Assembly: GCA_016783825.1 (NCBI GenBank)
Contig: JADHVV010000005.1
Location: forward strand, 1 to 56,834
Source: Candidatus Zhuqueibacterota bacterium
GTDB lineage: Bacteria > Zhuqueibacterota > Zhuqueibacteria > Thermofontimicrobiales > Thermofontimicrobiaceae
DNA: 56,834 nucleotides
Reading direction: 5' to 3'
Shown: piece after piece, positions 1 to 56,834 of the stretch
Layout: every line of letters begins with the position of its first letter
Numbering within the stretch: position 1 is the first letter of the stretch
Made by a program: the position numbers and the translations under genes
The notes under the pieces: generated by a model
What the model saw: only the letters and a program-made list of their open reading frames with translations
Told to the model about the DNA's origin: nothing
Databases searched by the model: none

Positions 1-167
1 ATATTGGCAGCGATTAGAGATAAACCGATAAGGGGCCAAACAAGTCCGCGACTTGCCAGAAAGAAATCCTCACTGGTTTCTTCTTTTCTGCTTTTGTACA
101 TGCTGACGCTGATAACAATGCCGAAGAATATTATAAACGTAGTAATATCGAGTAATCCTAATTGCAT
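1..167 (-). CDS. Sodium/solute symporter (SSS family), N-terminal fragment running off the window edge
   Basis: Reverse-strand translation from ATG at 165-167: MQLGLLDITTFIIFFGIVISVSMYKSRKEETSEDFFLASRGLVWPLIGLSLIAAN, typical of SSS-family N-termini (DFFLASRGL..W..IGLSLIAAN). Not in the supplied ORF track; overlaps a spurious + ORF. Confidence 0.8.
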   Translation of the reverse strand, partial: MQLGLLDITTFIIFFGIVISVSMYKSRKEETSEDFFLASRGLVWPLIGLSLIAAN

Positions 168-407
168 TTTTTGTCCCTTTCTGTTTTGGGTTTAATTTTT
201 ATTTAGCATAGCGGATTTATTTTAGAACTATGCAAACAACAGCAAGACGCTATTTGACATGGCGACAAGGTGAGTGGGAGACAAGGTGAGAGGGAGAATT
301 TCAATCACGATATAAATTCTCTTTCTCCAATTCACCCTTTCTCCCACTCTCCCACTCTCACTCTCTCCCCTTCTCCATGTCTCCCACACACGCCATGCTC
401 CATGCGA

Positions 408-1829
408 TCAAAGCTTATACGCCTGTTTCACCAAATCATAAGCCAGTGCCCTGCTCATAACCCGGGCTTCTTCCATATCAACAATATGACGAGTCACCAG
501 TCCGGCGAGAAAATTGCTATCTACACGGCGTGATAAATCATGCCTGGCTGGAATTGATGGGAAGGCGCGGGTATCATCGTTAAAGCCAACGGTGTTAAAT
601 ATGCCGGCTGTTTCCGTAACCATTTGTCGGTATCTGGTCATTCCTTCAATGGAGTCGTGAAACCACCAGGCAGGGCCTAACTTCATCGCAGGATAATGAC
701 CGGCTAACGGGGCTAATTCCCTGGTATAAGAATCTTCGTCTAAAGTAAAAACGATCAGGGTTAATCTCGGATCATTGCCATATTTATTTAATAAAGCGCG
801 CAAATTTCTTGTGTATTCTGTTTGTAAAGGAATGTCACATCCTTTGTCAGCGCCGAATTTATCAAAAACAGGTTGATTGTGATTCCGATATGATCCAGGG
901 TGAATTTGCATGACCAGCCCATCTTCAATGCTCAAACGAGCCATTTCCATTAAAATATTTCCGGTGAATTGCGCCTGATCCGCCCCATTTGTTTCACCTT
1001 TCAGCGCTTTTTGAAATAATTTATTTGCATCTGATTTTGTTAATTCAAAAGTATAAGGACTGGTTACTCCCTGGTCAGTGGAAACCGCGCCCATTGATTT
1101 AAAAAATTCTCTTCGATTTTCAAACGCTTTAATGAAATCATCATAAGAATTAATTTCAAAACCACATCTTTCGCTTAATAGGTCTATATTTTCTTTCCAC
1201 CCTTTAGCGGAGATGTTGACGACGCCATCCGGTCGGAAACAGGTAATTACCTTTCCTCCCCATCCGGAGTCTTTGATTGTTTTGTGGAATCGTAAATCAT
1301 CTTCTGCGCCTTCGGTTGTGGTAAGCGCTTCGATATTAAAACGATCGAACATGGCACGGGGTAAAAATTCCGGGGATTTCAGTTTTTCATCTATTTGATC
1401 ATAAATGGATTGTGCAGTCTCCCCGGATAATTTTTCCTTTATTCCAAAAACAGCAGAAAACACGTGGCTTAACCAGGCCCAGGTCGGCGTGCCATAAAAA
1501 AGGTAAAAATTATCGCCAAAAGTTTGCCAGATCTTTCGGAAATCAGTTTCCATAGGGCTGCCGTCCTTTGTTGGAATGCCCAGCGATTCCAGGCTAATGC
1601 CCTGTGAATAAAGCATCCGGAAAATGTAGTGATCCGGGATAAGTATTAATTCAGTCGGATTAGGAAAAGGCTTGTTGTCCGCTAATATTGATGGATCAAC
1701 GTGACCATGGGGACTGACGATTGGTAAGTCTTTTACACCCTCATACAATTCTCTGGCAATTTTGCGAATTGCCAGATCTGGGTCAAAGAATCTATTCTCA
1801 TTGACTACTAAGGTATTTGATTGTGACAA
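408..1829 (-). CDS. uxaC: Uronate (glucuronate/galacturonate) isomerase
   Basis: Full-length ORF with LPIVSPHGHVDPSILADN, family-typical TPTWAWLSHVF and C-terminal GFNDDTRAFPSIPARHDLSRRVDSNFLAGLV motifs. Confidence 0.95.
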   Translation of the reverse strand: MSQSNTLVVNENRFFDPDLAIRKIARELYEGVKDLPIVSPHGHVDPSILADNKPFPNPTELILIPDHYIFRMLYSQGISLESLGIPTKDGSPMETDFRKIWQTFGDNFYLFYGTPTWAWLSHVFSAVFGIKEKLSGETAQSIYDQIDEKLKSPEFLPRAMFDRFNIEALTTTEGAEDDLRFHKTIKDSGWGGKVITCFRPDGVVNISAKGWKENIDLLSERCGFEINSYDDFIKAFENRREFFKSMGAVSTDQGVTSPYTFELTKSDANKLFQKALKGETNGADQAQFTGNILMEMARLSIEDGLVMQIHPGSYRNHNQPVFDKFGADKGCDIPLQTEYTRNLRALLNKYGNDPRLTLIVFTLDEDSYTRELAPLAGHYPAMKLGPAWWFHDSIEGMTRYRQMVTETAGIFNTVGFNDDTRAFPSIPARHDLSRRVDSNFLAGLVTRHIVDMEEARVMSRALAYDLVKQAYKL

Positions 1830-2062
1830 ATTTTTCCTCTTCTAACATTACTAATTCTGAACCACGAATCCGCCAAAAAGACGGCGGATCTACCTTCGGC
1901 AGATTTTTATTATGAATTGATTCGCCGAAGGAGAACTTTCAGTTTCACTAATTGATTTATTTTTTCTTCGTAAAATTAGTATAATTCGTGATTGTTGCTT
2001 TTTATGTAAGAGATCAGTGAACGCCTTCCAATGTATCATTATTAATAATTAATTCCATGGTT

Positions 2063-2140
2063 GTCATGCCCGAATGTTTCTATCGGGCATCCAGTTCGTT
2101 ATCATACAATGGATTCCCGCTAAAAACGTGCGGGAATGAC
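2063..2140. repeat. GTCAT(T)CCxG dispersed palindromic element (copy 1)
   Basis: gtcatgcccgaatgtttctatcgggcatccag...ggattcccgctaaaaacgtgcgggaatgac. Confidence 0.8.
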
Positions 2141-2190
2141 AAAGTCAGACGGACTTCAGTGAACTCTTACCTATTTATCAAGTGATCTAA

Positions 2191-3060
2191 TTAATTTTTT
2201 GAACTTAACCGTTCTTTTAAAAATGCCCTGAATTCTTTGGAAAATTCTTTTCGTTTCAAACCAAATTCAACAATAGTTTTTAAATAATCAATTTTACTTC
2301 CGATGTCGTATCTTTTACCTTCGATAGTATAGGAATAAATATTCTCTCTTTTGAGCAAAATTTTTAACGCATCGGTCAATTGTAGTTCATTATTCTTCCC
2401 TGGTTTGGTTTGTTCAAGCGCTTTGTATATTTCCGGTGTTAGGATATATCTACCGGCGATGGCTAAATTGGATGGGGCTTGCTTCACCGTTGGTTTTTCA
2501 ACAAGGTTGGATATTTCCATTATTCTGTCACTGATATTATTTCCACCAACAATACCATAACGGTTAACCTTTTCCTGGGGTACAACTTCAACGCCTAAAA
2601 TAGATTGTTGATATTGGTTATAAATATCAGCTAATTGCTGTGTCACCGGAATAATGGAATCGATCACTGTATCTCCCAGCAGTACGGCAAAAGGTTCATC
2701 GCCGGTATGAAGCCTGGCATGATAAATTGCATCACCTAAGCCTTTCATTTCTTTTTGACGAATGAAATGAATATTAGCCATATCCGAAATACGGCGGATC
2801 TCATTTAATACGCCGCCATTATTTTTATTTTCCAGCATATATTCAAGCTCAAAATTTCTATCAAAATGATCTTCAATGGCTCTTTTACCTTTTCCGGAAA
2901 TAATGAGAATATCTTCAATCCCTGAATCAACTGCCTCTTGAACAACATATTGTATTGTCGGTGTATCAATTATGGGCAGCATTTCTTTTGGTTGTGCTTT
3001 AGTTGCCGGTAAAAAACGGGTACCAATTCCTGCGGCTGGTATAACTGCTTTTTTTATCAT
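2191..3060 (-). CDS. galU: UTP-glucose-1-phosphate uridylyltransferase
   Basis: MIKKAVIPAAGIGTRFLPATKAQPKEMLPIIDTPTIQYVVQEAV; classic GalU nucleotidyltransferase motif. Confidence 0.95.
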   Translation of the reverse strand: MIKKAVIPAAGIGTRFLPATKAQPKEMLPIIDTPTIQYVVQEAVDSGIEDILIISGKGKRAIEDHFDRNFELEYMLENKNNGGVLNEIRRISDMANIHFIRQKEMKGLGDAIYHARLHTGDEPFAVLLGDTVIDSIIPVTQQLADIYNQYQQSILGVEVVPQEKVNRYGIVGGNNISDRIMEISNLVEKPTVKQAPSNLAIAGRYILTPEIYKALEQTKPGKNNELQLTDALKILLKRENIYSYTIEGKRYDIGSKIDYLKTIVEFGLKRKEFSKEFRAFLKERLSSKN

Positions 3061-3074
3061 TTATTTATCACTCC

Positions 3075-4070
3075 TTACATAATATATGGTTTTATAACGC
3101 GCGCTTTTATCTTTTTTAACTCAACGATTAAATTTGTCAACATTTCATCATCTTTGTACGTGCCGATTATTGATCCTCCCGAACCGGTAAATTTTGCCGG
3201 AGCGCCACATTTTCTGGCAGTTTCGATTAATTCCATATTGCTCTTATTAATGTTCATTATTTCAGCCCGAAGATCAAAATTATTATTCATAATTTTATTT
3301 AACTTTTTATAATCCTTTTTCAAAATTGCTTTTTTGCCCTGCTCCGCACAGTCCGCAATTTGACGTAATTTATCAACAACAAACGAATCACCCTTTTCAA
3401 AACGGGTACGAATATCGTTCAAAACCTTGCCGGAAACTTTGCCTAACTCTATCTTGTATGCGATATAAAGATTGGGCAGTAATTTAGGATCAATCCGTTC
3501 ATATTTTCCGGTCTTATTTTCTTCTATGTATTGTTTATCAAAATCCATAAAAACGCATCCCTCGTACGCCTGAATCACACGATCCTGTAACCCGGCGCTG
3601 ATTCCCAATTCATCAATTTCGGCTGCAAGCACAACATTCGGTAAAATTTCCACAGGGATTTTGACATTGTAGAATTTCATCAACGCTTTCATCGTCGCAG
3701 TAATAATAGCGCTTGAGCCGGCTAATCCCACCTGTCTGGGGATTGAAGAATGATAACGAATGGTAAAATTTTTATTCACCAATTTAATTTCGTTTTCTTC
3801 ACAATAGTCGAGAAATTTCTTTATCGCAGCTTTAATCAAACGTTGACCACCATAATAGCCAAGCAGATTAACAGACTCTGCTAAATGGTACACACTTTTG
3901 TATTCATGGAGGTCCTCTTCAATCGGTTCAATATTTAATTCCGGTGTTTGATACAGGGTTACATGCGCGCCAAAATTCCGAACAATAATAGAAATGGTTT
4001 TTCCAAAATACCCATCCGAAGGATTACCCAATAATCCAGCCCTGGCATAAGCGCTTGATTCGATGATCAT
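3075..4070 (-). CDS. GHMP kinase resembling plant-type glucuronokinase
   Basis: Motifs AYARAGLLGNPSDGYFGKTIS, GYYGGQRLIKAAIKKFLDYCEENEI, IPRQVGLAGSSAI, AEIDELGISAGLQDRVIQAYEGCVFMDF and KFTGSGGSIIG match remembered Arabidopsis glucuronokinase 1 in order and wording. Confidence 0.85.
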   Translation of the reverse strand: MIIESSAYARAGLLGNPSDGYFGKTISIIVRNFGAHVTLYQTPELNIEPIEEDLHEYKSVYHLAESVNLLGYYGGQRLIKAAIKKFLDYCEENEIKLVNKNFTIRYHSSIPRQVGLAGSSAIITATMKALMKFYNVKIPVEILPNVVLAAEIDELGISAGLQDRVIQAYEGCVFMDFDKQYIEENKTGKYERIDPKLLPNLYIAYKIELGKVSGKVLNDIRTRFEKGDSFVVDKLRQIADCAEQGKKAILKKDYKKLNKIMNNNFDLRAEIMNINKSNMELIETARKCGAPAKFTGSGGSIIGTYKDDEMLTNLIVELKKIKARVIKPYIM

Positions 4071-4378
4071 TTATTTTCCTTTCTTATTATTAATGGGTGA
4101 AGTTCTTAATTTTTTGGTTGTTGGTAAAGCATATAATTTAAAAAAAATTATATAATTTGCAAGTCATTTTTTTATATGAATGCTAAACCTTTATTCGTCA
4201 ACTACCAATTAGTAAAGACAAAATAATGGACGACAAAATAATCCCGCCCCCCTCTTTTAATTATTTTGTCGTCTATCCCCGGAAAAAACTCGGGACAGGC
4301 ATTTTGTCTCTTTATTTTTTTGCTTGAAAACTAATAAATAATATTTGATGATAAAATTATAGATGACAGAATCATAAT

Positions 4379-5464
4379 TTAATGAAAATAGTCCAACCTT
4401 ACTCCTTCATCCACTTCAATTATAAATGGTTTTCCCCCAACATGTGATATTGCCTGTGCAACTTTTCCCGGATCATTCGGCGCACAAACAAACATGCAAC
4501 CACCGCCACCCGAACCATTTAGTTTTCCCCCGGTTGCTCCGGCATCGATAGCAGCATTTATCATTCTGTCCAGTTTTGGAGTTGAAATATAAAGCTTATC
4601 TCTAAGGATTGATTGGCAGTCACTTAAGAGTGATCCAACTACCTTTGTTTCAATATTATCCTGGTGAAATAATTTATATGCTTTTAGTGTAACTTCCCTG
4701 TTAGACAAAGCTCCCTCAACAAGGGCAATTTTATCTGCCGAAAGATGTTGTATTTTTGATTTTATTTCAGGAAATAAAGTTTTTTCAAGATTTATGTCCA
4801 CTCCATTGCTTTTAATATCTTTCAATATATCTAAAACACCATCCTTTACCCTGGCTAAAATTCCCGTCGTATCTTTTGGTTCTTCTGAATCTCCAAGAAC
4901 AAAACTTCCCAAATTTGATTTCAACTTTTCAACTTTTACCGGGTTTTTAAACTCAATGAATAAAACGCCTCCCAAACTGGTAGCATAATGATCCATCATT
5001 CCCCCCGGTTCATTGAATTCTATAACCTCAGCCCGATGAGCTAATTTTGCGATCTCCATTGGGTCATCTGCTCTGTAGTCTTCTGCAATTGTTAGTAAAA
5101 ATTTTATCCAGACAACAATTAGCGCGGACGAACTTGATGTCCCCGAGTTAATCGGAATTTTACCTCGAATCGTACAATCGTAACCCGACGGGATGTTTAC
5201 GTTTTCCCGTACCAGCACATTAAAAGCGCTTCGTAGGTAATCTCTTTCTTTGGTGTATTTCACAGTACCATCAAAGGAAAAACGATCTGTTTCATTTAAA
5301 TCAGGTAGATCAAATGTGAATTTTCTGTCGTTCCTTTTTGTGCCTTCAATTTCTATTCGCAGATTAATTGCGGCTGTAATGACTGGTAAATGTAAATAGT
5401 CCTGGTGTTCCCCAAAAAGGCAAATTCTGCCTGGCGCTGATGTTTTTAATTTTTGTATTTCCAC
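4379..5464 (-). CDS. GHMP kinase, galactokinase-like (possible sugar/uronate 1-kinase)
   Basis: APGRICLFGEHQDYLHLPVITAAINL (galactokinase-type signature), INSGTSSSSALIV (GHMP P-loop), GATGGKLNGSGGGGCMFV (motif 3). Confidence 0.8.
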   Translation of the reverse strand: MEIQKLKTSAPGRICLFGEHQDYLHLPVITAAINLRIEIEGTKRNDRKFTFDLPDLNETDRFSFDGTVKYTKERDYLRSAFNVLVRENVNIPSGYDCTIRGKIPINSGTSSSSALIVVWIKFLLTIAEDYRADDPMEIAKLAHRAEVIEFNEPGGMMDHYATSLGGVLFIEFKNPVKVEKLKSNLGSFVLGDSEEPKDTTGILARVKDGVLDILKDIKSNGVDINLEKTLFPEIKSKIQHLSADKIALVEGALSNREVTLKAYKLFHQDNIETKVVGSLLSDCQSILRDKLYISTPKLDRMINAAIDAGATGGKLNGSGGGGCMFVCAPNDPGKVAQAISHVGGKPFIIEVDEGVRLDYFH

Positions 5465-5658
5465 TTAATTACCCTTTCGGTTATTTAGTATTTATCCTGA
5501 ATTATTCTTTCGCCACAAAGACACAAAGGCACAAAGTTTTAAAAAACAATGAATAAGAATATTATTCATAAATTATTAAAATAAAAATGAGTTTAAAATT
5601 TAATTAGCTTCTATCTTATTGTTTCTTCGTGTCTTGGTGGCAAGAATTCATGAATAAT

Positions 5659-6861
5659 TCAGGTTATATCACCTTCATCAATCCTTCTCGAATGTTTATT
5701 CAACAAACTCGCTTTTTTTATTTTGTCAACTCCAAATTTATTTTGAACCATATCAATCACTTTATCAATTTTTTGCTGTTCCCTGTTTGATTCATCAAAA
5801 AAACCAAGTTGGTCGCCGCTTTCCGTATTTAGGTTGGACACGGCTACGCCAAGTAACCTGACATTTTTTCCTTTCCTGTCGAAATTGTGATATAAGTCCA
5901 TACAAACCGAGGCAATAATTTGAGATGAGTCGATAAGACTTTTGTAACTATGTGCCCGCGTAAAGGTGCTGAAATCTCCCAACCTGATCTTTAATGTAAT
6001 TGTTTTTCCCCTGAACTTTTTCTTTCTGAGAATTCGGCTGACATTATCTGATAGACTTCTAATAGATTCTTCAATTATCTTCTCATTTTCAACATCTTCA
6101 TAATACGTATTTTCCAGGCTGACAGATTTAACTTTGTGCCCTATCTCAACATCCCGATCATCGATGCCATTAGCTAAACTCCAAAAATGAAGTCCCACTT
6201 TGCCCATTCTTTTCACGATTGTTTCCCTGGGAATTTGAGCCAGTTTGCCAATGGTATCGATTCCTTTTGCTTTTAATTTCACTTCGGTTTTCTTTCCAAC
6301 ACCCCACATTTTTGAAATAGGCAAAGGTTTTAAAAATTCAATCACTTTCCCTTCTTCGACAACCACCAGTCCATCCGGTTTATCTAAATCTGATGCTATT
6401 TTCGCGACAAATTTAATAGGTGCCACGCCAACCGAAGCGGTCAATCCTGTTTGGCTTTTAATTCGTTGTTTGATTTTTTTAGCAATTTCAACAGGTTCGC
6501 CCAAAAGACGAATACAGCCGCTCACATCTAAAAAAGCCTCATCGATACTGATCGGTTCAACTTTAGGCGTGAATTCATAAAAAATTGAATGTATCTTTTT
6601 TGAAAATTCAACATATCGCTTCATACGAGGAAACGCATAGATTGCAGATGGACATCTCTTATAAGCCTGGGATATCGGCATGGCTGAATGGATGCCATAT
6701 TTCCGCGCCTCATAATTACATGTTGATACAACGCCCCTGCCTTTACCATCTTTAGGATCTGCCCCGACAACAACCGGTTTTCCGCGGTATTCCGGAAAAT
6801 CCAATTCTTCGATTGCGGCGAAGAATGCATCCATATCGATATGTAGGATTACTTTATTCAT
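5659..6861 (-). CDS. dinB: DNA polymerase IV (Y-family)
   Basis: MNKVILHIDMDAFFAAIEELDFPEYRGKPVVVG, YEARKYGIHSAMPISQAYKRCP, PISIDEAFLDVSG. Confidence 0.96.
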   Translation of the reverse strand: MNKVILHIDMDAFFAAIEELDFPEYRGKPVVVGADPKDGKGRGVVSTCNYEARKYGIHSAMPISQAYKRCPSAIYAFPRMKRYVEFSKKIHSIFYEFTPKVEPISIDEAFLDVSGCIRLLGEPVEIAKKIKQRIKSQTGLTASVGVAPIKFVAKIASDLDKPDGLVVVEEGKVIEFLKPLPISKMWGVGKKTEVKLKAKGIDTIGKLAQIPRETIVKRMGKVGLHFWSLANGIDDRDVEIGHKVKSVSLENTYYEDVENEKIIEESIRSLSDNVSRILRKKKFRGKTITLKIRLGDFSTFTRAHSYKSLIDSSQIIASVCMDLYHNFDRKGKNVRLLGVAVSNLNTESGDQLGFFDESNREQQKIDKVIDMVQNKFGVDKIKKASLLNKHSRRIDEGDIT

Positions 6862-6886
6862 TTAAATAATTTTGACTCTAATTATT

Positions 6887-7705
6887 TTAACTTTTCTTAA
6901 CCAAAATGTATGAACGAACGCCATCGGTAAAAATTTTGAGCAAAATTTTCTCTATTTTCAGTATTCGACATCCATGATAAATGAGTAATGTTAAATTATC
7001 AAACACTTGCTGGTTCATTTGATTGAATTTTTGGGAGCGAAAGATTTTGTTCACAAATCTTCCAAATAGAAGAATAGCCGCAGGAATTTTTGCAGCATAT
7101 TTTACTTCTTTTTCCAATGTACCGGATTCGACTATCTTTAGCCCTGCTTTTTTTGCAAATTCGACTAATTGCTCAGGACGATATGCAGTGTGAAAATATC
7201 CGTCTTTATTGTCAAAGGACACACCGTATTGAGGCAACCTTCCTAATCCTATCCACTTCGGTCGATAGCGCTTATAATTGGGGGTTGTTAACAGAGCATA
7301 ACCATCATCTATTAATACGTGAGATATGCCTTTAAAAATTTCTATTGGATTTAAACAGTGTTCAAGCACTTCGCTGCATAAAACATTATCAAATGAGGAC
7401 TTTTTAAAGCATTGCAATTGTTCAGCATCAGCAACAACTAAATGTTGTATCTTTTTTTTACTCGTTTTTTTAAGAACATTAAAGCTAATATCAACACCAA
7501 AACGACTTCCCCCCTCATATTCATCCAAATACATGCCTTGGTTGCAGCCAATGTCGAGCAAAGAACCTTTAAAGTTATTTAAATAAGTGAGTATAAATTT
7601 TTTCCTTAATTTACCTCTTAGCGTTTTATAAACAATCTCTTCTTCGGGGTATTTTTCTCCGACTTCTTCATAAAATATTTTTAATTTTCTTTTTATTGTA
7701 TTCAT
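6887..7705 (-). CDS. Class I SAM-dependent methyltransferase
   Basis: GSLLDIGCNQGMYLDEYEGGSRFGVDIS (motif I) and NVLCSEVLEHCLNPIEIFKGISHVLIDDGYALLTTPN. Confidence 0.88.
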   Translation of the reverse strand: MNTIKRKLKIFYEEVGEKYPEEEIVYKTLRGKLRKKFILTYLNNFKGSLLDIGCNQGMYLDEYEGGSRFGVDISFNVLKKTSKKKIQHLVVADAEQLQCFKKSSFDNVLCSEVLEHCLNPIEIFKGISHVLIDDGYALLTTPNYKRYRPKWIGLGRLPQYGVSFDNKDGYFHTAYRPEQLVEFAKKAGLKIVESGTLEKEVKYAAKIPAAILLFGRFVNKIFRSQKFNQMNQQVFDNLTLLIYHGCRILKIEKILLKIFTDGVRSYILVKKS

Positions 7706-7812
7706 CTAACTCTTATTCCTCTCAAATCAGTTGGCTGCTCATCCGTTGGTTTTTCCATTCAAATCTTCAATTTCACCTAGCGAACGTTTACACCAACAAA
7801 AATTTCATGATT

Positions 7813-9306
7813 TTAGAATTTCCACTTTATCTTTTTGATATATTGCTTTAGACTATTAATCTCGTTAGTTTCAAAAAATCCTGAAAAATATAGTAAAACG
7901 ATATAAGACAATAGTAACAGGATTTTTGTTAGGTAGACAAACGGAAGATTAATATAAGAATAAATCGAATAAATCACAGCACTGAATAATAATATTTTTA
8001 GTAATTTCCCAAATTCGTAATCAATTGGGTAATATTTTCGGGATAAAAAATAAATAAAAATTGCCATAAAAACAAATGAAATAATAGTAGAATAAGCAGC
8101 ACCCATGATATCAAACATTGGGATTAATATAAAATTTCCGATGATATTTACAACCGCGCCGCTGCCAGTTATTAATACTAACAGCTTTGTCTTTTCTTTC
8201 AAATAAATGCCAACCAAAAAATTCAAATATAAACCATAAGCAATATAAGCTAAAACAATGAATGGGACGATTACGGTGCTTCCCCAATATTGCTCACCAA
8301 AAATCGTTAATCCAAAAATACGTATTCGAACAATTTGGTTTATGTAAAAGGTGACAGCTAAAAATATAACACTGCAAATAAGGGAAAAATAGGTTAAAAT
8401 TTTTGAAAATATTTCTTTTGCATTCTCTTGTTTTGCAGTTGAAATAAAAAAAGGTATCCAGGCAAATTGAAAACCATTGATGAACATTTTCACTATCAAT
8501 CCCAGCTTATACCCGGCGCCATAATCTGCAGATGCTTCCATCCCAATAAATTCTTTTACAAATATTTTGTCGATTGAATTCATGAGAACCACGGACATTG
8601 TTGCTGGGATAAATGGAAGTCCGAACTGTAGCATTTTGTTCAGCAAGTTAAGTGATATTCCATGTTTCAGATGCTTCAAGGTGACGGGCAATAAAAATAA
8701 AAAGATCAATACTGAAGAAAAAATATTGGCTAAAAAGATACCTCTTACTCCCATTTGCCAACGTGCTACAAAAATAACATTAAAAATTAAATTCAATCCA
8801 ACATTCATAACGCTGAAAAATGCAAAACTTGCTGACTTTTCTTCGGCGCGCAGAATATTAAATGAGAGAAGAACAAGCGCATCAAATGTAAGGATGCCTA
8901 AACTAAAGACGATCAAATGGGAAAAGTCAACTGACTCGAACAGTAATTTAGCCACCGGGTTTTGAAAAATGAATAAAATTGCAGACAAAGTAATGGACGT
9001 GAAAATCGTGGAAAAGAAAGCAGTAGAGAAAAATCTATTTTTTTTCTCTTCATCAGGTTCCTGAATATAATATTGTAAGCAGGCAGTATTTAATCCATAA
9101 GAATAGATGATTGATGCAATCGCCAGAAATGCAAATAGTTGTGTCGCTATACCGTACTCAAACTTGTTTACATAATTAGTGTGAACAGGGAGTAAAAGGA
9201 TACTCAAAGATTTGGTAATAACATGCCCAACTCCGTAAATCGCCGAATGCCTGGTCAACTTTACTATTGATTTAATTTTAGATTCACCTGGCATTATAAC
9301 GGCCAT
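7813..9306 (-). CDS. Polysaccharide biosynthesis flippase (MATE/Wzx-like)
   Basis: Multi-TM ORF; RHSAIYGVGHVITKSLSILLLPVHTNYVNKFEYGI is a typical oligosaccharide flippase N-terminus. Confidence 0.85.
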   Translation of the reverse strand: MAVIMPGESKIKSIVKLTRHSAIYGVGHVITKSLSILLLPVHTNYVNKFEYGIATQLFAFLAIASIIYSYGLNTACLQYYIQEPDEEKKNRFFSTAFFSTIFTSITLSAILFIFQNPVAKLLFESVDFSHLIVFSLGILTFDALVLLSFNILRAEEKSASFAFFSVMNVGLNLIFNVIFVARWQMGVRGIFLANIFSSVLIFLFLLPVTLKHLKHGISLNLLNKMLQFGLPFIPATMSVVLMNSIDKIFVKEFIGMEASADYGAGYKLGLIVKMFINGFQFAWIPFFISTAKQENAKEIFSKILTYFSLICSVIFLAVTFYINQIVRIRIFGLTIFGEQYWGSTVIVPFIVLAYIAYGLYLNFLVGIYLKEKTKLLVLITGSGAVVNIIGNFILIPMFDIMGAAYSTIISFVFMAIFIYFLSRKYYPIDYEFGKLLKILLFSAVIYSIYSYINLPFVYLTKILLLLSYIVLLYFSGFFETNEINSLKQYIKKIKWKF

Positions 9307-10610
9307 TCAATTGGAATTAATGGAAACATAGCTATTTGATAAGTGGATTTTTTGACTATTTTAGGATTTATTTTTTGTTCATTGAAAAAGACTTCCACCT
9401 GTTTATTTGCCGGAATTTTAAAACTAATTCCCTGGAAATCATCAATAGATGGGGAAAAAAAAGAGCTGAATTTATTGATCCCATTAATGTTAATAACATA
9501 CTTGCTATCCGTATCAGAATATTGCCAATCCAGGTTCTGATTTACGAGATTATATGTTAAGATTCGACTTGTTGTTCCAATCCAGACTCGCTCGGAAAAA
9601 AATAACTCCGCCAAGTCTCGAAATCTATCTACGACTGCTTTTCCCAATGGTAAATTATCATTTTTGTTTTTGCGATCGCCAAGATGGATGTACAGAATTA
9701 AATAACCGTGTTTTTCAAGTAACCGTTTTAATACTTTGTCGCTCAATAGATCAGAGAAATCGTCCTGCCAATCCAATCTCCCATTGCCAAATCTTTTAAA
9801 ACGGAATATGGGTGTACCATCTCTCAATTTTTCATTTTGAATAAGCGCATTTTGAAAATCAATTGGCTGCCAGGGAATAAAATGTTTGTGTGAAATTTTA
9901 TTATATCCATTATCAAGGAGTGATATAATCCCTTTAGTGACACTTTTACTTTTATTTTTAAAACCCTTGTAAAGAGGACTTCCCCAGTACGCTTCACTCC
10001 ATTTGCTTTTTCTGTTTTGCCCAACAATACCGGTTAAAGACAACTCACAATCCCAGTAAAATTTTATTCCGTATTCAGATAATAAATCCGAGTGATAATA
10101 AGGTGAAATGTTCTTTTCATTCAAATCTGAAGGTTCATTAAGAATTTCACCTTTACCCGATGAAAAAGCACCGATATTCTGTACACTTTCAACGCCGCCA
10201 TGATTTGTCCAAACCTTTAATTTCAAACCATATTTATCCAGTTCTTCAATTGCCTGAAGCGCCAATTTCCTGGAAAAATCCTGGGGGGAAGTAAAATTAC
10301 CATAACTATGAAGAACATCAATTATCCCCGCACGGATCAAATCACGAATCGCAGGGGCGTTTTTGGATTTTCTGCCTTTAAAATCTTTGAAATAAGAGAA
10401 TGCTGCATTCGCATTTCCCTCTTTGTCATACATCCAGAACGAATCGCCAACAGGCAGTGACAAGCCTCGTCCGAGAGCTGTTTTTTGATTTGAATTTAAA
10501 AATTTATGGATCGTTAAAAAATTATCCCATGATGTACTGTCAATGTCGCTGCAAATTGCTAAGGCAGCCTGAAAAGGATAGGGAAATTTTAAAAGCTCAA
10601 TATTGTTCAT
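9294..10610 (-). CDS. Polysaccharide deacetylase-like protein of EPS cluster
   Basis: FPYPFQAALAICSDIDSTSWDNFLTIHKFL start and internal DVLHSYGNFTS / WTNHGG motifs resemble NodB-like folds; flanked by EPS genes. Confidence 0.5.
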   Translation of the reverse strand: MNNIELLKFPYPFQAALAICSDIDSTSWDNFLTIHKFLNSNQKTALGRGLSLPVGDSFWMYDKEGNANAAFSYFKDFKGRKSKNAPAIRDLIRAGIIDVLHSYGNFTSPQDFSRKLALQAIEELDKYGLKLKVWTNHGGVESVQNIGAFSSGKGEILNEPSDLNEKNISPYYHSDLLSEYGIKFYWDCELSLTGIVGQNRKSKWSEAYWGSPLYKGFKNKSKSVTKGIISLLDNGYNKISHKHFIPWQPIDFQNALIQNEKLRDGTPIFRFKRFGNGRLDWQDDFSDLLSDKVLKRLLEKHGYLILYIHLGDRKNKNDNLPLGKAVVDRFRDLAELFFSERVWIGTTSRILTYNLVNQNLDWQYSDTDSKYVININGINKFSSFFSPSIDDFQGISFKIPANKQVEVFFNEQKINPKIVKKSTYQIAMFPLIPIEWPL

Positions 10611-10616
10611 TTAAGA

Positions 10617-11135
10617 TTACTTTCTTTCCCCGATTTGTTTAGCAGGTACTCCACCAACAATGGTATAAGGCTGAACACTCTTTGTAACCACCGATCCTGC
10701 GGCAACTACAGCACCATTGCCGATTTCAATCCCGGGGAGAATAATTGAATATGCTCCCAACCAGACATCAGAACCAATATTTATATCCTGTTCAACGCCG
10801 TCCTGATCCCTAATTAGCTGTTCCTTTTTCAGTCCATGATTGTCAGAAGTAATAAATGATCCCGGCCCTATAATTGTATTATCACCCACTGTAACTTTTG
10901 ATTTTTTACCAGCCCAGATATAAACATTTCTTTGAACATGTACATTATCTCCCAGGAAAATATTTTCGGAATAAGCCAAAGACGCAGATGGACGCACATT
11001 GGTTTTCTTCCCACAAGCGCCCAAATGTTTTATGCCATAAACATTATCTGTGAAGAACAAGGCAATGAACTGTCTCAATTGAAACCAAAATACTTTTGAA
11101 AAAATAAGTGATAAATACTTAATAATTTTTTTCAC
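10617..11135 (-). CDS. Hexapeptide-repeat acyltransferase (sugar O-acetyltransferase type)
   Basis: Left-handed beta-helix repeats: GDNTIIGPGSFITSDNH, IGSDVWLGAYSIILPGIEIGNGAVVAAGSVVTKSVQPYTIVGGVPAKQIG. Confidence 0.9.
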   Translation of the reverse strand: MKKIIKYLSLIFSKVFWFQLRQFIALFFTDNVYGIKHLGACGKKTNVRPSASLAYSENIFLGDNVHVQRNVYIWAGKKSKVTVGDNTIIGPGSFITSDNHGLKKEQLIRDQDGVEQDINIGSDVWLGAYSIILPGIEIGNGAVVAAGSVVTKSVQPYTIVGGVPAKQIGERK

Positions 11136-11144
11136 AACAACTCC

Positions 11145-12011
11145 TCAGATTTGGACTACCAGTTTTTGATGAACTTTTTTCAAAAACCATTTGAAATTTG
11201 AGAAAGGAGAGAATAGATATTTTTGCCATCGTTCAGCAAATTGTTTAAAAAACGGATCATTAGTTATTCGAAATAATGATTCCAACTGTTTAATATGGAT
11301 TCGATGATAAAACTTTGCAGTTAAGCGGCGTGGATTTGCAAGCTCATAATAAGACCAATAACCACTGTCATATCGAAACATATTTTCTTTCAAACTTTCA
11401 ATAAACAGGTGAAATTTTTTTTGAGCGTCCTTATCCTGCAAATAAACGAAATAATCATAAACACCAAAAATCGCAAAGATAAATCCGTTTAAGACAGAGG
11501 AACGTTTTGAAGATGATGGGTATTCTTCAATTAATGGCAAACCGTCAGGAAATTCTGAAATAATCCCACCATCCTTTACCTTCACGTCAAAAATTCTCCA
11601 AGCAGCTTGAGCTGCTTCTAAATATTTTTTTTCACCCGAAATTTGAAACGCACGCAGTAAAACAGATATTGCTTGTCCCTGTGCCATTCCTGAAATCCAT
11701 GGCGCTTTAATATCGTAAAATGGGAGATCAAATTGATAAAACCAAACCGCAGACTTGTTTGGCCCATCTTTAGCATGTTCCAACAACCAATTTGCCTGGG
11801 ATAAAAAAATATCTTTGGATAAAGAAGATGAAGTTCTTAAATAATTATTAAAATGAAATAAACCATATTGGCATACTGTGATCGGATTATGTTTCCAACC
11901 AGGTAACCTGTGAAAACGACTTAACGGCACTCCATTATCATCAAATTCATACTCAGAAAAATCTTCGCCGAGGCGTTTATTCAAATCAATATAGTAAAAT
12001 CCTAATTTCAT
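11145..12011 (-). CDS. D-glucuronyl C5-epimerase domain protein
   Basis: WFYQFDLPFYDIKAPWISGMAQGQAISVLLRAFQISGEKKYLEAAQAAW, SSVLNGFIFAIFGVYDYF and SYYEL are characteristic of the glucuronyl C5-epimerase C-terminal domain. Confidence 0.8.
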   Translation of the reverse strand: MKLGFYYIDLNKRLGEDFSEYEFDDNGVPLSRFHRLPGWKHNPITVCQYGLFHFNNYLRTSSSLSKDIFLSQANWLLEHAKDGPNKSAVWFYQFDLPFYDIKAPWISGMAQGQAISVLLRAFQISGEKKYLEAAQAAWRIFDVKVKDGGIISEFPDGLPLIEEYPSSSKRSSVLNGFIFAIFGVYDYFVYLQDKDAQKKFHLFIESLKENMFRYDSGYWSYYELANPRRLTAKFYHRIHIKQLESLFRITNDPFFKQFAERWQKYLFSPFSNFKWFLKKVHQKLVVQI

Positions 12012-12793
12012 TCGTACATCCGGATGCGACGGTCATTGAAAATATCATTATTTTCTGTTATATATTTATTTTTTGCCAACAAAGGATCTATTTCACATAC
12101 AAATGTCTGCTCTTCTTTCGCTTTTGCCCGGTGAATTATTTCGCCCAAACAACCGGTAATTTGACTGCAACCGGAAAATTTCAGTTCCTGCCCATTTCGT
12201 ACTTCTTTTCCAATACGATTGGCAGTAATTGCAAATACTCTATTCTCAATGCATCTCGTAACCATAGCATCTTGACAAAATGGAAGCACTAAATTTGACG
12301 GATGACAAATAATATCAGCGCCGCGCAAAGCCAATGTTCGTGTTGCTTCCGGGAAAATCCAATCAAAACAGATCATTACACCAATTTTTGCAGTTCCAAT
12401 ATCCCACACTTGAAATGGTAAATTTCCCGGAGCAAACCATTTCTTTTCATTATCAAATAAATGAATCTTTCGATAAAAACCGATAACTTTACCCTCTTTG
12501 ACAACAACAGCCGAATTATAAAAATGATTTTTATCTTTTTCAGCCAACCCGGCTACAATGGTACAATTATTTTCGTTTGATAATTTTTTAAGAAATTCTG
12601 TAGTTACCCCATTGGGAATATCTTCTGATAAGTTTTCAACTTCGTCCTGGGAAGTGAATAAATAGCCTGTATTAAACAATTCAGGAAACACCCATAAATC
12701 TGCACTTTCATTTTTTATGAGGTGGGTAACAGTTTCGAAATTTCGATCCTTTTTTCCAAAGGCTATATTAAACTGAAGAAGTCCGATGCGCAT
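12008..12793 (-). CDS. Carbon-nitrogen hydrolase (nitrilase superfamily)
   Basis: E-K-C triad context: DLWVFPELFNTGY, VIGFYRKIHLFDNEKKWFAPG, IGVMICFDWIFPEATRTLALRGADIICHPSNL. Start probably MRIGLLQFN (12793) rather than the ORF-track start at 12823; overlaps the next gene by 4 nt. Confidence 0.9.
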   Translation of the reverse strand: MRIGLLQFNIAFGKKDRNFETVTHLIKNESADLWVFPELFNTGYLFTSQDEVENLSEDIPNGVTTEFLKKLSNENNCTIVAGLAEKDKNHFYNSAVVVKEGKVIGFYRKIHLFDNEKKWFAPGNLPFQVWDIGTAKIGVMICFDWIFPEATRTLALRGADIICHPSNLVLPFCQDAMVTRCIENRVFAITANRIGKEVRNGQELKFSGCSQITGCLGEIIHRAKAKEEQTFVCEIDPLLAKNKYITENNDIFNDRRIRMYE

Positions 12794-12842
12794 AATTAAT
12801 TTCCCATAATCCAACCTGGACAAGCCAGAACCAATAAGCTAA

Positions 12843-12929
12843 CTGGGTAATTAGTTTATTGGGTAATTGGGAATTCATAATATTGATTAATCTATTATTA
12901 CCCAATTTCCTTATTAGCAAATTACCTTT
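12843..12929. repeat. GGTAATTAGTTTATTGGGTAAT palindromic repeat family, copy 1
   Basis: Related copies at 13926-14018 and 35714-35799; internally self-complementary (GGTAATTTG.../...CAAATTACC). Confidence 0.85.
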
Positions 12930-13000
12930 CAAGGGCTCTATTCTAATTTAGTAACTTTTTGCCCATTGTTTAACGATTTCACTTTGTAGGATCTAAACTA

Positions 13001-13744
13001 TCATACCAGTGTCTTATTTATTCTTTTAATCAATTGAACCGCACGCTCGTTTCTTGGATTAATTTGCAAAAATTCCTTTAAAACTTCCAATGCTTTTTCA
13101 TTCCATCCGCTATCCACATAATATTCAGCTGCCATCAAGTAGGGATTTGCTGTTTTATCTTCACCAGTCAGTTTTATTATTATTGCATCATATTTCTCTT
13201 TGAAAATTGGTAAAATTTCCTCTCTATTATCGATAAAATACGAAATTAAATTGATATTTTCCTGGTGATCGGTTAACAATTGAATTAACAAATCAGCCCC
13301 TTGGTCAAACAACTCGGTAATTTTTCTAATGTTTGTGTTATAAGACTTTTTTGATTCCTGGTAAAATTCACTGTCTTTTTCATAATAATCGATTAAATAT
13401 TTAAGCTCCCTGGTAACCAGAACACGATGGAATAAAAGACCGATATTATTCATAAAATTTATTTCTCGCTCATTGGGAGTTATCTTATCAACTGCTTCAA
13501 AAATTTGTTTTTGGGGATTTAAAACTCTTTTGTAGATTAAATGGAAATTCTCTTTTGTTTCATATAAAATATCGCACATCTTTCTCAAATTACTAAAAGT
13601 TATCTGTTGCCGGGAACGATTTGACTTTAAACATTTACTGAATATCAAGAATGCATTTATGTACCCACTTATAATTTCCTGGATTTTCCAATCCTTTATT
13701 CCTGAAATATATGAGCTTACGTTGCTATCGTTATTCTCCGCCAT
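13001..13744 (-). CDS. Hypothetical protein with C-terminal TPR-like segment
   Basis: ORF; PYLMAAEYYVDSGWNEKALEVLKEFLQINPRNERAVQLIKRI resembles a TPR motif. Confidence 0.55.
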   Translation of the reverse strand: MAENNDSNVSSYISGIKDWKIQEIISGYINAFLIFSKCLKSNRSRQQITFSNLRKMCDILYETKENFHLIYKRVLNPQKQIFEAVDKITPNEREINFMNNIGLLFHRVLVTRELKYLIDYYEKDSEFYQESKKSYNTNIRKITELFDQGADLLIQLLTDHQENINLISYFIDNREEILPIFKEKYDAIIIKLTGEDKTANPYLMAAEYYVDSGWNEKALEVLKEFLQINPRNERAVQLIKRINKTLV

Positions 13745-13925
13745 ACAAAATATCCTTATTTTTTGATTGCAAATTATTTTATGTGATCATTCAATATAAT
13801 AAAATTACTTCATATTTTCAAGTAAAATTAGATTTTTTTCTGGTAAAACCAAACCAGGACAAGCCAAAACTAATCAGTTGAGAATGACTTTGTAAACGAA
13901 TTGAGTCTTTTGTAACGCTCTAAAA

Positions 13926-14018
13926 GGTAACTTGGTAATTAGTTTATCGGGTAATAAGGAATTCATAATGCTGATAATTTTTTATTACCCAATTTCCTTA
14001 TTACCAAATTACTTTTCA
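13926..14018. repeat. GGTAATTAGTTTATTGGGTAAT palindromic repeat family, copy 2
   Basis: ggtaacttggtaattagtttatcgggtaataaggaattcataatgctgat...ttacccaatttccttattaccaaattac. Confidence 0.85.
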
Positions 14019-14081
14019 AATGTTCTTTTTTTGTATTCCGTATGCTTATGCCCAATGTTAAGGAATTTGTCTGTTCAAGAA

Positions 14082-15530
14082 CTAACAGTGATGGATTTTC
14101 TCCAGAAATAATTTATTTTCACTAATGTAACGGCGAGTTATTTCCAGGCACTTGTCTAAAGTTCCGCAATCATCCACATTAAAAAAATTCACCTTATTTT
14201 TATTCAAGTACAACCACCTCCAGATGATCTCTATTTGTTCCGAAGAAAAAGAATTCTCATTTTTACTATTTTTGAAGAAGAATTGTTGAACAGTATTTTT
14301 CAGCACAATAATATCAGGCTTGTCCTTATTAAAAGAATATCGTATTGCTGATTTTATTCCGTTAACTAAAAACAGGGTGATGGTGTTTAACATTTGAGAT
14401 GGCAGAAAAGCAATAACTCTCCTTTCTAAATATTTTTGTTCTTTTAAATGATGAATCTTGAATTGTCTATTCAATTCCGGTTGATATTGGTTTATATATT
14501 TATTTTCAAGCAGCAAAGCCTCCAATTCAGAACCAGTAGTTTCAATTTGTAAATCATAAATATCACTTAAAACTTTTTTACCTTTTTCGTCCACATCATA
14601 TCTATTTGCAAAATAAGATTCTACACGAGATTTCAGATTTTTAGCTTTGCCCACATAAAATACTTCACCTTCTTTATTTTTCATTAAGTATACACCTGGA
14701 GAAGATGGCAAATCTTTAATAAACTGCTCATCGAAATTATAGTTAGAAAAATTTACCCATTCAAATGTATCAGTTAAAAATATATTCAAATCTTCAATTG
14801 ATTCAATATTTATTTTTTTTAATTTATCTAATAATTCAATCCAGATATCAATAAAAAGATCAGTACGTTCAGAAAAATTTAGAGGTGAATGATAAGAAAT
14901 ATTTAATCCATCAGCAATATCTTCCACGGTTTTATTTTTATGACCAGGTATTAATTTCCTGGATAAATCTTTCAAATTTATTTTCTCAATCTCTAATTCA
15001 AATTTCCCATTCTGCCTGAAAAACCAGTTTAATCTATCCATGGTTTTACATGGCGAATCACTAACCAAAACAGAACCTGTTAGGCTCTCATAAATTGTAT
15101 CCAAATTGGTTAAAAATTTTCCATCAATTTCTGTTTGAGAGATTAGCGTTTCTCTCTTATTTTGAATTTCGTTTGAAATTTTAATTGGAATATCTATTGT
15201 GAATATTTTTTTAGATACCGGTTTAAAATTCTTAACTTGAGCAATCGCCAGTAAAACGGGCAATTCTTTTTTATTATTGATGGGAATAGTTTTGTATTCA
15301 ATGATTGAGAAGACAATATCATGCAAGCTCTGTTTTTTTTCTTGTTTTTTAACCGACCAAAAACCAGATTCTTCTTTCACAAATCGAACGTCATCTGATA
15401 ATATTGAATCAACAATTTTCTCTGCCTGGGGAATCGGTTTATCAAAAGTGTAAAAAAATTTTTCTAATATTTGCTCGGGTGTTATTGTCTCGTGTTTTTC
15501 AAGAAGGTATTTGTAGATTTTTTCTTTCAT
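14082..15530 (-). CDS. GIY-YIG nuclease-domain protein (UvrC-like nuclease module in a larger protein)
   Basis: LPSSPGVYLMKNKEGEVFYVGKAKNLKSRVESYFANRYDVDEKGKKVLSDIYDLQIETTGSELEALLLENKYINQYQPELNRQFK is a GIY-YIG domain placed mid-protein. Confidence 0.8.
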   Translation of the reverse strand: MKEKIYKYLLEKHETITPEQILEKFFYTFDKPIPQAEKIVDSILSDDVRFVKEESGFWSVKKQEKKQSLHDIVFSIIEYKTIPINNKKELPVLLAIAQVKNFKPVSKKIFTIDIPIKISNEIQNKRETLISQTEIDGKFLTNLDTIYESLTGSVLVSDSPCKTMDRLNWFFRQNGKFELEIEKINLKDLSRKLIPGHKNKTVEDIADGLNISYHSPLNFSERTDLFIDIWIELLDKLKKINIESIEDLNIFLTDTFEWVNFSNYNFDEQFIKDLPSSPGVYLMKNKEGEVFYVGKAKNLKSRVESYFANRYDVDEKGKKVLSDIYDLQIETTGSELEALLLENKYINQYQPELNRQFKIHHLKEQKYLERRVIAFLPSQMLNTITLFLVNGIKSAIRYSFNKDKPDIIVLKNTVQQFFFKNSKNENSFSSEQIEIIWRWLYLNKNKVNFFNVDDCGTLDKCLEITRRYISENKLFLEKIHHC

Positions 15531-15617
15531 ATCTCAAAAGTAAGAAAAATATTTGAAAAATCAAAATGATTTTATTATACTTTTTAAAATGTAATACCTC
15601 AATTATTGGTGGTAAAA

Positions 15618-15648
15618 ACTTTACTAAACCTTGAAGGTTTAGTAAAGT
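15618..15648. repeat. Perfect palindrome ACTTTACTAAACCTT-G-AAGGTTTAGTAAAGT (copy 1)
   Basis: 15+1+15 nt exact inverted repeat; second copy at 51903-51935. Confidence 0.95.
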
Positions 15649-15687
15649 TGCTCTTTCCGTAATAGTTCGCCACCCTAAACTAATGCT

Positions 15688-15816
15688 GTCATTCCGGCAT
15701 GTTTGTAGCCGGAATCTCCGGATGTTTTATACTGTTTGCGCAAAATAAACGTCCAAAAGTTGTATTATAGAGATTCCGGCATTCCTCCGCCAGCTGGCGG
15801 ATCCAGTCGGAATGAC
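15688..15816. repeat. GTCATTCCGGC...GAATGAC dispersed palindromic element (copy 2)
   Basis: GTCATTCCGGCATGTTTGTAGCCGGAATCTCC ... GGAATGAC; other copies at 2063, 32971 and 51974. Confidence 0.9.
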
Positions 15817-15874
15817 AGATGAACTATTACCTCTTTCCCAACCTGGACAAGCCAGAACCGACTGAAAAAGAATC

Positions 15875-15963
15875 TCACGCAAAGTCGCGAAGCCGCAAAG
15901 AAATCGCAAAGTTTTTTTAGATTTTCTTTGCGTAATCTTTGCGTTTCTGCGGCTTTGCGTGAA
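15875..15963. repeat. CACGCAAAG...CTTTGCGTG inverted repeat
   Basis: cacgcaaagtcgcgaagccgcaaagaaatcgcaaag...ctttgcgtaatctttgcgtttctgcggctttgcgtg. Confidence 0.85.
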
Positions 15964-16244
15964 TTTTTTTTTTTGCCCATTGTGCAAGAAAATAACTTTT
16001 TAGATACTAATACTGATCCAAGAATGATGTTTTACCTAAAAATGTAAAACCTCAGTTACATGTGGAAACAAGCACATTTACTTTGTGCCTTTGAAATATA
16101 ATTTCGAATGAAACATCAAGACGAATTTTTTAATGCAGTGATTTTTCTACTTCATTGTGGGATTGATAAAAAATCACCTGTATGACGTTATGAAACCTTA
16201 TTCTTGTTTTTTAAACCTTAGTAGTAAAAAACCAAGCCCCATTT

Positions 16245-16397
16245 TTACCTTATTACCTTATTCTTCTGCAAAGTCTCATGGTAATGTTTTATGAATTGTT
16301 CATAGTCATCAGCAAACGTTTCTTTTTTGTGATTCTCAGGTTGATTAAGCATACTGAATACAAAATGGGTGTCTAAGTTGTTATATTCTACTTTCAT
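16245..16397 (-). pseudogene. Internally deleted IS200-like (Y1/HUH) transposase remnant, 50 aa
   Basis: MKVEYNNLDTHFVFSMLNQPENHKKETFADDYEQFIKHYHETLQKNKVIR: an N-terminal YNNLxTHFVF joined directly to C-terminal LNQPEHHxKxTFxxEYExFxKxYxxTL typical of IS200-like transposases; catalytic core absent. Flanked by 16-bp perfect inverted repeats (16247-16262 / 16402-16417). Confidence 0.6.
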
Positions 16398-16768
16398 ATC
16401 AAATAAGGTAATAAGGTTTACGGATTTAGTTGATTTTCATATTCTACTAAGGTTTTAAAGATAAAAATAAGGTTTTTATTAACTCAACAAGTAGCTCAGA
16501 TTTGATAACAACTGTCTCTCTTGCTCAGGGATGTGAGTGCACTGGACGCTAATACAACGATAGACTTTATATTTATAGTTTAACTGCCATCCCGGCAACA
16601 ATGCGTCATATAAAATAAAAGCAAAGCTACATTAATCTACCGATAACTGAGGTATTGCCTAAAAATTCAAATAATGCTTGACTCGTTGTTAAATATTGTT
16701 TAAATTCAATGTGAAAAATTATTTTGATAATTATTAAGTCGGTTATTTACGCATAAAATTATTTATAT

Positions 16769-17179
16769 ATGAAAACTTTAACCAAAGAATTTAAAAAAAC
16801 TATTGAAGCCTGGCATGTTGTTTCAAATATATTATCAACCATTCATACTGAAGAGCAGTATAACAATGCTGTCGATCTTCTGGATACCTTAATAAACAAG
16901 GTTACGAAAGGGGAGAATTTTATAATTGAATCATTAATTGATACATTGGGTACATTAATTAAAGATTATGAAGATAGGAATTTTCCTGAACCTGAAGGAG
17001 ATCCGATAGGATGCTTAAAATTCCTGATGAACGAGCATGATATTAAAGAGTATGAGTTAATAGAACTTGGAAGTAGAAATGATATATTGAATATTTTAGA
17101 AGGAAAAAAACATCTAAATGTAGAACAGATCAAAGCATTGAGCAAAAAATTTCATGTTTCTCCTGCTGTATTTATTTGA
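16769..17179 (+). CDS. HigA-like antitoxin / HTH protein (no adjacent HigB seen)
   Basis: N-terminal region plus C-terminal Xre-like HTH: GCLKFLMNEHDIKEYELIELGSRNDILNILEGKKHLNVEQIKALSKKFHVSPAVFI. Confidence 0.75.
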   Translation: MKTLTKEFKKTIEAWHVVSNILSTIHTEEQYNNAVDLLDTLINKVTKGENFIIESLIDTLGTLIKDYEDRNFPEPEGDPIGCLKFLMNEHDIKEYELIELGSRNDILNILEGKKHLNVEQIKALSKKFHVSPAVFI

Positions 17180-17200
17180 ATAATTGATAAGAGATAAGAA

Positions 17201-17446
17201 ATGAAGAATATTATTAATTTGCTCGATGTAGTTGCACTTACTGTTGACTTGCCTGAATATAAATTATATAGAGGGCAAGTTGGCACAGTGGTTGAAATAC
17301 TTGCAAATGGTAAAGCGTATGAAGTAGAATTCAGCGATCAAAATGGTCGTACTTTTGAATCTATCGGCTTACGATCTGATCATATCATGGTATTGCATTA
17401 TGAGCCAATAACCGATGATTCAGTTCTTGTTGCAAATGCAGTATAG
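17201..17446 (+). CDS. DUF4926 domain protein
   Basis: LLDVVALTVDLPEYKLYRGQVGTVVEILANGKAYEVEFSDQNGRTFESIGLRSDHIMVL. Confidence 0.8.
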   Translation: MKNIINLLDVVALTVDLPEYKLYRGQVGTVVEILANGKAYEVEFSDQNGRTFESIGLRSDHIMVLHYEPITDDSVLVANAV

Positions 17447-17454
17447 AGGAAAAA

Positions 17455-17697
17455 ATGGAATTCATCATAAGAGATGTCTTAAAAAACTGTCCAATATGTG
17501 ATTCTCATCGAATCAAACGTGTGGAAGGTACGGTTAAAAGAAAAATTCGCCGAAAAGTTATCCGAATACCTAAAGTAATATATTGGGTTTGTGAAAGTTG
17601 TGGTGAAAAGATTTTCTTTCCAGATTCTTTGAAACAAATGAGAACGTATGTAAAACAACATGCTGATTTGGAGACAGAAAGATTACAAACTTCATAG
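17455..17697 (+). CDS. YgiT-type zinc finger protein (MqsA N-domain like)
   Basis: CPICDSHRIKRVEGTVKRKIRRKVIRIPKVIYWVCESCGEKIF: paired CxxC motifs. Confidence 0.75.
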   Translation: MEFIIRDVLKNCPICDSHRIKRVEGTVKRKIRRKVIRIPKVIYWVCESCGEKIFFPDSLKQMRTYVKQHADLETERLQTS

Positions 17698-17706
17698 GTT
17701 AAGTAG

Positions 17707-17895
17707 TTGAGAAAATTTATGAACTTTTTAATTGAGAAGTTAGAGACAAGACTCAAGCCGCGTATTTCCGAAGGAGTAAAGGAACGGCTTGAAGAAATAA
17801 TTGAATTAGCTGACAATGATGTTTTAGATTTAATTCGCCCAAGAAATATTGAACAAGAAGTATTGGACATAATTGATGAAATTAAAACCAATTGA
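17707..17895 (+). CDS. Small hypothetical protein
   Basis: 62-aa acidic/helical ORF with TTG start, collinear with the preceding three genes. Confidence 0.45.
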   Translation: MRKFMNFLIEKLETRLKPRISEGVKERLEEIIELADNDVLDLIRPRNIEQEVLDIIDEIKTN

Positions 17896-17921
17896 ATTTC
17901 AGTCCACAAACCTGGTATAAT

Positions 17922-17959
17922 AAAAAAGTCTCACTATTTTCACAGCGAGACTTTTTTTA
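17922..17959 (+). terminator. Rho-independent terminator
   Basis: aaaaaagtctcact-atttt-cac-agcgagacttttttt: stem with one mismatch, followed by a T-tract. Confidence 0.85.
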
Positions 17960-18206
17960 TTTAAATTAAACTAATAAAAACCAAGCGCGACAAATTGCGG
18001 TAATAGAGACATTCATAATCGTTCAATTTAAAGACTACTGCAACTGCTACTTTATGAATAATACTGATAAATTTATTTTAAAACTTTTGTACAGTCTCTA
18101 CCATTTTAAAAATAGTAATGTAACTGCACAGGCACAGTCTGTATTCCTTTTAAAAAAATAAAGTAACTGTACAGGCAAAGAAACCGAAGATTTAACTGAT
18201 AACAAA

Positions 18207-19880
18207 CTACCGCATCGTACCCAAATATTCAGTGGTTAACTGTCGTTTCCTCACATCTGGATTACTATAATCAGGAAGCAGCATCGGGCCAACCTTGTCT
18301 TTGATTCCAGCGCCTTCAACTTCTTTATTAAATTTTTTAACATGATCCAACGACAAGTTCCCATTCCCAGCAAATCCTTTAATATATTCAGCAGCATTTA
18401 TGCCTGCAATTCTGCCGAATACAGTTACGTCAAGCAGTGAATTTCCCATCAAACGATTTTGACCATGAATTCCGCCTAAAACTTCACCAGCCATGTACAA
18501 ACCTGGGACTTTAGTTTCGCCCTTATTATTGGCTTCCATTCCCCCATTTTGATAATGAAGCGTCGGGTAAATCAACATGGGTTCTTTTGAAATATTAATT
18601 CCGTATCTCCTGAACAAAATACTTTTTCCTGGAAATTCCCTTGCTACGGTTCCTTCGCCCGATAACATATCGATCATTGGAGCATCCAACCACACACCGA
18701 ATTTTCCTGTGGGCGTTGGAACACCATTATTTCTATCTTTTGAACACTCCCGAATGATCGCCGAAGCTTCAACATCTCGCGGCTCACGCTCAAACACAAA
18801 TTGTTCGCCATGAACATTGACAATATTAGCGCCAGCGCCGCGCACTTTTTCAGTAATTAACAATCCTTCTGCCTGCTCTGGAAATACAGCGCCAGTTGGG
18901 TGATATTGTACGGTATGCAAGAAACAAACTGGCACTCCTGCACGGTAACTCATCACCAACCCATCACCTGTTGCGCCATAATGATTTGTGGTCATAAAAT
19001 CTTGAATGTGAAGTCTGCCAGTGCCGCCAGTCGCCATAATAACTGCTTTTGCTTTAATGATAAAATATTCTTCAGTTTCCAGATTATACATCACAGCGCC
19101 AACACATCTGCCACTGTCATCCAATAATAATTCCACGGCTGGTGAGAATTCAACAACTTTTATATCTTCAGGATGATTGCGCACTTCATCCCGAACTGTA
19201 CGCATAATTTCAGCGCCAGTAATGTCACCAGCATAATGCATTCTTTTACGTGATGTACCACCACCATGCATAGAATGAAGTTTTCCATCAGGATATTTAC
19301 TGAAAATCATTCCCAATTTTTCTAACCATTGCAAAGCTTTAGGGGCTTCAGTAACTAAAGTATAAACCAACTCTGGATCATTAACAAAATGTCCGCCGCC
19401 CAATACATCGAGGTAATGATAATATGGAGAATCTTTCCATGTTTTGCTTGCGCCTTGTATTCCGCCTTCTGCCATCATTGTATTAGCATCACCGTTGCGC
19501 AGCTTTGTCGCTAAAATAACTTTTGCACCGTTTTCCCTGGCAAGAAGAGCTGCCGAATTACCTGCGCCTCCCCCTCCGATAACCAGTACATCTGTCTCCA
19601 TGGCAACTTTTGAAAGATCAATTTTATCAGGATCGACCCTGCTTTTCGTTTCTAAAATATATGCATATTCCTGTGCAATGGCATATCCTTTACTGGCGCC
19701 GACTTTTAATTCTTTCCGGGTTCCAGCAATGAAATCAGGATGGTATTTTTTTAATATGTCCTGTCTTTTATCAACAGGAATACCAGTAAACTCTTCACCT
19801 TTCTTTTTTCTTTCGACTCGAGCGGGACGAGTTTCTTCAACTTTTTTGATTAAATTTTTTAATTCTGGTGTATATGGCAT
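18207..19880 (-). CDS. FAD-dependent fumarate reductase/succinate dehydrogenase-family flavoprotein
   Basis: METDVLVIGGGGAGNSAALLARENGAKVILATK, MMAEGGIQGA, VIMATGGTGRL, TVQYHPTG, LYMAGEVLGGIHGQNRLMGNSLLDVTVFGRIAG. Confidence 0.9.
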   Translation of the reverse strand: MPYTPELKNLIKKVEETRPARVERKKKGEEFTGIPVDKRQDILKKYHPDFIAGTRKELKVGASKGYAIAQEYAYILETKSRVDPDKIDLSKVAMETDVLVIGGGGAGNSAALLARENGAKVILATKLRNGDANTMMAEGGIQGASKTWKDSPYYHYLDVLGGGHFVNDPELVYTLVTEAPKALQWLEKLGMIFSKYPDGKLHSMHGGGTSRKRMHYAGDITGAEIMRTVRDEVRNHPEDIKVVEFSPAVELLLDDSGRCVGAVMYNLETEEYFIIKAKAVIMATGGTGRLHIQDFMTTNHYGATGDGLVMSYRAGVPVCFLHTVQYHPTGAVFPEQAEGLLITEKVRGAGANIVNVHGEQFVFEREPRDVEASAIIRECSKDRNNGVPTPTGKFGVWLDAPMIDMLSGEGTVAREFPGKSILFRRYGINISKEPMLIYPTLHYQNGGMEANNKGETKVPGLYMAGEVLGGIHGQNRLMGNSLLDVTVFGRIAGINAAEYIKGFAGNGNLSLDHVKKFNKEVEGAGIKDKVGPMLLPDYSNPDVRKRQLTTEYLGTMR

Positions 19881-20063
19881 TCTAATACCTCACGGGTTTT
19901 TATTACCACTAAATTCGTTTTTTTATTAATAATTTCTATTGTCTTTAAGCAAAAGTTTGAAGTGCCTAAATTGCCTAAAGTGCACTAAAGTACTTTTCTA
20001 TTATTAACTTTAGACTTGTACTTTAGTGCACTTTAAACTTTAGAGCACTTTAGATCACTTGTA

Positions 20064-20810
20064 TCATAAATATTTTTTTTCATCAGGTTCCCACATTTCA
20101 TCTACATTATCCGGTTCCGGTTGTCTCTTAATATACAATTCTCTCAATTGATCTTTATCCATTCCCATTAAATCTTTGAGCATGGACTCATAACGACCTT
20201 CTTCAACCTGTTGCACCCGTTCTTCTAAATGTTCAGATTTTGGAAGCACATGGCGTCCATAAATTCGTCGTGCCATAATTCCAATATTATATTGAACTTC
20301 TTCAGCAGGACAACGGGCAGAACATAATCCGCACATCACACAATCAAAAGACATTTCAGCCGCTTCTTTTATATTACCTGCCATCGCCATTGCCACATAA
20401 TCCATCACTTTTATATCCATGGGACAGCTCAACGTACAATTATTACATCCCATACATTTGAAAATCTCTGGATAATAATCGGAAATAACACTTTCAGTTG
20501 GTTCTAATTTTTCCAAATCATAAGTCGCCTTATTTCCTGGAAAAAAGGGGATTTGGGTAATATACATATTTGATTCGACCACTGTCTGACAGGCAAGTCC
20601 GTAATATAATTTAGAATCATTGGGAAAGCGATAAATTGTTCCACAAGCGCCACAAATTCCACCACGACAACCACAGCCCCGGATAAGCTGGTAACCAGCA
20701 TATTCTGTTGCTTTTTGAATTGTCAGGGAATCAGGAACATCGTATCGTTTTCCCATTAAAAATATTGGAATTAAATTTCTTTTAGTTTCTTTGTCATTTG
20801 ATTTCTTCAT
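20064..20810 (-). CDS. Iron-sulfur subunit: 2Fe-2S ferredoxin-like N-domain plus two 4Fe-4S motifs (FrdB/SdhB-like)
   Basis: RGCGCRGGICGACG...YGLACQT, then CMGCNNCTLSCP and CVMCGLCSARCP. Confidence 0.85.
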   Translation of the reverse strand: MKKSNDKETKRNLIPIFLMGKRYDVPDSLTIQKATEYAGYQLIRGCGCRGGICGACGTIYRFPNDSKLYYGLACQTVVESNMYITQIPFFPGNKATYDLEKLEPTESVISDYYPEIFKCMGCNNCTLSCPMDIKVMDYVAMAMAGNIKEAAEMSFDCVMCGLCSARCPAEEVQYNIGIMARRIYGRHVLPKSEHLEERVQQVEEGRYESMLKDLMGMDKDQLRELYIKRQPEPDNVDEMWEPDEKKYL

Positions 20811-21022
20811 TTACACCCTCCTGAATTCTGGATACTTGCTACTGGATGCTTGATTCTGGATACTGGAAGCCCGATTCAAGATGCTGGATGGAATTGGTAA
20901 AGCAAGTATCGAGCATCAAGAAACAAGCATCGAGTATCCAGCATCAAGTATCTTTTCTCCAAATGAAAGTAATATTTAATAATAAGCTTAAAAAGAACTA
21001 CATTATTTAAAAACTTATCAAG

Positions 21023-21505
21023 TTACCACGTAACAAAAACACCGATAATAATTCCTAAAATAACAGCAACAAGCATCATAAAATAGTTATCAAGCGCTCT
21101 TGCTTTTTTTGATTGGGGAATAACCTCAACAACTCGATCTTCAACAATATAATCTTTGATCCCTGTATCAACCTGGGGGCATGCCATTACACAAGCATAA
21201 CATTGCTCGCAATCTTCCGCCACAATTGCCTCTAAAGCAAAAGATGTCCGCTGTACAGTGCGCGCTCGTCGGTCAGGTTCTCTGCGTAATACAGGACAGG
21301 AATCAACACAATTGCCGCAACCGATACAAGCGCGATCACCATCAATCCCCAAACCGTCTGGTAAATAAAGTCTGTGGTACGGTTCGATACCAGTCGAAAG
21401 CAATCTGCAACGGGCAACTGGCGGCTCTTTAATGTCCAAAATTGAATTTAGTACATTTATTTTTTGGGGAGTTAAAAATTCTTCTTTCCTGGTTATATAC
21501 TCCAC
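21023..21505 (-). CDS. 4Fe-4S ferredoxin with C-terminal TM
   Basis: CIGCGNCVDSCP, CEQCYACVMACP; C-terminal YFMMLVAVILGIIIGVFV. Confidence 0.88.
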   Translation of the reverse strand: MEYITRKEEFLTPQKINVLNSILDIKEPPVARCRLLSTGIEPYHRLYLPDGLGIDGDRACIGCGNCVDSCPVLRREPDRRARTVQRTSFALEAIVAEDCEQCYACVMACPQVDTGIKDYIVEDRVVEVIPQSKKARALDNYFMMLVAVILGIIIGVFVTW

Positions 21506-21536
21506 AATTTACTCCTTACACTAAATTTTGTTAGTC

Positions 21537-21683
21537 TTCTGCAAAATTAAGCAAAATCTAATTCATCTTCGACTCCGCTCAGGATGAAGCTTCGCTTAAG
21601 TGATTGATAATTAAAGTCCGAAAGACTTCATGGTGAGCGGAGTCGAACCATGAAATTACAGTACTTTTACAAATTTTGCAGAA
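21537..21683. repeat. Nested inverted-repeat element (TTCGACTCCGCTCA / TGAGCGGAGTCGAA)
   Basis: 14-bp perfect IR at 21568-21581 / 21634-21647, with outer arms TTCTGCAAAATT / AATTTTGCAGAA. Confidence 0.85.
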
Positions 21684-21701
21684 CTCTATAAATTTTGTTT
21701 T

Positions 21702-22598
21702 CTAATCAACATTCAGTTGTATATTCGGATGACACTTGACACAATTTTCTGTATTAGTCAAATCTTCACATTCAGCCTTAAAAATTTGAAACTTGCCATG
21801 AATTTTTCCATGATGACATTTTTGACATGTTTCTTTAGACGGAAATTTCATATCATTGCCCGGGTGTGTTGTCGGCAGGGCATCTTCATGGCAGCCAGCA
21901 CAGCTAATTGGATTGCGCGCTGTATAATTTACTGTTTTATCAACAACATTTTTACCTATCTCATCCTTTTTAGATTGAATATGACAGGTCTCGCAATTTC
22001 CTATTCTAATTTTTTCCAGTAGTGTAAATTCTTCCTGTTCATCTTTATTCAAATTATCCTTAACTCGAAGCTGCTTCCAACGTTGTTCATCTTCCGCCCT
22101 GAAATGTTCAAATCGATAATGAATGTTATGGTCATATCTTAAACCGATGTCTTTAACTTGAAGCGGTAAATTCGGTTCATCGACTTCAGCCAAACTTAAA
22201 ATTTCAGGGTGGCAGCTAATACATTCTTCATCCTGGTAAATATTTTGAGAATCAACGCTTTCTTTTACACGAAGATTGGCAACACGTTGAGAATACTTTG
22301 GCACTTTTTTTAGACTTCTTATTAAAAGCATTTCCACAGCTTTATCGGGATGGCAGGAAACGCAAGTAGGTCCACCTTTATTGATATCTTTATGGGCAGG
22401 GATGCGCATATCTAACGAGACATAAGTGCCTTGATTTTTGTGGCATTTCTGGCAAAAAGTTTCAGACTGATTATATAACACCATTCCGCTAAATACAACA
22501 ATCCCGCCGATTGGCGCAATAATTAACACCAGCATAATGTGCCGTTTTATAATGAAATTTTTAACTTTCTCAAAAATTTCTTTTCTGTTGATTTGCAT
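21702..22598 (-). CDS. NapC/NirT-like multiheme cytochrome c, 7 CXXCH motifs
   Basis: CQKCH, CVSCH, CISCH, CETCH, CAGCH, CQKCH, CVKCH counted; N-terminal membrane anchor. Confidence 0.92.
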   Translation of the reverse strand: MQINRKEIFEKVKNFIIKRHIMLVLIIAPIGGIVVFSGMVLYNQSETFCQKCHKNQGTYVSLDMRIPAHKDINKGGPTCVSCHPDKAVEMLLIRSLKKVPKYSQRVANLRVKESVDSQNIYQDEECISCHPEILSLAEVDEPNLPLQVKDIGLRYDHNIHYRFEHFRAEDEQRWKQLRVKDNLNKDEQEEFTLLEKIRIGNCETCHIQSKKDEIGKNVVDKTVNYTARNPISCAGCHEDALPTTHPGNDMKFPSKETCQKCHHGKIHGKFQIFKAECEDLTNTENCVKCHPNIQLNVD

Positions 22599-22711
22599 AA
22601 TTTATTTTAATTCCTAGATTACGGTGTACTTATGACAGAAGTTTGAAGTGCCAAAAGTGCCTAAAGTGAGATAAAGAAATAATTCTTTAGGCACTTCAAA
22701 CTTTAGGCACT

Positions 22712-24934
22712 TTAGCTCACTTTATTAACTTTAACTTTTACATCCTTCCACGCCTGCCCTTTGCCCGATGGGTCGATAGAAACTGGAATAACAAAATTGG
22801 GATTAGTGCCGTTGCCATCCTTTTCCCACCAGATAAATTCTGTATCCGGGTCTTCACTTTTAAACTTTTTCGATTGAGCAATTCTTCCGTATTCCCAATG
22901 TCCCAATCCTTTGGAAATGGCAATCGCTCCCGGATAAATACCCTGTGTAATGTGCGCTTTGATAACAATTTTTCCAATTTCAGATTCCAACATTACATAG
23001 TCGCCCTCTGCAATTCTCAATCGTCGGGCAGTTTTGGCATTTATTAAAGCTTTATTAGTATGATTGATTTCAGCCAACCATTTTAAATTGGTCAAATCCT
23101 GACGCATCACATTTGTGCTGTACGAAATTAAAAAAAGTTCATTTTTAGAAACGTTAATATGTTCCGTAATTGGTTCATATTTCGGCAAACCATTTGACCC
23201 GGCAATTTCAAATTTTCTTGAGCGAGTAGCGAATCGCTGTTTTTTATAAAGCTCATATTCTGGATTGGCATTTTTATCGTACCAGATACCCTGTTTTTTC
23301 AATTTATTAAATTGTTTCTCATCAGATAAACCAGGTATTTGGGCAACTGATTGTTTAATAAAATCTTCGACACTTTCATAATTCATCGAATTGCTAATGC
23401 TCTCCCCCATTCTCCGCGACAATTTAAGAAAAACATCATTAAGGGATAAAGCTTGCCCGTGCGGTTTTATTACTGGTTGCGCCAGCGAAACAAAGGGAAC
23501 CATTTCAAAGGATGGCGTTGAATCCAAATCCCAGCTTTCTACAAAAGTCGCTGCTGGAAGAATCAAATCTGCCAGCGCCGCTGTTTCACTTTTTACGGTA
23601 TCCATCACCACAGTAAACGGCATCAGGCTTTCGTCTTTCATCACTTGCTGGGTGAAATTGCAGTCCGGATATTCATAAACAGGATTATTTTTATAAGCGA
23701 AATATAAATCGACCTTTTGTTTTTCTTTCTTAATCCTCTCGAAAAATTGGACGGTTGACGGTTCGTTTTCATTAATTTCTATTGGAGAAAAATCGTTTAA
23801 CTGATAAGTTCGGGCAAGGCAGACACCGCCTTTTTTATCAATATTTCCCACCAGCGCATTGAGCAGCATAATGCTCCGTTCAGTCTCAAAACCGTTAACG
23901 TGCTGGGCAACACCTGAGCCTGAAAAAGCAACGGCGGGTCTGTTAGCGGCAAACTCGATGGCAATTCGTTCGATAGTGGCTGCGTCGATGGCGCTGATTT
24001 TTGCCGCTTTTTCGATAGTGTATTGAGACAGGTGCGACTTCAGTTGGGAAATAGGAATGTTTGTCCAGCGGCTGATAAATTCAGCGTCATATAAACCTTT
24101 CTGCACGATAACATTCGCCATTGCCAGCGCCACAATACCATCAGTTCCGGGTTTTATTGGAATCCACTCATCACTTTTACCGGCGGTATTGGATAACAGC
24201 GGGTCCATGGTAATCAATTTTGCATAATTATTTATTCTTGCTTCAGCCAGGCGTTGATTAAAACTTACAAAATAGGAATGGGACTCAAACGGATTGCTGC
24301 CGAAATTTAGAAAATATCTACAATTTTCAGCATCGATTATTTCTCTTTCTTCGCCCCAAATTGATTTTTGAGCAGTAGTTTTATTTAAGTCATTTAAAGC
24401 AGATGAGTTTAATATTGTCGCATTTTCAAAATTATTCAAAAACCTGCGCGCTAAACCGCGGTAATTTTGAGTATCAGTATGAAAGACAAATTCATGGTTA
24501 CGGTTTTCATTATTAATCGTTTGCAGGCGGTTGGAAATTTCAGTTAATGCTTGTTCCCAGCTAATTTTTTTCCATTTTCCCTCTCCCCGAGCTCCAACAC
24601 GTTTCAGTGGATGAAGCAATCTATCCGGGTCATAAACCTGGTTTACGCCGGCAATTCCCCGCGCACAAATTTTACCCTGGTTATTAATATGGTGGGGATT
24701 CCCTTGAATAGCCGCTAAATCTTCATATCTTAAAAAACCAATTACGCCGCATCTGTTTGGACAAAGATTACAAATTGTTGGAATGCCTTTACGAAACTTG
24801 CTGGTAAACATTGATACATTTCTGCCCCGCATGCCAACAATGGGAATCACTCCTCCAAACGAAGCTCCGAACGAGATTGCGGTTGCGCCTAATGTTCCTA
24901 TTTTTAAAAATTTTCGACGATTTATTTCTTTCAT
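22712..24934 (-). CDS. Molybdopterin oxidoreductase catalytic subunit (Psr/Phs-type CISM), Tat signal
   Basis: RRKFLKIGTLGATAISFG Tat-like leader; CNLCPNRCGVIGFLRYEDLAAIQGNPHHINNQGKICARG; LILPAATFVESWD. Confidence 0.92.
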   Translation of the reverse strand: MKEINRRKFLKIGTLGATAISFGASFGGVIPIVGMRGRNVSMFTSKFRKGIPTICNLCPNRCGVIGFLRYEDLAAIQGNPHHINNQGKICARGIAGVNQVYDPDRLLHPLKRVGARGEGKWKKISWEQALTEISNRLQTINNENRNHEFVFHTDTQNYRGLARRFLNNFENATILNSSALNDLNKTTAQKSIWGEEREIIDAENCRYFLNFGSNPFESHSYFVSFNQRLAEARINNYAKLITMDPLLSNTAGKSDEWIPIKPGTDGIVALAMANVIVQKGLYDAEFISRWTNIPISQLKSHLSQYTIEKAAKISAIDAATIERIAIEFAANRPAVAFSGSGVAQHVNGFETERSIMLLNALVGNIDKKGGVCLARTYQLNDFSPIEINENEPSTVQFFERIKKEKQKVDLYFAYKNNPVYEYPDCNFTQQVMKDESLMPFTVVMDTVKSETAALADLILPAATFVESWDLDSTPSFEMVPFVSLAQPVIKPHGQALSLNDVFLKLSRRMGESISNSMNYESVEDFIKQSVAQIPGLSDEKQFNKLKKQGIWYDKNANPEYELYKKQRFATRSRKFEIAGSNGLPKYEPITEHINVSKNELFLISYSTNVMRQDLTNLKWLAEINHTNKALINAKTARRLRIAEGDYVMLESEIGKIVIKAHITQGIYPGAIAISKGLGHWEYGRIAQSKKFKSEDPDTEFIWWEKDGNGTNPNFVIPVSIDPSGKGQAWKDVKVKVNKVS

Positions 24935-24946
24935 ATTAATTCCTGA

Positions 24947-25843
24947 TTAAATTATCGGCAACGCCTGTCCACCATAAACTACAACAAATCTCATAAATAA
25001 AATTCCCACAACCACCAATGCGGAAGCGATAGCTATATTTCTAATAGACCTGAGTTTAGGCGTGAGTACAATTATCATCGGTACAAATTTACCAAAGAAA
25101 TTTTCAACTCCTAAAAACAAAGGACTCAATTCCCCGGCTATGAGTAGATGTGTCGTTTCTTTTGCTTCTGCATGAGATACGGATAAAGTAGAAATATCAC
25201 AAAAAACCAACACCAAATCAAAAACAATCAACCAGCCTAACATACTGGCAAGAGTATAAATAATTTCTTTATTAATTATTTTCTCTTTAGAGAAAAATTT
25301 ATCTTTTATCATTAAAATTAGTATCATTACAGCGATACCGGACACAATGGCTGAAACCAAAAATAAGAACGGCATTAATGCTGTATTCCATAAGGCGCGG
25401 GCTTTACCGAATGCAAGAATAAACCCGGTATAGCCGTGAACGGTAATCGCCAGTGGGATGCCAATCATACCGAACATTTTAGTTTTTTTCATATCACCTT
25501 TAAACATGAAGTAGCCGTAAATCATACAATTTACCGGGTACGCCATTAATAAAAAAGCGCCGTAGGACATTGGAGAATGAAAATTTAAAAAAGTAAAATG
25601 GTTCCATACTGAACGAACGGGCCAGCCCACCTGAAGAAGAAGCATTACTGGAGCAATAAATAAAAGCAGTGTCGCCATAACAACGCCGACTTTACCGGCT
25701 GGTTTAAACTTCTCCAACCCAAAGCCATAAGCCAGTGTTGAAATAACAAATGAACCAGCGCTCATGCCGGTAAAATAAAAATATAACGCGATTAACCATC
25801 TAAAAGTAACCTGGTGATGAACATCGTAAACCAGTTCTGTCAT
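24947..25843 (-). CDS. NrfD/PsrC-type polytopic membrane subunit
   Basis: Multi-TM; RWLIALYFYFTGMSAGSFVISTLAY and downstream context with the CISM A and B subunits. Confidence 0.88.
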   Translation of the reverse strand: MTELVYDVHHQVTFRWLIALYFYFTGMSAGSFVISTLAYGFGLEKFKPAGKVGVVMATLLLFIAPVMLLLQVGWPVRSVWNHFTFLNFHSPMSYGAFLLMAYPVNCMIYGYFMFKGDMKKTKMFGMIGIPLAITVHGYTGFILAFGKARALWNTALMPFLFLVSAIVSGIAVMILILMIKDKFFSKEKIINKEIIYTLASMLGWLIVFDLVLVFCDISTLSVSHAEAKETTHLLIAGELSPLFLGVENFFGKFVPMIIVLTPKLRSIRNIAIASALVVVGILFMRFVVVYGGQALPII

Positions 25844-26430
25844 AGTACATCGACCTCTCGTTTTATTTCTACTGCATCATGGTCTAAATTTATATAAAAA
25901 ACATGCGGTTTGGTGCCGATTTCTGGTTTAAGTACTTGAACCGGTTGTTTGGCTAATAATTTAGAAACTTCACTTTCCGGGTCATTCAAATCGCCAAAAA
26001 TCCGTGCACCGCTGGGGCAGGCTTCAACGCAGGCTGGCTGCAATCCCACTTTAACGCGATGCAGACACCAATTGCATTTTTCGACTATTTTCTTAATAGG
26101 ATGCACATAGCGCACTTCATACGGACAGGCAGCCATACAATATCTGCAAGCCACACACCTGTGCGGGTCAGTGCTAACAATGCCATTTTCTTCAACTCTA
26201 TTGGCATTAACAGGACAGACTGTTACACAAATCGGTTCCTCACAATTATTACAAAGCAATGGCAAAAACGACTTGCTTACATTTGGATACTCGCCTTTTT
26301 GAATGTGCTTCACCCACGATTTCCATACGCCGATGTGTACTGCATTTTCACTTTTACATGCTACCGAACACGTATTACAACCAATACATTTTCGCAAATC
26401 AATTACCATTGCATATCGGATTTTTGACAA
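25840..26430 (-). CDS. 4Fe-4S ferredoxin, CISM electron-transfer (B) subunit
   Basis: RYAMVIDLRKCIGCNTCSVACKSENA, CNNCEEPICVTVCP, CVACRYCMAACPYEVRY, CNWCLHRV; four clusters. Confidence 0.92.
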   Translation of the reverse strand: MSKIRYAMVIDLRKCIGCNTCSVACKSENAVHIGVWKSWVKHIQKGEYPNVSKSFLPLLCNNCEEPICVTVCPVNANRVEENGIVSTDPHRCVACRYCMAACPYEVRYVHPIKKIVEKCNWCLHRVKVGLQPACVEACPSGARIFGDLNDPESEVSKLLAKQPVQVLKPEIGTKPHVFYINLDHDAVEIKREVDVL

Positions 26431-26897
26431 AACTTAAATCTCCTCGTAAGAAAATATATTTAATCTCTGTGGCTGACTTATATCATTATGTAAATTTTTT
26501 GTTTCTAAAAGCACCAAATTACAAGTACCAAATTTCAAATAAAACTCAAATTCAAAATTTCAATGACCGAAACATTTTTTTTATACACATAAATAAAAAA
26601 ATTCTTACACCGTAAAGGCGCAAAGTTCTAAAAAATAATTTGTTTTGAATTTTGAATTTTGGTTTTTGTTATTTATTTGTAATTTGTTTTTTGTTATTTG
26701 TAATTTTATTTATTCCCTATTCAAAATAAAAAATCTAACCTTCCGCTAATGCCCTTTCTCGCTTTTTCTCTTTTATCCCAAATAATGCAATAGAAATAAT
26801 AAAAATTGCCACAAAGACTCGAAGACACCAAGAATCACAAAGATAAACAGAGTTCATTTTTTTAAAATTATAGGACAAAAAAGTGAAAAAATCTTAT

Positions 26898-27344
26898 TTA
26901 TAAATGATTTTTAAATTCTTTAAAAATCAACCCTTTGAGTCTTGGAGTCTTCGTGGCTATTGCATTATCTGGGTTTATGAAATATGCATTAGCCGCTGCC
27001 GCGATACTCGGTCCTGAATCACCTACTGGACATTTTCCCGCACAGCGAGAACAAGCCACACAAAATTTTGAAAGATATTTTACTTTTTCATAATCTCCCA
27101 ATCGTGCAGCCAAAATCATTGTCATGGGATAGGGTTCACCATCAACGACTTTTATGGGACAAACACCAACGCAGGTCTGGCAATTGTAACAATTTAACGC
27201 CTGACCAGTACCTTTCACCAATACAGGCTGCAATGTATAATCAAATACCAACTCAATACAGAAAAGAATTGCCAATGCATTGAATGTTGGCAGATCAAGT
27301 CTGAATTTTGAAATAACACAAATTGTGTGTTGCAGTTTGTACAT
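26898..27344 (-). pseudogene. N-terminally truncated paralog of the 27974-28948 membrane Fe-S protein, C-terminus replaced by repeat sequence
   Basis: KFRLDLPTFNALAILFCIELVFDYTLQPVLVKGTGQALNCYNCQTCVGVCPIKVVDGEPYPMTMILAARLGDYEKVKYLSKFCVACSRCAGKCPVGDSGPSIAA is near-identical to the 27974-28948 product; ends INPDNAIATKTPRLKGLIFKEFKNHL. Confidence 0.85.
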
Positions 27345-27382
27345 TCCACACCAACGAATTGTTAGCCCAATTTTTCAATATT

Positions 27383-27679
27383 CTAAAATTTTCTATGCTT
27401 CCAATACCCTGATCTTCGGCTTAAATGCATAAGAGCAAATAACCGGATTTTATTCTTTTCGTTTCGAAATATGATTGCGAAAGGAAAGCGATGTATAAGA
27501 AAACGCCGACAACCTTCACAATAGAGCGACCATGTATTTGGAAACTTTCGAATGAGATCAATTGCACGATCAACTTCATCCAGGAATTCGATTCCCAATC
27601 TTTTTGCCTGATTTTCGTACCATGCCCTGGATTGCTCTAATTCTTTATAAACTTCAGGATGTACTTCAACCTGTAACAA
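27383..27679 (-). CDS. RelE/ParE-family toxin
   Basis: VEVHPEVYKELEQSRAWYENQAKRLGIEFLDEVDRAIDLIRKFPNTW...RRFLIHRFPFAIIFRNEKNKIRLFALMHLSRRSGYW. Confidence 0.88.
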   Translation of the reverse strand: MLQVEVHPEVYKELEQSRAWYENQAKRLGIEFLDEVDRAIDLIRKFPNTWSLYCEGCRRFLIHRFPFAIIFRNEKNKIRLFALMHLSRRSGYWKHRKF

Positions 27680-27917
27680 CGCTATTTCTCCGAAGTCTTT
27701 CCCGTACTACTTCCCATGGAAGGCAGTCCACAATTCCATTATCAACTTCCTTAATTCGGTTGCTAATTTCATTTTGCCATGCAATTTCTACATTTAAATC
27801 TGCTTCTGTATCCAGGCTGGAGATGAGCCGTTCTGCGATGAAAGCACGATCTTTTGGTTTTGTCTGCAAAGCTTGTGTTAATATTTTCTCTACAGCCTTT
27901 TCCATTTTTTTCTCCAT
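27666..27917 (-). CDS. Addiction-module antitoxin
   Basis: ILTQALQTKPKDRAFIAERLISSLDTEADLNVEIAWQNEISNRIKEVDNGIVDCLPWEVVRERL; overlaps the downstream toxin start. Confidence 0.85.
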   Translation of the reverse strand: MEKKMEKAVEKILTQALQTKPKDRAFIAERLISSLDTEADLNVEIAWQNEISNRIKEVDNGIVDCLPWEVVRERLRRNSVVTG

Positions 27918-27973
27918 TTATATTTTTTTTGACTTACATTGTTTAAACTATCTAACTTCACTCAATATCCAAA

Positions 27974-28948
27974 TTAAACATCAGCCAAATCTTTCTTCCT
28001 CTGTTTTTCCTTCTTAAAATAAGCATTTGCCTGCGCCGCAATGCTGGGCCCCGAATCCCCAACCGGACATTTCCCGGCACAGCGAGAACAAGCTACACAA
28101 AATTTTGATAAATATTTTACCTTTTCATAATCTCCCAACCTGGCTGCCAGAATCATTGTCATGGGATAGGGTTCGCCATCAACAATTTTAATGGGACAAA
28201 CACCAACGCAGGTCTGGCAGTTGTAGCAATTTAACGCCTGACCGGTTCCTTTCACCAGTACAGGCTGCATTGTATAATCAAATACCAACACAATACAGAA
28301 AAGAATTGCCAATGCATTAAATGTTGGTAGATCAAGTTTGAATTTTGAAAAATAGTGCATCACTTTTGTAAATGAAGAATATTCGGGTTTTTCAGGAACA
28401 CCTTCCCACAGTGCATAACTCACTGCTTCAAGAAAACCGCTTGTGGCTTCAATTGAACCGTGAGTTGTCGAAGGGATAAGATCAGCAGCTAATGAATTTT
28501 GTACAATAATCTGCTCTTCCAAATCATCAAGAGCTGTTATCATTTCCTGGTGCTGCAGAACTTTAATGTTCAATATTTTGTGATCTTCAATTTCAACTTT
28601 GACTTTGATGGGACCACGCAATCCCTGACCAGTTCCCTCATAAGTACCATCCAAAACTAATTCAAGATCAAGCGGTGAATGATCGAGTATGTAGCTGCTT
28701 ACCCGATTATAATCAATAATAAAATAAACGCCTGAAATCAAAAGCAAGACAATTAATGGAATTATAATCCCAAAATATGATTTTTTTTCAACAAATAATA
28801 CTTTAATCGCGCTGATAAACAGGACGATTCCTAAAACTGAAAAAAGAATCAACCTGCCGTAAACAAAAGCAAGCGCAAATATAATCAACAAAATTGTTAA
28901 TCGCCAGGGACGTAAAATTAGGTTTTGTAGCTGTAATTTTATTTTCAA
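27974..28948 (-). CDS. Membrane protein with FMN-binding-like domain and 4Fe-4S domain (NosR/RnfG-like architecture)
   Basis: TM segments; YEGTGQGLRGPIKVKVEIEDHKILNIKVLQHQE...STTHGSIEATSGFLEAVSYAL (FMN_bind-like); CYNCQTCVGVCP, CVACSRCAGKCP. Confidence 0.82.
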   Translation of the reverse strand: MKIKLQLQNLILRPWRLTILLIIFALAFVYGRLILFSVLGIVLFISAIKVLFVEKKSYFGIIIPLIVLLLISGVYFIIDYNRVSSYILDHSPLDLELVLDGTYEGTGQGLRGPIKVKVEIEDHKILNIKVLQHQEMITALDDLEEQIIVQNSLAADLIPSTTHGSIEATSGFLEAVSYALWEGVPEKPEYSSFTKVMHYFSKFKLDLPTFNALAILFCIVLVFDYTMQPVLVKGTGQALNCYNCQTCVGVCPIKIVDGEPYPMTMILAARLGDYEKVKYLSKFCVACSRCAGKCPVGDSGPSIAAQANAYFKKEKQRKKDLADV

Positions 28949-29060
28949 ATTTAATACCTTTTAAAAAAACGATGCTTGATTCTGGATACTTGTTTCTGGA
29001 TATTTTTTACCCGCATCGAGTATCTATGAAATTAATGAAATTTTGACAAAGTAGATACAA

Positions 29061-29375
29061 TTATAAGCTTCTTCTTTTAAGATTTTTTACTATCCAGGCA
29101 GGATCGCGCCGCATTGGTAAAACAGCAACAACCCTTGCAATATCACCTTTGACTTCATAATAAATTGAATATGGGAACCGCTTGGATATCATCCGATGGT
29201 AACCTGATTTTTTAATATGAATTCCAGCAAAAAGATAGAGTGATTCAATATCTGCCATCAAACTATCCCAAAAATAATCCCCTAAACCAGGAGTTCGTCT
29301 ATCGTAAAAGGCTTTGCCATCGTTTAAATCTTCGGACACTTCATATAGAGTAATAATACCTCTTATCCTGATCAT
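29061..29375 (-). CDS. RelE/ParE-family toxin
   Basis: SEDLNDGKAFYDRRTPGLGDYFWDSLMADIESL...GYHRMISKRFPYSIYYEVKGDIARVVAVLPMRRDPAW. Confidence 0.87.
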   Translation of the reverse strand: MIRIRGIITLYEVSEDLNDGKAFYDRRTPGLGDYFWDSLMADIESLYLFAGIHIKKSGYHRMISKRFPYSIYYEVKGDIARVVAVLPMRRDPAWIVKNLKRRSL

Positions 29376-29575
29376 TTACGACTCGCCTTCAACTCGTCAA
29401 GTGAAATAAATTTTGCTTCATCATTATTGATGTTCTCCATACGTTCCCGGAGAACATCTTCATGCCATGCAGGAGATTCTATTTTGGATTCATCTTCTAA
29501 CAAAGAATCCCAAAGCATTTCCATAGCTTGCAGGCGTTCAGTAAAATTCATTCTTTTTATTTCTGAAGCCGTCAT
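29372..29575 (-). CDS. Addiction-module antitoxin
   Basis: MNFTERLQAMEMLWDSLLEDESKIESPAWHEDVLRERMENI; 4-nt overlap with the toxin. Confidence 0.87.
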   Translation of the reverse strand: MTASEIKRMNFTERLQAMEMLWDSLLEDESKIESPAWHEDVLRERMENINNDEAKFISLDELKASRK

Positions 29576-29602
29576 TTTATGTCCTTTTATTACCTTGTTT
29601 GA

Positions 29603-30148
29603 TTATGTTAAAAACGCAGCCACATCATCAATAAAATCTTTATTAATTAACCCTTTTTCAAAAGCATTTTGAATCATGCGTTTGGGAATTTTTCCTTGTT
29701 TCAAAGCTTTCATGGTTTGAAGCTGCATGGTGCCAAAAATTTGGGCAAGATTCAAATATTGTACACAGAAACTCTGGCACGAGCCGCAACGAATGCATCG
29801 CAAACCACCATTTTTCAAAAAGCGATCGTAATCACTGACACGAGCTGCTACTACCAACTCTGCCTGAAATGCAATCCCAACAGGACACTTATCCTGTGTG
29901 CCGTAACAAGCACGGCATTCGTAACAATAGATAGTCTGCGGATTTTTATTAACGACAGCTTTTCCAACATCAACCGCCAAAACAGCAGCAATCCCAAACA
30001 TCGCTGTCCGATTTAGATTTTTGGTTAAAGCACGATCATCAACGTTAGTGAAAAATTGGAAGCGTCGAATGCCAGGCATAACAATTGGTTGATCTTCGTC
30101 GCTGCGGACACCGATTTTTGTTTTTTTATTTTCTTCTTTTTCTTTCAT
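29603..30148 (-). CDS. Fe-S protein with one predicted TM, related to the 27974-28948 C-domain
   Basis: IYCYECRACYGTQDKCPVGIAFQAELVVAARVSDYDRFLKNGGLRCIRCGSCQSFCVQYLNLA. Confidence 0.8.
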   Translation of the reverse strand: MKEKEENKKTKIGVRSDEDQPIVMPGIRRFQFFTNVDDRALTKNLNRTAMFGIAAVLAVDVGKAVVNKNPQTIYCYECRACYGTQDKCPVGIAFQAELVVAARVSDYDRFLKNGGLRCIRCGSCQSFCVQYLNLAQIFGTMQLQTMKALKQGKIPKRMIQNAFEKGLINKDFIDDVAAFLT

Positions 30149-30197
30149 TGTTTTTTGAGTGTATTAAAATTATATTTTTTAATAAAGATAAACTCTC

Positions 30198-30686
30198 TTA
30201 ATTCTCATTGGCAATTTCTAAAATTCGTGAATACAATTTTTCACTAATCCAGAAACCTGCTCTCTTTTTTAAATCATCCAACAATGGTTTAATATTACCT
30301 ACCATACCATTAGATTTTGCATCTATTAATAAACCTAATAATCCAACATATTTTAGATTAAATCGCGAGGCGACTTTACGACCAATTTTTTCATCAATTA
30401 ACAATAAATCTGCATTCAACTCTTTTGCAAGTGCGATTGCTTCGGCTTCACCATCGTCTAATTCAAGTTGAAATGCTTTTACTAATGACTTATTTGATAC
30501 TTTTTTTGTAGTTATCCAATCATATTTTCTAACTTCATTCGCGCCAGGTTGTCCAGCTCCAATTATAACTATTTCATGATACACAGCTTCTGCAATAATG
30601 ATATTCCCAAAGAGCTTGTGTAGTATATCAAGTCTATCTATAGCTGCAAGATTTATTATTGGAGATGTATTACTCACAATTATCAC
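30198..30686 (-). CDS. DUF3368 PIN-like toxin
   Basis: MIIVSNTSPIINLAAIDRLDILHKLFGNIIIAEAVYHEI...LDDGEAEAIALAKELNADLLLIDEKIGRKVA...GLLGLLIDAKSNG. Confidence 0.92.
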   Translation of the reverse strand: MIIVSNTSPIINLAAIDRLDILHKLFGNIIIAEAVYHEIVIIGAGQPGANEVRKYDWITTKKVSNKSLVKAFQLELDDGEAEAIALAKELNADLLLIDEKIGRKVASRFNLKYVGLLGLLIDAKSNGMVGNIKPLLDDLKKRAGFWISEKLYSRILEIANEN

Positions 30687-30928
30687 AGTCGCCCAAGCTC
30701 CTTTAATGTCGCTATATCATCCTTTAAATCATTTTCATCATAATGCAAAGGAATTTGACGAGCTGAAATAAGATGTTGAAATTGAAATTGACTCACATCA
30801 GCCAACCGACTGGCTTGTCCTAATGTTAATTTCTCTTTTTGAAAAAGCATTATGGCTATTTCTTGAGTCAATTCTGGAATTGTCATTCGAGTAGATTGAA
30901 TTATTTCATCGGGAATAGTTAAACTCAT
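30683..30928 (-). CDS. UPF0175 antitoxin
   Basis: MTIPELTQEIAIMLFQKEKLTLGQASRLADVSQFQFQHLISARQIPLHYDENDLKDDIATLKELG; 4-nt overlap with the toxin. Confidence 0.9.
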   Translation of the reverse strand: MSLTIPDEIIQSTRMTIPELTQEIAIMLFQKEKLTLGQASRLADVSQFQFQHLISARQIPLHYDENDLKDDIATLKELGRL

Positions 30929-31037
30929 TTTTATTATCCTTTATTTTACTGCCACTGCCACTGCTACTTTTTGAATGGTACTGATAAATTTATTTAAAAA
31001 CTTTTGCCAAAAAAACTAAAATTGAACTGACAACAGA

Positions 31038-31190
31038 TTACCTCGGCAACATCATCGCCATTAAAAATCCAGCAATCAAGCCTCCAGCCGCACCCTGTAA
31101 TAACTCTTTCGGGGTTTTCATGTCCATGGCATAGGCAATAATTACACCTGACAGAGCCCCTGCAAATAAAAATGATAATATCGTTAACAC
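31038..31190 (-). CDS. 50-aa membrane microprotein homologous to the C-terminal hairpin of the upstream transporter
   Basis: GTG start at 31188-31190 preceded by AGAAGGA; MLTILSFLFAGALSGVIIAYAMDMKTPKELLQGAAGGLIAGFLMAMMLPR*. Not in the supplied ORF track (<60 aa). Confidence 0.65.
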   Translation of the reverse strand: MLTILSFLFAGALSGVIIAYAMDMKTPKELLQGAAGGLIAGFLMAMMLPR

Positions 31191-31206
31191 AAATAAATTC
31201 CTTCTA

Positions 31207-32898
31207 TTATGCTGTTTTTCTCACTACTGAAAGTGTTTTGGGAATCATTACCCCAATTAAAAATGCCGCAAAAACACCACCGACGAATCCCTGGATAATT
31301 TCAAGATATTGCAATTCGTAAACTGCAAAAGCGAGCACTGCACCGGCAATTCCACCACTGAATAAAAAATAGATCAACTGCAGCCGCCAATTTTTTTTAT
31401 TGTTATTGGAGACCATTTTGCTCATAAGTGACATCATCCCAATTGATACACCGATAATGACAAATGTGTATAAAATTATAGTAACTATATTTTGTGAAAA
31501 TTCAGGGTTATTGGGAGAAAAAACTGTAAAATTCATAAATTTCATATAAAGTGCTGCCAGTGGCGCCATAATTGCCATCGAAGTATAAGTATAGGCGCCT
31601 TTGATGAATCCTGATTCTGCCCGCATTTGTCCTTCTCCCATCGTGCCACCACCGCCAAGTGGTGATGGACCGCAGGATGTTGTTGCATTAATCATGTAAG
31701 CAGCCATCACAATCGCTAATTGAGGCCAGGTCAGCAAATTAAATTTTGCCGGACCAAAAAGGTACAAAACAGGAACCAATGCTGCCGTTAAAATTCGAGA
31801 ACAGGAAAGCGGTAAAATCGTTTGCATTTGGACAAAGATAGCTAACATTCCTGCGACGCCAAGGATTTGTATGGTGGAAAGACTTTTCAGAAGCACCCCA
31901 AGTGCATCAAAACCGCCAGTGGCTGCCAGCGCACCTGCTGCCATAAATCCCGAAGCCATTGCCGTAACAGGCAGCAGAATAATCCCGTTCATCAAATCCT
32001 GAATTTTAGCCTGACAAAAAATAATAATAAAAATTCCGCCTGCTACGAGTATGGTTTGTACTGGCATCGCTTTTCCAAAAGGTTGAAAAATCGCAATCAT
32101 TAATGATGCGACAAAGATGAAAAGCGATAAATATCCTCGGAACGGAGCGGTTACTTTTGGCAAAGTAATCTTATCGGTCTCTTCTGAATTTTCTGGTTTG
32201 TCACGTAAGGTCACATCATCAGGATATAATTTTTCAGAAATGAATTTTATAAAAAGGGCGGTTACAGCAGTTCCTATCATCAGAGCAAACGCCTGGGGAG
32301 ATCGCAAAATTCCATCGCTGGCAGTTGGGAAAAACGCGCCGAGAAATCCTTCGCCAATTTGCCCCACGCCGCCGATGGGAGATGGACCGCATGAACCCAT
32401 TGCATTACGTGTAAAAGCTGCAATGAGAACCACAAGTTGAGTTTTTGTTAAAATGCCCATTCCGCCTTCATAACCAAACGAGAATAATAAAGGCAGAAGC
32501 GCAGCAGCGATAATTCTTCCACATGGCAATGAAGCGATCACAGGCAAATTTATGAGTATCACCACAGTCCCTGCTAATCCGATGGGCGACTTTTTTAATT
32601 TATCGATGATAACTTTCAGCGCATCAAATCCCTGTGTGGCATCAAGCGCGCCCGCTAAAAACAATCCTCCCAACAGCGCCGTAATCGGATGTAAGATGAT
32701 CCCTCCGATCATCTCATTGGGTAGCAGTACAGCGCTGTTAAATCCTTCCGTCATAAACCTGAAAATAGCGCCGATGATTAAACACACAAAACTCACTAAT
32801 ACAAGAACAGTCTGAACTGGTAGATTTATTTTCCTGAACAAAGTCAGGACCATGGTTACAATAAAAATCGTTAAAGTAATATATCCTAAATATTCCAC
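31207..32898 (-). CDS. Polytopic transporter with two internal homologous repeats, substrate unknown
   Basis: Repeat halves: ITALLGGLFLAGALDATQGFDAL...NAMGSCGPSPIGGVGQIGEG and VTAMASGFMAAGALAATGGFDAL...NATTSCGPSPLGGGGTMGEG. Confidence 0.75.
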   Translation of the reverse strand: MEYLGYITLTIFIVTMVLTLFRKINLPVQTVLVLVSFVCLIIGAIFRFMTEGFNSAVLLPNEMIGGIILHPITALLGGLFLAGALDATQGFDALKVIIDKLKKSPIGLAGTVVILINLPVIASLPCGRIIAAALLPLLFSFGYEGGMGILTKTQLVVLIAAFTRNAMGSCGPSPIGGVGQIGEGFLGAFFPTASDGILRSPQAFALMIGTAVTALFIKFISEKLYPDDVTLRDKPENSEETDKITLPKVTAPFRGYLSLFIFVASLMIAIFQPFGKAMPVQTILVAGGIFIIIFCQAKIQDLMNGIILLPVTAMASGFMAAGALAATGGFDALGVLLKSLSTIQILGVAGMLAIFVQMQTILPLSCSRILTAALVPVLYLFGPAKFNLLTWPQLAIVMAAYMINATTSCGPSPLGGGGTMGEGQMRAESGFIKGAYTYTSMAIMAPLAALYMKFMNFTVFSPNNPEFSQNIVTIILYTFVIIGVSIGMMSLMSKMVSNNNKKNWRLQLIYFLFSGGIAGAVLAFAVYELQYLEIIQGFVGGVFAAFLIGVMIPKTLSVVRKTA

Positions 32899-32970
32899 CT
32901 ATTCCTCTTTTCGTTATAAAAGAATTGCCACGAAGACACGAAGTTCAATAACTTAATCTTACGAATCAAT

Positions 32971-33092
32971 GTCATTCCGGCAATCCTGTACAGTTACATT
33001 ATAAAAAAAAACAAGGAAATACAGACTGTGCTTTTAGCCGGAATCTCTTGTATTTATTAAGGAGATTCCCGCTAAAAACATGCGGGAATGAC
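32971..33092. repeat. GTCATTCCGGC dispersed palindromic element (copy 3) containing a second nested repeat
   Basis: gtcattccggca[atcctgtacagttacattataaaaaaaaacaaggaaatacagactgtgc]ttttagccggaatctc...gcgggaatgac. Confidence 0.85.
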
Positions 33093-33126
33093 AGCCGTAG
33101 TGTGACACTCATTCGGTGTACGATGC

Positions 33127-33453
33127 CTAAATATTTTTACAAGCAGAAATTTTTCTTTTCAACCTGAACGGTAAATTTATTTGATATTTCCCTTTCGCAT
33201 AAATAAGATAAACTTCATCGCCAACATTAAAATCACCAAGACACACCGTGCACTTAAACGCTTCAGCATCTACCTCTCTGCCATCTGTCAATCTTACCTT
33301 CATTTGTCCTGAAATCGAATTTTCAATTCCCAAAAGTGATGGATAAATATAAACAACTTCACCCTTGATGTAATGGCGAGCCCGATATATTTCCACCGCA
33401 ATAAAAAATATAATCAAAGCAATAAATGTATAAAATACAATTAGGTCATGCAT
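33127..33453 (-). CDS. Small membrane protein of unknown function
   Basis: N-terminal TM (LIVFYTFIALIIFFIAVEIY) followed by a beta-rich soluble region. Confidence 0.6.
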   Translation of the reverse strand: MHDLIVFYTFIALIIFFIAVEIYRARHYIKGEVVYIYPSLLGIENSISGQMKVRLTDGREVDAEAFKCTVCLGDFNVGDEVYLIYAKGKYQINLPFRLKRKISACKNI

Positions 33454-33485
33454 CAGGAGTATTTTTCCCTTTGTTAAAATTTTAG

Positions 33486-33655
33486 TAACTGTTCAGTTGT
33501 TGGTGAATAAATGTCATTCTGAACGAGGGATGTGATTGGGGATGATGGGAAGTGAAGAATCTCACAGTATACTAGAAAATGTAGAATAATTGTGGAGATT
33601 CTTCGGTCGCAAGCTCCCTCAGAATGACATTTAAGACCACGCTGAACAGTTATAA
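33486..33655. repeat. Inverted repeat element GTCATTCTGAACGAGGGA...TCCCTCAGAATGAC
   Basis: Core 33513-33628, with inner GAAGAATCTC/GAGATTCTTC arms and outer AACTGTTCAG/CTGAACAGTT arms. Confidence 0.8.
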
Positions 33656-33782
33656 ATTTTATTTATTTTGAAGGAGTATTGGATTAATGGAGTTTTGCAT
33701 ATTAAAATCTCACTCTATTCACAATACTCCAATAATCCATCACTCTATTTCTCCCCGCCAAAAAAATTAGATTTTATAAAAG

Positions 33783-34754
33783 TTATGATTCCCACTTTGT
33801 GATTAAAACTTGTTTTAATTCTGCATCAACAATATAGAATGTATTTTCTGAATTAATTTGAAGAGTCGTGGGCTTTTTCAATCCATCTGTCTTTGCACTG
33901 ATGAATTTTCCATCAGGACTAAATTTTTGAATACGGCTGTTTAAAGAATCGCAGACATAAATATTTTGTTTTGTATCGATCGCTATTCCTTCAGGCGTAT
34001 TGAATTGTCCATCACTGCTACCCAGTTCACCAAATCTGAATAAAAATCGTCCTTCCGAATCCAGCACTTTCACCTGACCATGTTTGCTGTCAACGACATA
34101 AATTTTCCCATCATTTGATGTAACAACATCTGTTGGCAGCCGAAAATGGTAATCCAAACTTCCTTCAAACAAATCTTTCGGATCATCACCCAGATCACCA
34201 TACTTTGCAATTAAACGAAACGTGTTTTTTTCATAAACTGCAATGAAATGGTTTCGGGTATTGCAGACATAGATTTTATCCGTAATATGAATCCCTTTTG
34301 GCGTGTAAAAAGCATCAGGATATCCGCCTATTTTTCCAAACGAAGTTTTGTAATTTCCATCAAGATCGTAAATGGAAACTCTGCCATTATTTGAATCCAT
34401 CACGTATATCAAACCGTTTTCATCAATACCCAATCCCTGGGGATAATTAAAAGCTCCTTCCCTGCTGCCTGGCTTGCCAATAGATTTTAAAAGCGTGCCA
34501 TTGCGATCAAATATTTTCAAACAATATCCTGCCGCATCGGAAACATAAATTCGACCATCGGCGCCAAGTGCAACACCGTAGGGCTCTTTAAAATCGATTA
34601 TATTTTTTGCGGTAATATTTGAATTGGATTGACTGAATATAGATTTGGTGAAAGTAAAGCTAACGGCTGATGCAGCGCTTACAGCGATGCTTTTTTTCAG
34701 GAATTGTCTTCGCGATAAAGTTTTCTTCGGGGAAACTTCTGTATTTTTTTTCAT
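33783..34754 (-). CDS. NHL-repeat (6-bladed beta-propeller) protein with Tat-type signal
   Basis: LSRRQFLKKSIAVSAASAVSF leader; repeats ...YVSDAAGYCLKIFDRNG..., ...YVMDSNNGRVSIYDLDG..., ...YVCDSLNSRIQKFSPDG. Confidence 0.9.
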   Translation of the reverse strand: MKKNTEVSPKKTLSRRQFLKKSIAVSAASAVSFTFTKSIFSQSNSNITAKNIIDFKEPYGVALGADGRIYVSDAAGYCLKIFDRNGTLLKSIGKPGSREGAFNYPQGLGIDENGLIYVMDSNNGRVSIYDLDGNYKTSFGKIGGYPDAFYTPKGIHITDKIYVCNTRNHFIAVYEKNTFRLIAKYGDLGDDPKDLFEGSLDYHFRLPTDVVTSNDGKIYVVDSKHGQVKVLDSEGRFLFRFGELGSSDGQFNTPEGIAIDTKQNIYVCDSLNSRIQKFSPDGKFISAKTDGLKKPTTLQINSENTFYIVDAELKQVLITKWES

Positions 34755-35048
34755 CGGCTAAAAAGTTTCTTCTGTATTAAAAATAAAAAAAGACCATAAA
34801 ATTTGCATTTAGCTAATGCTTCATTTTATAGTCTTCAAAGTTTATCCGTAATAAGATTGTGGACATTGTTGTTTATCTTGCCTAAAAAATATTCACTTTG
34901 ACATTTAATTTAAGGTCATTAATATAATCTAACAATAAATAAAAGTCAAGTAAAAAAATAAATAAATGTGATTTTTCCAGGTCATCGTGCGCGATATTTT
35001 TAAAACATTAATAAACTTTATCCAAATACTGACAAAAAATACTTCAGC

Positions 35049-35618
35049 CTATATTACTAAATCATTTGTATTAGCACCTTCCATGGTTGCATTATCCAAT
35101 TGAGCCGGTTTCATAAAAGCGCCTGAAAGATTAGCATTATTCAAATTCGCATTACGAAGATCAGATCGTTCCAAATGTGCATTGGATAAGTTAGCGCCCT
35201 GAAAATTGGCATTCTTTAAATTGGAACGTTTTAACCTTCCTGTTGCCAAATCAGCTTTTTCAAAATTTGCGTTTTCACCCTGCACACCAAATAATTTAGC
35301 ATGAAAAAGGTTTGCTTCTTTAAAGCTGGTTTTTTCAAGATTCGTGTCCTGCAAATTCCCTTCAGCAATATTAGCCCGATCCAAACAAGCACCGGCTAAA
35401 TTTGCGCCAAACAGAAAAATGCTTTTCATTTGAGCATCGGCAAAGTTTGCACCTTCTAAATTCGCATTTTGCAAATGAGCGTCAGATAAATTAGCTCCTG
35501 AAAAATCTGCGCCCTTAAAACTCTCATACGACAAATCAATGCCAGACAGGTCCAAATCTTTAAATGATTCCCCTTGCTCATATTTTTTAAAAATCTCTTC
35601 ACGAGATAATTGTGACAT
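35049..35618 (-). CDS. Pentapeptide repeat protein
   Basis: Tandem A(D/N)LxxAxLxxANLxxA repeats through the length: GADFSGANLSDAHLQNANLEGANFADAQ... Confidence 0.96.
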   Translation of the reverse strand: MSQLSREEIFKKYEQGESFKDLDLSGIDLSYESFKGADFSGANLSDAHLQNANLEGANFADAQMKSIFLFGANLAGACLDRANIAEGNLQDTNLEKTSFKEANLFHAKLFGVQGENANFEKADLATGRLKRSNLKNANFQGANLSNAHLERSDLRNANLNNANLSGAFMKPAQLDNATMEGANTNDLVI

Positions 35619-35713
35619 ACTTATTCTCCTTAAATAAACTCAATCTGGACGAGCCAGTTCAAATTAGATGAAAAAACTAAGTAAATGAAGTGAGTGTTTT
35701 ATACCAGTCAAAA

Positions 35714-35799
35714 AGGTAATTTGGTAATTAGTTTATTGGGTAATTAGGAATTCATAATGCTGATAAATTTTATATTACCAAATTTCCCAATTACCTTTC
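35714..35799. repeat. GGTAATTAGTTTATTGGGTAAT palindromic repeat family, copy 3
   Basis: ggtaatttggtaattagtttattgggtaattaggaattcataatgctgat...attaccaaatttcccaattacct. Confidence 0.85.
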
Positions 35800-35862
35800 A
35801 AATGCTTTTATTTTATTCAGTATTTTATTTGGCTCGATTATAAAATGTCCCCCGGTTATGAA

Positions 35863-36219
35863 CTAATAACTGTTAACAGCCTCATCAATTGATTCAAAGG
35901 ATGAAAAAACAGATTCCAGTTTTGTTATCTCAAGTGTTCTTCTGACTCTATCCGACACATTTGCCAACCTCATATCGCCGCCGCTGCTTCTTATTGTTGT
36001 TAATCCACTGATTAAAAGACCCAAGCCGGAACTGTTCATCCAGTTAACATTTGCTAAATCGATTACAATGTTAACGGTATCATTTTCAATTGCATCGTAA
36101 ATAATGTTCCGAAAATCTCCGGATTCAGCGCCTCCCATAATATCTCCATTCAGTTCGACAATTAAAACATTGTCAATTTTGCGTGTATTCATTTCCATAA
36201 AAATTTCCTCCAAGCTCAT
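35863..36219 (-). CDS. STAS-domain anti-sigma-factor antagonist
   Basis: NVLIVELNGDIMGGAESGDFRNII...VNIVIDLANVNWMNSSGLGLLISGLTTIRSSGGDMRLANVSDRVRRTLEITKL. Start overlaps the permease stop by 1 nt (TAATG). Confidence 0.93.
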   Translation of the reverse strand: MSLEEIFMEMNTRKIDNVLIVELNGDIMGGAESGDFRNIIYDAIENDTVNIVIDLANVNWMNSSGLGLLISGLTTIRSSGGDMRLANVSDRVRRTLEITKLESVFSSFESIDEAVNSY

Positions 36220-37442
36220 TATTCATATCTTAAAGCAACAATCGGATCCAATCGAGCCGCTTTTGCTGCCGGATAAATACCAAAAAATAATCCTACAACT
36301 GAACAAAAACCTACCCCCAAAAATATCGCCCAAATAGGAATTGCAGTTGGTAATGGTGTAACAGCTCCAATAAAAACACCAATTAATACGCCAAAAATAA
36401 TGCCAAGAAAACCGCCTAAATTTCCTAAAATTACTGCTTCGGTAATGAACTGCCATAAAATATCACGTCGTTTTGCGCCAATTGATTTTCTTATTCCAAT
36501 TTCCCGTGTTCTTTCTGTAACTGAAACCAACATAATATTCATTATCCCGATCCCCCCAACAAGCAACGAGATAAACGCTATCCCGATCGCTGCAATTTTT
36601 ACATATCGCGACATATCATTAAAGGTATCAATTAAAGATTCACTTGTGAAAATTTCAAAATCATTGGGTTTACCGGGTAGCACTTTCCGAACAGCACGCA
36701 AAACCCCTGTAACCTGGTCAATCGCTTCATTCATCCGGGAAGGATCTTTCACTTGCACTGTAATATGTAAACTTCTTTTTTCGCCAAATATTTTATGAAA
36801 TGTTGTTATCGGAATTAATACACGATTATCTTTGCTTTGCCCAAAAGAACTTCCCTGCTTTTCCACTGTTCCAATCACTTTAAACTTATTCGCTCCAATT
36901 CGGACATATTGTCCAAGTGGGCTTGTGTGGGGAAATAGTATCTCAACAATATCGAGTCCAAGAACTACGACTGATCGATTAAATTCAACATCGATTTCAT
37001 TAACAAATCTTCCTTCATCAGCAAAATAGTTATTGGCAGCCTGAAATTCCGGAGTTACACCAACAGTCAGTACATCAGGATTTGTCTTTTTATCTTTATA
37101 TTTAATAACCTGCCCCCAATTCCAGGTTTCCGGTCCAACCGATTGTACAAGAGATGCATATTCTTTTATGGCATAGGCATGATCTAAAGTCAATATTTTT
37201 CGATTTCTGTATTTTTCATCAAGATGCCCCATTTGAATCGCCGGATTCTTTTGAACTTGAAAAGTATTTGAACCCAAAACGCTCAACTCATTCACCATAA
37301 AATTCTGCAGTCCCTGGATGATTGACATCATTCCGATAATTGTAGTTACCCCAATAATAATGCCCAGTGTTGTTAACGCCGACCGCATTTTATTGGATCG
37401 TAATGCATCTAATGAAACTGATAAACTTTCTTTAAAATCCAT
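36219..37442 (-). CDS. ABC transporter permease (MacB/FtsX-type), paralog 1
   Basis: [34 protein letters not shown]...[42 protein letters not shown]. Confidence 0.95.
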
Positions 37443-37562
37443 AAACTTGTTTTTATTTTAAGTAAGAAGTTTAGTTTTTTTGCATGGCGCATAGTGCAAG
37501 GCGCATGGCGTTTGGTTTAAAATACATCCCTACTGTGCGCCAAGCCCTCTGCGCCATGCCCA

Positions 37563-38792
37563 TCATTCATACCTCAACGCCTCAATCGGATCTAACTTCG
37601 CCGCTTTATAGGCTGGATAAATGCCAAAAAATAGTCCCACCATGCTAATGAAAATTATTCCGATCAGTACAGAAACTATCGAGACAGAGGCAGATAAAAA
37701 TGTAGCAGAGGCAACCAATTTCGCTAATAAAAAACCACAAATAATACCAATAATTCCCCCGACTGCGCTTATTGCTACAGATTCAATTAGAAATTGCCAG
37801 AGAATATCCCTTTTGCGTGCCCCGAGCGCTTTTCTGATACCGATTTCACGTGTTCGTTCAGTAACAGAAACCAGGAGAATATTCATAATTCCAATTCCAC
37901 CAACAATTAGCGCGATTGCGCCGACTCCAAAAGCAACAGCATACAGGGCAGTTGTTAAACTCATATATAATTCCGCAATCATATCTTGCTGATTAATGGC
38001 AAAATCGTTGTCTTCACCGGGCGGTACTTTTCTCACTCTTCGCAAAATTCCTGTTATCTCATCCTTTGCTTCATCAATGAGTTCCGGTGAAGCAACTTTC
38101 ACTTCAATGGTAATCCATCTCCGCGAACCGTATAATTTTTGAAACAATCCGATGGGAATAACTATTTCTGTATCCAAATTATGTCCAAAAATACTGCCGC
38201 GTTTTTCTAATACACCAATTACACGGAATTTATACGAACCGATGCTTATCCTTCTGCTAAGAGGACTAACATTTTTAAACAATTTGTCTGCTATTTCCCA
38301 CCCGATAATGCAGACATTTCGGCGATGTTTTACATCCCCTGCAGAAAGATTTCGCCCGTATTCCGGGTTGATGTTGGAAGTGATTGCATACTCATCATTT
38401 GTGCCGATTACAACTATATTTGATAACTTTTCACTTTTATATTTTACTGTTCGGCGAGTGCCCACGGTTGGCGCTACAGCTTTCACCAATGTGGCGTGTT
38501 CTTTGATAGCGTTTCCTTCTCTCTTTAACGTAATGTCTTTCCTATTTCGCGCCTCTATCCAATCGGTTCGCGACATCCATGAAAATTTTCCAACATACAA
38601 TGTGTCTGAACCCAATGCAGAAATTGAAGTATAAAATGCATCGTTCAGTCCCTGGATAATTGAATGAATCCCGATCACGGTAGTGATGCCAATAACGATA
38701 CCCAGCGTTGTGAGCAAAGAACGCATTTTATTTGCTCTCAAAGCCTGAAAGGCAATTTTAATTCCTTCCCAAATGTCGGTAAATAGTCTCAT
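37563..38792 (-). CDS. ABC transporter permease (MacB/FtsX-type), paralog 2
   Basis: ALRANKMRSLLTTLGIVIGITTVIGIHSIIQGL...[42 protein letters not shown]. Confidence 0.95.
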   Translation of the reverse strand: MRLFTDIWEGIKIAFQALRANKMRSLLTTLGIVIGITTVIGIHSIIQGLNDAFYTSISALGSDTLYVGKFSWMSRTDWIEARNRKDITLKREGNAIKEHATLVKAVAPTVGTRRTVKYKSEKLSNIVVIGTNDEYAITSNINPEYGRNLSAGDVKHRRNVCIIGWEIADKLFKNVSPLSRRISIGSYKFRVIGVLEKRGSIFGHNLDTEIVIPIGLFQKLYGSRRWITIEVKVASPELIDEAKDEITGILRRVRKVPPGEDNDFAINQQDMIAELYMSLTTALYAVAFGVGAIALIVGGIGIMNILLVSVTERTREIGIRKALGARKRDILWQFLIESVAISAVGGIIGIICGFLLAKLVASATFLSASVSIVSVLIGIIFISMVGLFFGIYPAYKAAKLDPIEALRYE

Positions 38793-38988
38793 AGTTTTTT
38801 GGTATATTTATGCCCTATGGGCTCCATGGTTCATTATTTGATGTTTTAAAAGGTCAAGGTTAAGATCGAGATTGAGAAAAAAAGTAATCTTAATTTCTTC
38901 TTGATCTCGACCTTGACCTTTTCTGTTTTCAAAATCAATTCGAGTATTTCATTTTAATACAACGATTTACATAAAATGGGAAGATGAA

Positions 38989-39675
38989 TCAATCTCCATT
39001 CTTCGATTCATCTCTTTCAACTTTACCGTCCCTCAACCTGACTATTCTGTTCGTATGTTCGGCAATGTATTCTTCATGGGTTACTAAAATAATGGTATTC
39101 CCATTGTCGTGAAGATCTTCAAAAATTTCCATAATTTCTTCACCGGTACGTGTGTCCAAATTTCCGGTTGGTTCATCAGCTAAAATAATTTTTGGACTAT
39201 TCACCAGCGCCCTGGCGATGGCTACTCTTTGCCGTTGTCCACCCGAAAGTTCGTTGGGACGGTGAGTTACCCTGTCAGATAAGCCAACACGATCCAGCGC
39301 TTCTTTTGCAATTTTCTTCCTTTTTGCTGCTGGTGTACCGTTATAAATCAACGGTAATTCAACATTATGTAAAGCTGTAGCTCTGGGAAGTAAGTTGAAT
39401 GTTTGAAATACAAAGCCGATTTCCCGATTTCGAATATCCGCTAACTGGTCATCACTCATTTCACCTATCGATTCATTGACAAACTTATACGTACCGTTAC
39501 TCGGTGTATCCAGGCAGCCAAGCACATTCATTAATGTTGATTTACCCGAACCTGAAGGTCCCATGATTGCCAGGTATTCATTATCTTCAATATTCATTGA
39601 GACGCCGCGCAAAGCGTGCACTTCCTGGGTGCCGACTTCGTAAACCTTAGTGATATTATCAATTTTAATTAACAT
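38989..39675 (-). CDS. ABC transporter ATP-binding protein (MacB/LolD type)
   Basis: [56 protein letters not shown]. Confidence 0.97.
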
Positions 39676-39713
39676 GACTTAAACCTTTATTAATTTTTTT
39701 ATTAGTGTTCCAT

Positions 39714-40952
39714 TTATTCTTCAGATTTTGATTTATCTTTCTTAGAAATTTTTATAGGGCTGCCATCCTTTAATGTTTTTGTAAGCACCCGATAGCTTCC
39801 AATAACAACCTGTTGATCCACTTCTAAACCGCTTTTGACTTCAATATCCGTATCACTTGAAATACCTGTTTCAACCGGAATAATTTTGGCAGTGCCTTCT
39901 TCAACAATAAATACAACCTCGATCATTTCATCTTTATCAGTTGATTTTGTTTCAGATTCATCTTGCTTCACTTGAACAGAATCATCCTTCGCTTCCTGTT
40001 CTTCTTCATCTGATGGGATATCTTTGGGGGCACGAACCGTAACCGATTGTATGGGGATTTGAAGAATATTCCTTCTAATTTCCGTTCTGATATCCACTGT
40101 TGAAGACATTCCCGGGCGAAGCTTTTCTACTTCATCCACAATCGCTATCTTAACTTTAAAATTTGTGATTTCTTCCTGTGTCCCCCTCCCCCTGGTATTG
40201 CCTGCCAAAGCCATTTCAGAAACAATGCCAATAAATGTAGTATCAGGAATGGCGTCGATTTCTATATCGGTTGTATCCCCAATTTCAACTAATGGAATAT
40301 CATTCTCATCGATTTCAGCCAATACTTCCATTCGGGAAAGATCAGCCACTTCCAGAATAACATCAGCCTGAAACATGGAACCAAGCGCTATCTCTCCAAT
40401 TTCTTTATTAATGATGGTTACTGTGCCATTAAAAGGGGAAAAAAGCTTAGTTTTTACCAAATCATCATTAGCCTGATCCAAGCTGGCAATTGCCTGCTCC
40501 AACTGGCTTTCAGCAAGTTTTAAATTTGCCTCAGCGTTTTCCAGATCAGCCGTTGACGAAAGCTTTTGATTATAAAGGTCTTTTGCCCTTTGAAAATCAT
40601 TTTCCGCTTTTTTGAGACTTGCTTCGGCAGCTTTTTTGGTAGATTTTGCTCTTTGAACCGCAGCTTGATATTTTGTACGATCCAGCTCAATTAAAAGCTG
40701 TCCCTTTTCTACCATCTCCCCTTCTTTGACGTAGAGACCGATTATTTCAGCGCTGACATTTGCAGAAATTTTAACATCAGTTTCTGGTTGAATTTTACCA
40801 GAAGCGGAAACAACCTGGGTGATATCTCCCCGCTTGACTTTTTCAACCTGGACAGAGATTTCACCTCCGCGTCCTTTTTTCATATTCACTATTACAAAAA
40901 CTGCAATAATGATTACTACACCGATTATAATGAATATTTTTTTCTTAGTCAT
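39714..40952 (-). CDS. HlyD/RND-type periplasmic adaptor
   Basis: VVSASGKIQPETDVKISANVSAEIIGLYVKEGEMVEKGQLLIELD; coiled-coil hairpin; LFSPFNGTVTIINKEIGEIALG. Confidence 0.94.
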   Translation of the reverse strand: MTKKKIFIIIGVVIIIAVFVIVNMKKGRGGEISVQVEKVKRGDITQVVSASGKIQPETDVKISANVSAEIIGLYVKEGEMVEKGQLLIELDRTKYQAAVQRAKSTKKAAEASLKKAENDFQRAKDLYNQKLSSTADLENAEANLKLAESQLEQAIASLDQANDDLVKTKLFSPFNGTVTIINKEIGEIALGSMFQADVILEVADLSRMEVLAEIDENDIPLVEIGDTTDIEIDAIPDTTFIGIVSEMALAGNTRGRGTQEEITNFKVKIAIVDEVEKLRPGMSSTVDIRTEIRRNILQIPIQSVTVRAPKDIPSDEEEQEAKDDSVQVKQDESETKSTDKDEMIEVVFIVEEGTAKIIPVETGISSDTDIEVKSGLEVDQQVVIGSYRVLTKTLKDGSPIKISKKDKSKSEE

Positions 40953-41192
40953 TCATGTTCTCCTAACTATTCCTTTATTCTTTGTTTTTCTCTTTTTGTA
41001 AAACTAATGTACCAAACCCGCTAGAGGTAAATTCAAAAGTAGCAGTCGCTAGTGGCAGTAGCAGTGGGATCACAGTAACTAGAACTCTTAAAAAACTGCT
41101 TCTGCTACTGCAACTGCTACTTATCAGGTTTACAGTTACTTTTTACCTAAGTTGTCGGATGTTACATTTTAACCCATAACAAGTATATATTA

Positions 41193-42554
41193 CTACCAAC
41201 TCAATCTTCCCACAGCTAAATCAAGAACAGTAATCGCGTATTTGTAATCATAAATTGCCTGAATCCTGTTAACACGCGCCCTGGTTAATGAATTTTGCGC
41301 GGTGAGTTGTTCTATCAATGTGCCGGCGCCAATGCGGTATCTTTCACTTGCCAGGCGGTAATCCTCTTCTGCGGAAATAACATTTTCTTTTGTAACATCG
41401 ATATTTTCTTTTGCTTTTTCAATTTCAAGAACAGCTTGTTTCACATCCAAAATGACCTGTCTTTTCGCCTGCTCCAGGTCTGCTTCGGCAGCGACAACCT
41501 GTGCTTTTGCCTGCTGAATATTGGAACTTGTCTTTAGACCATTAAACAAATTCAAATTCATACTTACGCCAAAACTGTATGTATCGAATTCGTCAATATC
41601 TCGTTTGCTCTGCGGGAACTGAACATCCCACCAACTATAGTTACCAAAGAAAGATATTGAAGGCAAATGCGCGCTGCGCTGAATTGTTACCGAAGATTTT
41701 GTGCTTGTTAGATTGTTTTGATATGATTTAAAATCCAAACGATTCTGTAAAGCTTGTTCAACAGAATTATCAAAATCAATGTCTATTATACTCACTTCAG
41801 TTTCAATTGGTTCTCGAACCAAATCAATCTCTTCGGTAATATCGATACCCAGTGTATGATTAACATGAGTCTTTGCAGTTATATAAGCATTTCTTGCATT
41901 TACTAAAGCGAGTTTGTTTTCACCAACACGAACTTTTTGCTGGTAAACTTCCGCTCGAGATACTACGCCAATTTTTTCCATTGTTTCAATTCTGTTGAGT
42001 TCTTTGTTACTTGTTTGCAACGCTTCTTCTGCCACTTTTAATAGTTGTTCATTTTTAAGTACATTGTAGTATTTTAATTTCACATCAAGAACAACAGTTT
42101 GCTGAGTCCATGTCAAAGTGTTTTTGTAGCGCTCATTTTCAGCTTTACTTTGCTTTAAAGTTGCATAATTTCGTAATCCGGTAAAAATAGGCTGGTCAAT
42201 CCTTACTTGATAGTAGTATGATTCTTTAGAAGTTACTAACTGATCAAACCGAATTGTGTACATATTCTGCTCTCTTTTCTGCCATTGGGAATAAGCACCG
42301 ATTGTCGGCAAAAAATTTCCAATTGAAGACTTTAAACCGGCTTGTGCAATTTTTGAATAACTTTTTGCCGAAACAATACTGGTGTTGTTTTTCAGCGCTA
42401 TTTTTATGCAATCGTCTAATGAAAGCTTTTTAATTGTCTGGGAAAATAGCGCTGAACTAAAAAGAGAAACTGTTAAAATTATTACAGATATCATAAAGTG
42501 AAACTTTTTCATGTTATAACTCCTATTCATATATTTGTGCGTTATCCTATCCAA
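41193..42554 (-). CDS. TolC-family outer membrane protein
   Basis: Signal peptide; LSLDDCIKIALKNNTSIVSAKSYSKIAQAGLKSSIGNFLPTIGAYSQW; RYRIGAGTLIEQLTAQNSLTRARVNRIQAIYDYKYAITVLDLAVG. Confidence 0.94.
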   Translation of the reverse strand: MDRITHKYMNRSYNMKKFHFMISVIILTVSLFSSALFSQTIKKLSLDDCIKIALKNNTSIVSAKSYSKIAQAGLKSSIGNFLPTIGAYSQWQKREQNMYTIRFDQLVTSKESYYYQVRIDQPIFTGLRNYATLKQSKAENERYKNTLTWTQQTVVLDVKLKYYNVLKNEQLLKVAEEALQTSNKELNRIETMEKIGVVSRAEVYQQKVRVGENKLALVNARNAYITAKTHVNHTLGIDITEEIDLVREPIETEVSIIDIDFDNSVEQALQNRLDFKSYQNNLTSTKSSVTIQRSAHLPSISFFGNYSWWDVQFPQSKRDIDEFDTYSFGVSMNLNLFNGLKTSSNIQQAKAQVVAAEADLEQAKRQVILDVKQAVLEIEKAKENIDVTKENVISAEEDYRLASERYRIGAGTLIEQLTAQNSLTRARVNRIQAIYDYKYAITVLDLAVGRLSW

Positions 42555-43251
42555 ACATTTGTGAAAAACCAGCTGATATTAAAATAGTGATCAAAAATAA
42601 AACAGCCATGGTCCAGCCGGATTTTTTCATACTAAATTTATAAATGACCGCAAATCCGATGGCTAAAACGATGTACTGCCAGATAGCAAATATATCAAAA
42701 CCTTTGAGAATATTATAAACAAATGTTTTCGATTGATCAGCAGGTAAAAATGAAGCTATACTAAAGTGAACATCTGCTGTTTGTTTGGACAGAATTAATG
42801 GAATTCTCAGCAGCAACCCGAACATCCCGATAAGTGATGAATAAGTATAAACAGAAAACATCTTTTTGAATGTTGTTTGTCCGCCTAAAACGATATTTCC
42901 CACGAACCAAAAAATAAGCGCAAAAATAAGAAGCATAATTGGTACTACTATAACAGCGCCAATTGGTCCAGAAATTTTACCTATCTTTTCACCCATTGCC
43001 ATTGCCTGATCGATTTCATCATCAGACATGCCTCGCTCCTCAAACTTTACTCGTTGTTTTTCCATTTGTTCGGGCATAGTTATTGGCAAAGTAACCATTG
43101 TAAAAATAAGGGTAATAAGAACGACAACAATAAGCGGCACCAACCAATCTGGTTTTCTATCAATGGATTCAAAAGAATCTCTTGGTGAGAAGAAAACACC
43201 GACTAATTTTTGAACGACACTCAAATCTTTACTTGTGTTATTCTCTTCCAT
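42547..43251 (-). CDS. Yip1-family membrane protein
   Basis: VGVFFSPRDSFESIDRKPDWLVPLIVVVLITLIF start and five predicted TMs. Confidence 0.8.
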   Translation of the reverse strand: MEENNTSKDLSVVQKLVGVFFSPRDSFESIDRKPDWLVPLIVVVLITLIFTMVTLPITMPEQMEKQRVKFEERGMSDDEIDQAMAMGEKIGKISGPIGAVIVVPIMLLIFALIFWFVGNIVLGGQTTFKKMFSVYTYSSLIGMFGLLLRIPLILSKQTADVHFSIASFLPADQSKTFVYNILKGFDIFAIWQYIVLAIGFAVIYKFSMKKSGWTMAVLFLITILISAGFSQMFG

Positions 43252-43417
43252 TTTATCCTCCGGTTTTTAAAATTCATTAGATTAAGGTTATACTGAAAAG
43301 GTACTACGTTGATTTGGAATTTAAAGTTGTTTGACCATTAGGAACGGAATATAACATTAAAAGTTTCAAAAATAAACATAGCGAAAATATTTGAATTATG
43401 CAAGATATATTCGTTAA

Positions 43418-43621
43418 CTAAATGTCCCCCAAAAATTTAGGACAAAAGCTCTTCAAATCCCATAAAATAAGGATCTTTTGGGGATTGGAATGTGAAAATA
43501 AAATTTTGAAAAGTTAACACTATTTTGATAGAAAAATATAATTTATATGCCGTAAGGATACTATTTACAATACAGCTGATTTTTGAAATCCTAAATTTTA
43601 AAAAAAATGGGGGTCATTCAG
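43418..43621. mobile_element. MITE-like element with imperfect TIRs and 11-bp flanking direct repeats
   Basis: Left end ctaaatgtccccca; right end reverse-complements to ctgaatgaccccca (12/14); flanks ATATTCGTTAA at 43407-43417 and 43622-43632. Confidence 0.65.
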
Positions 43622-43940
43622 ATATTCGTTAAGGGTTAAAATGTAACAATCATCTAAAATATTTCTTTTGACTGTTATTATCTGTTACCATAAATGCATG
43701 GCGCAAAGAGCATGGCGCATGGCGTAAAATATGCGTTTAGCACCATGCTCTATGCGCCTTGCTTTTCTTGACAGGCCTCTTTACTTAAGAAAAGGAATGT
43801 TTTATATGTTACAAAATAAACCTCAACGAGTATAATATCAAATTATCTGAATCTTTTTATTTTATACTACATCTAATTGATTTGAATTTAAAAACCTTTT
43901 TTTTATAAACTGGAACAATTAATTTCGGAGACTTTTATCA

Positions 43941-44177
43941 GTGAAACATTTTAAGAAAATTGCAGTTGTTGTAATAGGCGCAGCATTAGGATTTGCGTAC
44001 TATCGATTTGTTGGCTGCCAGTCCGGAGTTTGTCCGTTAACAAGCAATCCCTGGATAAGCACCGGTTATGGCGCATTAATTGGTTTTGTTTTTACCATTA
44101 ACGGTAAACAGAAGGAACAAACTCTTAACGGAAAACAGGGCGAGCAAAAAAACGATCAGGAAAAGGAGAGTAATTAA
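43941..44177 (+). CDS. Small membrane protein (DUF6132-like)
   Basis: IAVVVIGAALGFAYYRFVGCQSGVCPLTSNPWISTGYGALIGFVF; CxxxxC after the first TM; GTG start. Confidence 0.65.
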   Translation: MKHFKKIAVVVIGAALGFAYYRFVGCQSGVCPLTSNPWISTGYGALIGFVFTINGKQKEQTLNGKQGEQKNDQEKESN

Positions 44178-44342
44178 ATGGACTTTTGGGAAATAATCAT
44201 ATTTTTCGCTGCTTATTTTGTTGTAATGAAATATATCCTGCCCAAAATGGGTATGCCAACCTGAATGTCCACATCATGCGACCTTCCGGGTGAAAGTCAA
44301 AAAAAATCTGAAACTGAAATTATCGAAAATAAAAATGAATAA
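44178..44342 (+). CDS. Candidate selenoprotein (in-frame TGA at 44262-44264), single TM
   Basis: MDFWEIIIFFAAYFVVMKYILPKMGMPT-(TGA)-MSTSCDLPGESQKKSETEIIENKNE*. TGA is followed by hairpin GAC-C-TTC-[CGGGT]-GAA-A-GTC with a GG-containing loop about 22 nt downstream. Confidence 0.45.
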
Positions 44343-44475
44343 TTGATTCAGTTCAAAAAAAATCTAAACCTCGAATTACACTAATTTCACTGATTATTTC
44401 TTTTTAATTCGTGCAATTCGTGTAAATTAGTGGTTTATCAGTGAACTTATTATTTAATGGAGGATTGTTTAAGAA

Positions 44476-44679
44476 ATGCCGATTTATGAATACCGTTGTA
44501 ACAAATGTGATCACAAGTTTGAAATGTTTCAAAGTATTGGCGCATCAAATGAATCATTGAATTGCCCAAACTGTAATGAACCAAAACCCGATAGAATTTT
44601 TTCTGTTTTTGGTTCTGCCAGTGGTGGTGATTCAGCATTCAGTGGTGGTGGATGCAGCCCATCCAGCCCATTTTCGTGA
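44476..44679 (+). CDS. FmdB-family zinc-ribbon protein
   Basis: MPIYEYRCNKCDHKFEMFQSIGASNESLNCPNCNEPKPDRIFSVFG, Ser/Gly tail. Confidence 0.92.
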   Translation: MPIYEYRCNKCDHKFEMFQSIGASNESLNCPNCNEPKPDRIFSVFGSASGGDSAFSGGGCSPSSPFS

Positions 44680-44887
44680 GGTTAGAAACAATAAAGCAGT
44701 TTGCTTTAAATTTGATTTGATAGGAATGTTATTATTATCTTTTTAAAAATTTTAAAATTAATCATCCGGCATTATTGAAAAGCAGCAGTTGTAGTAGCAG
44801 GAAAAATTTTGACGTACGATTATTACTGCCGCTGCTTCTGCTACTTGCAACACACTATGCTGGGAATTCTAAATATATGGAGGTATC

Positions 44888-45475
44888 ATGAAAAAATTAT
44901 CAACTATGTTTTTAATATTAGCAATCGTCTTTGTCTGGGGCTGTTCGGGTACTGATAGTGAATCAATCGCTCAGGACAGTAAAGAGAAGAAAGTTGAGAA
45001 AGCGCATGAAGAAGTAGTTTGGACAACTTTTGATGAAGGTCTGGCAAAAGGCGTCAAAGAGAATAAAAATATCATTGTGGATTTCTACACCGATTGGTGT
45101 CACTGGTGTAAAGTGATGGATGAAAAAACATTCGGTGAGAAAAAAGTAGCTGCCAAATTAAAAGAAAGATTTGCCACTGTTCGGCTTAATGCTGAAAGTA
45201 ACAGTGAGTTTGCAAATTATAAAGGAAAGAAATATTCAAACATGGAGTTGACAAGAGCTTTCCAGGTTACAGGATTTCCTTCTTTAGCATTTCTCAGCCC
45301 TGAAAAAGAAATCATTACTGTTATTCCCGGCTACGTTCCGGCAGATCAATTTTATCATATTCTCGACTTCATTGATAAAGAATGCTATAAAAAGAAAATG
45401 ACGCTTGAAGAATTCATCAAGAAAAAAGGTGAATGCGAAGAATCTAAAAAAGAAGAGTCAAAGAATGAGAAATAA
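44888..45475 (+). CDS. Thioredoxin-fold lipoprotein (DsbD C-domain-like)
   Basis: Lipobox VWGCSG; VDFYTDWCHWCKVMDEKTFGEKKVAAKLKERFATVRLNAE. Confidence 0.9.
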   Translation: MKKLSTMFLILAIVFVWGCSGTDSESIAQDSKEKKVEKAHEEVVWTTFDEGLAKGVKENKNIIVDFYTDWCHWCKVMDEKTFGEKKVAAKLKERFATVRLNAESNSEFANYKGKKYSNMELTRAFQVTGFPSLAFLSPEKEIITVIPGYVPADQFYHILDFIDKECYKKKMTLEEFIKKKGECEESKKEESKNEK

Positions 45476-45505
45476 AGTCATTGCGACAAATTAAGAATCA
45501 GCATT

Positions 45506-45554
45506 AAAAGGCAAAATGAATTATTGGCATAATAATCATTTTGCCTTTTTTTTT
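45506..45554 (+). terminator. Rho-independent terminator
   Basis: aaaaggcaaaatga...tcattttgccttttttttt: 14-bp stem plus T-tract. Confidence 0.9.
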
Positions 45555-45615
45555 GTCAAATTATTTTGACTTCAATCATTTTGACTTTGAATTTTTTAAT
45601 CCAAATAATGCAATA

Positions 45616-45784
45616 GCCACGAAGACACGAAGGTTTTAATACCCGAAGGGTGCACAAAGAATTAAATTATAATTAGTTATGAATACATATTTAGCAAACT
45701 TTTTTCATTTTTTTATACATCAACTTTACAACAGAACTTATGTTTTTCCTTTGTGTTTCTTGGTGGCTTTGTGTCTTTGTGGCA
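45616..45784. repeat. GCCACGAAGACACGAAG...CTTTGTGTCTTTGTGGC inverted repeat
   Basis: Shares flanks (AATGCAATAG / CATTATCTGGGTTT) with the 26929-26980 region. Confidence 0.85.
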
Positions 45785-45963
45785 ACTCTTTTTTTCTACT
45801 GCATTATCTGGGTTTAAGTAACATTACATTTGTAGCTAATATTCTCCCGCAGAAATAAAAAAACACTTGCTTAATGTAAATTTATTTTTAAATTATAGGC
45901 TTACAAGCATATTTAAAATAAATTGGCTGCAAATGAATTATTGCAAACAAAAGGCATTTATAA

Positions 45964-48315
45964 ATGGAAAACAAATACACATTAGATTCTATCGTTGAAA
46001 AAACGATACTTGAAAAAACAGGGCAACAAGCTATTTACCCGGCTCACGAAAAAATCCCGGTTATTATTGTAGAAAATTTTCCCACATTAGGAAAATTCAC
46101 AGCGATTCGTTTTATTGAGTGGGTACAAAAAAATCCCGATGGCGTTATTTCCTTGCCTACAGGTAAAACACCGGAACATTTCATCAAGTGGGTTCGACAC
46201 TACATTAGAAACTGGAATAAAACAGAAACTAAAAAAGACCTTGAATCCTGGGGAATTGATCCATCGAAAAAACCGGAAATGAATAAATTGCATTTTGTCC
46301 AAATCGATGAATTCTATCCCATCAATCCGCTGCAAAACAACAGCTTCTACCATTACATCAATCGTTTTTATATTAAGGGATTTGGACTAGACAAAAATAA
46401 AGCGCTATTGATCAATGCGTATCGAATTGGGGTGCCAAAAGAGATGGATCCCCAGCAAGTGTTCCCGGATGACAAGATTGATCTTAGCCTCAGAACAAGA
46501 CAGCCAAATAACAAAATAGAAAGAATTCAAAAAAAAGTTATTGAAGATGTTGATCAATATTGTACCGAATATGAAAACAGAATTCGGGATTTGGGAGGAA
46601 TTGGTTTTTTCCTCGGTGGAATAGGACCCGATGGACATATCGCTTTTAACATCAAAGGCTCTGACCATTATTCAACAACCCGCCTCATGCCTACAAACTA
46701 TGAAACCCAGGCAGCCGCGGCTTCTGACATGGGTGGAATTGAGGTTGCACGAAACAGACTGGTGATAACCATTGGATTGAGTACCATTGTTCATAATAAA
46801 GAAGCCGTTACAATCATTATCGCATCAGGCGAAGCAAAAGCAAAAATTGTTGCCCAGGCAGTGGAAAATGAAGATAACAATCTTTACCCGGCAACTGTGC
46901 TTCAATCGTTGGAAAACTCCCGATTCTACATAACACAAGGCGCGGCAAAACATTTGGTGGAAAGACGCTTCCACGCATTGACTACGAAAGAGCAGATAAG
47001 TGACCAGGATATTGAGCGAGTTGTCACAAACCTTTCATTGCTTATTAATATTCCAATCAACAGCTTGAGCGATAAAAATTTCAAGGATAATAAATTTGGG
47101 AACGAGATTCTATTAAAAACCGAAAAATCATCAGCGGTTTTAAAAAAGGAAGTGGAAAAATCTATTCTCGCTAAAATAGAAGATGGGCTGCAACCTGTTG
47201 AAGGAAAAATTTTCCTGCACACTGCGCCCCATCATGATGACATCATGTTAGGTTTTTGGCCCTACATGGTTCACCTGGTTAGAGATCCCAAAAACAGCCA
47301 CTATTTCAATTACATGACCAGTGGATTCACTGCTGTCACCAATAAACATGTGCTTGACTTATTGGTAACTCTGAAGCATCTCGTTGATACTCCAAAATTC
47401 CACAAATTAATGGGAAGAAATTATTTTGATCCTGACGCTGAAATGGGCAAAAATAGAGATGTGTATCATTATCTCGATGGCATTGCGGCACATAGTCGTT
47501 CAATAAAAGAAGAAGCTGAAAGCAGACGTTTACTCCGAAACCTTATTTCTATTTTTGAAGAAGACAGCCTTGACCATCTGAAAGATCGTGTTAGCGAAAT
47601 GATCAACTACTTCAAAACACAATATCCCGGAAAAAAAGATATTCAGTATATTCAAGATTTAAAAGGAATGATTCGTGAATGGGAAGCTGATTTACTGTGG
47701 GCTTACCTGGGATTCAACTGTTCCAATGTTAAGCATTTACGGTTAGGATTTTACAAAGGTGAAATTTTTACAGAAGAGCCGGATATAAATCGCGATGTAC
47801 CACCAATATTAGAAATGATTGAAAAAATCCGTCCTAACATTGTAACAGTTGCACTTGACCCGGAAGGCAGCGGCCCTGACACCCATTACAAAGTAATGCA
47901 AGCTATTAGCGAAGCATTGAGAATTTATCAAAAGAAAAATAAAAGAAAAGATATCGAAGTATGGGGTTACAGAAATGTTTGGTTTCGTTTTCATCCATCT
48001 GAAGTAACTACGGCTGTTCCGGTCTCATTGAATTCCTATGCCAGCCTGGAATATGCGTTTATGAATTGTTTCGGTTCACAACGTGCTGCTTCATTCCCCA
48101 GTTATGAAATGGATGGACCTTTTTCAAGGTTAGCGCAGCAAATAATGGTAGAACAGTATCAGAATATTAAAACATGCCTTGGCAGGGAATATTTATTTAA
48201 CCACGATCATCCGCGCTTACGGGCAGCACGTGGATTTAATTTTCTCAAAAAAATGTCGTTGGATGAGTTTTTTGAGCATTCAATGGAGTTGAAGAAATCT
48301 ACGGAGAATAGATGA
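45964..48315 (+). CDS. Fusion: glucosamine-6-phosphate deaminase-like domain + PIG-L (LmbE) deacetylase-like domain
   Basis: NagB motifs VISLPTGKTPEHFIKW, FVQIDEFYPI, FFLGGIGPDGHIAFNIKGS; PIG-L motif FLHTAPHHDDIMLGFWP and later GSGPDTHYK. Confidence 0.88.
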   Translation: MENKYTLDSIVEKTILEKTGQQAIYPAHEKIPVIIVENFPTLGKFTAIRFIEWVQKNPDGVISLPTGKTPEHFIKWVRHYIRNWNKTETKKDLESWGIDPSKKPEMNKLHFVQIDEFYPINPLQNNSFYHYINRFYIKGFGLDKNKALLINAYRIGVPKEMDPQQVFPDDKIDLSLRTRQPNNKIERIQKKVIEDVDQYCTEYENRIRDLGGIGFFLGGIGPDGHIAFNIKGSDHYSTTRLMPTNYETQAAAASDMGGIEVARNRLVITIGLSTIVHNKEAVTIIIASGEAKAKIVAQAVENEDNNLYPATVLQSLENSRFYITQGAAKHLVERRFHALTTKEQISDQDIERVVTNLSLLINIPINSLSDKNFKDNKFGNEILLKTEKSSAVLKKEVEKSILAKIEDGLQPVEGKIFLHTAPHHDDIMLGFWPYMVHLVRDPKNSHYFNYMTSGFTAVTNKHVLDLLVTLKHLVDTPKFHKLMGRNYFDPDAEMGKNRDVYHYLDGIAAHSRSIKEEAESRRLLRNLISIFEEDSLDHLKDRVSEMINYFKTQYPGKKDIQYIQDLKGMIREWEADLLWAYLGFNCSNVKHLRLGFYKGEIFTEEPDINRDVPPILEMIEKIRPNIVTVALDPEGSGPDTHYKVMQAISEALRIYQKKNKRKDIEVWGYRNVWFRFHPSEVTTAVPVSLNSYASLEYAFMNCFGSQRAASFPSYEMDGPFSRLAQQIMVEQYQNIKTCLGREYLFNHDHPRLRAARGFNFLKKMSLDEFFEHSMELKKSTENR

Positions 48316-48424
48316 TTGATGGGAGATTTTTGGGAGTATTTTAATTGTGATGGTTACCTTGAAAAACAAATCCAATCCGCCGCGGCGGAAAACAACCCAA
48401 CGGATAAAAAATTAAAGATGTGAA

Positions 48425-49219
48425 ATGGAATTATTACATAAAGATTTGTCGCATGATTTGATCGGGTGTTTCTTTCATGTGCATAATACATTAGGAGTGG
48501 GATTTGATGAAAAAACTTACCATAATGCTTTGGAGTACCACTTGGGAAAATGTGGGATAAATCATTTTTCAAGGGAGAGAAAAGCACTTTATCATCGCGG
48601 CTATCAGGTGAGGTCGTTTGAAACAGATTTTGTAATTTCAGGAAAGATAATTTTAGAATTAAAAGCTATTCAATCCCGCTTTATTCAAGCAAATTATGTA
48701 CAAATTCTTTCGGAGTTGAAATTATGGAAAATGCAATTGGGATTGCTTGTTAATTTTGGTTTACAAAAAGTTATTATTGAAAGAATACCCTTTTCAGAAA
48801 AACCAAAAACGATTTATGAAAACTATGATCATATCAAAGATAATATTGATGAGAATGATAGAAAAATATTGGCAGCGGTTCGTGACAGTATTCTTTATGT
48901 TTTCGAGGTTCATGGTTTGGGTTATGGCGGCGCTCTCTATCGTAAATTGATCGAAACAGAACTTGAATTTAAGAAACTAAATTATCAGAAAAAAATTCCT
49001 ATCTCAGTGAAATACGAGGGTGAAGTAATATCAGAATTCAAAATGAAACCAATGGCAGTAGAGAATTGAATTATCTGTGCCATAAATGCACTCGGGGATA
49101 AAATTGATTTTTATGACATTGCAAAAATCAAATCTTACTTAAGAGTGTTAGGCTTACAAATTGGTATTATCGTTAATTTTGGAAAAAGCAAATTAGAAAT
49201 AAGAGCTATTTCTATCTAA
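48425..49219 (+). CDS. Tandem GxxExxY-domain protein; second domain interrupted by an in-frame TGA at 49067-49069
   Basis: First domain HDLIGCFFHVHNTLGVGFDEKTYHNALEYHL...GLLVNFGL; second VRDSILYVFEVHGLGYGGALYRKLIETEL...; after TGA the same frame reads IICAINALGDKIDFYDIAKIKSYLRVLGLQIGIIVNFGKSKLEIRAISI*. Confidence 0.8.
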
Positions 49220-49337
49220 TATTCAAAAAAAATCTTTTATCCGTTGGGTTGTTTCTATCCGTTGGTTTTGCCTATAACTTCCAATATTTTAATCAATTAA
49301 ATATCACAGAACAAAAACAGTTAACCCGGAGACCACA

Positions 49338-49682
49338 ATGAAAAAATTAACTTTTAGCCTCACAACAATTCTACTAATCGCTCTGATAAGCTGTGCCGCC
49401 AGAACAAGAATATTTGATATTAAACAAACCCCGAGAAGATTTCATGATAAAACGGTTACGGTTGCAGGAACGGTTACTAATACAATTTCACTTCCTGTTC
49501 TCAAAGTAGGTGTATTTCAAATTGATGACGGCTCAGGGAAAATTTGGGTAAAACCAAAACATAACACCCCATTCAAAGGTGACCGGGTGGCAGTAACCGG
49601 AACAATCAAAGTTGGTATCACCATTTCCGGGCGTAGTTTTGGTGTAATTCTATTTGAGTCTGACACTGATGAACCGTTGTAA
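49338..49682 (+). CDS. OB-fold lipoprotein
   Basis: Lipobox ALISCAA; HDKTVTVAGTVTNTISLPVLKVGVFQIDDGSGKIWVKP...GDRVAVTGTI. Confidence 0.85.
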   Translation: MKKLTFSLTTILLIALISCAARTRIFDIKQTPRRFHDKTVTVAGTVTNTISLPVLKVGVFQIDDGSGKIWVKPKHNTPFKGDRVAVTGTIKVGITISGRSFGVILFESDTDEPL

Positions 49683-49763
49683 ATTTATAATTTGAAAATT
49701 TTTTAATTGACTATAATTGTTTTTATTACTATCTTTATCTTTTAAAATTTCGCACAGAATTTC

Positions 49764-49893
49764 ATTAATGACTCTGTTGATTTAGTCAATTTTTTGGATT
49801 TGAACTACACTATATAGTTGCACACAAGATTATGCAATATAATATATTGACAATTTGAATGTTATAAGGCATAAAATCAACAGAGTCATTAAT
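49764..49893. repeat. 130-bp element bounded by 20-bp perfect inverted repeats
   Basis: ATTAATGACTCTGTTGATTT (49764-49783) and AAATCAACAGAGTCATTAAT (49874-49893). Confidence 0.9.
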
Positions 49894-49937
49894 ATTTAAA
49901 ATCAGTTATTATTTGCATAGAGGAGAGGCACCCGATA

Positions 49938-50909
49938 GTGTTAGAAAAAATTTGTCTGCCAATCAAGAAAGAATTAGAGGAACTCGAACAGGAATTTTCA
50001 TCAATTATAGAAACAGACGTTAAACTCATCCAGGATATTTTTTCTTATGTAATTTCTAATAAGGGTAAACGGTTACGCCCGATACTCTTATTATTATGTA
50101 GTGGCTTAAAAGGAAAATCCACTGAAATATCATTGAAAACTGCTATGATCGTTGAGTTATTGCACTCCGCCACCTTAATTCATGATGATGTGGTGGATAA
50201 CTCAAATTTGAGAAGAGGTAATCCTTCAGTCAACTCAATTTGGGAAAACAAGATATCTGTTCTGATTGGCGATTTTTTATTTGCTCACATTTTTGGCAGT
50301 TTGGTGGGAATGAAGGACAACCGGCTGATTAAAATCATTGCGGAAGTAACTTCACAAATGAGCCAGGGGGAACTGCTCCAAATGGAGCGGGTACAAGATT
50401 TTCAAATGGATGAAGAAACTTACATGAAGTTAATTTCTCGTAAAACAGCCTCGCTTTTAGCAGCCACCTGTCAAATTGGCGCCATTACATCATCAGTTGA
50501 TAATGAAACAAAACACATTGAAAACATGAGGATGTTTGGAGAAAATCTTGGTATCGCATTTCAGATAAAAGATGATTTATTAGATTTTTATGGAAGTCAG
50601 GACGACCTGGGAAAGCCGATTGGAAAAGATTTAATTGAAAATATCATCACTCTGCCTGTTTTATACAGTCTGAAAAACACAGATGAAGACACCCGGGAAA
50701 AAATGCTCTCAATTCTTGAAAATGGCAAAGAAGACGAGATGCAAACCATCATTGAATTTGTAAAAAAATCAGGCGGTCTTAATTATGCCGAAAAGAAAGC
50801 AAATTTTTATATCAAGAGTGCATTAGATTGTTTGGACAACTATCCCCCATCTTTATACAAAGAATCACTTATTCTTTTATCAGAATACATTACTGCACGG
50901 AATAAATAG
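49938..50909 (+). CDS. Polyprenyl (trans-isoprenyl) diphosphate synthase
   Basis: GKRLRPILLLL, LLHSATLIHDDVVDNSNLRRGNPSVN (FARM), GIAFQIKDDLLDF (SARM). Confidence 0.95.
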   Translation: MLEKICLPIKKELEELEQEFSSIIETDVKLIQDIFSYVISNKGKRLRPILLLLCSGLKGKSTEISLKTAMIVELLHSATLIHDDVVDNSNLRRGNPSVNSIWENKISVLIGDFLFAHIFGSLVGMKDNRLIKIIAEVTSQMSQGELLQMERVQDFQMDEETYMKLISRKTASLLAATCQIGAITSSVDNETKHIENMRMFGENLGIAFQIKDDLLDFYGSQDDLGKPIGKDLIENIITLPVLYSLKNTDEDTREKMLSILENGKEDEMQTIIEFVKKSGGLNYAEKKANFYIKSALDCLDNYPPSLYKESLILLSEYITARNK

Positions 50910-50912
50910 TTT

Positions 50913-51920
50913 ATGAGAAAAATCCCCCGGTTCGTTGTAATAATTTTAATATTTATAAGTTGTTCATCCTCCCAAAAATTTAATCCGGTGGAACAGACAA
51001 GAATTTTAATGGACACTTTTGTCCAGGTTCAAATTTTCGACCAGGACAAACCGGAAGAAGAACTTAAAAGAATAATCGAAGCAACTTTTCAGCGTATAGA
51101 AGAGATTGATAGTATTACAAACAATTACAACGACTCAAGTTTGATTGCGTTTATCAATCGTAATGCCGGTTTAAAGTCAGTGGTGTTGGACAGTATTTTA
51201 GAATACATCATTCAAACAAGTGAAAAAATATCAGAAGAATCCAATGGTTTGTTTGATATCACCATTGGCAGCATCAAACAGTTATGGAATTTTTCTTCTG
51301 ATAACCACCGGATACCAAAATCCGATGAAATTGAAAAGAAACTTAACGATGTAAATTATCAACTCATCAAACTAAAAAATCATAAGATTAAATTTCTTTC
51401 ACCCGGGATCGAAATTGATTTAGGCGCCATTGCCAAAGGATTTGCTATTGATGAAGCAATCCGGGTTTTAAAGAAAAACAATATTACAGATGCAATGGTA
51501 AATGCCGGGGGTGATTTGCGGGCAATTTGCAGTGAATTAACCAGAGGGAAAAGAAAGGTGTGGATCAGGCATCCCAGAATTGAAAATCGCCGCTTTGGTT
51601 ATTTTCAAATGGATAACGGCAGTGTTGCCACATCAGGAGATTATGAACGATTTTTTTTCCAGGATTCAATTCGGTACCATCACATTTTAAATCCCGGAAC
51701 AGGCTATCCAGCCAACGAATGTGTTAGTGTTACTGTCCAAACAGAAGAGGCAATTTACGCTGATGGGTTGTCAACCGCGATATTTGTTTTGGGTCCGAAA
51801 ATGGGAATGGAATTAGTTAAAAAATTAACCGGCGTTGAGGCTGTTATTCTTTTCCTGCGCAATGGAGAACTGGATTGGATTGTTTCAAGTGGTTTAAAAA
51901 ATAGCTTTACTAAACCTTAA
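50913..51920 (+). CDS. apbE: FAD:protein FMN transferase
   Basis: Lipobox ISCSS; TRILMDTFVQVQIF, IDLGAIAKGFAIDEAIRVLKKNNITDAMVNAGGDLRAI, HHILNPGTGYPA, ADGLSTAIFVLG. Confidence 0.95.
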   Translation: MRKIPRFVVIILIFISCSSSQKFNPVEQTRILMDTFVQVQIFDQDKPEEELKRIIEATFQRIEEIDSITNNYNDSSLIAFINRNAGLKSVVLDSILEYIIQTSEKISEESNGLFDITIGSIKQLWNFSSDNHRIPKSDEIEKKLNDVNYQLIKLKNHKIKFLSPGIEIDLGAIAKGFAIDEAIRVLKKNNITDAMVNAGGDLRAICSELTRGKRKVWIRHPRIENRRFGYFQMDNGSVATSGDYERFFFQDSIRYHHILNPGTGYPANECVSVTVQTEEAIYADGLSTAIFVLGPKMGMELVKKLTGVEAVILFLRNGELDWIVSSGLKNSFTKP

Positions 51921-51935
51921 AGGTTTAGTAAAGCT
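51903..51935. repeat. Perfect palindrome AGCTTTACTAAACCTT-A-AAGGTTTAGTAAAGCT (copy 2), containing the apbE stop codon
   Basis: 16+1+16 nt exact inverted repeat; apbE TAA at 51918-51920 lies inside it. Confidence 0.95.
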
Positions 51936-51973
51936 AATTCTATTTTGTCAGATTAGAAAAATTACCAAAAAGT

Positions 51974-52058
51974 GTCATTCCGGCACGTTTTTTTGCCGGA
52001 ATCTCCTGCTAAATTCTAACGAGATTCCGGTATTCCGCTTCGCTTCAACCGGAATGAC
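51974..52058. repeat. GTCATTCCGGC dispersed palindromic element (copy 4)
   Basis: gtcattccggcacgtttttttgccggaatctcc...gagattccggtattccgcttcgcttcaaccggaatgac. Confidence 0.9.
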
Positions 52059-52185
52059 AAACGAATTGTGGTAATGTGACAAAGTAGAACTAATATGCCA
52101 TAAATAACTCATTCTCAAAATTGTGATTAACTAAGATTTTTTTGAACATCAACCGTGATTTATGATTATAACGGAGACGATAATT

Positions 52186-53121
52186 ATGCCAAGAACTTTA
52201 GTAACAGGTGGAGCCGGATTTTTAGGCTCTCACATTTGTGAATATCTTCTGAATAAAGGTCACCAGGTTATTGCAATAGATAATCTGCTTACTGGCTCTA
52301 TCAAAAATATTGAACCGTTGCAATGTGACAATTTTAAATTCATCAAACAAGATGTTACCGAATATTTATACATTGGAGGAGAAATTGATTACATTCTCCA
52401 TTTTGCTTCTCCAGCAAGTCCATTAGATTATTTAGAACTGCCAATACAAACATTGAAAGTTGGCGCCCTGGGGACTCATAAAGCGCTTGGATTGGCATTG
52501 TCAAAAGGAGCACGGTTTCTATTAGCGTCCACTTCTGAAATTTATGGAGATCCATTAATTCACCCGCAGAGTGAAGACTATTGGGGAAATGTAAATCCTG
52601 TTGGTCCACGAGGAGTTTATGATGAAGCAAAACGTTATGGAGAAGCATTAACCATGGCATATCACAGGTACCATAATGTTGATGCAAAAATTGTAAGGAT
52701 TTTCAATACGTATGGTCCAAGGATGCGTCCTAAAGACGGCAGGGCTATTCCAACTTTTATTCCCCAGGCGTTAAAGAATGAACCGATAACTATTTTTGGT
52801 GATGGTTCTCAAACCCGCAGCTTTTGTTATGTATCCGACCTGGTTGAAGGTCTTTACCGATTAATTGTGTCTGACACGAATGAACCCGTTAATATTGGCA
52901 ATCCAATTGAAATGACCATTAAAGAGATGGCAGAAACTGTTATAAAAATTTTAGGAAGCACAAGTCAACTAATCTATAAAGATTTACCAGTTGATGATCC
53001 CAAAATAAGACAGCCAAATATTAGCAGGGCAAAAGAAATATTAGACTGGGAACCAAAAATTGACTTTGAAGAGGGCATAACAAAAACGATTGAGTGGTTC
53101 AAAACACAACAATTAGATTGA
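52186..53121 (+). CDS. NAD-dependent UDP-sugar epimerase/decarboxylase, UDP-glucuronate decarboxylase (UXS)-like
   Basis: [92 protein letters not shown]. Start probably MPRTL at 52186 (ORF-track start 52162). Confidence 0.9.
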
Positions 53122-53122
53122 T

Positions 53123-54205
53123 ATGAGAGATGATTCATCAACAAAACCACCTCAAAAAATTCTGCTAATTCGTTTAAGTTCAATTGGTGACATATTATTA
53201 ACAACGCCTGTTATCAGGGTTTTGAAATTAACTTTTCCCAACTGTACAATTGATTTTGTGGTCAAAAATCAATTTGCTGAATTATTAGAAAATCATCCAT
53301 CGCTGAACCGGTTGTACAAATTAGAGAAAGGAAACAATAACCAAACATTAAAAAAAATTAAGCGCCAAATAAAAAATAATAATTACGATCTTATTGTTGA
53401 TCTTCACAAGAATTTTCGCAGCTATTGTTTGACTTTTCGAGTCGGGGCAAAAAAGATTGTACGATACACAAAATTTGTATTCCGCCGATTTTTATTCGTC
53501 AAACTAAAGATCAATTTATTCAAACAAATTATTCCCATTTTTGAGCGTTATTTTTTGGCCCTTGTTCCGTTTAACATCCAATACGATGATTCAGGATTGG
53601 AAATATATTTTAATAAACAAACCGAAAAAAAAATAAAAACAACTTATGAACATTTTATAAATAATCAGGATGATATTTTTATCGGCATTGCCCCGGGCGC
53701 CAGTTTCGCAACCAAACGGTGGACTATTGAGGGCTTCCAAAATGTGATCACTTATTTTATTGAGCAGCAAAATGTTAAAATCATCCTTTTTGGTAATAAG
53801 CTTGACAGGGAACTTATTGAATCATTACACATAACAAAAAATCAAAATATATTAAATAGCGCAGGAAATCTTTCCATTTCAGAAACAGGTGTATTGATGG
53901 ATCGATGCCACGTTGTTCTGACAAATGACAGTGGTCTATTGCATTTGGCATCGGCGCTAAAAAAACCGGTTGTCGCCATCTTTGGAAGTACAACTGAAGA
54001 ACTTGGATTTTTTCCATCAACTACGAAAAATATTGTAATACAAAATAGTAATTTAAAATGCCGTCCCTGTTCACATGTTGGCAGGAACAAATGTCTAAAA
54101 GATCATTTTAAATGTATGAAAGATATCACTTCAAATGAAGTAATAAAAGCGGTTGAAAAATTGGTAACCGTTCATAAAGTGAGTAATACAAATTCCAACG
54201 GATGA
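53123..54205 (+). CDS. Glycosyltransferase family 9 (heptosyltransferase-like)
   Basis: KILLIRLSSIGDILLTTPVIRVLKLTFPN; GIAPGASFATKRW; DRCHVVLTNDSGLLHLASALKKPVVAIFGST. Confidence 0.93.
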   Translation: MRDDSSTKPPQKILLIRLSSIGDILLTTPVIRVLKLTFPNCTIDFVVKNQFAELLENHPSLNRLYKLEKGNNNQTLKKIKRQIKNNNYDLIVDLHKNFRSYCLTFRVGAKKIVRYTKFVFRRFLFVKLKINLFKQIIPIFERYFLALVPFNIQYDDSGLEIYFNKQTEKKIKTTYEHFINNQDDIFIGIAPGASFATKRWTIEGFQNVITYFIEQQNVKIILFGNKLDRELIESLHITKNQNILNSAGNLSISETGVLMDRCHVVLTNDSGLLHLASALKKPVVAIFGSTTEELGFFPSTTKNIVIQNSNLKCRPCSHVGRNKCLKDHFKCMKDITSNEVIKAVEKLVTVHKVSNTNSNG

Positions 54206-54498
54206 GCGGCCAACGGATACGAATTTAAATTTCTGATGAACTTAAATTGTTTTTTTACTGAATGTCTGATGATGTTTTCGTTTAATCAATTTTTTTTAAG
54301 AGGCATTCTAATAAAAAAAATTACAATAGCCAAAATCCGTTGGCTGCTCATCCGTTGGGCATAATTTTTCTTTTTTACCAGCATGATTTTATCCACTCTT
54401 TATTTATCAGATGAACGGATACAAAAACTGATTTTAATAAAACAAAAATCACCAATAACAAATCACCATTAACCAAACACAAGGAGGTTATTCCCATT

Positions 54499-54846
54499 TT
54501 GGAATCAAAGGAATTAGCCAAATTAATTGCAGATTATTCACTTGAAAAAAAAGCTGAAGATGTTGTTTTACTAAATCTCAAAGATGTTACAACAATAACC
54601 GACTACTTCATTATCTGTTCAGCCGATTCTGATGTTCAGGTGAAAGCCATAACCGATAATATTATTGGAAGATTAAAAGAACAGAAAATAAAGGTTTGGC
54701 ACACTGAAGGTTATCAATCATTGAAATGGGTGCTTCTCGATTTAGTTGATGTTGTTGTCCATGTTTTTCAACCTGAAACACGTGATTTTTTTGGTCTGGA
54801 AAAATTATGGGGAGATGCAGAAATTACGAAAGTGGAAGATTTATGA
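54499..54846 (+). CDS. rsfS: Ribosome silencing factor
   Basis: KKAEDVVLLNLKDVTTITDYFIICSADSDVQVKAITDNI...EGYQSLKWVLLDLVDVVVHVFQPETRDFFGLEKLWGDA. Confidence 0.96.
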   Translation: MESKELAKLIADYSLEKKAEDVVLLNLKDVTTITDYFIICSADSDVQVKAITDNIIGRLKEQKIKVWHTEGYQSLKWVLLDLVDVVVHVFQPETRDFFGLEKLWGDAEITKVEDL

Positions 54847-56495
54847 AAAATATTCAGGAAATATTAGGCGAAATAATCACTAATGCGCTTCAACAACTCA
54901 ACGTTGATATTGATAAATACAAGATTATTTTGGAGCGTCCGAAACAGGAAAATCACGGCGATTGGTCTGTGAACATTGCCATGCAATTGGCTTCTGTTCT
55001 AAAAAAAGCGCCACGACAAATTGCCGAAGAAATAAAAAACAATATTCCTTTTGATTCAGGTTTGATTGAAAAAATTGAAATTGCCGGCCCGGGTTTTATA
55101 AATTTCTACCTGGGGTGGGATTATTTTCGGGAAGCGCTTGGCGCTATAATTCAGCAAAAGCAAAATTATGGTCAAACGGATTGGGGAAAAAACGAAAAAC
55201 TTCAAATAGAATTTGTAAGTGCTAATCCCACAGGGCCTCTCAATGTCGTAAGCGCCCGCGCTGCGACAATCGGCGATATTATGGTGAACCTGTATAATGC
55301 TGTCGGTTTTAAAGCTGATCGTGAAAATTATTTGAACGATTGCGGAAGACAGGTACGGCTGTTAGGTGAATCAGTCAGTAGTCATTATATGGCGATTTTC
55401 AATCGAAATGAAGAATTCCCGGAAGAAGGTTACCACGGAGAATATGTTAAAGAAATCGCCCGTGATATTGCAGATGAACATGGTAATAAGTTCATTGAGT
55501 TGGAAAAGAAAGTGCGAACTCAAAAACTGGCGGACATTGCTCTAAAAGAAATGATCCGGCTGCAAAAAGAGATCATGGACTTATATCGCGTCAATTTCCA
55601 GACCTGGTTTCCGGAAAGTAATGTGCGTGATACAAACAAACACCTTGAAGTCTTGGATTTACTTAAACAGAGGGGATACACTTTCGAACAAGATGGCGCT
55701 ACCTGGTTTCAATCGAGCAAATTTGGCGATGAAAAAGACCGGGTGTTGCTGACCCAGGAAAACGAGCCGACCTATTTTTTAGTTGATATTGCCTATCATC
55801 AGACGAAATACGAACGCGGCTACAAAAAAATGTTTGACATTTGGGGACCGGATCATCACGGTTATGTCCCCAGGATGAAAGCAGCGCTCCAGGCGCTTGG
55901 TTATCCGCAAGACAGTTTTGATGTTGAAATTGTTCAACAAGTTAATCTGTTACGCGGCGGAGAGGCGGTGAAGATGTCAAAGCGAGCAGGGCAGATCATC
56001 GAGATGAAAGAAGTCATCGATGAAGTTGGTGTTGATGCTGCCCGGTTCTTTTTTGTAAATCGAAAAAGCTCCAGCCACCTGGATTTCGATATCGACCTGG
56101 CAAAAAAAGAGACTGATGAAAATCCTGTCTATTACGTTCAATATGCCCACGCCAGGATATGCAACATAATTAAATTTGCCGGAGAGCAGGGGATAATTCC
56201 TGACGACCAGGTTGATTTGAATTTATTAGTAAAAGATGAAGAAAAACAATTGATCAAAAAACTGCTTCAATACCCGGATGTGATTTCCGGCGCAGCTCAA
56301 TCGTGGGAACCTCATCGGTTGACAACTTATCTCCAGGAACTGGCGGCAACCTTTCATCGTTTTTATCATTTTCACCGCGTTGTTTCGGAAGATAAATCGT
56401 TAAGCAAGGCACGCTTGACTTTAACAAAAGCCACTAAAATTGTGTTGGCAAATGGATTTAAGATTTTAGGAATTTCAGCGCCGGAGAATATGTAA
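54843..56495 (+). CDS. argS: Arginyl-tRNA synthetase
   Basis: FVSANPTGPLNVVSARAATIGDIMVNLYNAVGFKADRENYLNDCGRQ, DIWGPDHHGYVPRMKAAL, VKMSKRAG. Start MKNIQEILGE at 54843 overlaps the rsfS stop (ATGA). Confidence 0.97.
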   Translation: MKNIQEILGEIITNALQQLNVDIDKYKIILERPKQENHGDWSVNIAMQLASVLKKAPRQIAEEIKNNIPFDSGLIEKIEIAGPGFINFYLGWDYFREALGAIIQQKQNYGQTDWGKNEKLQIEFVSANPTGPLNVVSARAATIGDIMVNLYNAVGFKADRENYLNDCGRQVRLLGESVSSHYMAIFNRNEEFPEEGYHGEYVKEIARDIADEHGNKFIELEKKVRTQKLADIALKEMIRLQKEIMDLYRVNFQTWFPESNVRDTNKHLEVLDLLKQRGYTFEQDGATWFQSSKFGDEKDRVLLTQENEPTYFLVDIAYHQTKYERGYKKMFDIWGPDHHGYVPRMKAALQALGYPQDSFDVEIVQQVNLLRGGEAVKMSKRAGQIIEMKEVIDEVGVDAARFFFVNRKSSSHLDFDIDLAKKETDENPVYYVQYAHARICNIIKFAGEQGIIPDDQVDLNLLVKDEEKQLIKKLLQYPDVISGAAQSWEPHRLTTYLQELAATFHRFYHFHRVVSEDKSLSKARLTLTKATKIVLANGFKILGISAPENM

Positions 56496-56500
56496 CTTTG

Positions 56501-56570
56501 GCATGGTGCATGGAGCAAAGCGCATGGCATAATATCACAATCCTATGCGCCATGCGCCTTGCTCCATGCG
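56501..56570. repeat. GCATGGCGC-type inverted repeat downstream of argS (family also at 37482-37560 and 43696-43764)
   Basis: gcatggtgcatggagcaaagcgcatggcataat...atgcgccatgcgccttgctccatgcg. Confidence 0.85.
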
Positions 56571-56834
56571 TTTTTATTAACAAACAGATGCTAACATATT
56601 AAATTACCATAACGCACTAAAGTGCAGGCGAAGGCTGAGGCGAAGGCGAAGGAAAAAAAAGAATATCCTTGAATCTTATACCTTGCTTCGCCTTTGCCTT
56701 CGCCTCAGCCTTTTCGTTGTAATAGTAATTGATCTTTATTAAAAAACTTTTGCATAAAAAACAAAGATTCAACTGGTAATACTATAACGCACTAAAGTGC
56801 AGGCGAAGGCTGAGGCGAAGGCGAAGGAAAAAAA

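Follow-up and report, generated by a model that had tools for sequence, protein, structure and literature searches.

A GHMP kinase and a GalU-family nucleotidyltransferase, encoded side by side in the window (one whole contig of 56,834 bp from a 4.54-Mb genome assembly of 260 contigs with 82.8% completeness), probably form a bacterial salvage module for glucuronic acid (GlcA). Such a module would convert external GlcA to GlcA-1-P and further to UDP-GlcA, in parallel to UDP-glucose dehydrogenase, and we give this reading a probability of roughly 0.7. The genes are identified at the family level, their pairing is conserved and uronate genes recur in their neighbourhood; the most telling new finding is that the kinase is paired almost exclusively with one GalU subfamily.

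The source usually given for bacterial UDP-GlcA is UDP-glucose dehydrogenase, and glucuronokinases are established in plants and animals. If the reading is true, the linked pair would recycle scavenged uronic acids to UDP-GlcA without NAD, and short bacterial enzymes for UDP-GlcA synthesis would become available. Furthermore, a GalU subfamily that goes by the name of UDP-glucose pyrophosphorylase at present would be re-annotated, and the second step of an animal fusion protein (PMC3938481) could be studied in a homologous system.

Gene layout

The following features of the window are used throughout.

3075-4070, minus strand: GHMP kinase, 331 aa, assigned to the glucuronokinase family by its domains, its conserved motifs and a clade shared with a provisional Arabidopsis GLCAK1 sequence
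3061-3074, minus strand: intergenic gap of 14 nt between kinase and GalU, read directly from the sequence, with a Shine-Dalgarno-like GGAG ahead of the GalU ATG
2191-3060, minus strand: GalU-family nucleotidyltransferase, predicted GlcA-1-P uridylyltransferase, 289 aa (TIGR01099, pairing, partner-specific residues D110, H118 and T131)
408-1829, minus strand: glucuronate isomerase UxaC, 473 aa (NF002794, 529 bits, cut-off 387)
3-167, minus strand: SSS sodium:solute symporter, N-terminal fragment of 55 aa, cut by the contig end; candidate uronate importer
11145-12011, minus strand: D-glucuronyl C5-epimerase-domain protein (PF06662, 175 bits) inside a polysaccharide gene cluster

The kinase is the first gene of the pair, and its open reading frame starts with ATG and is bounded exactly by 3075 and 4070. 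A preliminary description of this DNA had placed a galU gene beside the kinase, with a uronate isomerase and an SSS transporter just beyond. All three are there: GalU starts at 3060, 14 nt downstream, and scores 380 bits with TIGR01099, UxaC scores over the cut-off of its model, and the transporter is present, though just as a 55-residue N-terminal fragment at the contig end. This fragment was recognised by its likeness to a PF00474 (Pfam SSF) protein of a related locus, L187. The PF06662 protein is, from its context, a possible user of a GlcA-containing glycan.

Pairing of the kinase with GalU

The GalU of the window passes TIGR01099 well above the curated cut-off of 326.8 bits, and the closest relative with a solved structure is YngB, a uridylyltransferase of B. 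subtilis (51% identity). Pairing was counted in the best 80 of at least 560 bacterial loci that encode kinase relatives, found by scanning one genome per species. In 67 of these 80 loci the kinase is immediately followed by a GalU open reading frame of the same strand, with a gap of 5-259 nt, and tblastn brings five further GalU neighbours for a total of 72. Two of the remaining loci stop at a contig edge, and six have room for an adjacent GalU and carry none.

Two phylum samples were used for asking where else GalU occurs. Among the 82 genomes of the window's phylum, 15 GalU genes score over the curated cut-off and all 15 immediately adjoin the kinase; a sixteenth kinase-adjacent GalU is cut by a contig end. 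In the phylum of Adhaeribacter (148 sampled genomes) the only three GalU genes found all adjoin the kinase, in the three kinase-bearing genomes. GalU is thus confined to kinase-adjacent sites in both samples and is not a general housekeeping UDP-glucose enzyme there. This near-exclusive adjacency supplies the functionally linked nucleotidyltransferase of a UDP-GlcA salvage system, and the coupling of kinase and GalU that was proposed earlier from a single contig holds far beyond it. Against the salvage reading stand, besides the six loci above, 13 genomes whose kinase falls in a divergent subclade and has no GalU beside it.

Of 80 partner GalUs, 78 carry D110, 79 carry H118 and all carry T or S131. 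The residues of four canonical GalUs, of which three were taken from PDB alignments and one is a provisional sequence, are H at 110, F, L or V at 118 and D or V at 131. Position 131 follows a conserved Asp that presumably binds metal in this fold. The kinase-bearing genome G229 has a reversed gene order and a different GalU, 42% identical to that of the window and just below the cut-off with 298 bits; this independently recruited partner has Ser at 131 as in the other partners, but retains H110. From this residue signature, the GalU of the pair is predicted to be a GlcA-1-P uridylyltransferase.

The alternative that survives best, although we consider it unlikely, is that the kinase is a glucuronokinase and its neighbour an ordinary UDP-glucose pyrophosphorylase, co-located for nucleotide-sugar supply, with GlcA-1-P activated by another or a promiscuous enzyme. 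The score above the GalU cut-off and the relationship to YngB are in its favour. A housekeeping gene, however, would not be expected to occur only in kinase-bearing genomes and beside the kinase, as GalU does in both phylum samples, and the partner-specific residues, with T/S131 common also to the G229 partner, speak against this alternative as well.

Uronic-acid gene neighbourhoods

UxaC adjoins the pair also in the loci L180, L181 and L182, and in L092, L114 and L115. The L180 neighbourhood further contains a UxaE-family tagaturonate epimerase, a mannonate-oxidoreductase-like SDR, a 6-phosphogluconate dehydrogenase and a LacI-type regulator. That of L183 contains KDPG aldolase (KdgA), a KDG-kinase-like protein (KdgK), KduI and a DctPQM-type TRAP transporter, and that of L187 an SSS symporter together with TRAP genes; LacI, DctQ and DctM in these loci were named by sequence likeness alone. 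Kinase-adjacent uronate genes are also found in loci from Chitinispirillaceae, Neomarinimicrobiota, Aminicenantes and Mucilaginibacter. The uronic-acid context first noticed in the window is therefore seen in several phyla (UxaC, UxaE, KduI, KdgK, KdgA, TRAP, SSS). Uronate genes lie near the kinase in 12 of 86 other loci of at least 9 kb, and most Cytophagales loci have none within 10 kb of the kinase, so that this context is recurrent and not universal.

UxaC also acts on galacturonate, and the neighbourhood cannot separate GlcA from galacturonic acid (GalA). Phosphorylation of GalA or another uronic acid, leading to UDP-GalA or a similar product, would fit neighbours such as UxaC and UxaE, which serve galacturonate besides glucuronate. 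We regard it as improbable, since the kinase is homologous to the GlcA-specific plant enzyme; moreover, PMC3938481 reports that the zebrafish enzyme is GlcA-selective and that the sequence of plant galacturonokinase differs widely from it.

Family of the kinase

Both Pfam domains, GHMP N and GHMP C, are found in the kinase. Every motif of the glucuronokinase run quoted in the preliminary description is present (LGNPSDGYFGKTIS, GYYGGQRLI..YCEENEI, IPRQVGLAGSSAI, GISAGLQDRVIQAYEGCVFMDF), and most positions of these motifs are conserved in 28 bacterial homologues.

The comparison sequence of Arabidopsis GLCAK1 is provisional and is to be read as a lead, not as a database record. It aligns with the kinase end-to-end and collinearly, including GNPSDxYFG, IPRQxGLxGSSAI and AGLQDRV, with 140 identities in 329 positions (approximately 43%). 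As a control for contamination of this provisional sequence by that of the window, the columns in which it differs from the window kinase were checked against other bacterial homologues: 109 of 189 differing residues occur in another bacterial homologue, whereas 1000 shuffles gave 43 on average and never more than 60. A profile of the 28 bacterial homologues gives the provisional GLCAK1 sequence 354 bits, HddA 66 bits and the remaining GHMP kinases at most 52 bits.

A maximum-likelihood tree was made with this one provisional plant sequence and six other GHMP kinases, heptose, mevalonate and galactose kinases among them. The divergent paralogues own_L002, L007, L008 and L001 were left out, since they gave long-branch artefacts when included. 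GLCAK1 and the bacterial kinases form one clade with a support of 100/99, apart from the six others; the position of the plant branch inside this clade is unplaced. The phylogeny suggested earlier as a check thus groups the kinase with GLCAK and not with heptose or mevalonate kinases. Together with the identity and the profile it bears out the family assignment, and we describe the gene at 3075-4070 as a putative glucuronokinase (EC 2.7.1.43), identified at the family level.

Membership in a different GHMP family, be it that of the heptose, mevalonate or galactose kinases, with only a superficial likeness to the plant enzyme, is very improbable: the nearest NCBIfam and PDB sequence matches of the kinase are mevalonate and heptose kinases, but all are weak, every NCBIfam hit stays far below its cut-off (mevalonate kinase comes nearest with 67 of 163 bits), tree and profile set these families apart, and the genome has further GHMP kinases, including a fusion of HMG-CoA reductase and mevalonate kinase.

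An AlphaFold model of the kinase (mean pLDDT 86, pTM 0.86) was used for a fold search. Galactokinases come out closest (1pie, with a Z of 33.8 and an rmsd of 2.1 over 310 residues), several entries of the ranking lying within 1-2 Z of one another; this is expected for a kinase acting at the anomeric carbon. The first GHMP motif is G-E/G-H-x-D-Y in galactokinase-like proteins, whereas all family members and the provisional plant sequence have G-N-P-S-D. In galactokinase structures the Glu of this motif contacts the C6 hydroxyl, and Asn in its place would suit the C6 carboxylate of a uronic acid substrate.

UDP-glucose dehydrogenase and MIOX

Absence of UDP-glucose dehydrogenase from the window alone is uninformative, and the enzyme was therefore sought genome-wide. 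The window genome has one nucleotide-sugar dehydrogenase, nearer to the UDP-ManNAc/GlcNAc type (267 bits with an archaeal ManNAc model versus 133 with TuaD). A TuaD-type enzyme was not found in a search of the whole 82.8% complete genome, and its absence may be a gap of the assembly. The near relative G063 has both a TuaD-type enzyme (536 bits) and the kinase, and the same high-scoring dehydrogenase class co-occurs with the kinase in many other relatives. A bypass of UDP-glucose dehydrogenase, as first supposed, consequently does not stand as a general replacement.

In plants, MIOX is the source of GlcA. The MIOX query found no match in any of the 82 genomes of the phylum, the window genome (82.8% complete) included, and a MIOX route is thus not seen there; we rejected MIOX as the GlcA source of the window organism for this reason. 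The GlcA of this organism most likely comes from outside the cell.

The same query has a match in 14 of 30 other GlcAK-bearing genomes. Those with both MIOX and GlcAK are mostly Cytophagales (G082, G083, G084, G090, G093, G094, G096, G097, G099, G100, G102, G103, G105, G111), and in some of these a complete route from inositol to UDP-GlcA may exist.

Proposed route and comparison with known systems

We infer the substrate of the kinase, the specificity of its partner, the direction of flux and the use of the product as follows. Free D-glucuronate would be imported by SSS or TRAP transporters, which are often encoded nearby. The GHMP kinase would phosphorylate its anomeric hydroxyl (ATP + GlcA to GlcA-1-P), and the adjacent GalU-family partner would convert GlcA-1-P and UTP to UDP-GlcA. 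UxaC would draw on the same GlcA pool and divert GlcA to catabolism. The resulting UDP-GlcA would supply polysaccharide or other glycosylation alongside UDP-glucose dehydrogenase and not in its place.

Plant glucuronokinase (GLCAK1, EC 2.7.1.43) and UDP-sugar pyrophosphorylase (USP) have the same kinase motifs and the same two-step logic. The plant system differs in that USP is unlinked and broad, whereas the bacteria have a short GalU-type enzyme in the adjacent gene, and in its MIOX, for which the 82 genomes of the window's phylum gave no match. Canonical GalU and YngB UDP-glucose pyrophosphorylase have the fold and the catalytic motifs in common with the partner; unlike them, the partner has D110, H118 and T/S131 and, in the two phylum samples, lies beside the kinase only. 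Bacteroides FKP (L-fucokinase/GDP-fucose pyrophosphorylase) combines an anomeric GHMP kinase (kinase fold Z approximately 30) with a nucleotidyltransferase in the same salvage logic, but for another sugar and nucleotide and as a single fused protein instead of two genes.

Zebrafish DrGKUP is a bifunctional glucuronokinase/putative pyrophosphorylase in which a bacterial-type pyrophosphorylase, aligned with Ruminococcus/Firmicutes proteins, is fused to GlcAK; its pyrophosphorylase activity is extremely low, and bacterial relatives encode that domain alone according to the paper (PMC3938481). GlcAK is coupled to a bacterial-type nucleotidyltransferase in both systems. DrGKUP is one protein with the pyrophosphorylase N-terminal, while the window bacterium has two genes with the kinase first.

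A wider reading is held tentatively, at somewhat less than even odds: the pair would be a conserved bacterial operon with a dedicated GlcA-1-P uridylyltransferase, a GalU subfamily whose specificity diverged with the glucuronokinase. In that case UDP-GlcA salvage in plants and animals would have its prokaryotic equivalent, perhaps even its origin, in this operon, and some Cytophagales would have a complete MIOX-GlcAK-pyrophosphorylase route.

Microbiome function tables list 'glucuronokinase' or KEGG K16190 (PMC8571626, PMC10687571), and the function is thus already being given out by automated annotation. A literature search, with subscription papers largely outside it, returned no description of a bacterial glucuronokinase enzyme or of the kinase-GalU pair, and a search on the kinase peptide motif gave no match.

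Distribution across bacteria

Glucuronokinase relatives are a widespread, patchy bacterial family. The kinase is present in 29 of the 82 genomes of the window's phylum and in 3 of the 148 genomes evenly sampled from the phylum of Adhaeribacter, the latter count indicating a patchy distribution. Going by record titles, Bacteroidota (among them Dyadobacter, Spirosoma and Adhaeribacter) account for most of the best 80 loci, and Ignavibacteria, Neomarinimicrobiota, Latescibacterota, Aminicenantes and Chitinispirillaceae are represented as well. The plant-type enzyme had been presented as an oddity in one bacterium; with at least 560 bacterial loci this view was abandoned, and a one-off transfer of the kinase from plant to bacterium was rejected because of the wide bacterial distribution.

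The locus of our named collection most identical to the window kinase, L040 (PBYL01000300.1), is assigned to a metagenome-assembled genome (MAG) of the alphaproteobacterium Thalassovita; this contig may be mis-binned. Additionally, a divergent GlcAK subclade (L194, L196, L197, L198, L199; phylum families f8-f10) is 50-56% identical and without GalU. It adjoins a NodU/TobZ-like carbamoyltransferase (PF02543/PF16861), with MutY-like and SfsA-like genes close by, and its role may differ.

Other genes in the window and the genome

Three further features of the window were noted.

4379-5464, minus strand: second GHMP kinase, 361 aa, with a galactokinase signature, below all NCBIfam cut-offs
6887-12011, minus strand: polysaccharide cluster with a methyltransferase-like protein, a Wzx-type flippase, a hexapeptide acetyltransferase and the PF06662 protein
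18207-24934, minus strand: flavin oxidoreductase (FAD_binding_2), 4Fe-4S protein, multihaem cytochrome (MtrC/NapC-like) and molybdopterin oxidoreductase in a row

Relatives of the second GHMP kinase occur in 36 of the 82 phylum genomes, unlinked to GlcAK in those compared. It was rejected as a part of the module, since these relatives lie near no other GlcAK locus examined. The PF06662 protein of the polysaccharide cluster hints at a glycan containing GlcA or IdoA, and the gene row at 18207-24934 looks like an anaerobic respiratory cluster.

Elsewhere in the window genome (G000), at locus L003 (1027-3168, minus strand, on contig C26), a single open reading frame reads as HMG-CoA reductase fused to mevalonate kinase. 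Phosphomevalonate kinase-like and mevalonate diphosphate decarboxylase-like GHMP proteins lie within 4 kb of this fusion, and an IspE-like kinase is also found in G000, on C88. Judged from these sequences, G000 possibly holds both isoprenoid routes in one bacterium.

Follow-up and report, generated by a model that had tools for sequence, protein, structure and literature searches.

Does a TGA that interrupts a very short reading frame in a Candidatus Zhuqueibacterota genome end translation, or is it read as selenocysteine (Sec), and what would the resulting peptide then do? In the window, the 56,834-nucleotide stretch of contig JADHVV010000005.1 analysed here, this frame encodes a membrane segment, meets the TGA and stays open to a TAA. 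The initial annotation took it for a candidate small selenoprotein; on re-reading, the positions it gave for the open reading frame, the TGA, the tail, the stop and a downstream hairpin were all correct, and the neighbours it named as DUF6132-like, FmdB and thioredoxin-fold lipoprotein genes are borne out by matches to PF19628, TIGR02605 and PF13098 (Table 1). All lie on the plus strand in the order DUF6132, selenoprotein frame, FmdB, thioredoxin-fold lipoprotein, with the ATG of the frame at 44178 abutting the TAA of the DUF6132 gene and its own TAA at 44340-44342. As a whole, the locus is probably best explained by a new bacterial selenoprotein family in which the UGA is translated and the product acts as a membrane-tethered redox partner.

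Table 1. Features of the selenoprotein locus, in coordinates of the window
Feature	Position	Strand	Remarks
DUF6132 gene	43941..44177	+	PF19628, 45.4 bits; two predicted TM helices, GCQSGVCPLTSNPW between helices
Shine-Dalgarno-like AAGGAG	44163..44168	+	9 nt upstream of ATG; read in sequence
Putative selenoprotein gene	44178..44342	+	54 codons plus TAA: MDFWEIIIFFAAYFVVMKYILPKMGMPT-U-MSTSCDLPGESQKKSETEIIENKNE
Predicted transmembrane helix, residues 3-23	44184..44246	+	AlphaFold2; hydrophobic core, conserved positive charges on the C-terminal side
UGA, predicted Sec codon, residue 29	44262..44264	+	TGA in 93/95 distinct sequences; Cys in two intact sense-codon homologues
Cys34 codon	44277..44279	+	Putative resolving/partner Cys of U-x4-C; Cys at +5 in 79/93, at +4 or +6 in 12 more
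Candidate SECIS hairpin GACCTTC [CGGGT] GAAAGTC	44280..44298	+	Register, GG loop and compensatory pairs conserved across phyla
Arms and loop of the hairpin	Arms 44280-44286 and 44292-44298; loop CGGGT 44287-44291	+	One C.A mismatch; loop start 22 nt past TGA
Geobacter counterpart of the SECIS hairpin			GACCTCGGGGACCGAGGT
FmdB-family zinc-ribbon gene	44476..44679	+	TIGR02605, 61.3 bits; conserved neighbour
Thioredoxin-fold lipoprotein gene (WCHWC)	44888..45475	+	PF13098, 66.4 bits; neighbour kept in nearest relatives

A reading frame conserved across the UGA

Named genomes were scanned with the peptide pattern [RK][YF][VI]LP[KR][LM]G[VI]P, which stops short of the Sec position and so has no bias towards TGA; TGA nevertheless occupied the Sec column in 69 of 69 confirmed loci. 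These come from candidate division KSB1, Calditrichaeota, Geobacter argillaceus, Geobacter sp. OR-1, Trichlorobacter lovleyi, other Desulfuromonadales and a Desulfovibrionaceae, with further titles from Acidobacteria, Blastocatellia, Anaerolineae/Chloroflexi, Latescibacterota, Eisenbacteria, Krumholzibacteriota, Zipacnadia, Neomarinimicrobiota and Thermodesulfovibrionia. When 60 relatives were searched in tblastn fashion, most proved to contain this frame, in almost every case broken by a single TGA. The translations share a layout of transmembrane helix, LP[KR]LG[VI]PT, U and MSx[SA]C, followed by a charged tail, and the two distinct sequences without TGA carry one TGC and one TAA. Finding the TGA in the same column of 93 distinct sequences goes far beyond chance.

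The family is matched in 116 of 141 genomes (about 82%) of the order of Geobacter argillaceus and in 58 of 247 sampled genomes of the phylum of an acidobacterial member, 53 of these with TGA. Two copies of the Sec gene each occur in the Geobacter-order genomes G346, G347, G366, G411, G423, G432, G439, G442 and G449.

The tail frame proposed past the TGA holds up in this set: a conserved tail follows the TGA in the 93 sequences, intact homologues continue beyond it, and the conservation spans about eight residues. Exactly one tail Cys is present in 92 of the 93, mostly at +5 from U (Table 1), and the transmembrane region holds none. Two members (L111 and L112) have no nearby tail Cys, so the U-x4-C motif is not absolutely required. 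In a Geobacter-like set, codon positions 1, 2 and 3 differ in 0.30, 0.19 and 0.35 of comparisons over codons 1-8 after the UGA, and in 0.10, 0.19 and 0.55 over codons 9-14. Position 3 is the most divergent and position 2 less so in both stretches, which is a coding pattern; the third position in codons 1-8 is held back by the SECIS element.

Replacement of the TGA by Cys, a check put forward with the original proposal, does occur and is rare. Both intact sense-codon homologues have Cys at the Sec position: L037 (CMSGHC), the one Cys form among the 95 sequences, lies in a genome with both SelB and tRNA-Sec, and L147 (TCMSGACKVP, with the motif CMSGAC), an additional homologue read directly, in a genome without SelB above the cut-off. 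Among the homologues collected, none has Gly, Trp or Arg in this column, and among the 95 distinct sequences TAG is absent and TAA occurs once, as against final stop codons of TAA in 35, TAG in 32 and TGA in 26 family genes. The single TAA (L174, genome G008, minus strand, near position 1013; LPALGIPT*MNPDACRVPP) lies in a genome with SelB and tRNA-Sec; gene decay, UAA recoding or an error in sequencing may account for it. Close to the Cys form of G045 lie genes for an HgcA-like protein with an NVWCAAGK motif and an HgcB-like ferredoxin, which correspond to the mercury-methylation pair (L176, 7697-9052, minus strand); the HgcA motif was found in no other locus fetched.

Selenocysteine machinery and the SECIS hairpin

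No Sec machinery is visible in the window, as the initial annotation had remarked, and it is present elsewhere in the same genome (4.54 Mb in 260 contigs, 83% complete). There, selA (576 bits) adjoins selB (371 bits), and tRNA-Sec (selC) with anticodon TCA scores 63.5 bits and is confirmed by ARAGORN. The genome (G000) also has two selD genes, at C97:4758-5678 and C258:11487-12413; one of the pair has an in-frame TGA in AGUAAK, and the other lies within a 766-residue open frame, possibly a fusion.

Of 16 named carriers, drawn from several phyla, 15 have a SelB match above the curated cut-off. Matches of about 190 bits to the SelB model that covered residues 1-264 were taken as EF-Tu and set aside. 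In the acidobacterial sample, 50 of 53 gene carriers have SelB versus 116 of 194 non-carriers (Fisher p = 3e-7, with phylogeny left uncorrected), and this sample is cleaner than that of the KSB1 phylum, in which the association (p = 4e-4) is confounded by relatedness and incomplete assemblies. SelB is apparently absent from the carriers G018, G215, G224 and G339, which may reflect assembly gaps or decayed genes. G018 holds a TGA member (C24:121632-121775); its genome is rated 100% complete, and searches there for SelB and tRNA-Sec found neither. The congener G013 has SelB, and a recent loss of the Sec trait is possible.

Published criteria for bacterial SECIS elements call for a hairpin 16-37 nt after the UGA, a G among the two leading nucleotides of the loop, and a minimum free energy of -7.5 or lower (PMC13188914). 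All of them are satisfied by 74 of the 93 sequences, almost always with the loop 22-24 nt after the UGA. For the hairpin first described in the window, the position, the C.A mismatch, the loop and the distance range stand, whereas the energy, about -3.3 kcal/mol when the structure is enforced, misses the limit, so that the family largely passes SECIS prediction and the window's own copy does not. Single-sequence folding does not prefer this hairpin either (z-score +0.43), and the argument was therefore moved to covariation: weak alone, the element becomes convincing as a SECIS once relatives are compared.

At least six of the seven stem pairs form in 72 of the 93 sequences at nearby centres, 58 of the 72 being centred 24 nt after the UGA; resampling of synonymous codons drawn from the family itself gave 25.6 +/- 4.0, with a maximum of 38 over 200 trials. 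Each of the stem positions from nt 17/33 to nt 22/28 shows several compensating pair types, for example GC in 39, CG in 30 and TA in 3 sequences at nt 22/28, and CG in 43, GC in 25, TA in 4 and AT in 3 at nt 19/31. The G at loop nt 24 is retained in 74 of 79. In L097, L101, L105 and L106, which have one codon fewer between U and C, the hairpin is shifted by exactly three nucleotides, to centre 21. Covariation and register shift together are the signature of a SECIS selected independently of the protein sequence.

With TGA conservation, Cys exchange, Sec machinery and a covarying hairpin all in its support, the proposed small selenoprotein is almost certainly a real one, on strong comparative evidence. 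SelB and tRNA-Sec would translate through the UGA at 44262, directed by the hairpin at 44280-44298, to give the 54-residue protein. The opposite view, that the UGA is an ordinary stop behind a 28-residue membrane peptide and the hairpin an untranslated regulatory element, is compatible with any single sequence alone and with the weakness of the window's hairpin, but retains almost no probability and is already refuted comparatively by the in-frame amino-acid conservation past the UGA across phyla, the coding substitution pattern, the Cys homologues and the codons that the site lacks.

A predicted membrane anchor and the possible role of the U-x4-C pair

AlphaFold2 predicts a helix at residues 3-23 with a pLDDT of about 90 and low-confidence coil afterwards; the protein is thus very probably anchored in the membrane by an N-terminal transmembrane helix, and its charged tail is probably disordered. 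The 12 residues before U hold a mean of 1.94 K/R and no D/E, so that by the positive-inside rule the tail and Sec should be cytoplasmic, an orientation we consider likely. The LP[KR]LGVPT segment would then hold Sec against the cytoplasmic face of the membrane, where the charged tail begins. Searches of PDB, Pfam, NCBIfam (June 2026) and PHROGs returned no family or structure match to the protein, nor did a tblastn search of plasmids. Pfam matches to YMF19, CitMHS and Arabinose_trans were weak, below curated cut-offs where shown, and reflect the transmembrane helix. With 54 residues, one helix plus coil and no thioredoxin match, the protein does not have a thioredoxin fold with UxxC or CxxU.

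The only Cys of the protein sits five residues past Sec, and the U-x4-C pair would most likely alternate between a selenol/thiol state and an intramolecular selenenylsulfide. We infer that the most economical reading is a membrane-tethered selenenylsulfide/selenol redox partner. In the window, this partner would belong to a small thiol-redox module with DUF6132, FmdB and the thioredoxin-fold lipoprotein, and elsewhere to one with CcdA/TlpA, rhodanese, DUF302, OsmC or FAD disulfide-reductase-type genes. The motif and the neighbouring genes leave the thiol-redox role about evenly poised.

FmdB-type genes are found in about 27 of 70 relative loci, among them records of Eisenbacteria, Krumholzibacteriota and Chloroflexi, and mostly lie 2-23 nt downstream; DUF6132 is found in 20 of the 70 (KSB1 plus one Neomarinimicrobiota); the full order of DUF6132, Sec gene, FmdB and thioredoxin is repeated in L047, L048, L052 and L074. 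Other loci have DUF302, OsmC, flavin disulfide-reductase-like, cytochrome c554-type, TlpA, DsbD/CcdA, rhodanese and ArsR genes as neighbours, an apparent richness in redox genes that is given as raw counts. Neighbourhoods differ between phyla and no neighbour gene is universal, so the function has to be inferred. FmdB and DUF6132 were themselves considered as selenoproteins and rejected: read-through models place TGA only at or after the gene ends, and DUF6132 always has Cys. A selenoprotein form of FmdB with UxxU has already been catalogued.

The initial annotation had also drawn a parallel between U-x4-C and the C-x4-C of DUF6132. The shared spacing is real; to judge by the positive-inside rule, though, the motifs are probably on opposite membrane faces. 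Together they could make up a minimal relay of selenol and thiol across the membrane, passing reducing equivalents from the cytoplasm to thioredoxin-type proteins on the extracytoplasmic side, a highly speculative arrangement that, if true, would be a simpler alternative to DsbD/CcdA.

Handling of persulfides or of soft metals is the main rival to the thiol-redox role. In the first case, the membrane would be the site at which the protein deals with reactive forms of sulfur or selenium (persulfide, polysulfide, selenide), its partners being DUF302, rhodanese, OsmC, CoA-disulfide-reductase-like proteins and TauE. DUF302 occurs in 5 loci from at least two lineages, OsmC in 2, rhodanese in 3 and a Pyr_redox disulfide-reductase-like gene in 4 KSB1 loci, and TauE adjoins L063; yet each of these genes is absent from most loci and none is adjacent in the window, which leaves this explanation possible but doubtful.

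A role as a soft-metal or metalloid ligand seems unlikely; here the Sec-Cys pair would bind Hg, As, Sb, Cu or a similar element and exchange it with a transporter or reductase. Most carriers are likely anaerobes or metal reducers, and ArsR-type regulators, RND-efflux-like genes, FeoB and flavin disulfide oxidoreductases lie near members from Geobacter relatives and Acidobacteria. Small membrane Cys-pair proteins of the MerT kind also exist, including a catalogued Sec form (PMC13188914). However, no metal gene is constant as a neighbour, the protein is homologous neither to MerT nor to a Pfam family that binds metals, and the KSB1 cassette of DUF6132, FmdB and thioredoxin points to thiols.

Relation to known selenoproteins

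One of the closest likenesses to the thiol-redox partner proposed here in overall layout is eukaryotic. SELENOK and SELENOS have a single transmembrane helix on the N-terminal side and a cytosolic C-terminal part with Sec, which in SELENOS forms a selenenylsulfide with a nearby Cys. The resemblance is one of analogy and not of membership: their Sec lies near the very C-terminus, their SECIS is of the eukaryotic type in the 3' UTR, they are located in the ER, and no PDB-chain or Pfam match connects them to the new family.

Among prokaryotic proteins, TsoB (NF045694) is rhodanese/DsbD fusion-like and combines a U-x4-U motif with thiol-redox domains (PMC13188914), but it is a multi-domain protein of several hundred residues, and the new protein has no match to NF045694; the window's thioredoxin lipoprotein does match the TsoB C-terminal domain at 50 bits. 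The Sec form of MerT (PF02411) is likewise a small membrane protein with a Sec/Cys pair, whereas its motif is C/SxxU, its fold family is different, and a PF02411 match is absent from the new protein. DUF6132 (PF19628), the neighbour in KSB1, is also a small membrane protein with C-x4-C beside a transmembrane helix; it differs in having two helices and a Cys pair predicted on the outer face, is never a Sec protein in its 20 loci and shows no detectable homology.

A 2026 review lists 119 prokaryotic selenoprotein families (PMC13188914), none of which has the single-helix U-x4-C architecture, some entries having been compared by description only. Earlier Geobacter lists, which give eight selenoproteins for G. 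sulfurreducens, do not contain the family (PMC1794560, 2006), and a deep-learning scan with deep-Sep that included G. sulfurreducens PL reported none new (PMC12013277, 2025); the Geobacter carriers named here are G. argillaceus and Geobacter sp. OR-1. Motif strings retrieved only unrelated text matches from the open-access literature. Within the scope of the open-access literature, the family is absent from the selenoprotein catalogues checked and is in that sense new.

It likely escaped earlier searches because Cys homologues are nearly absent and the reading frame before the UGA is too short for annotation; standard gene finders would cut the protein short at the apparent stop codon. In nearly all selenoproteins, Cys forms outnumber the Sec form (PMC13188914), and the near-exclusive retention of Sec in this family is unusual, making it a short and tractable test of the advantage of selenium over sulfur. 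It also suggests that further tiny membrane selenoproteins stand unannotated in genomes.

Two other features of the window may be recorded. Upstream of the DUF6132 gene, positions 43692-43766 hold an inverted repeat whose 27-nt arms are imperfectly matched (85% complementary); two of its stretches, 13-16 nt long, occur once each within the window. Downstream, a long open reading frame at 45964-48315 combines, as judged by eye, a glucosamine-6-phosphate-deaminase-like and a PIG-L/LmbE-like part.
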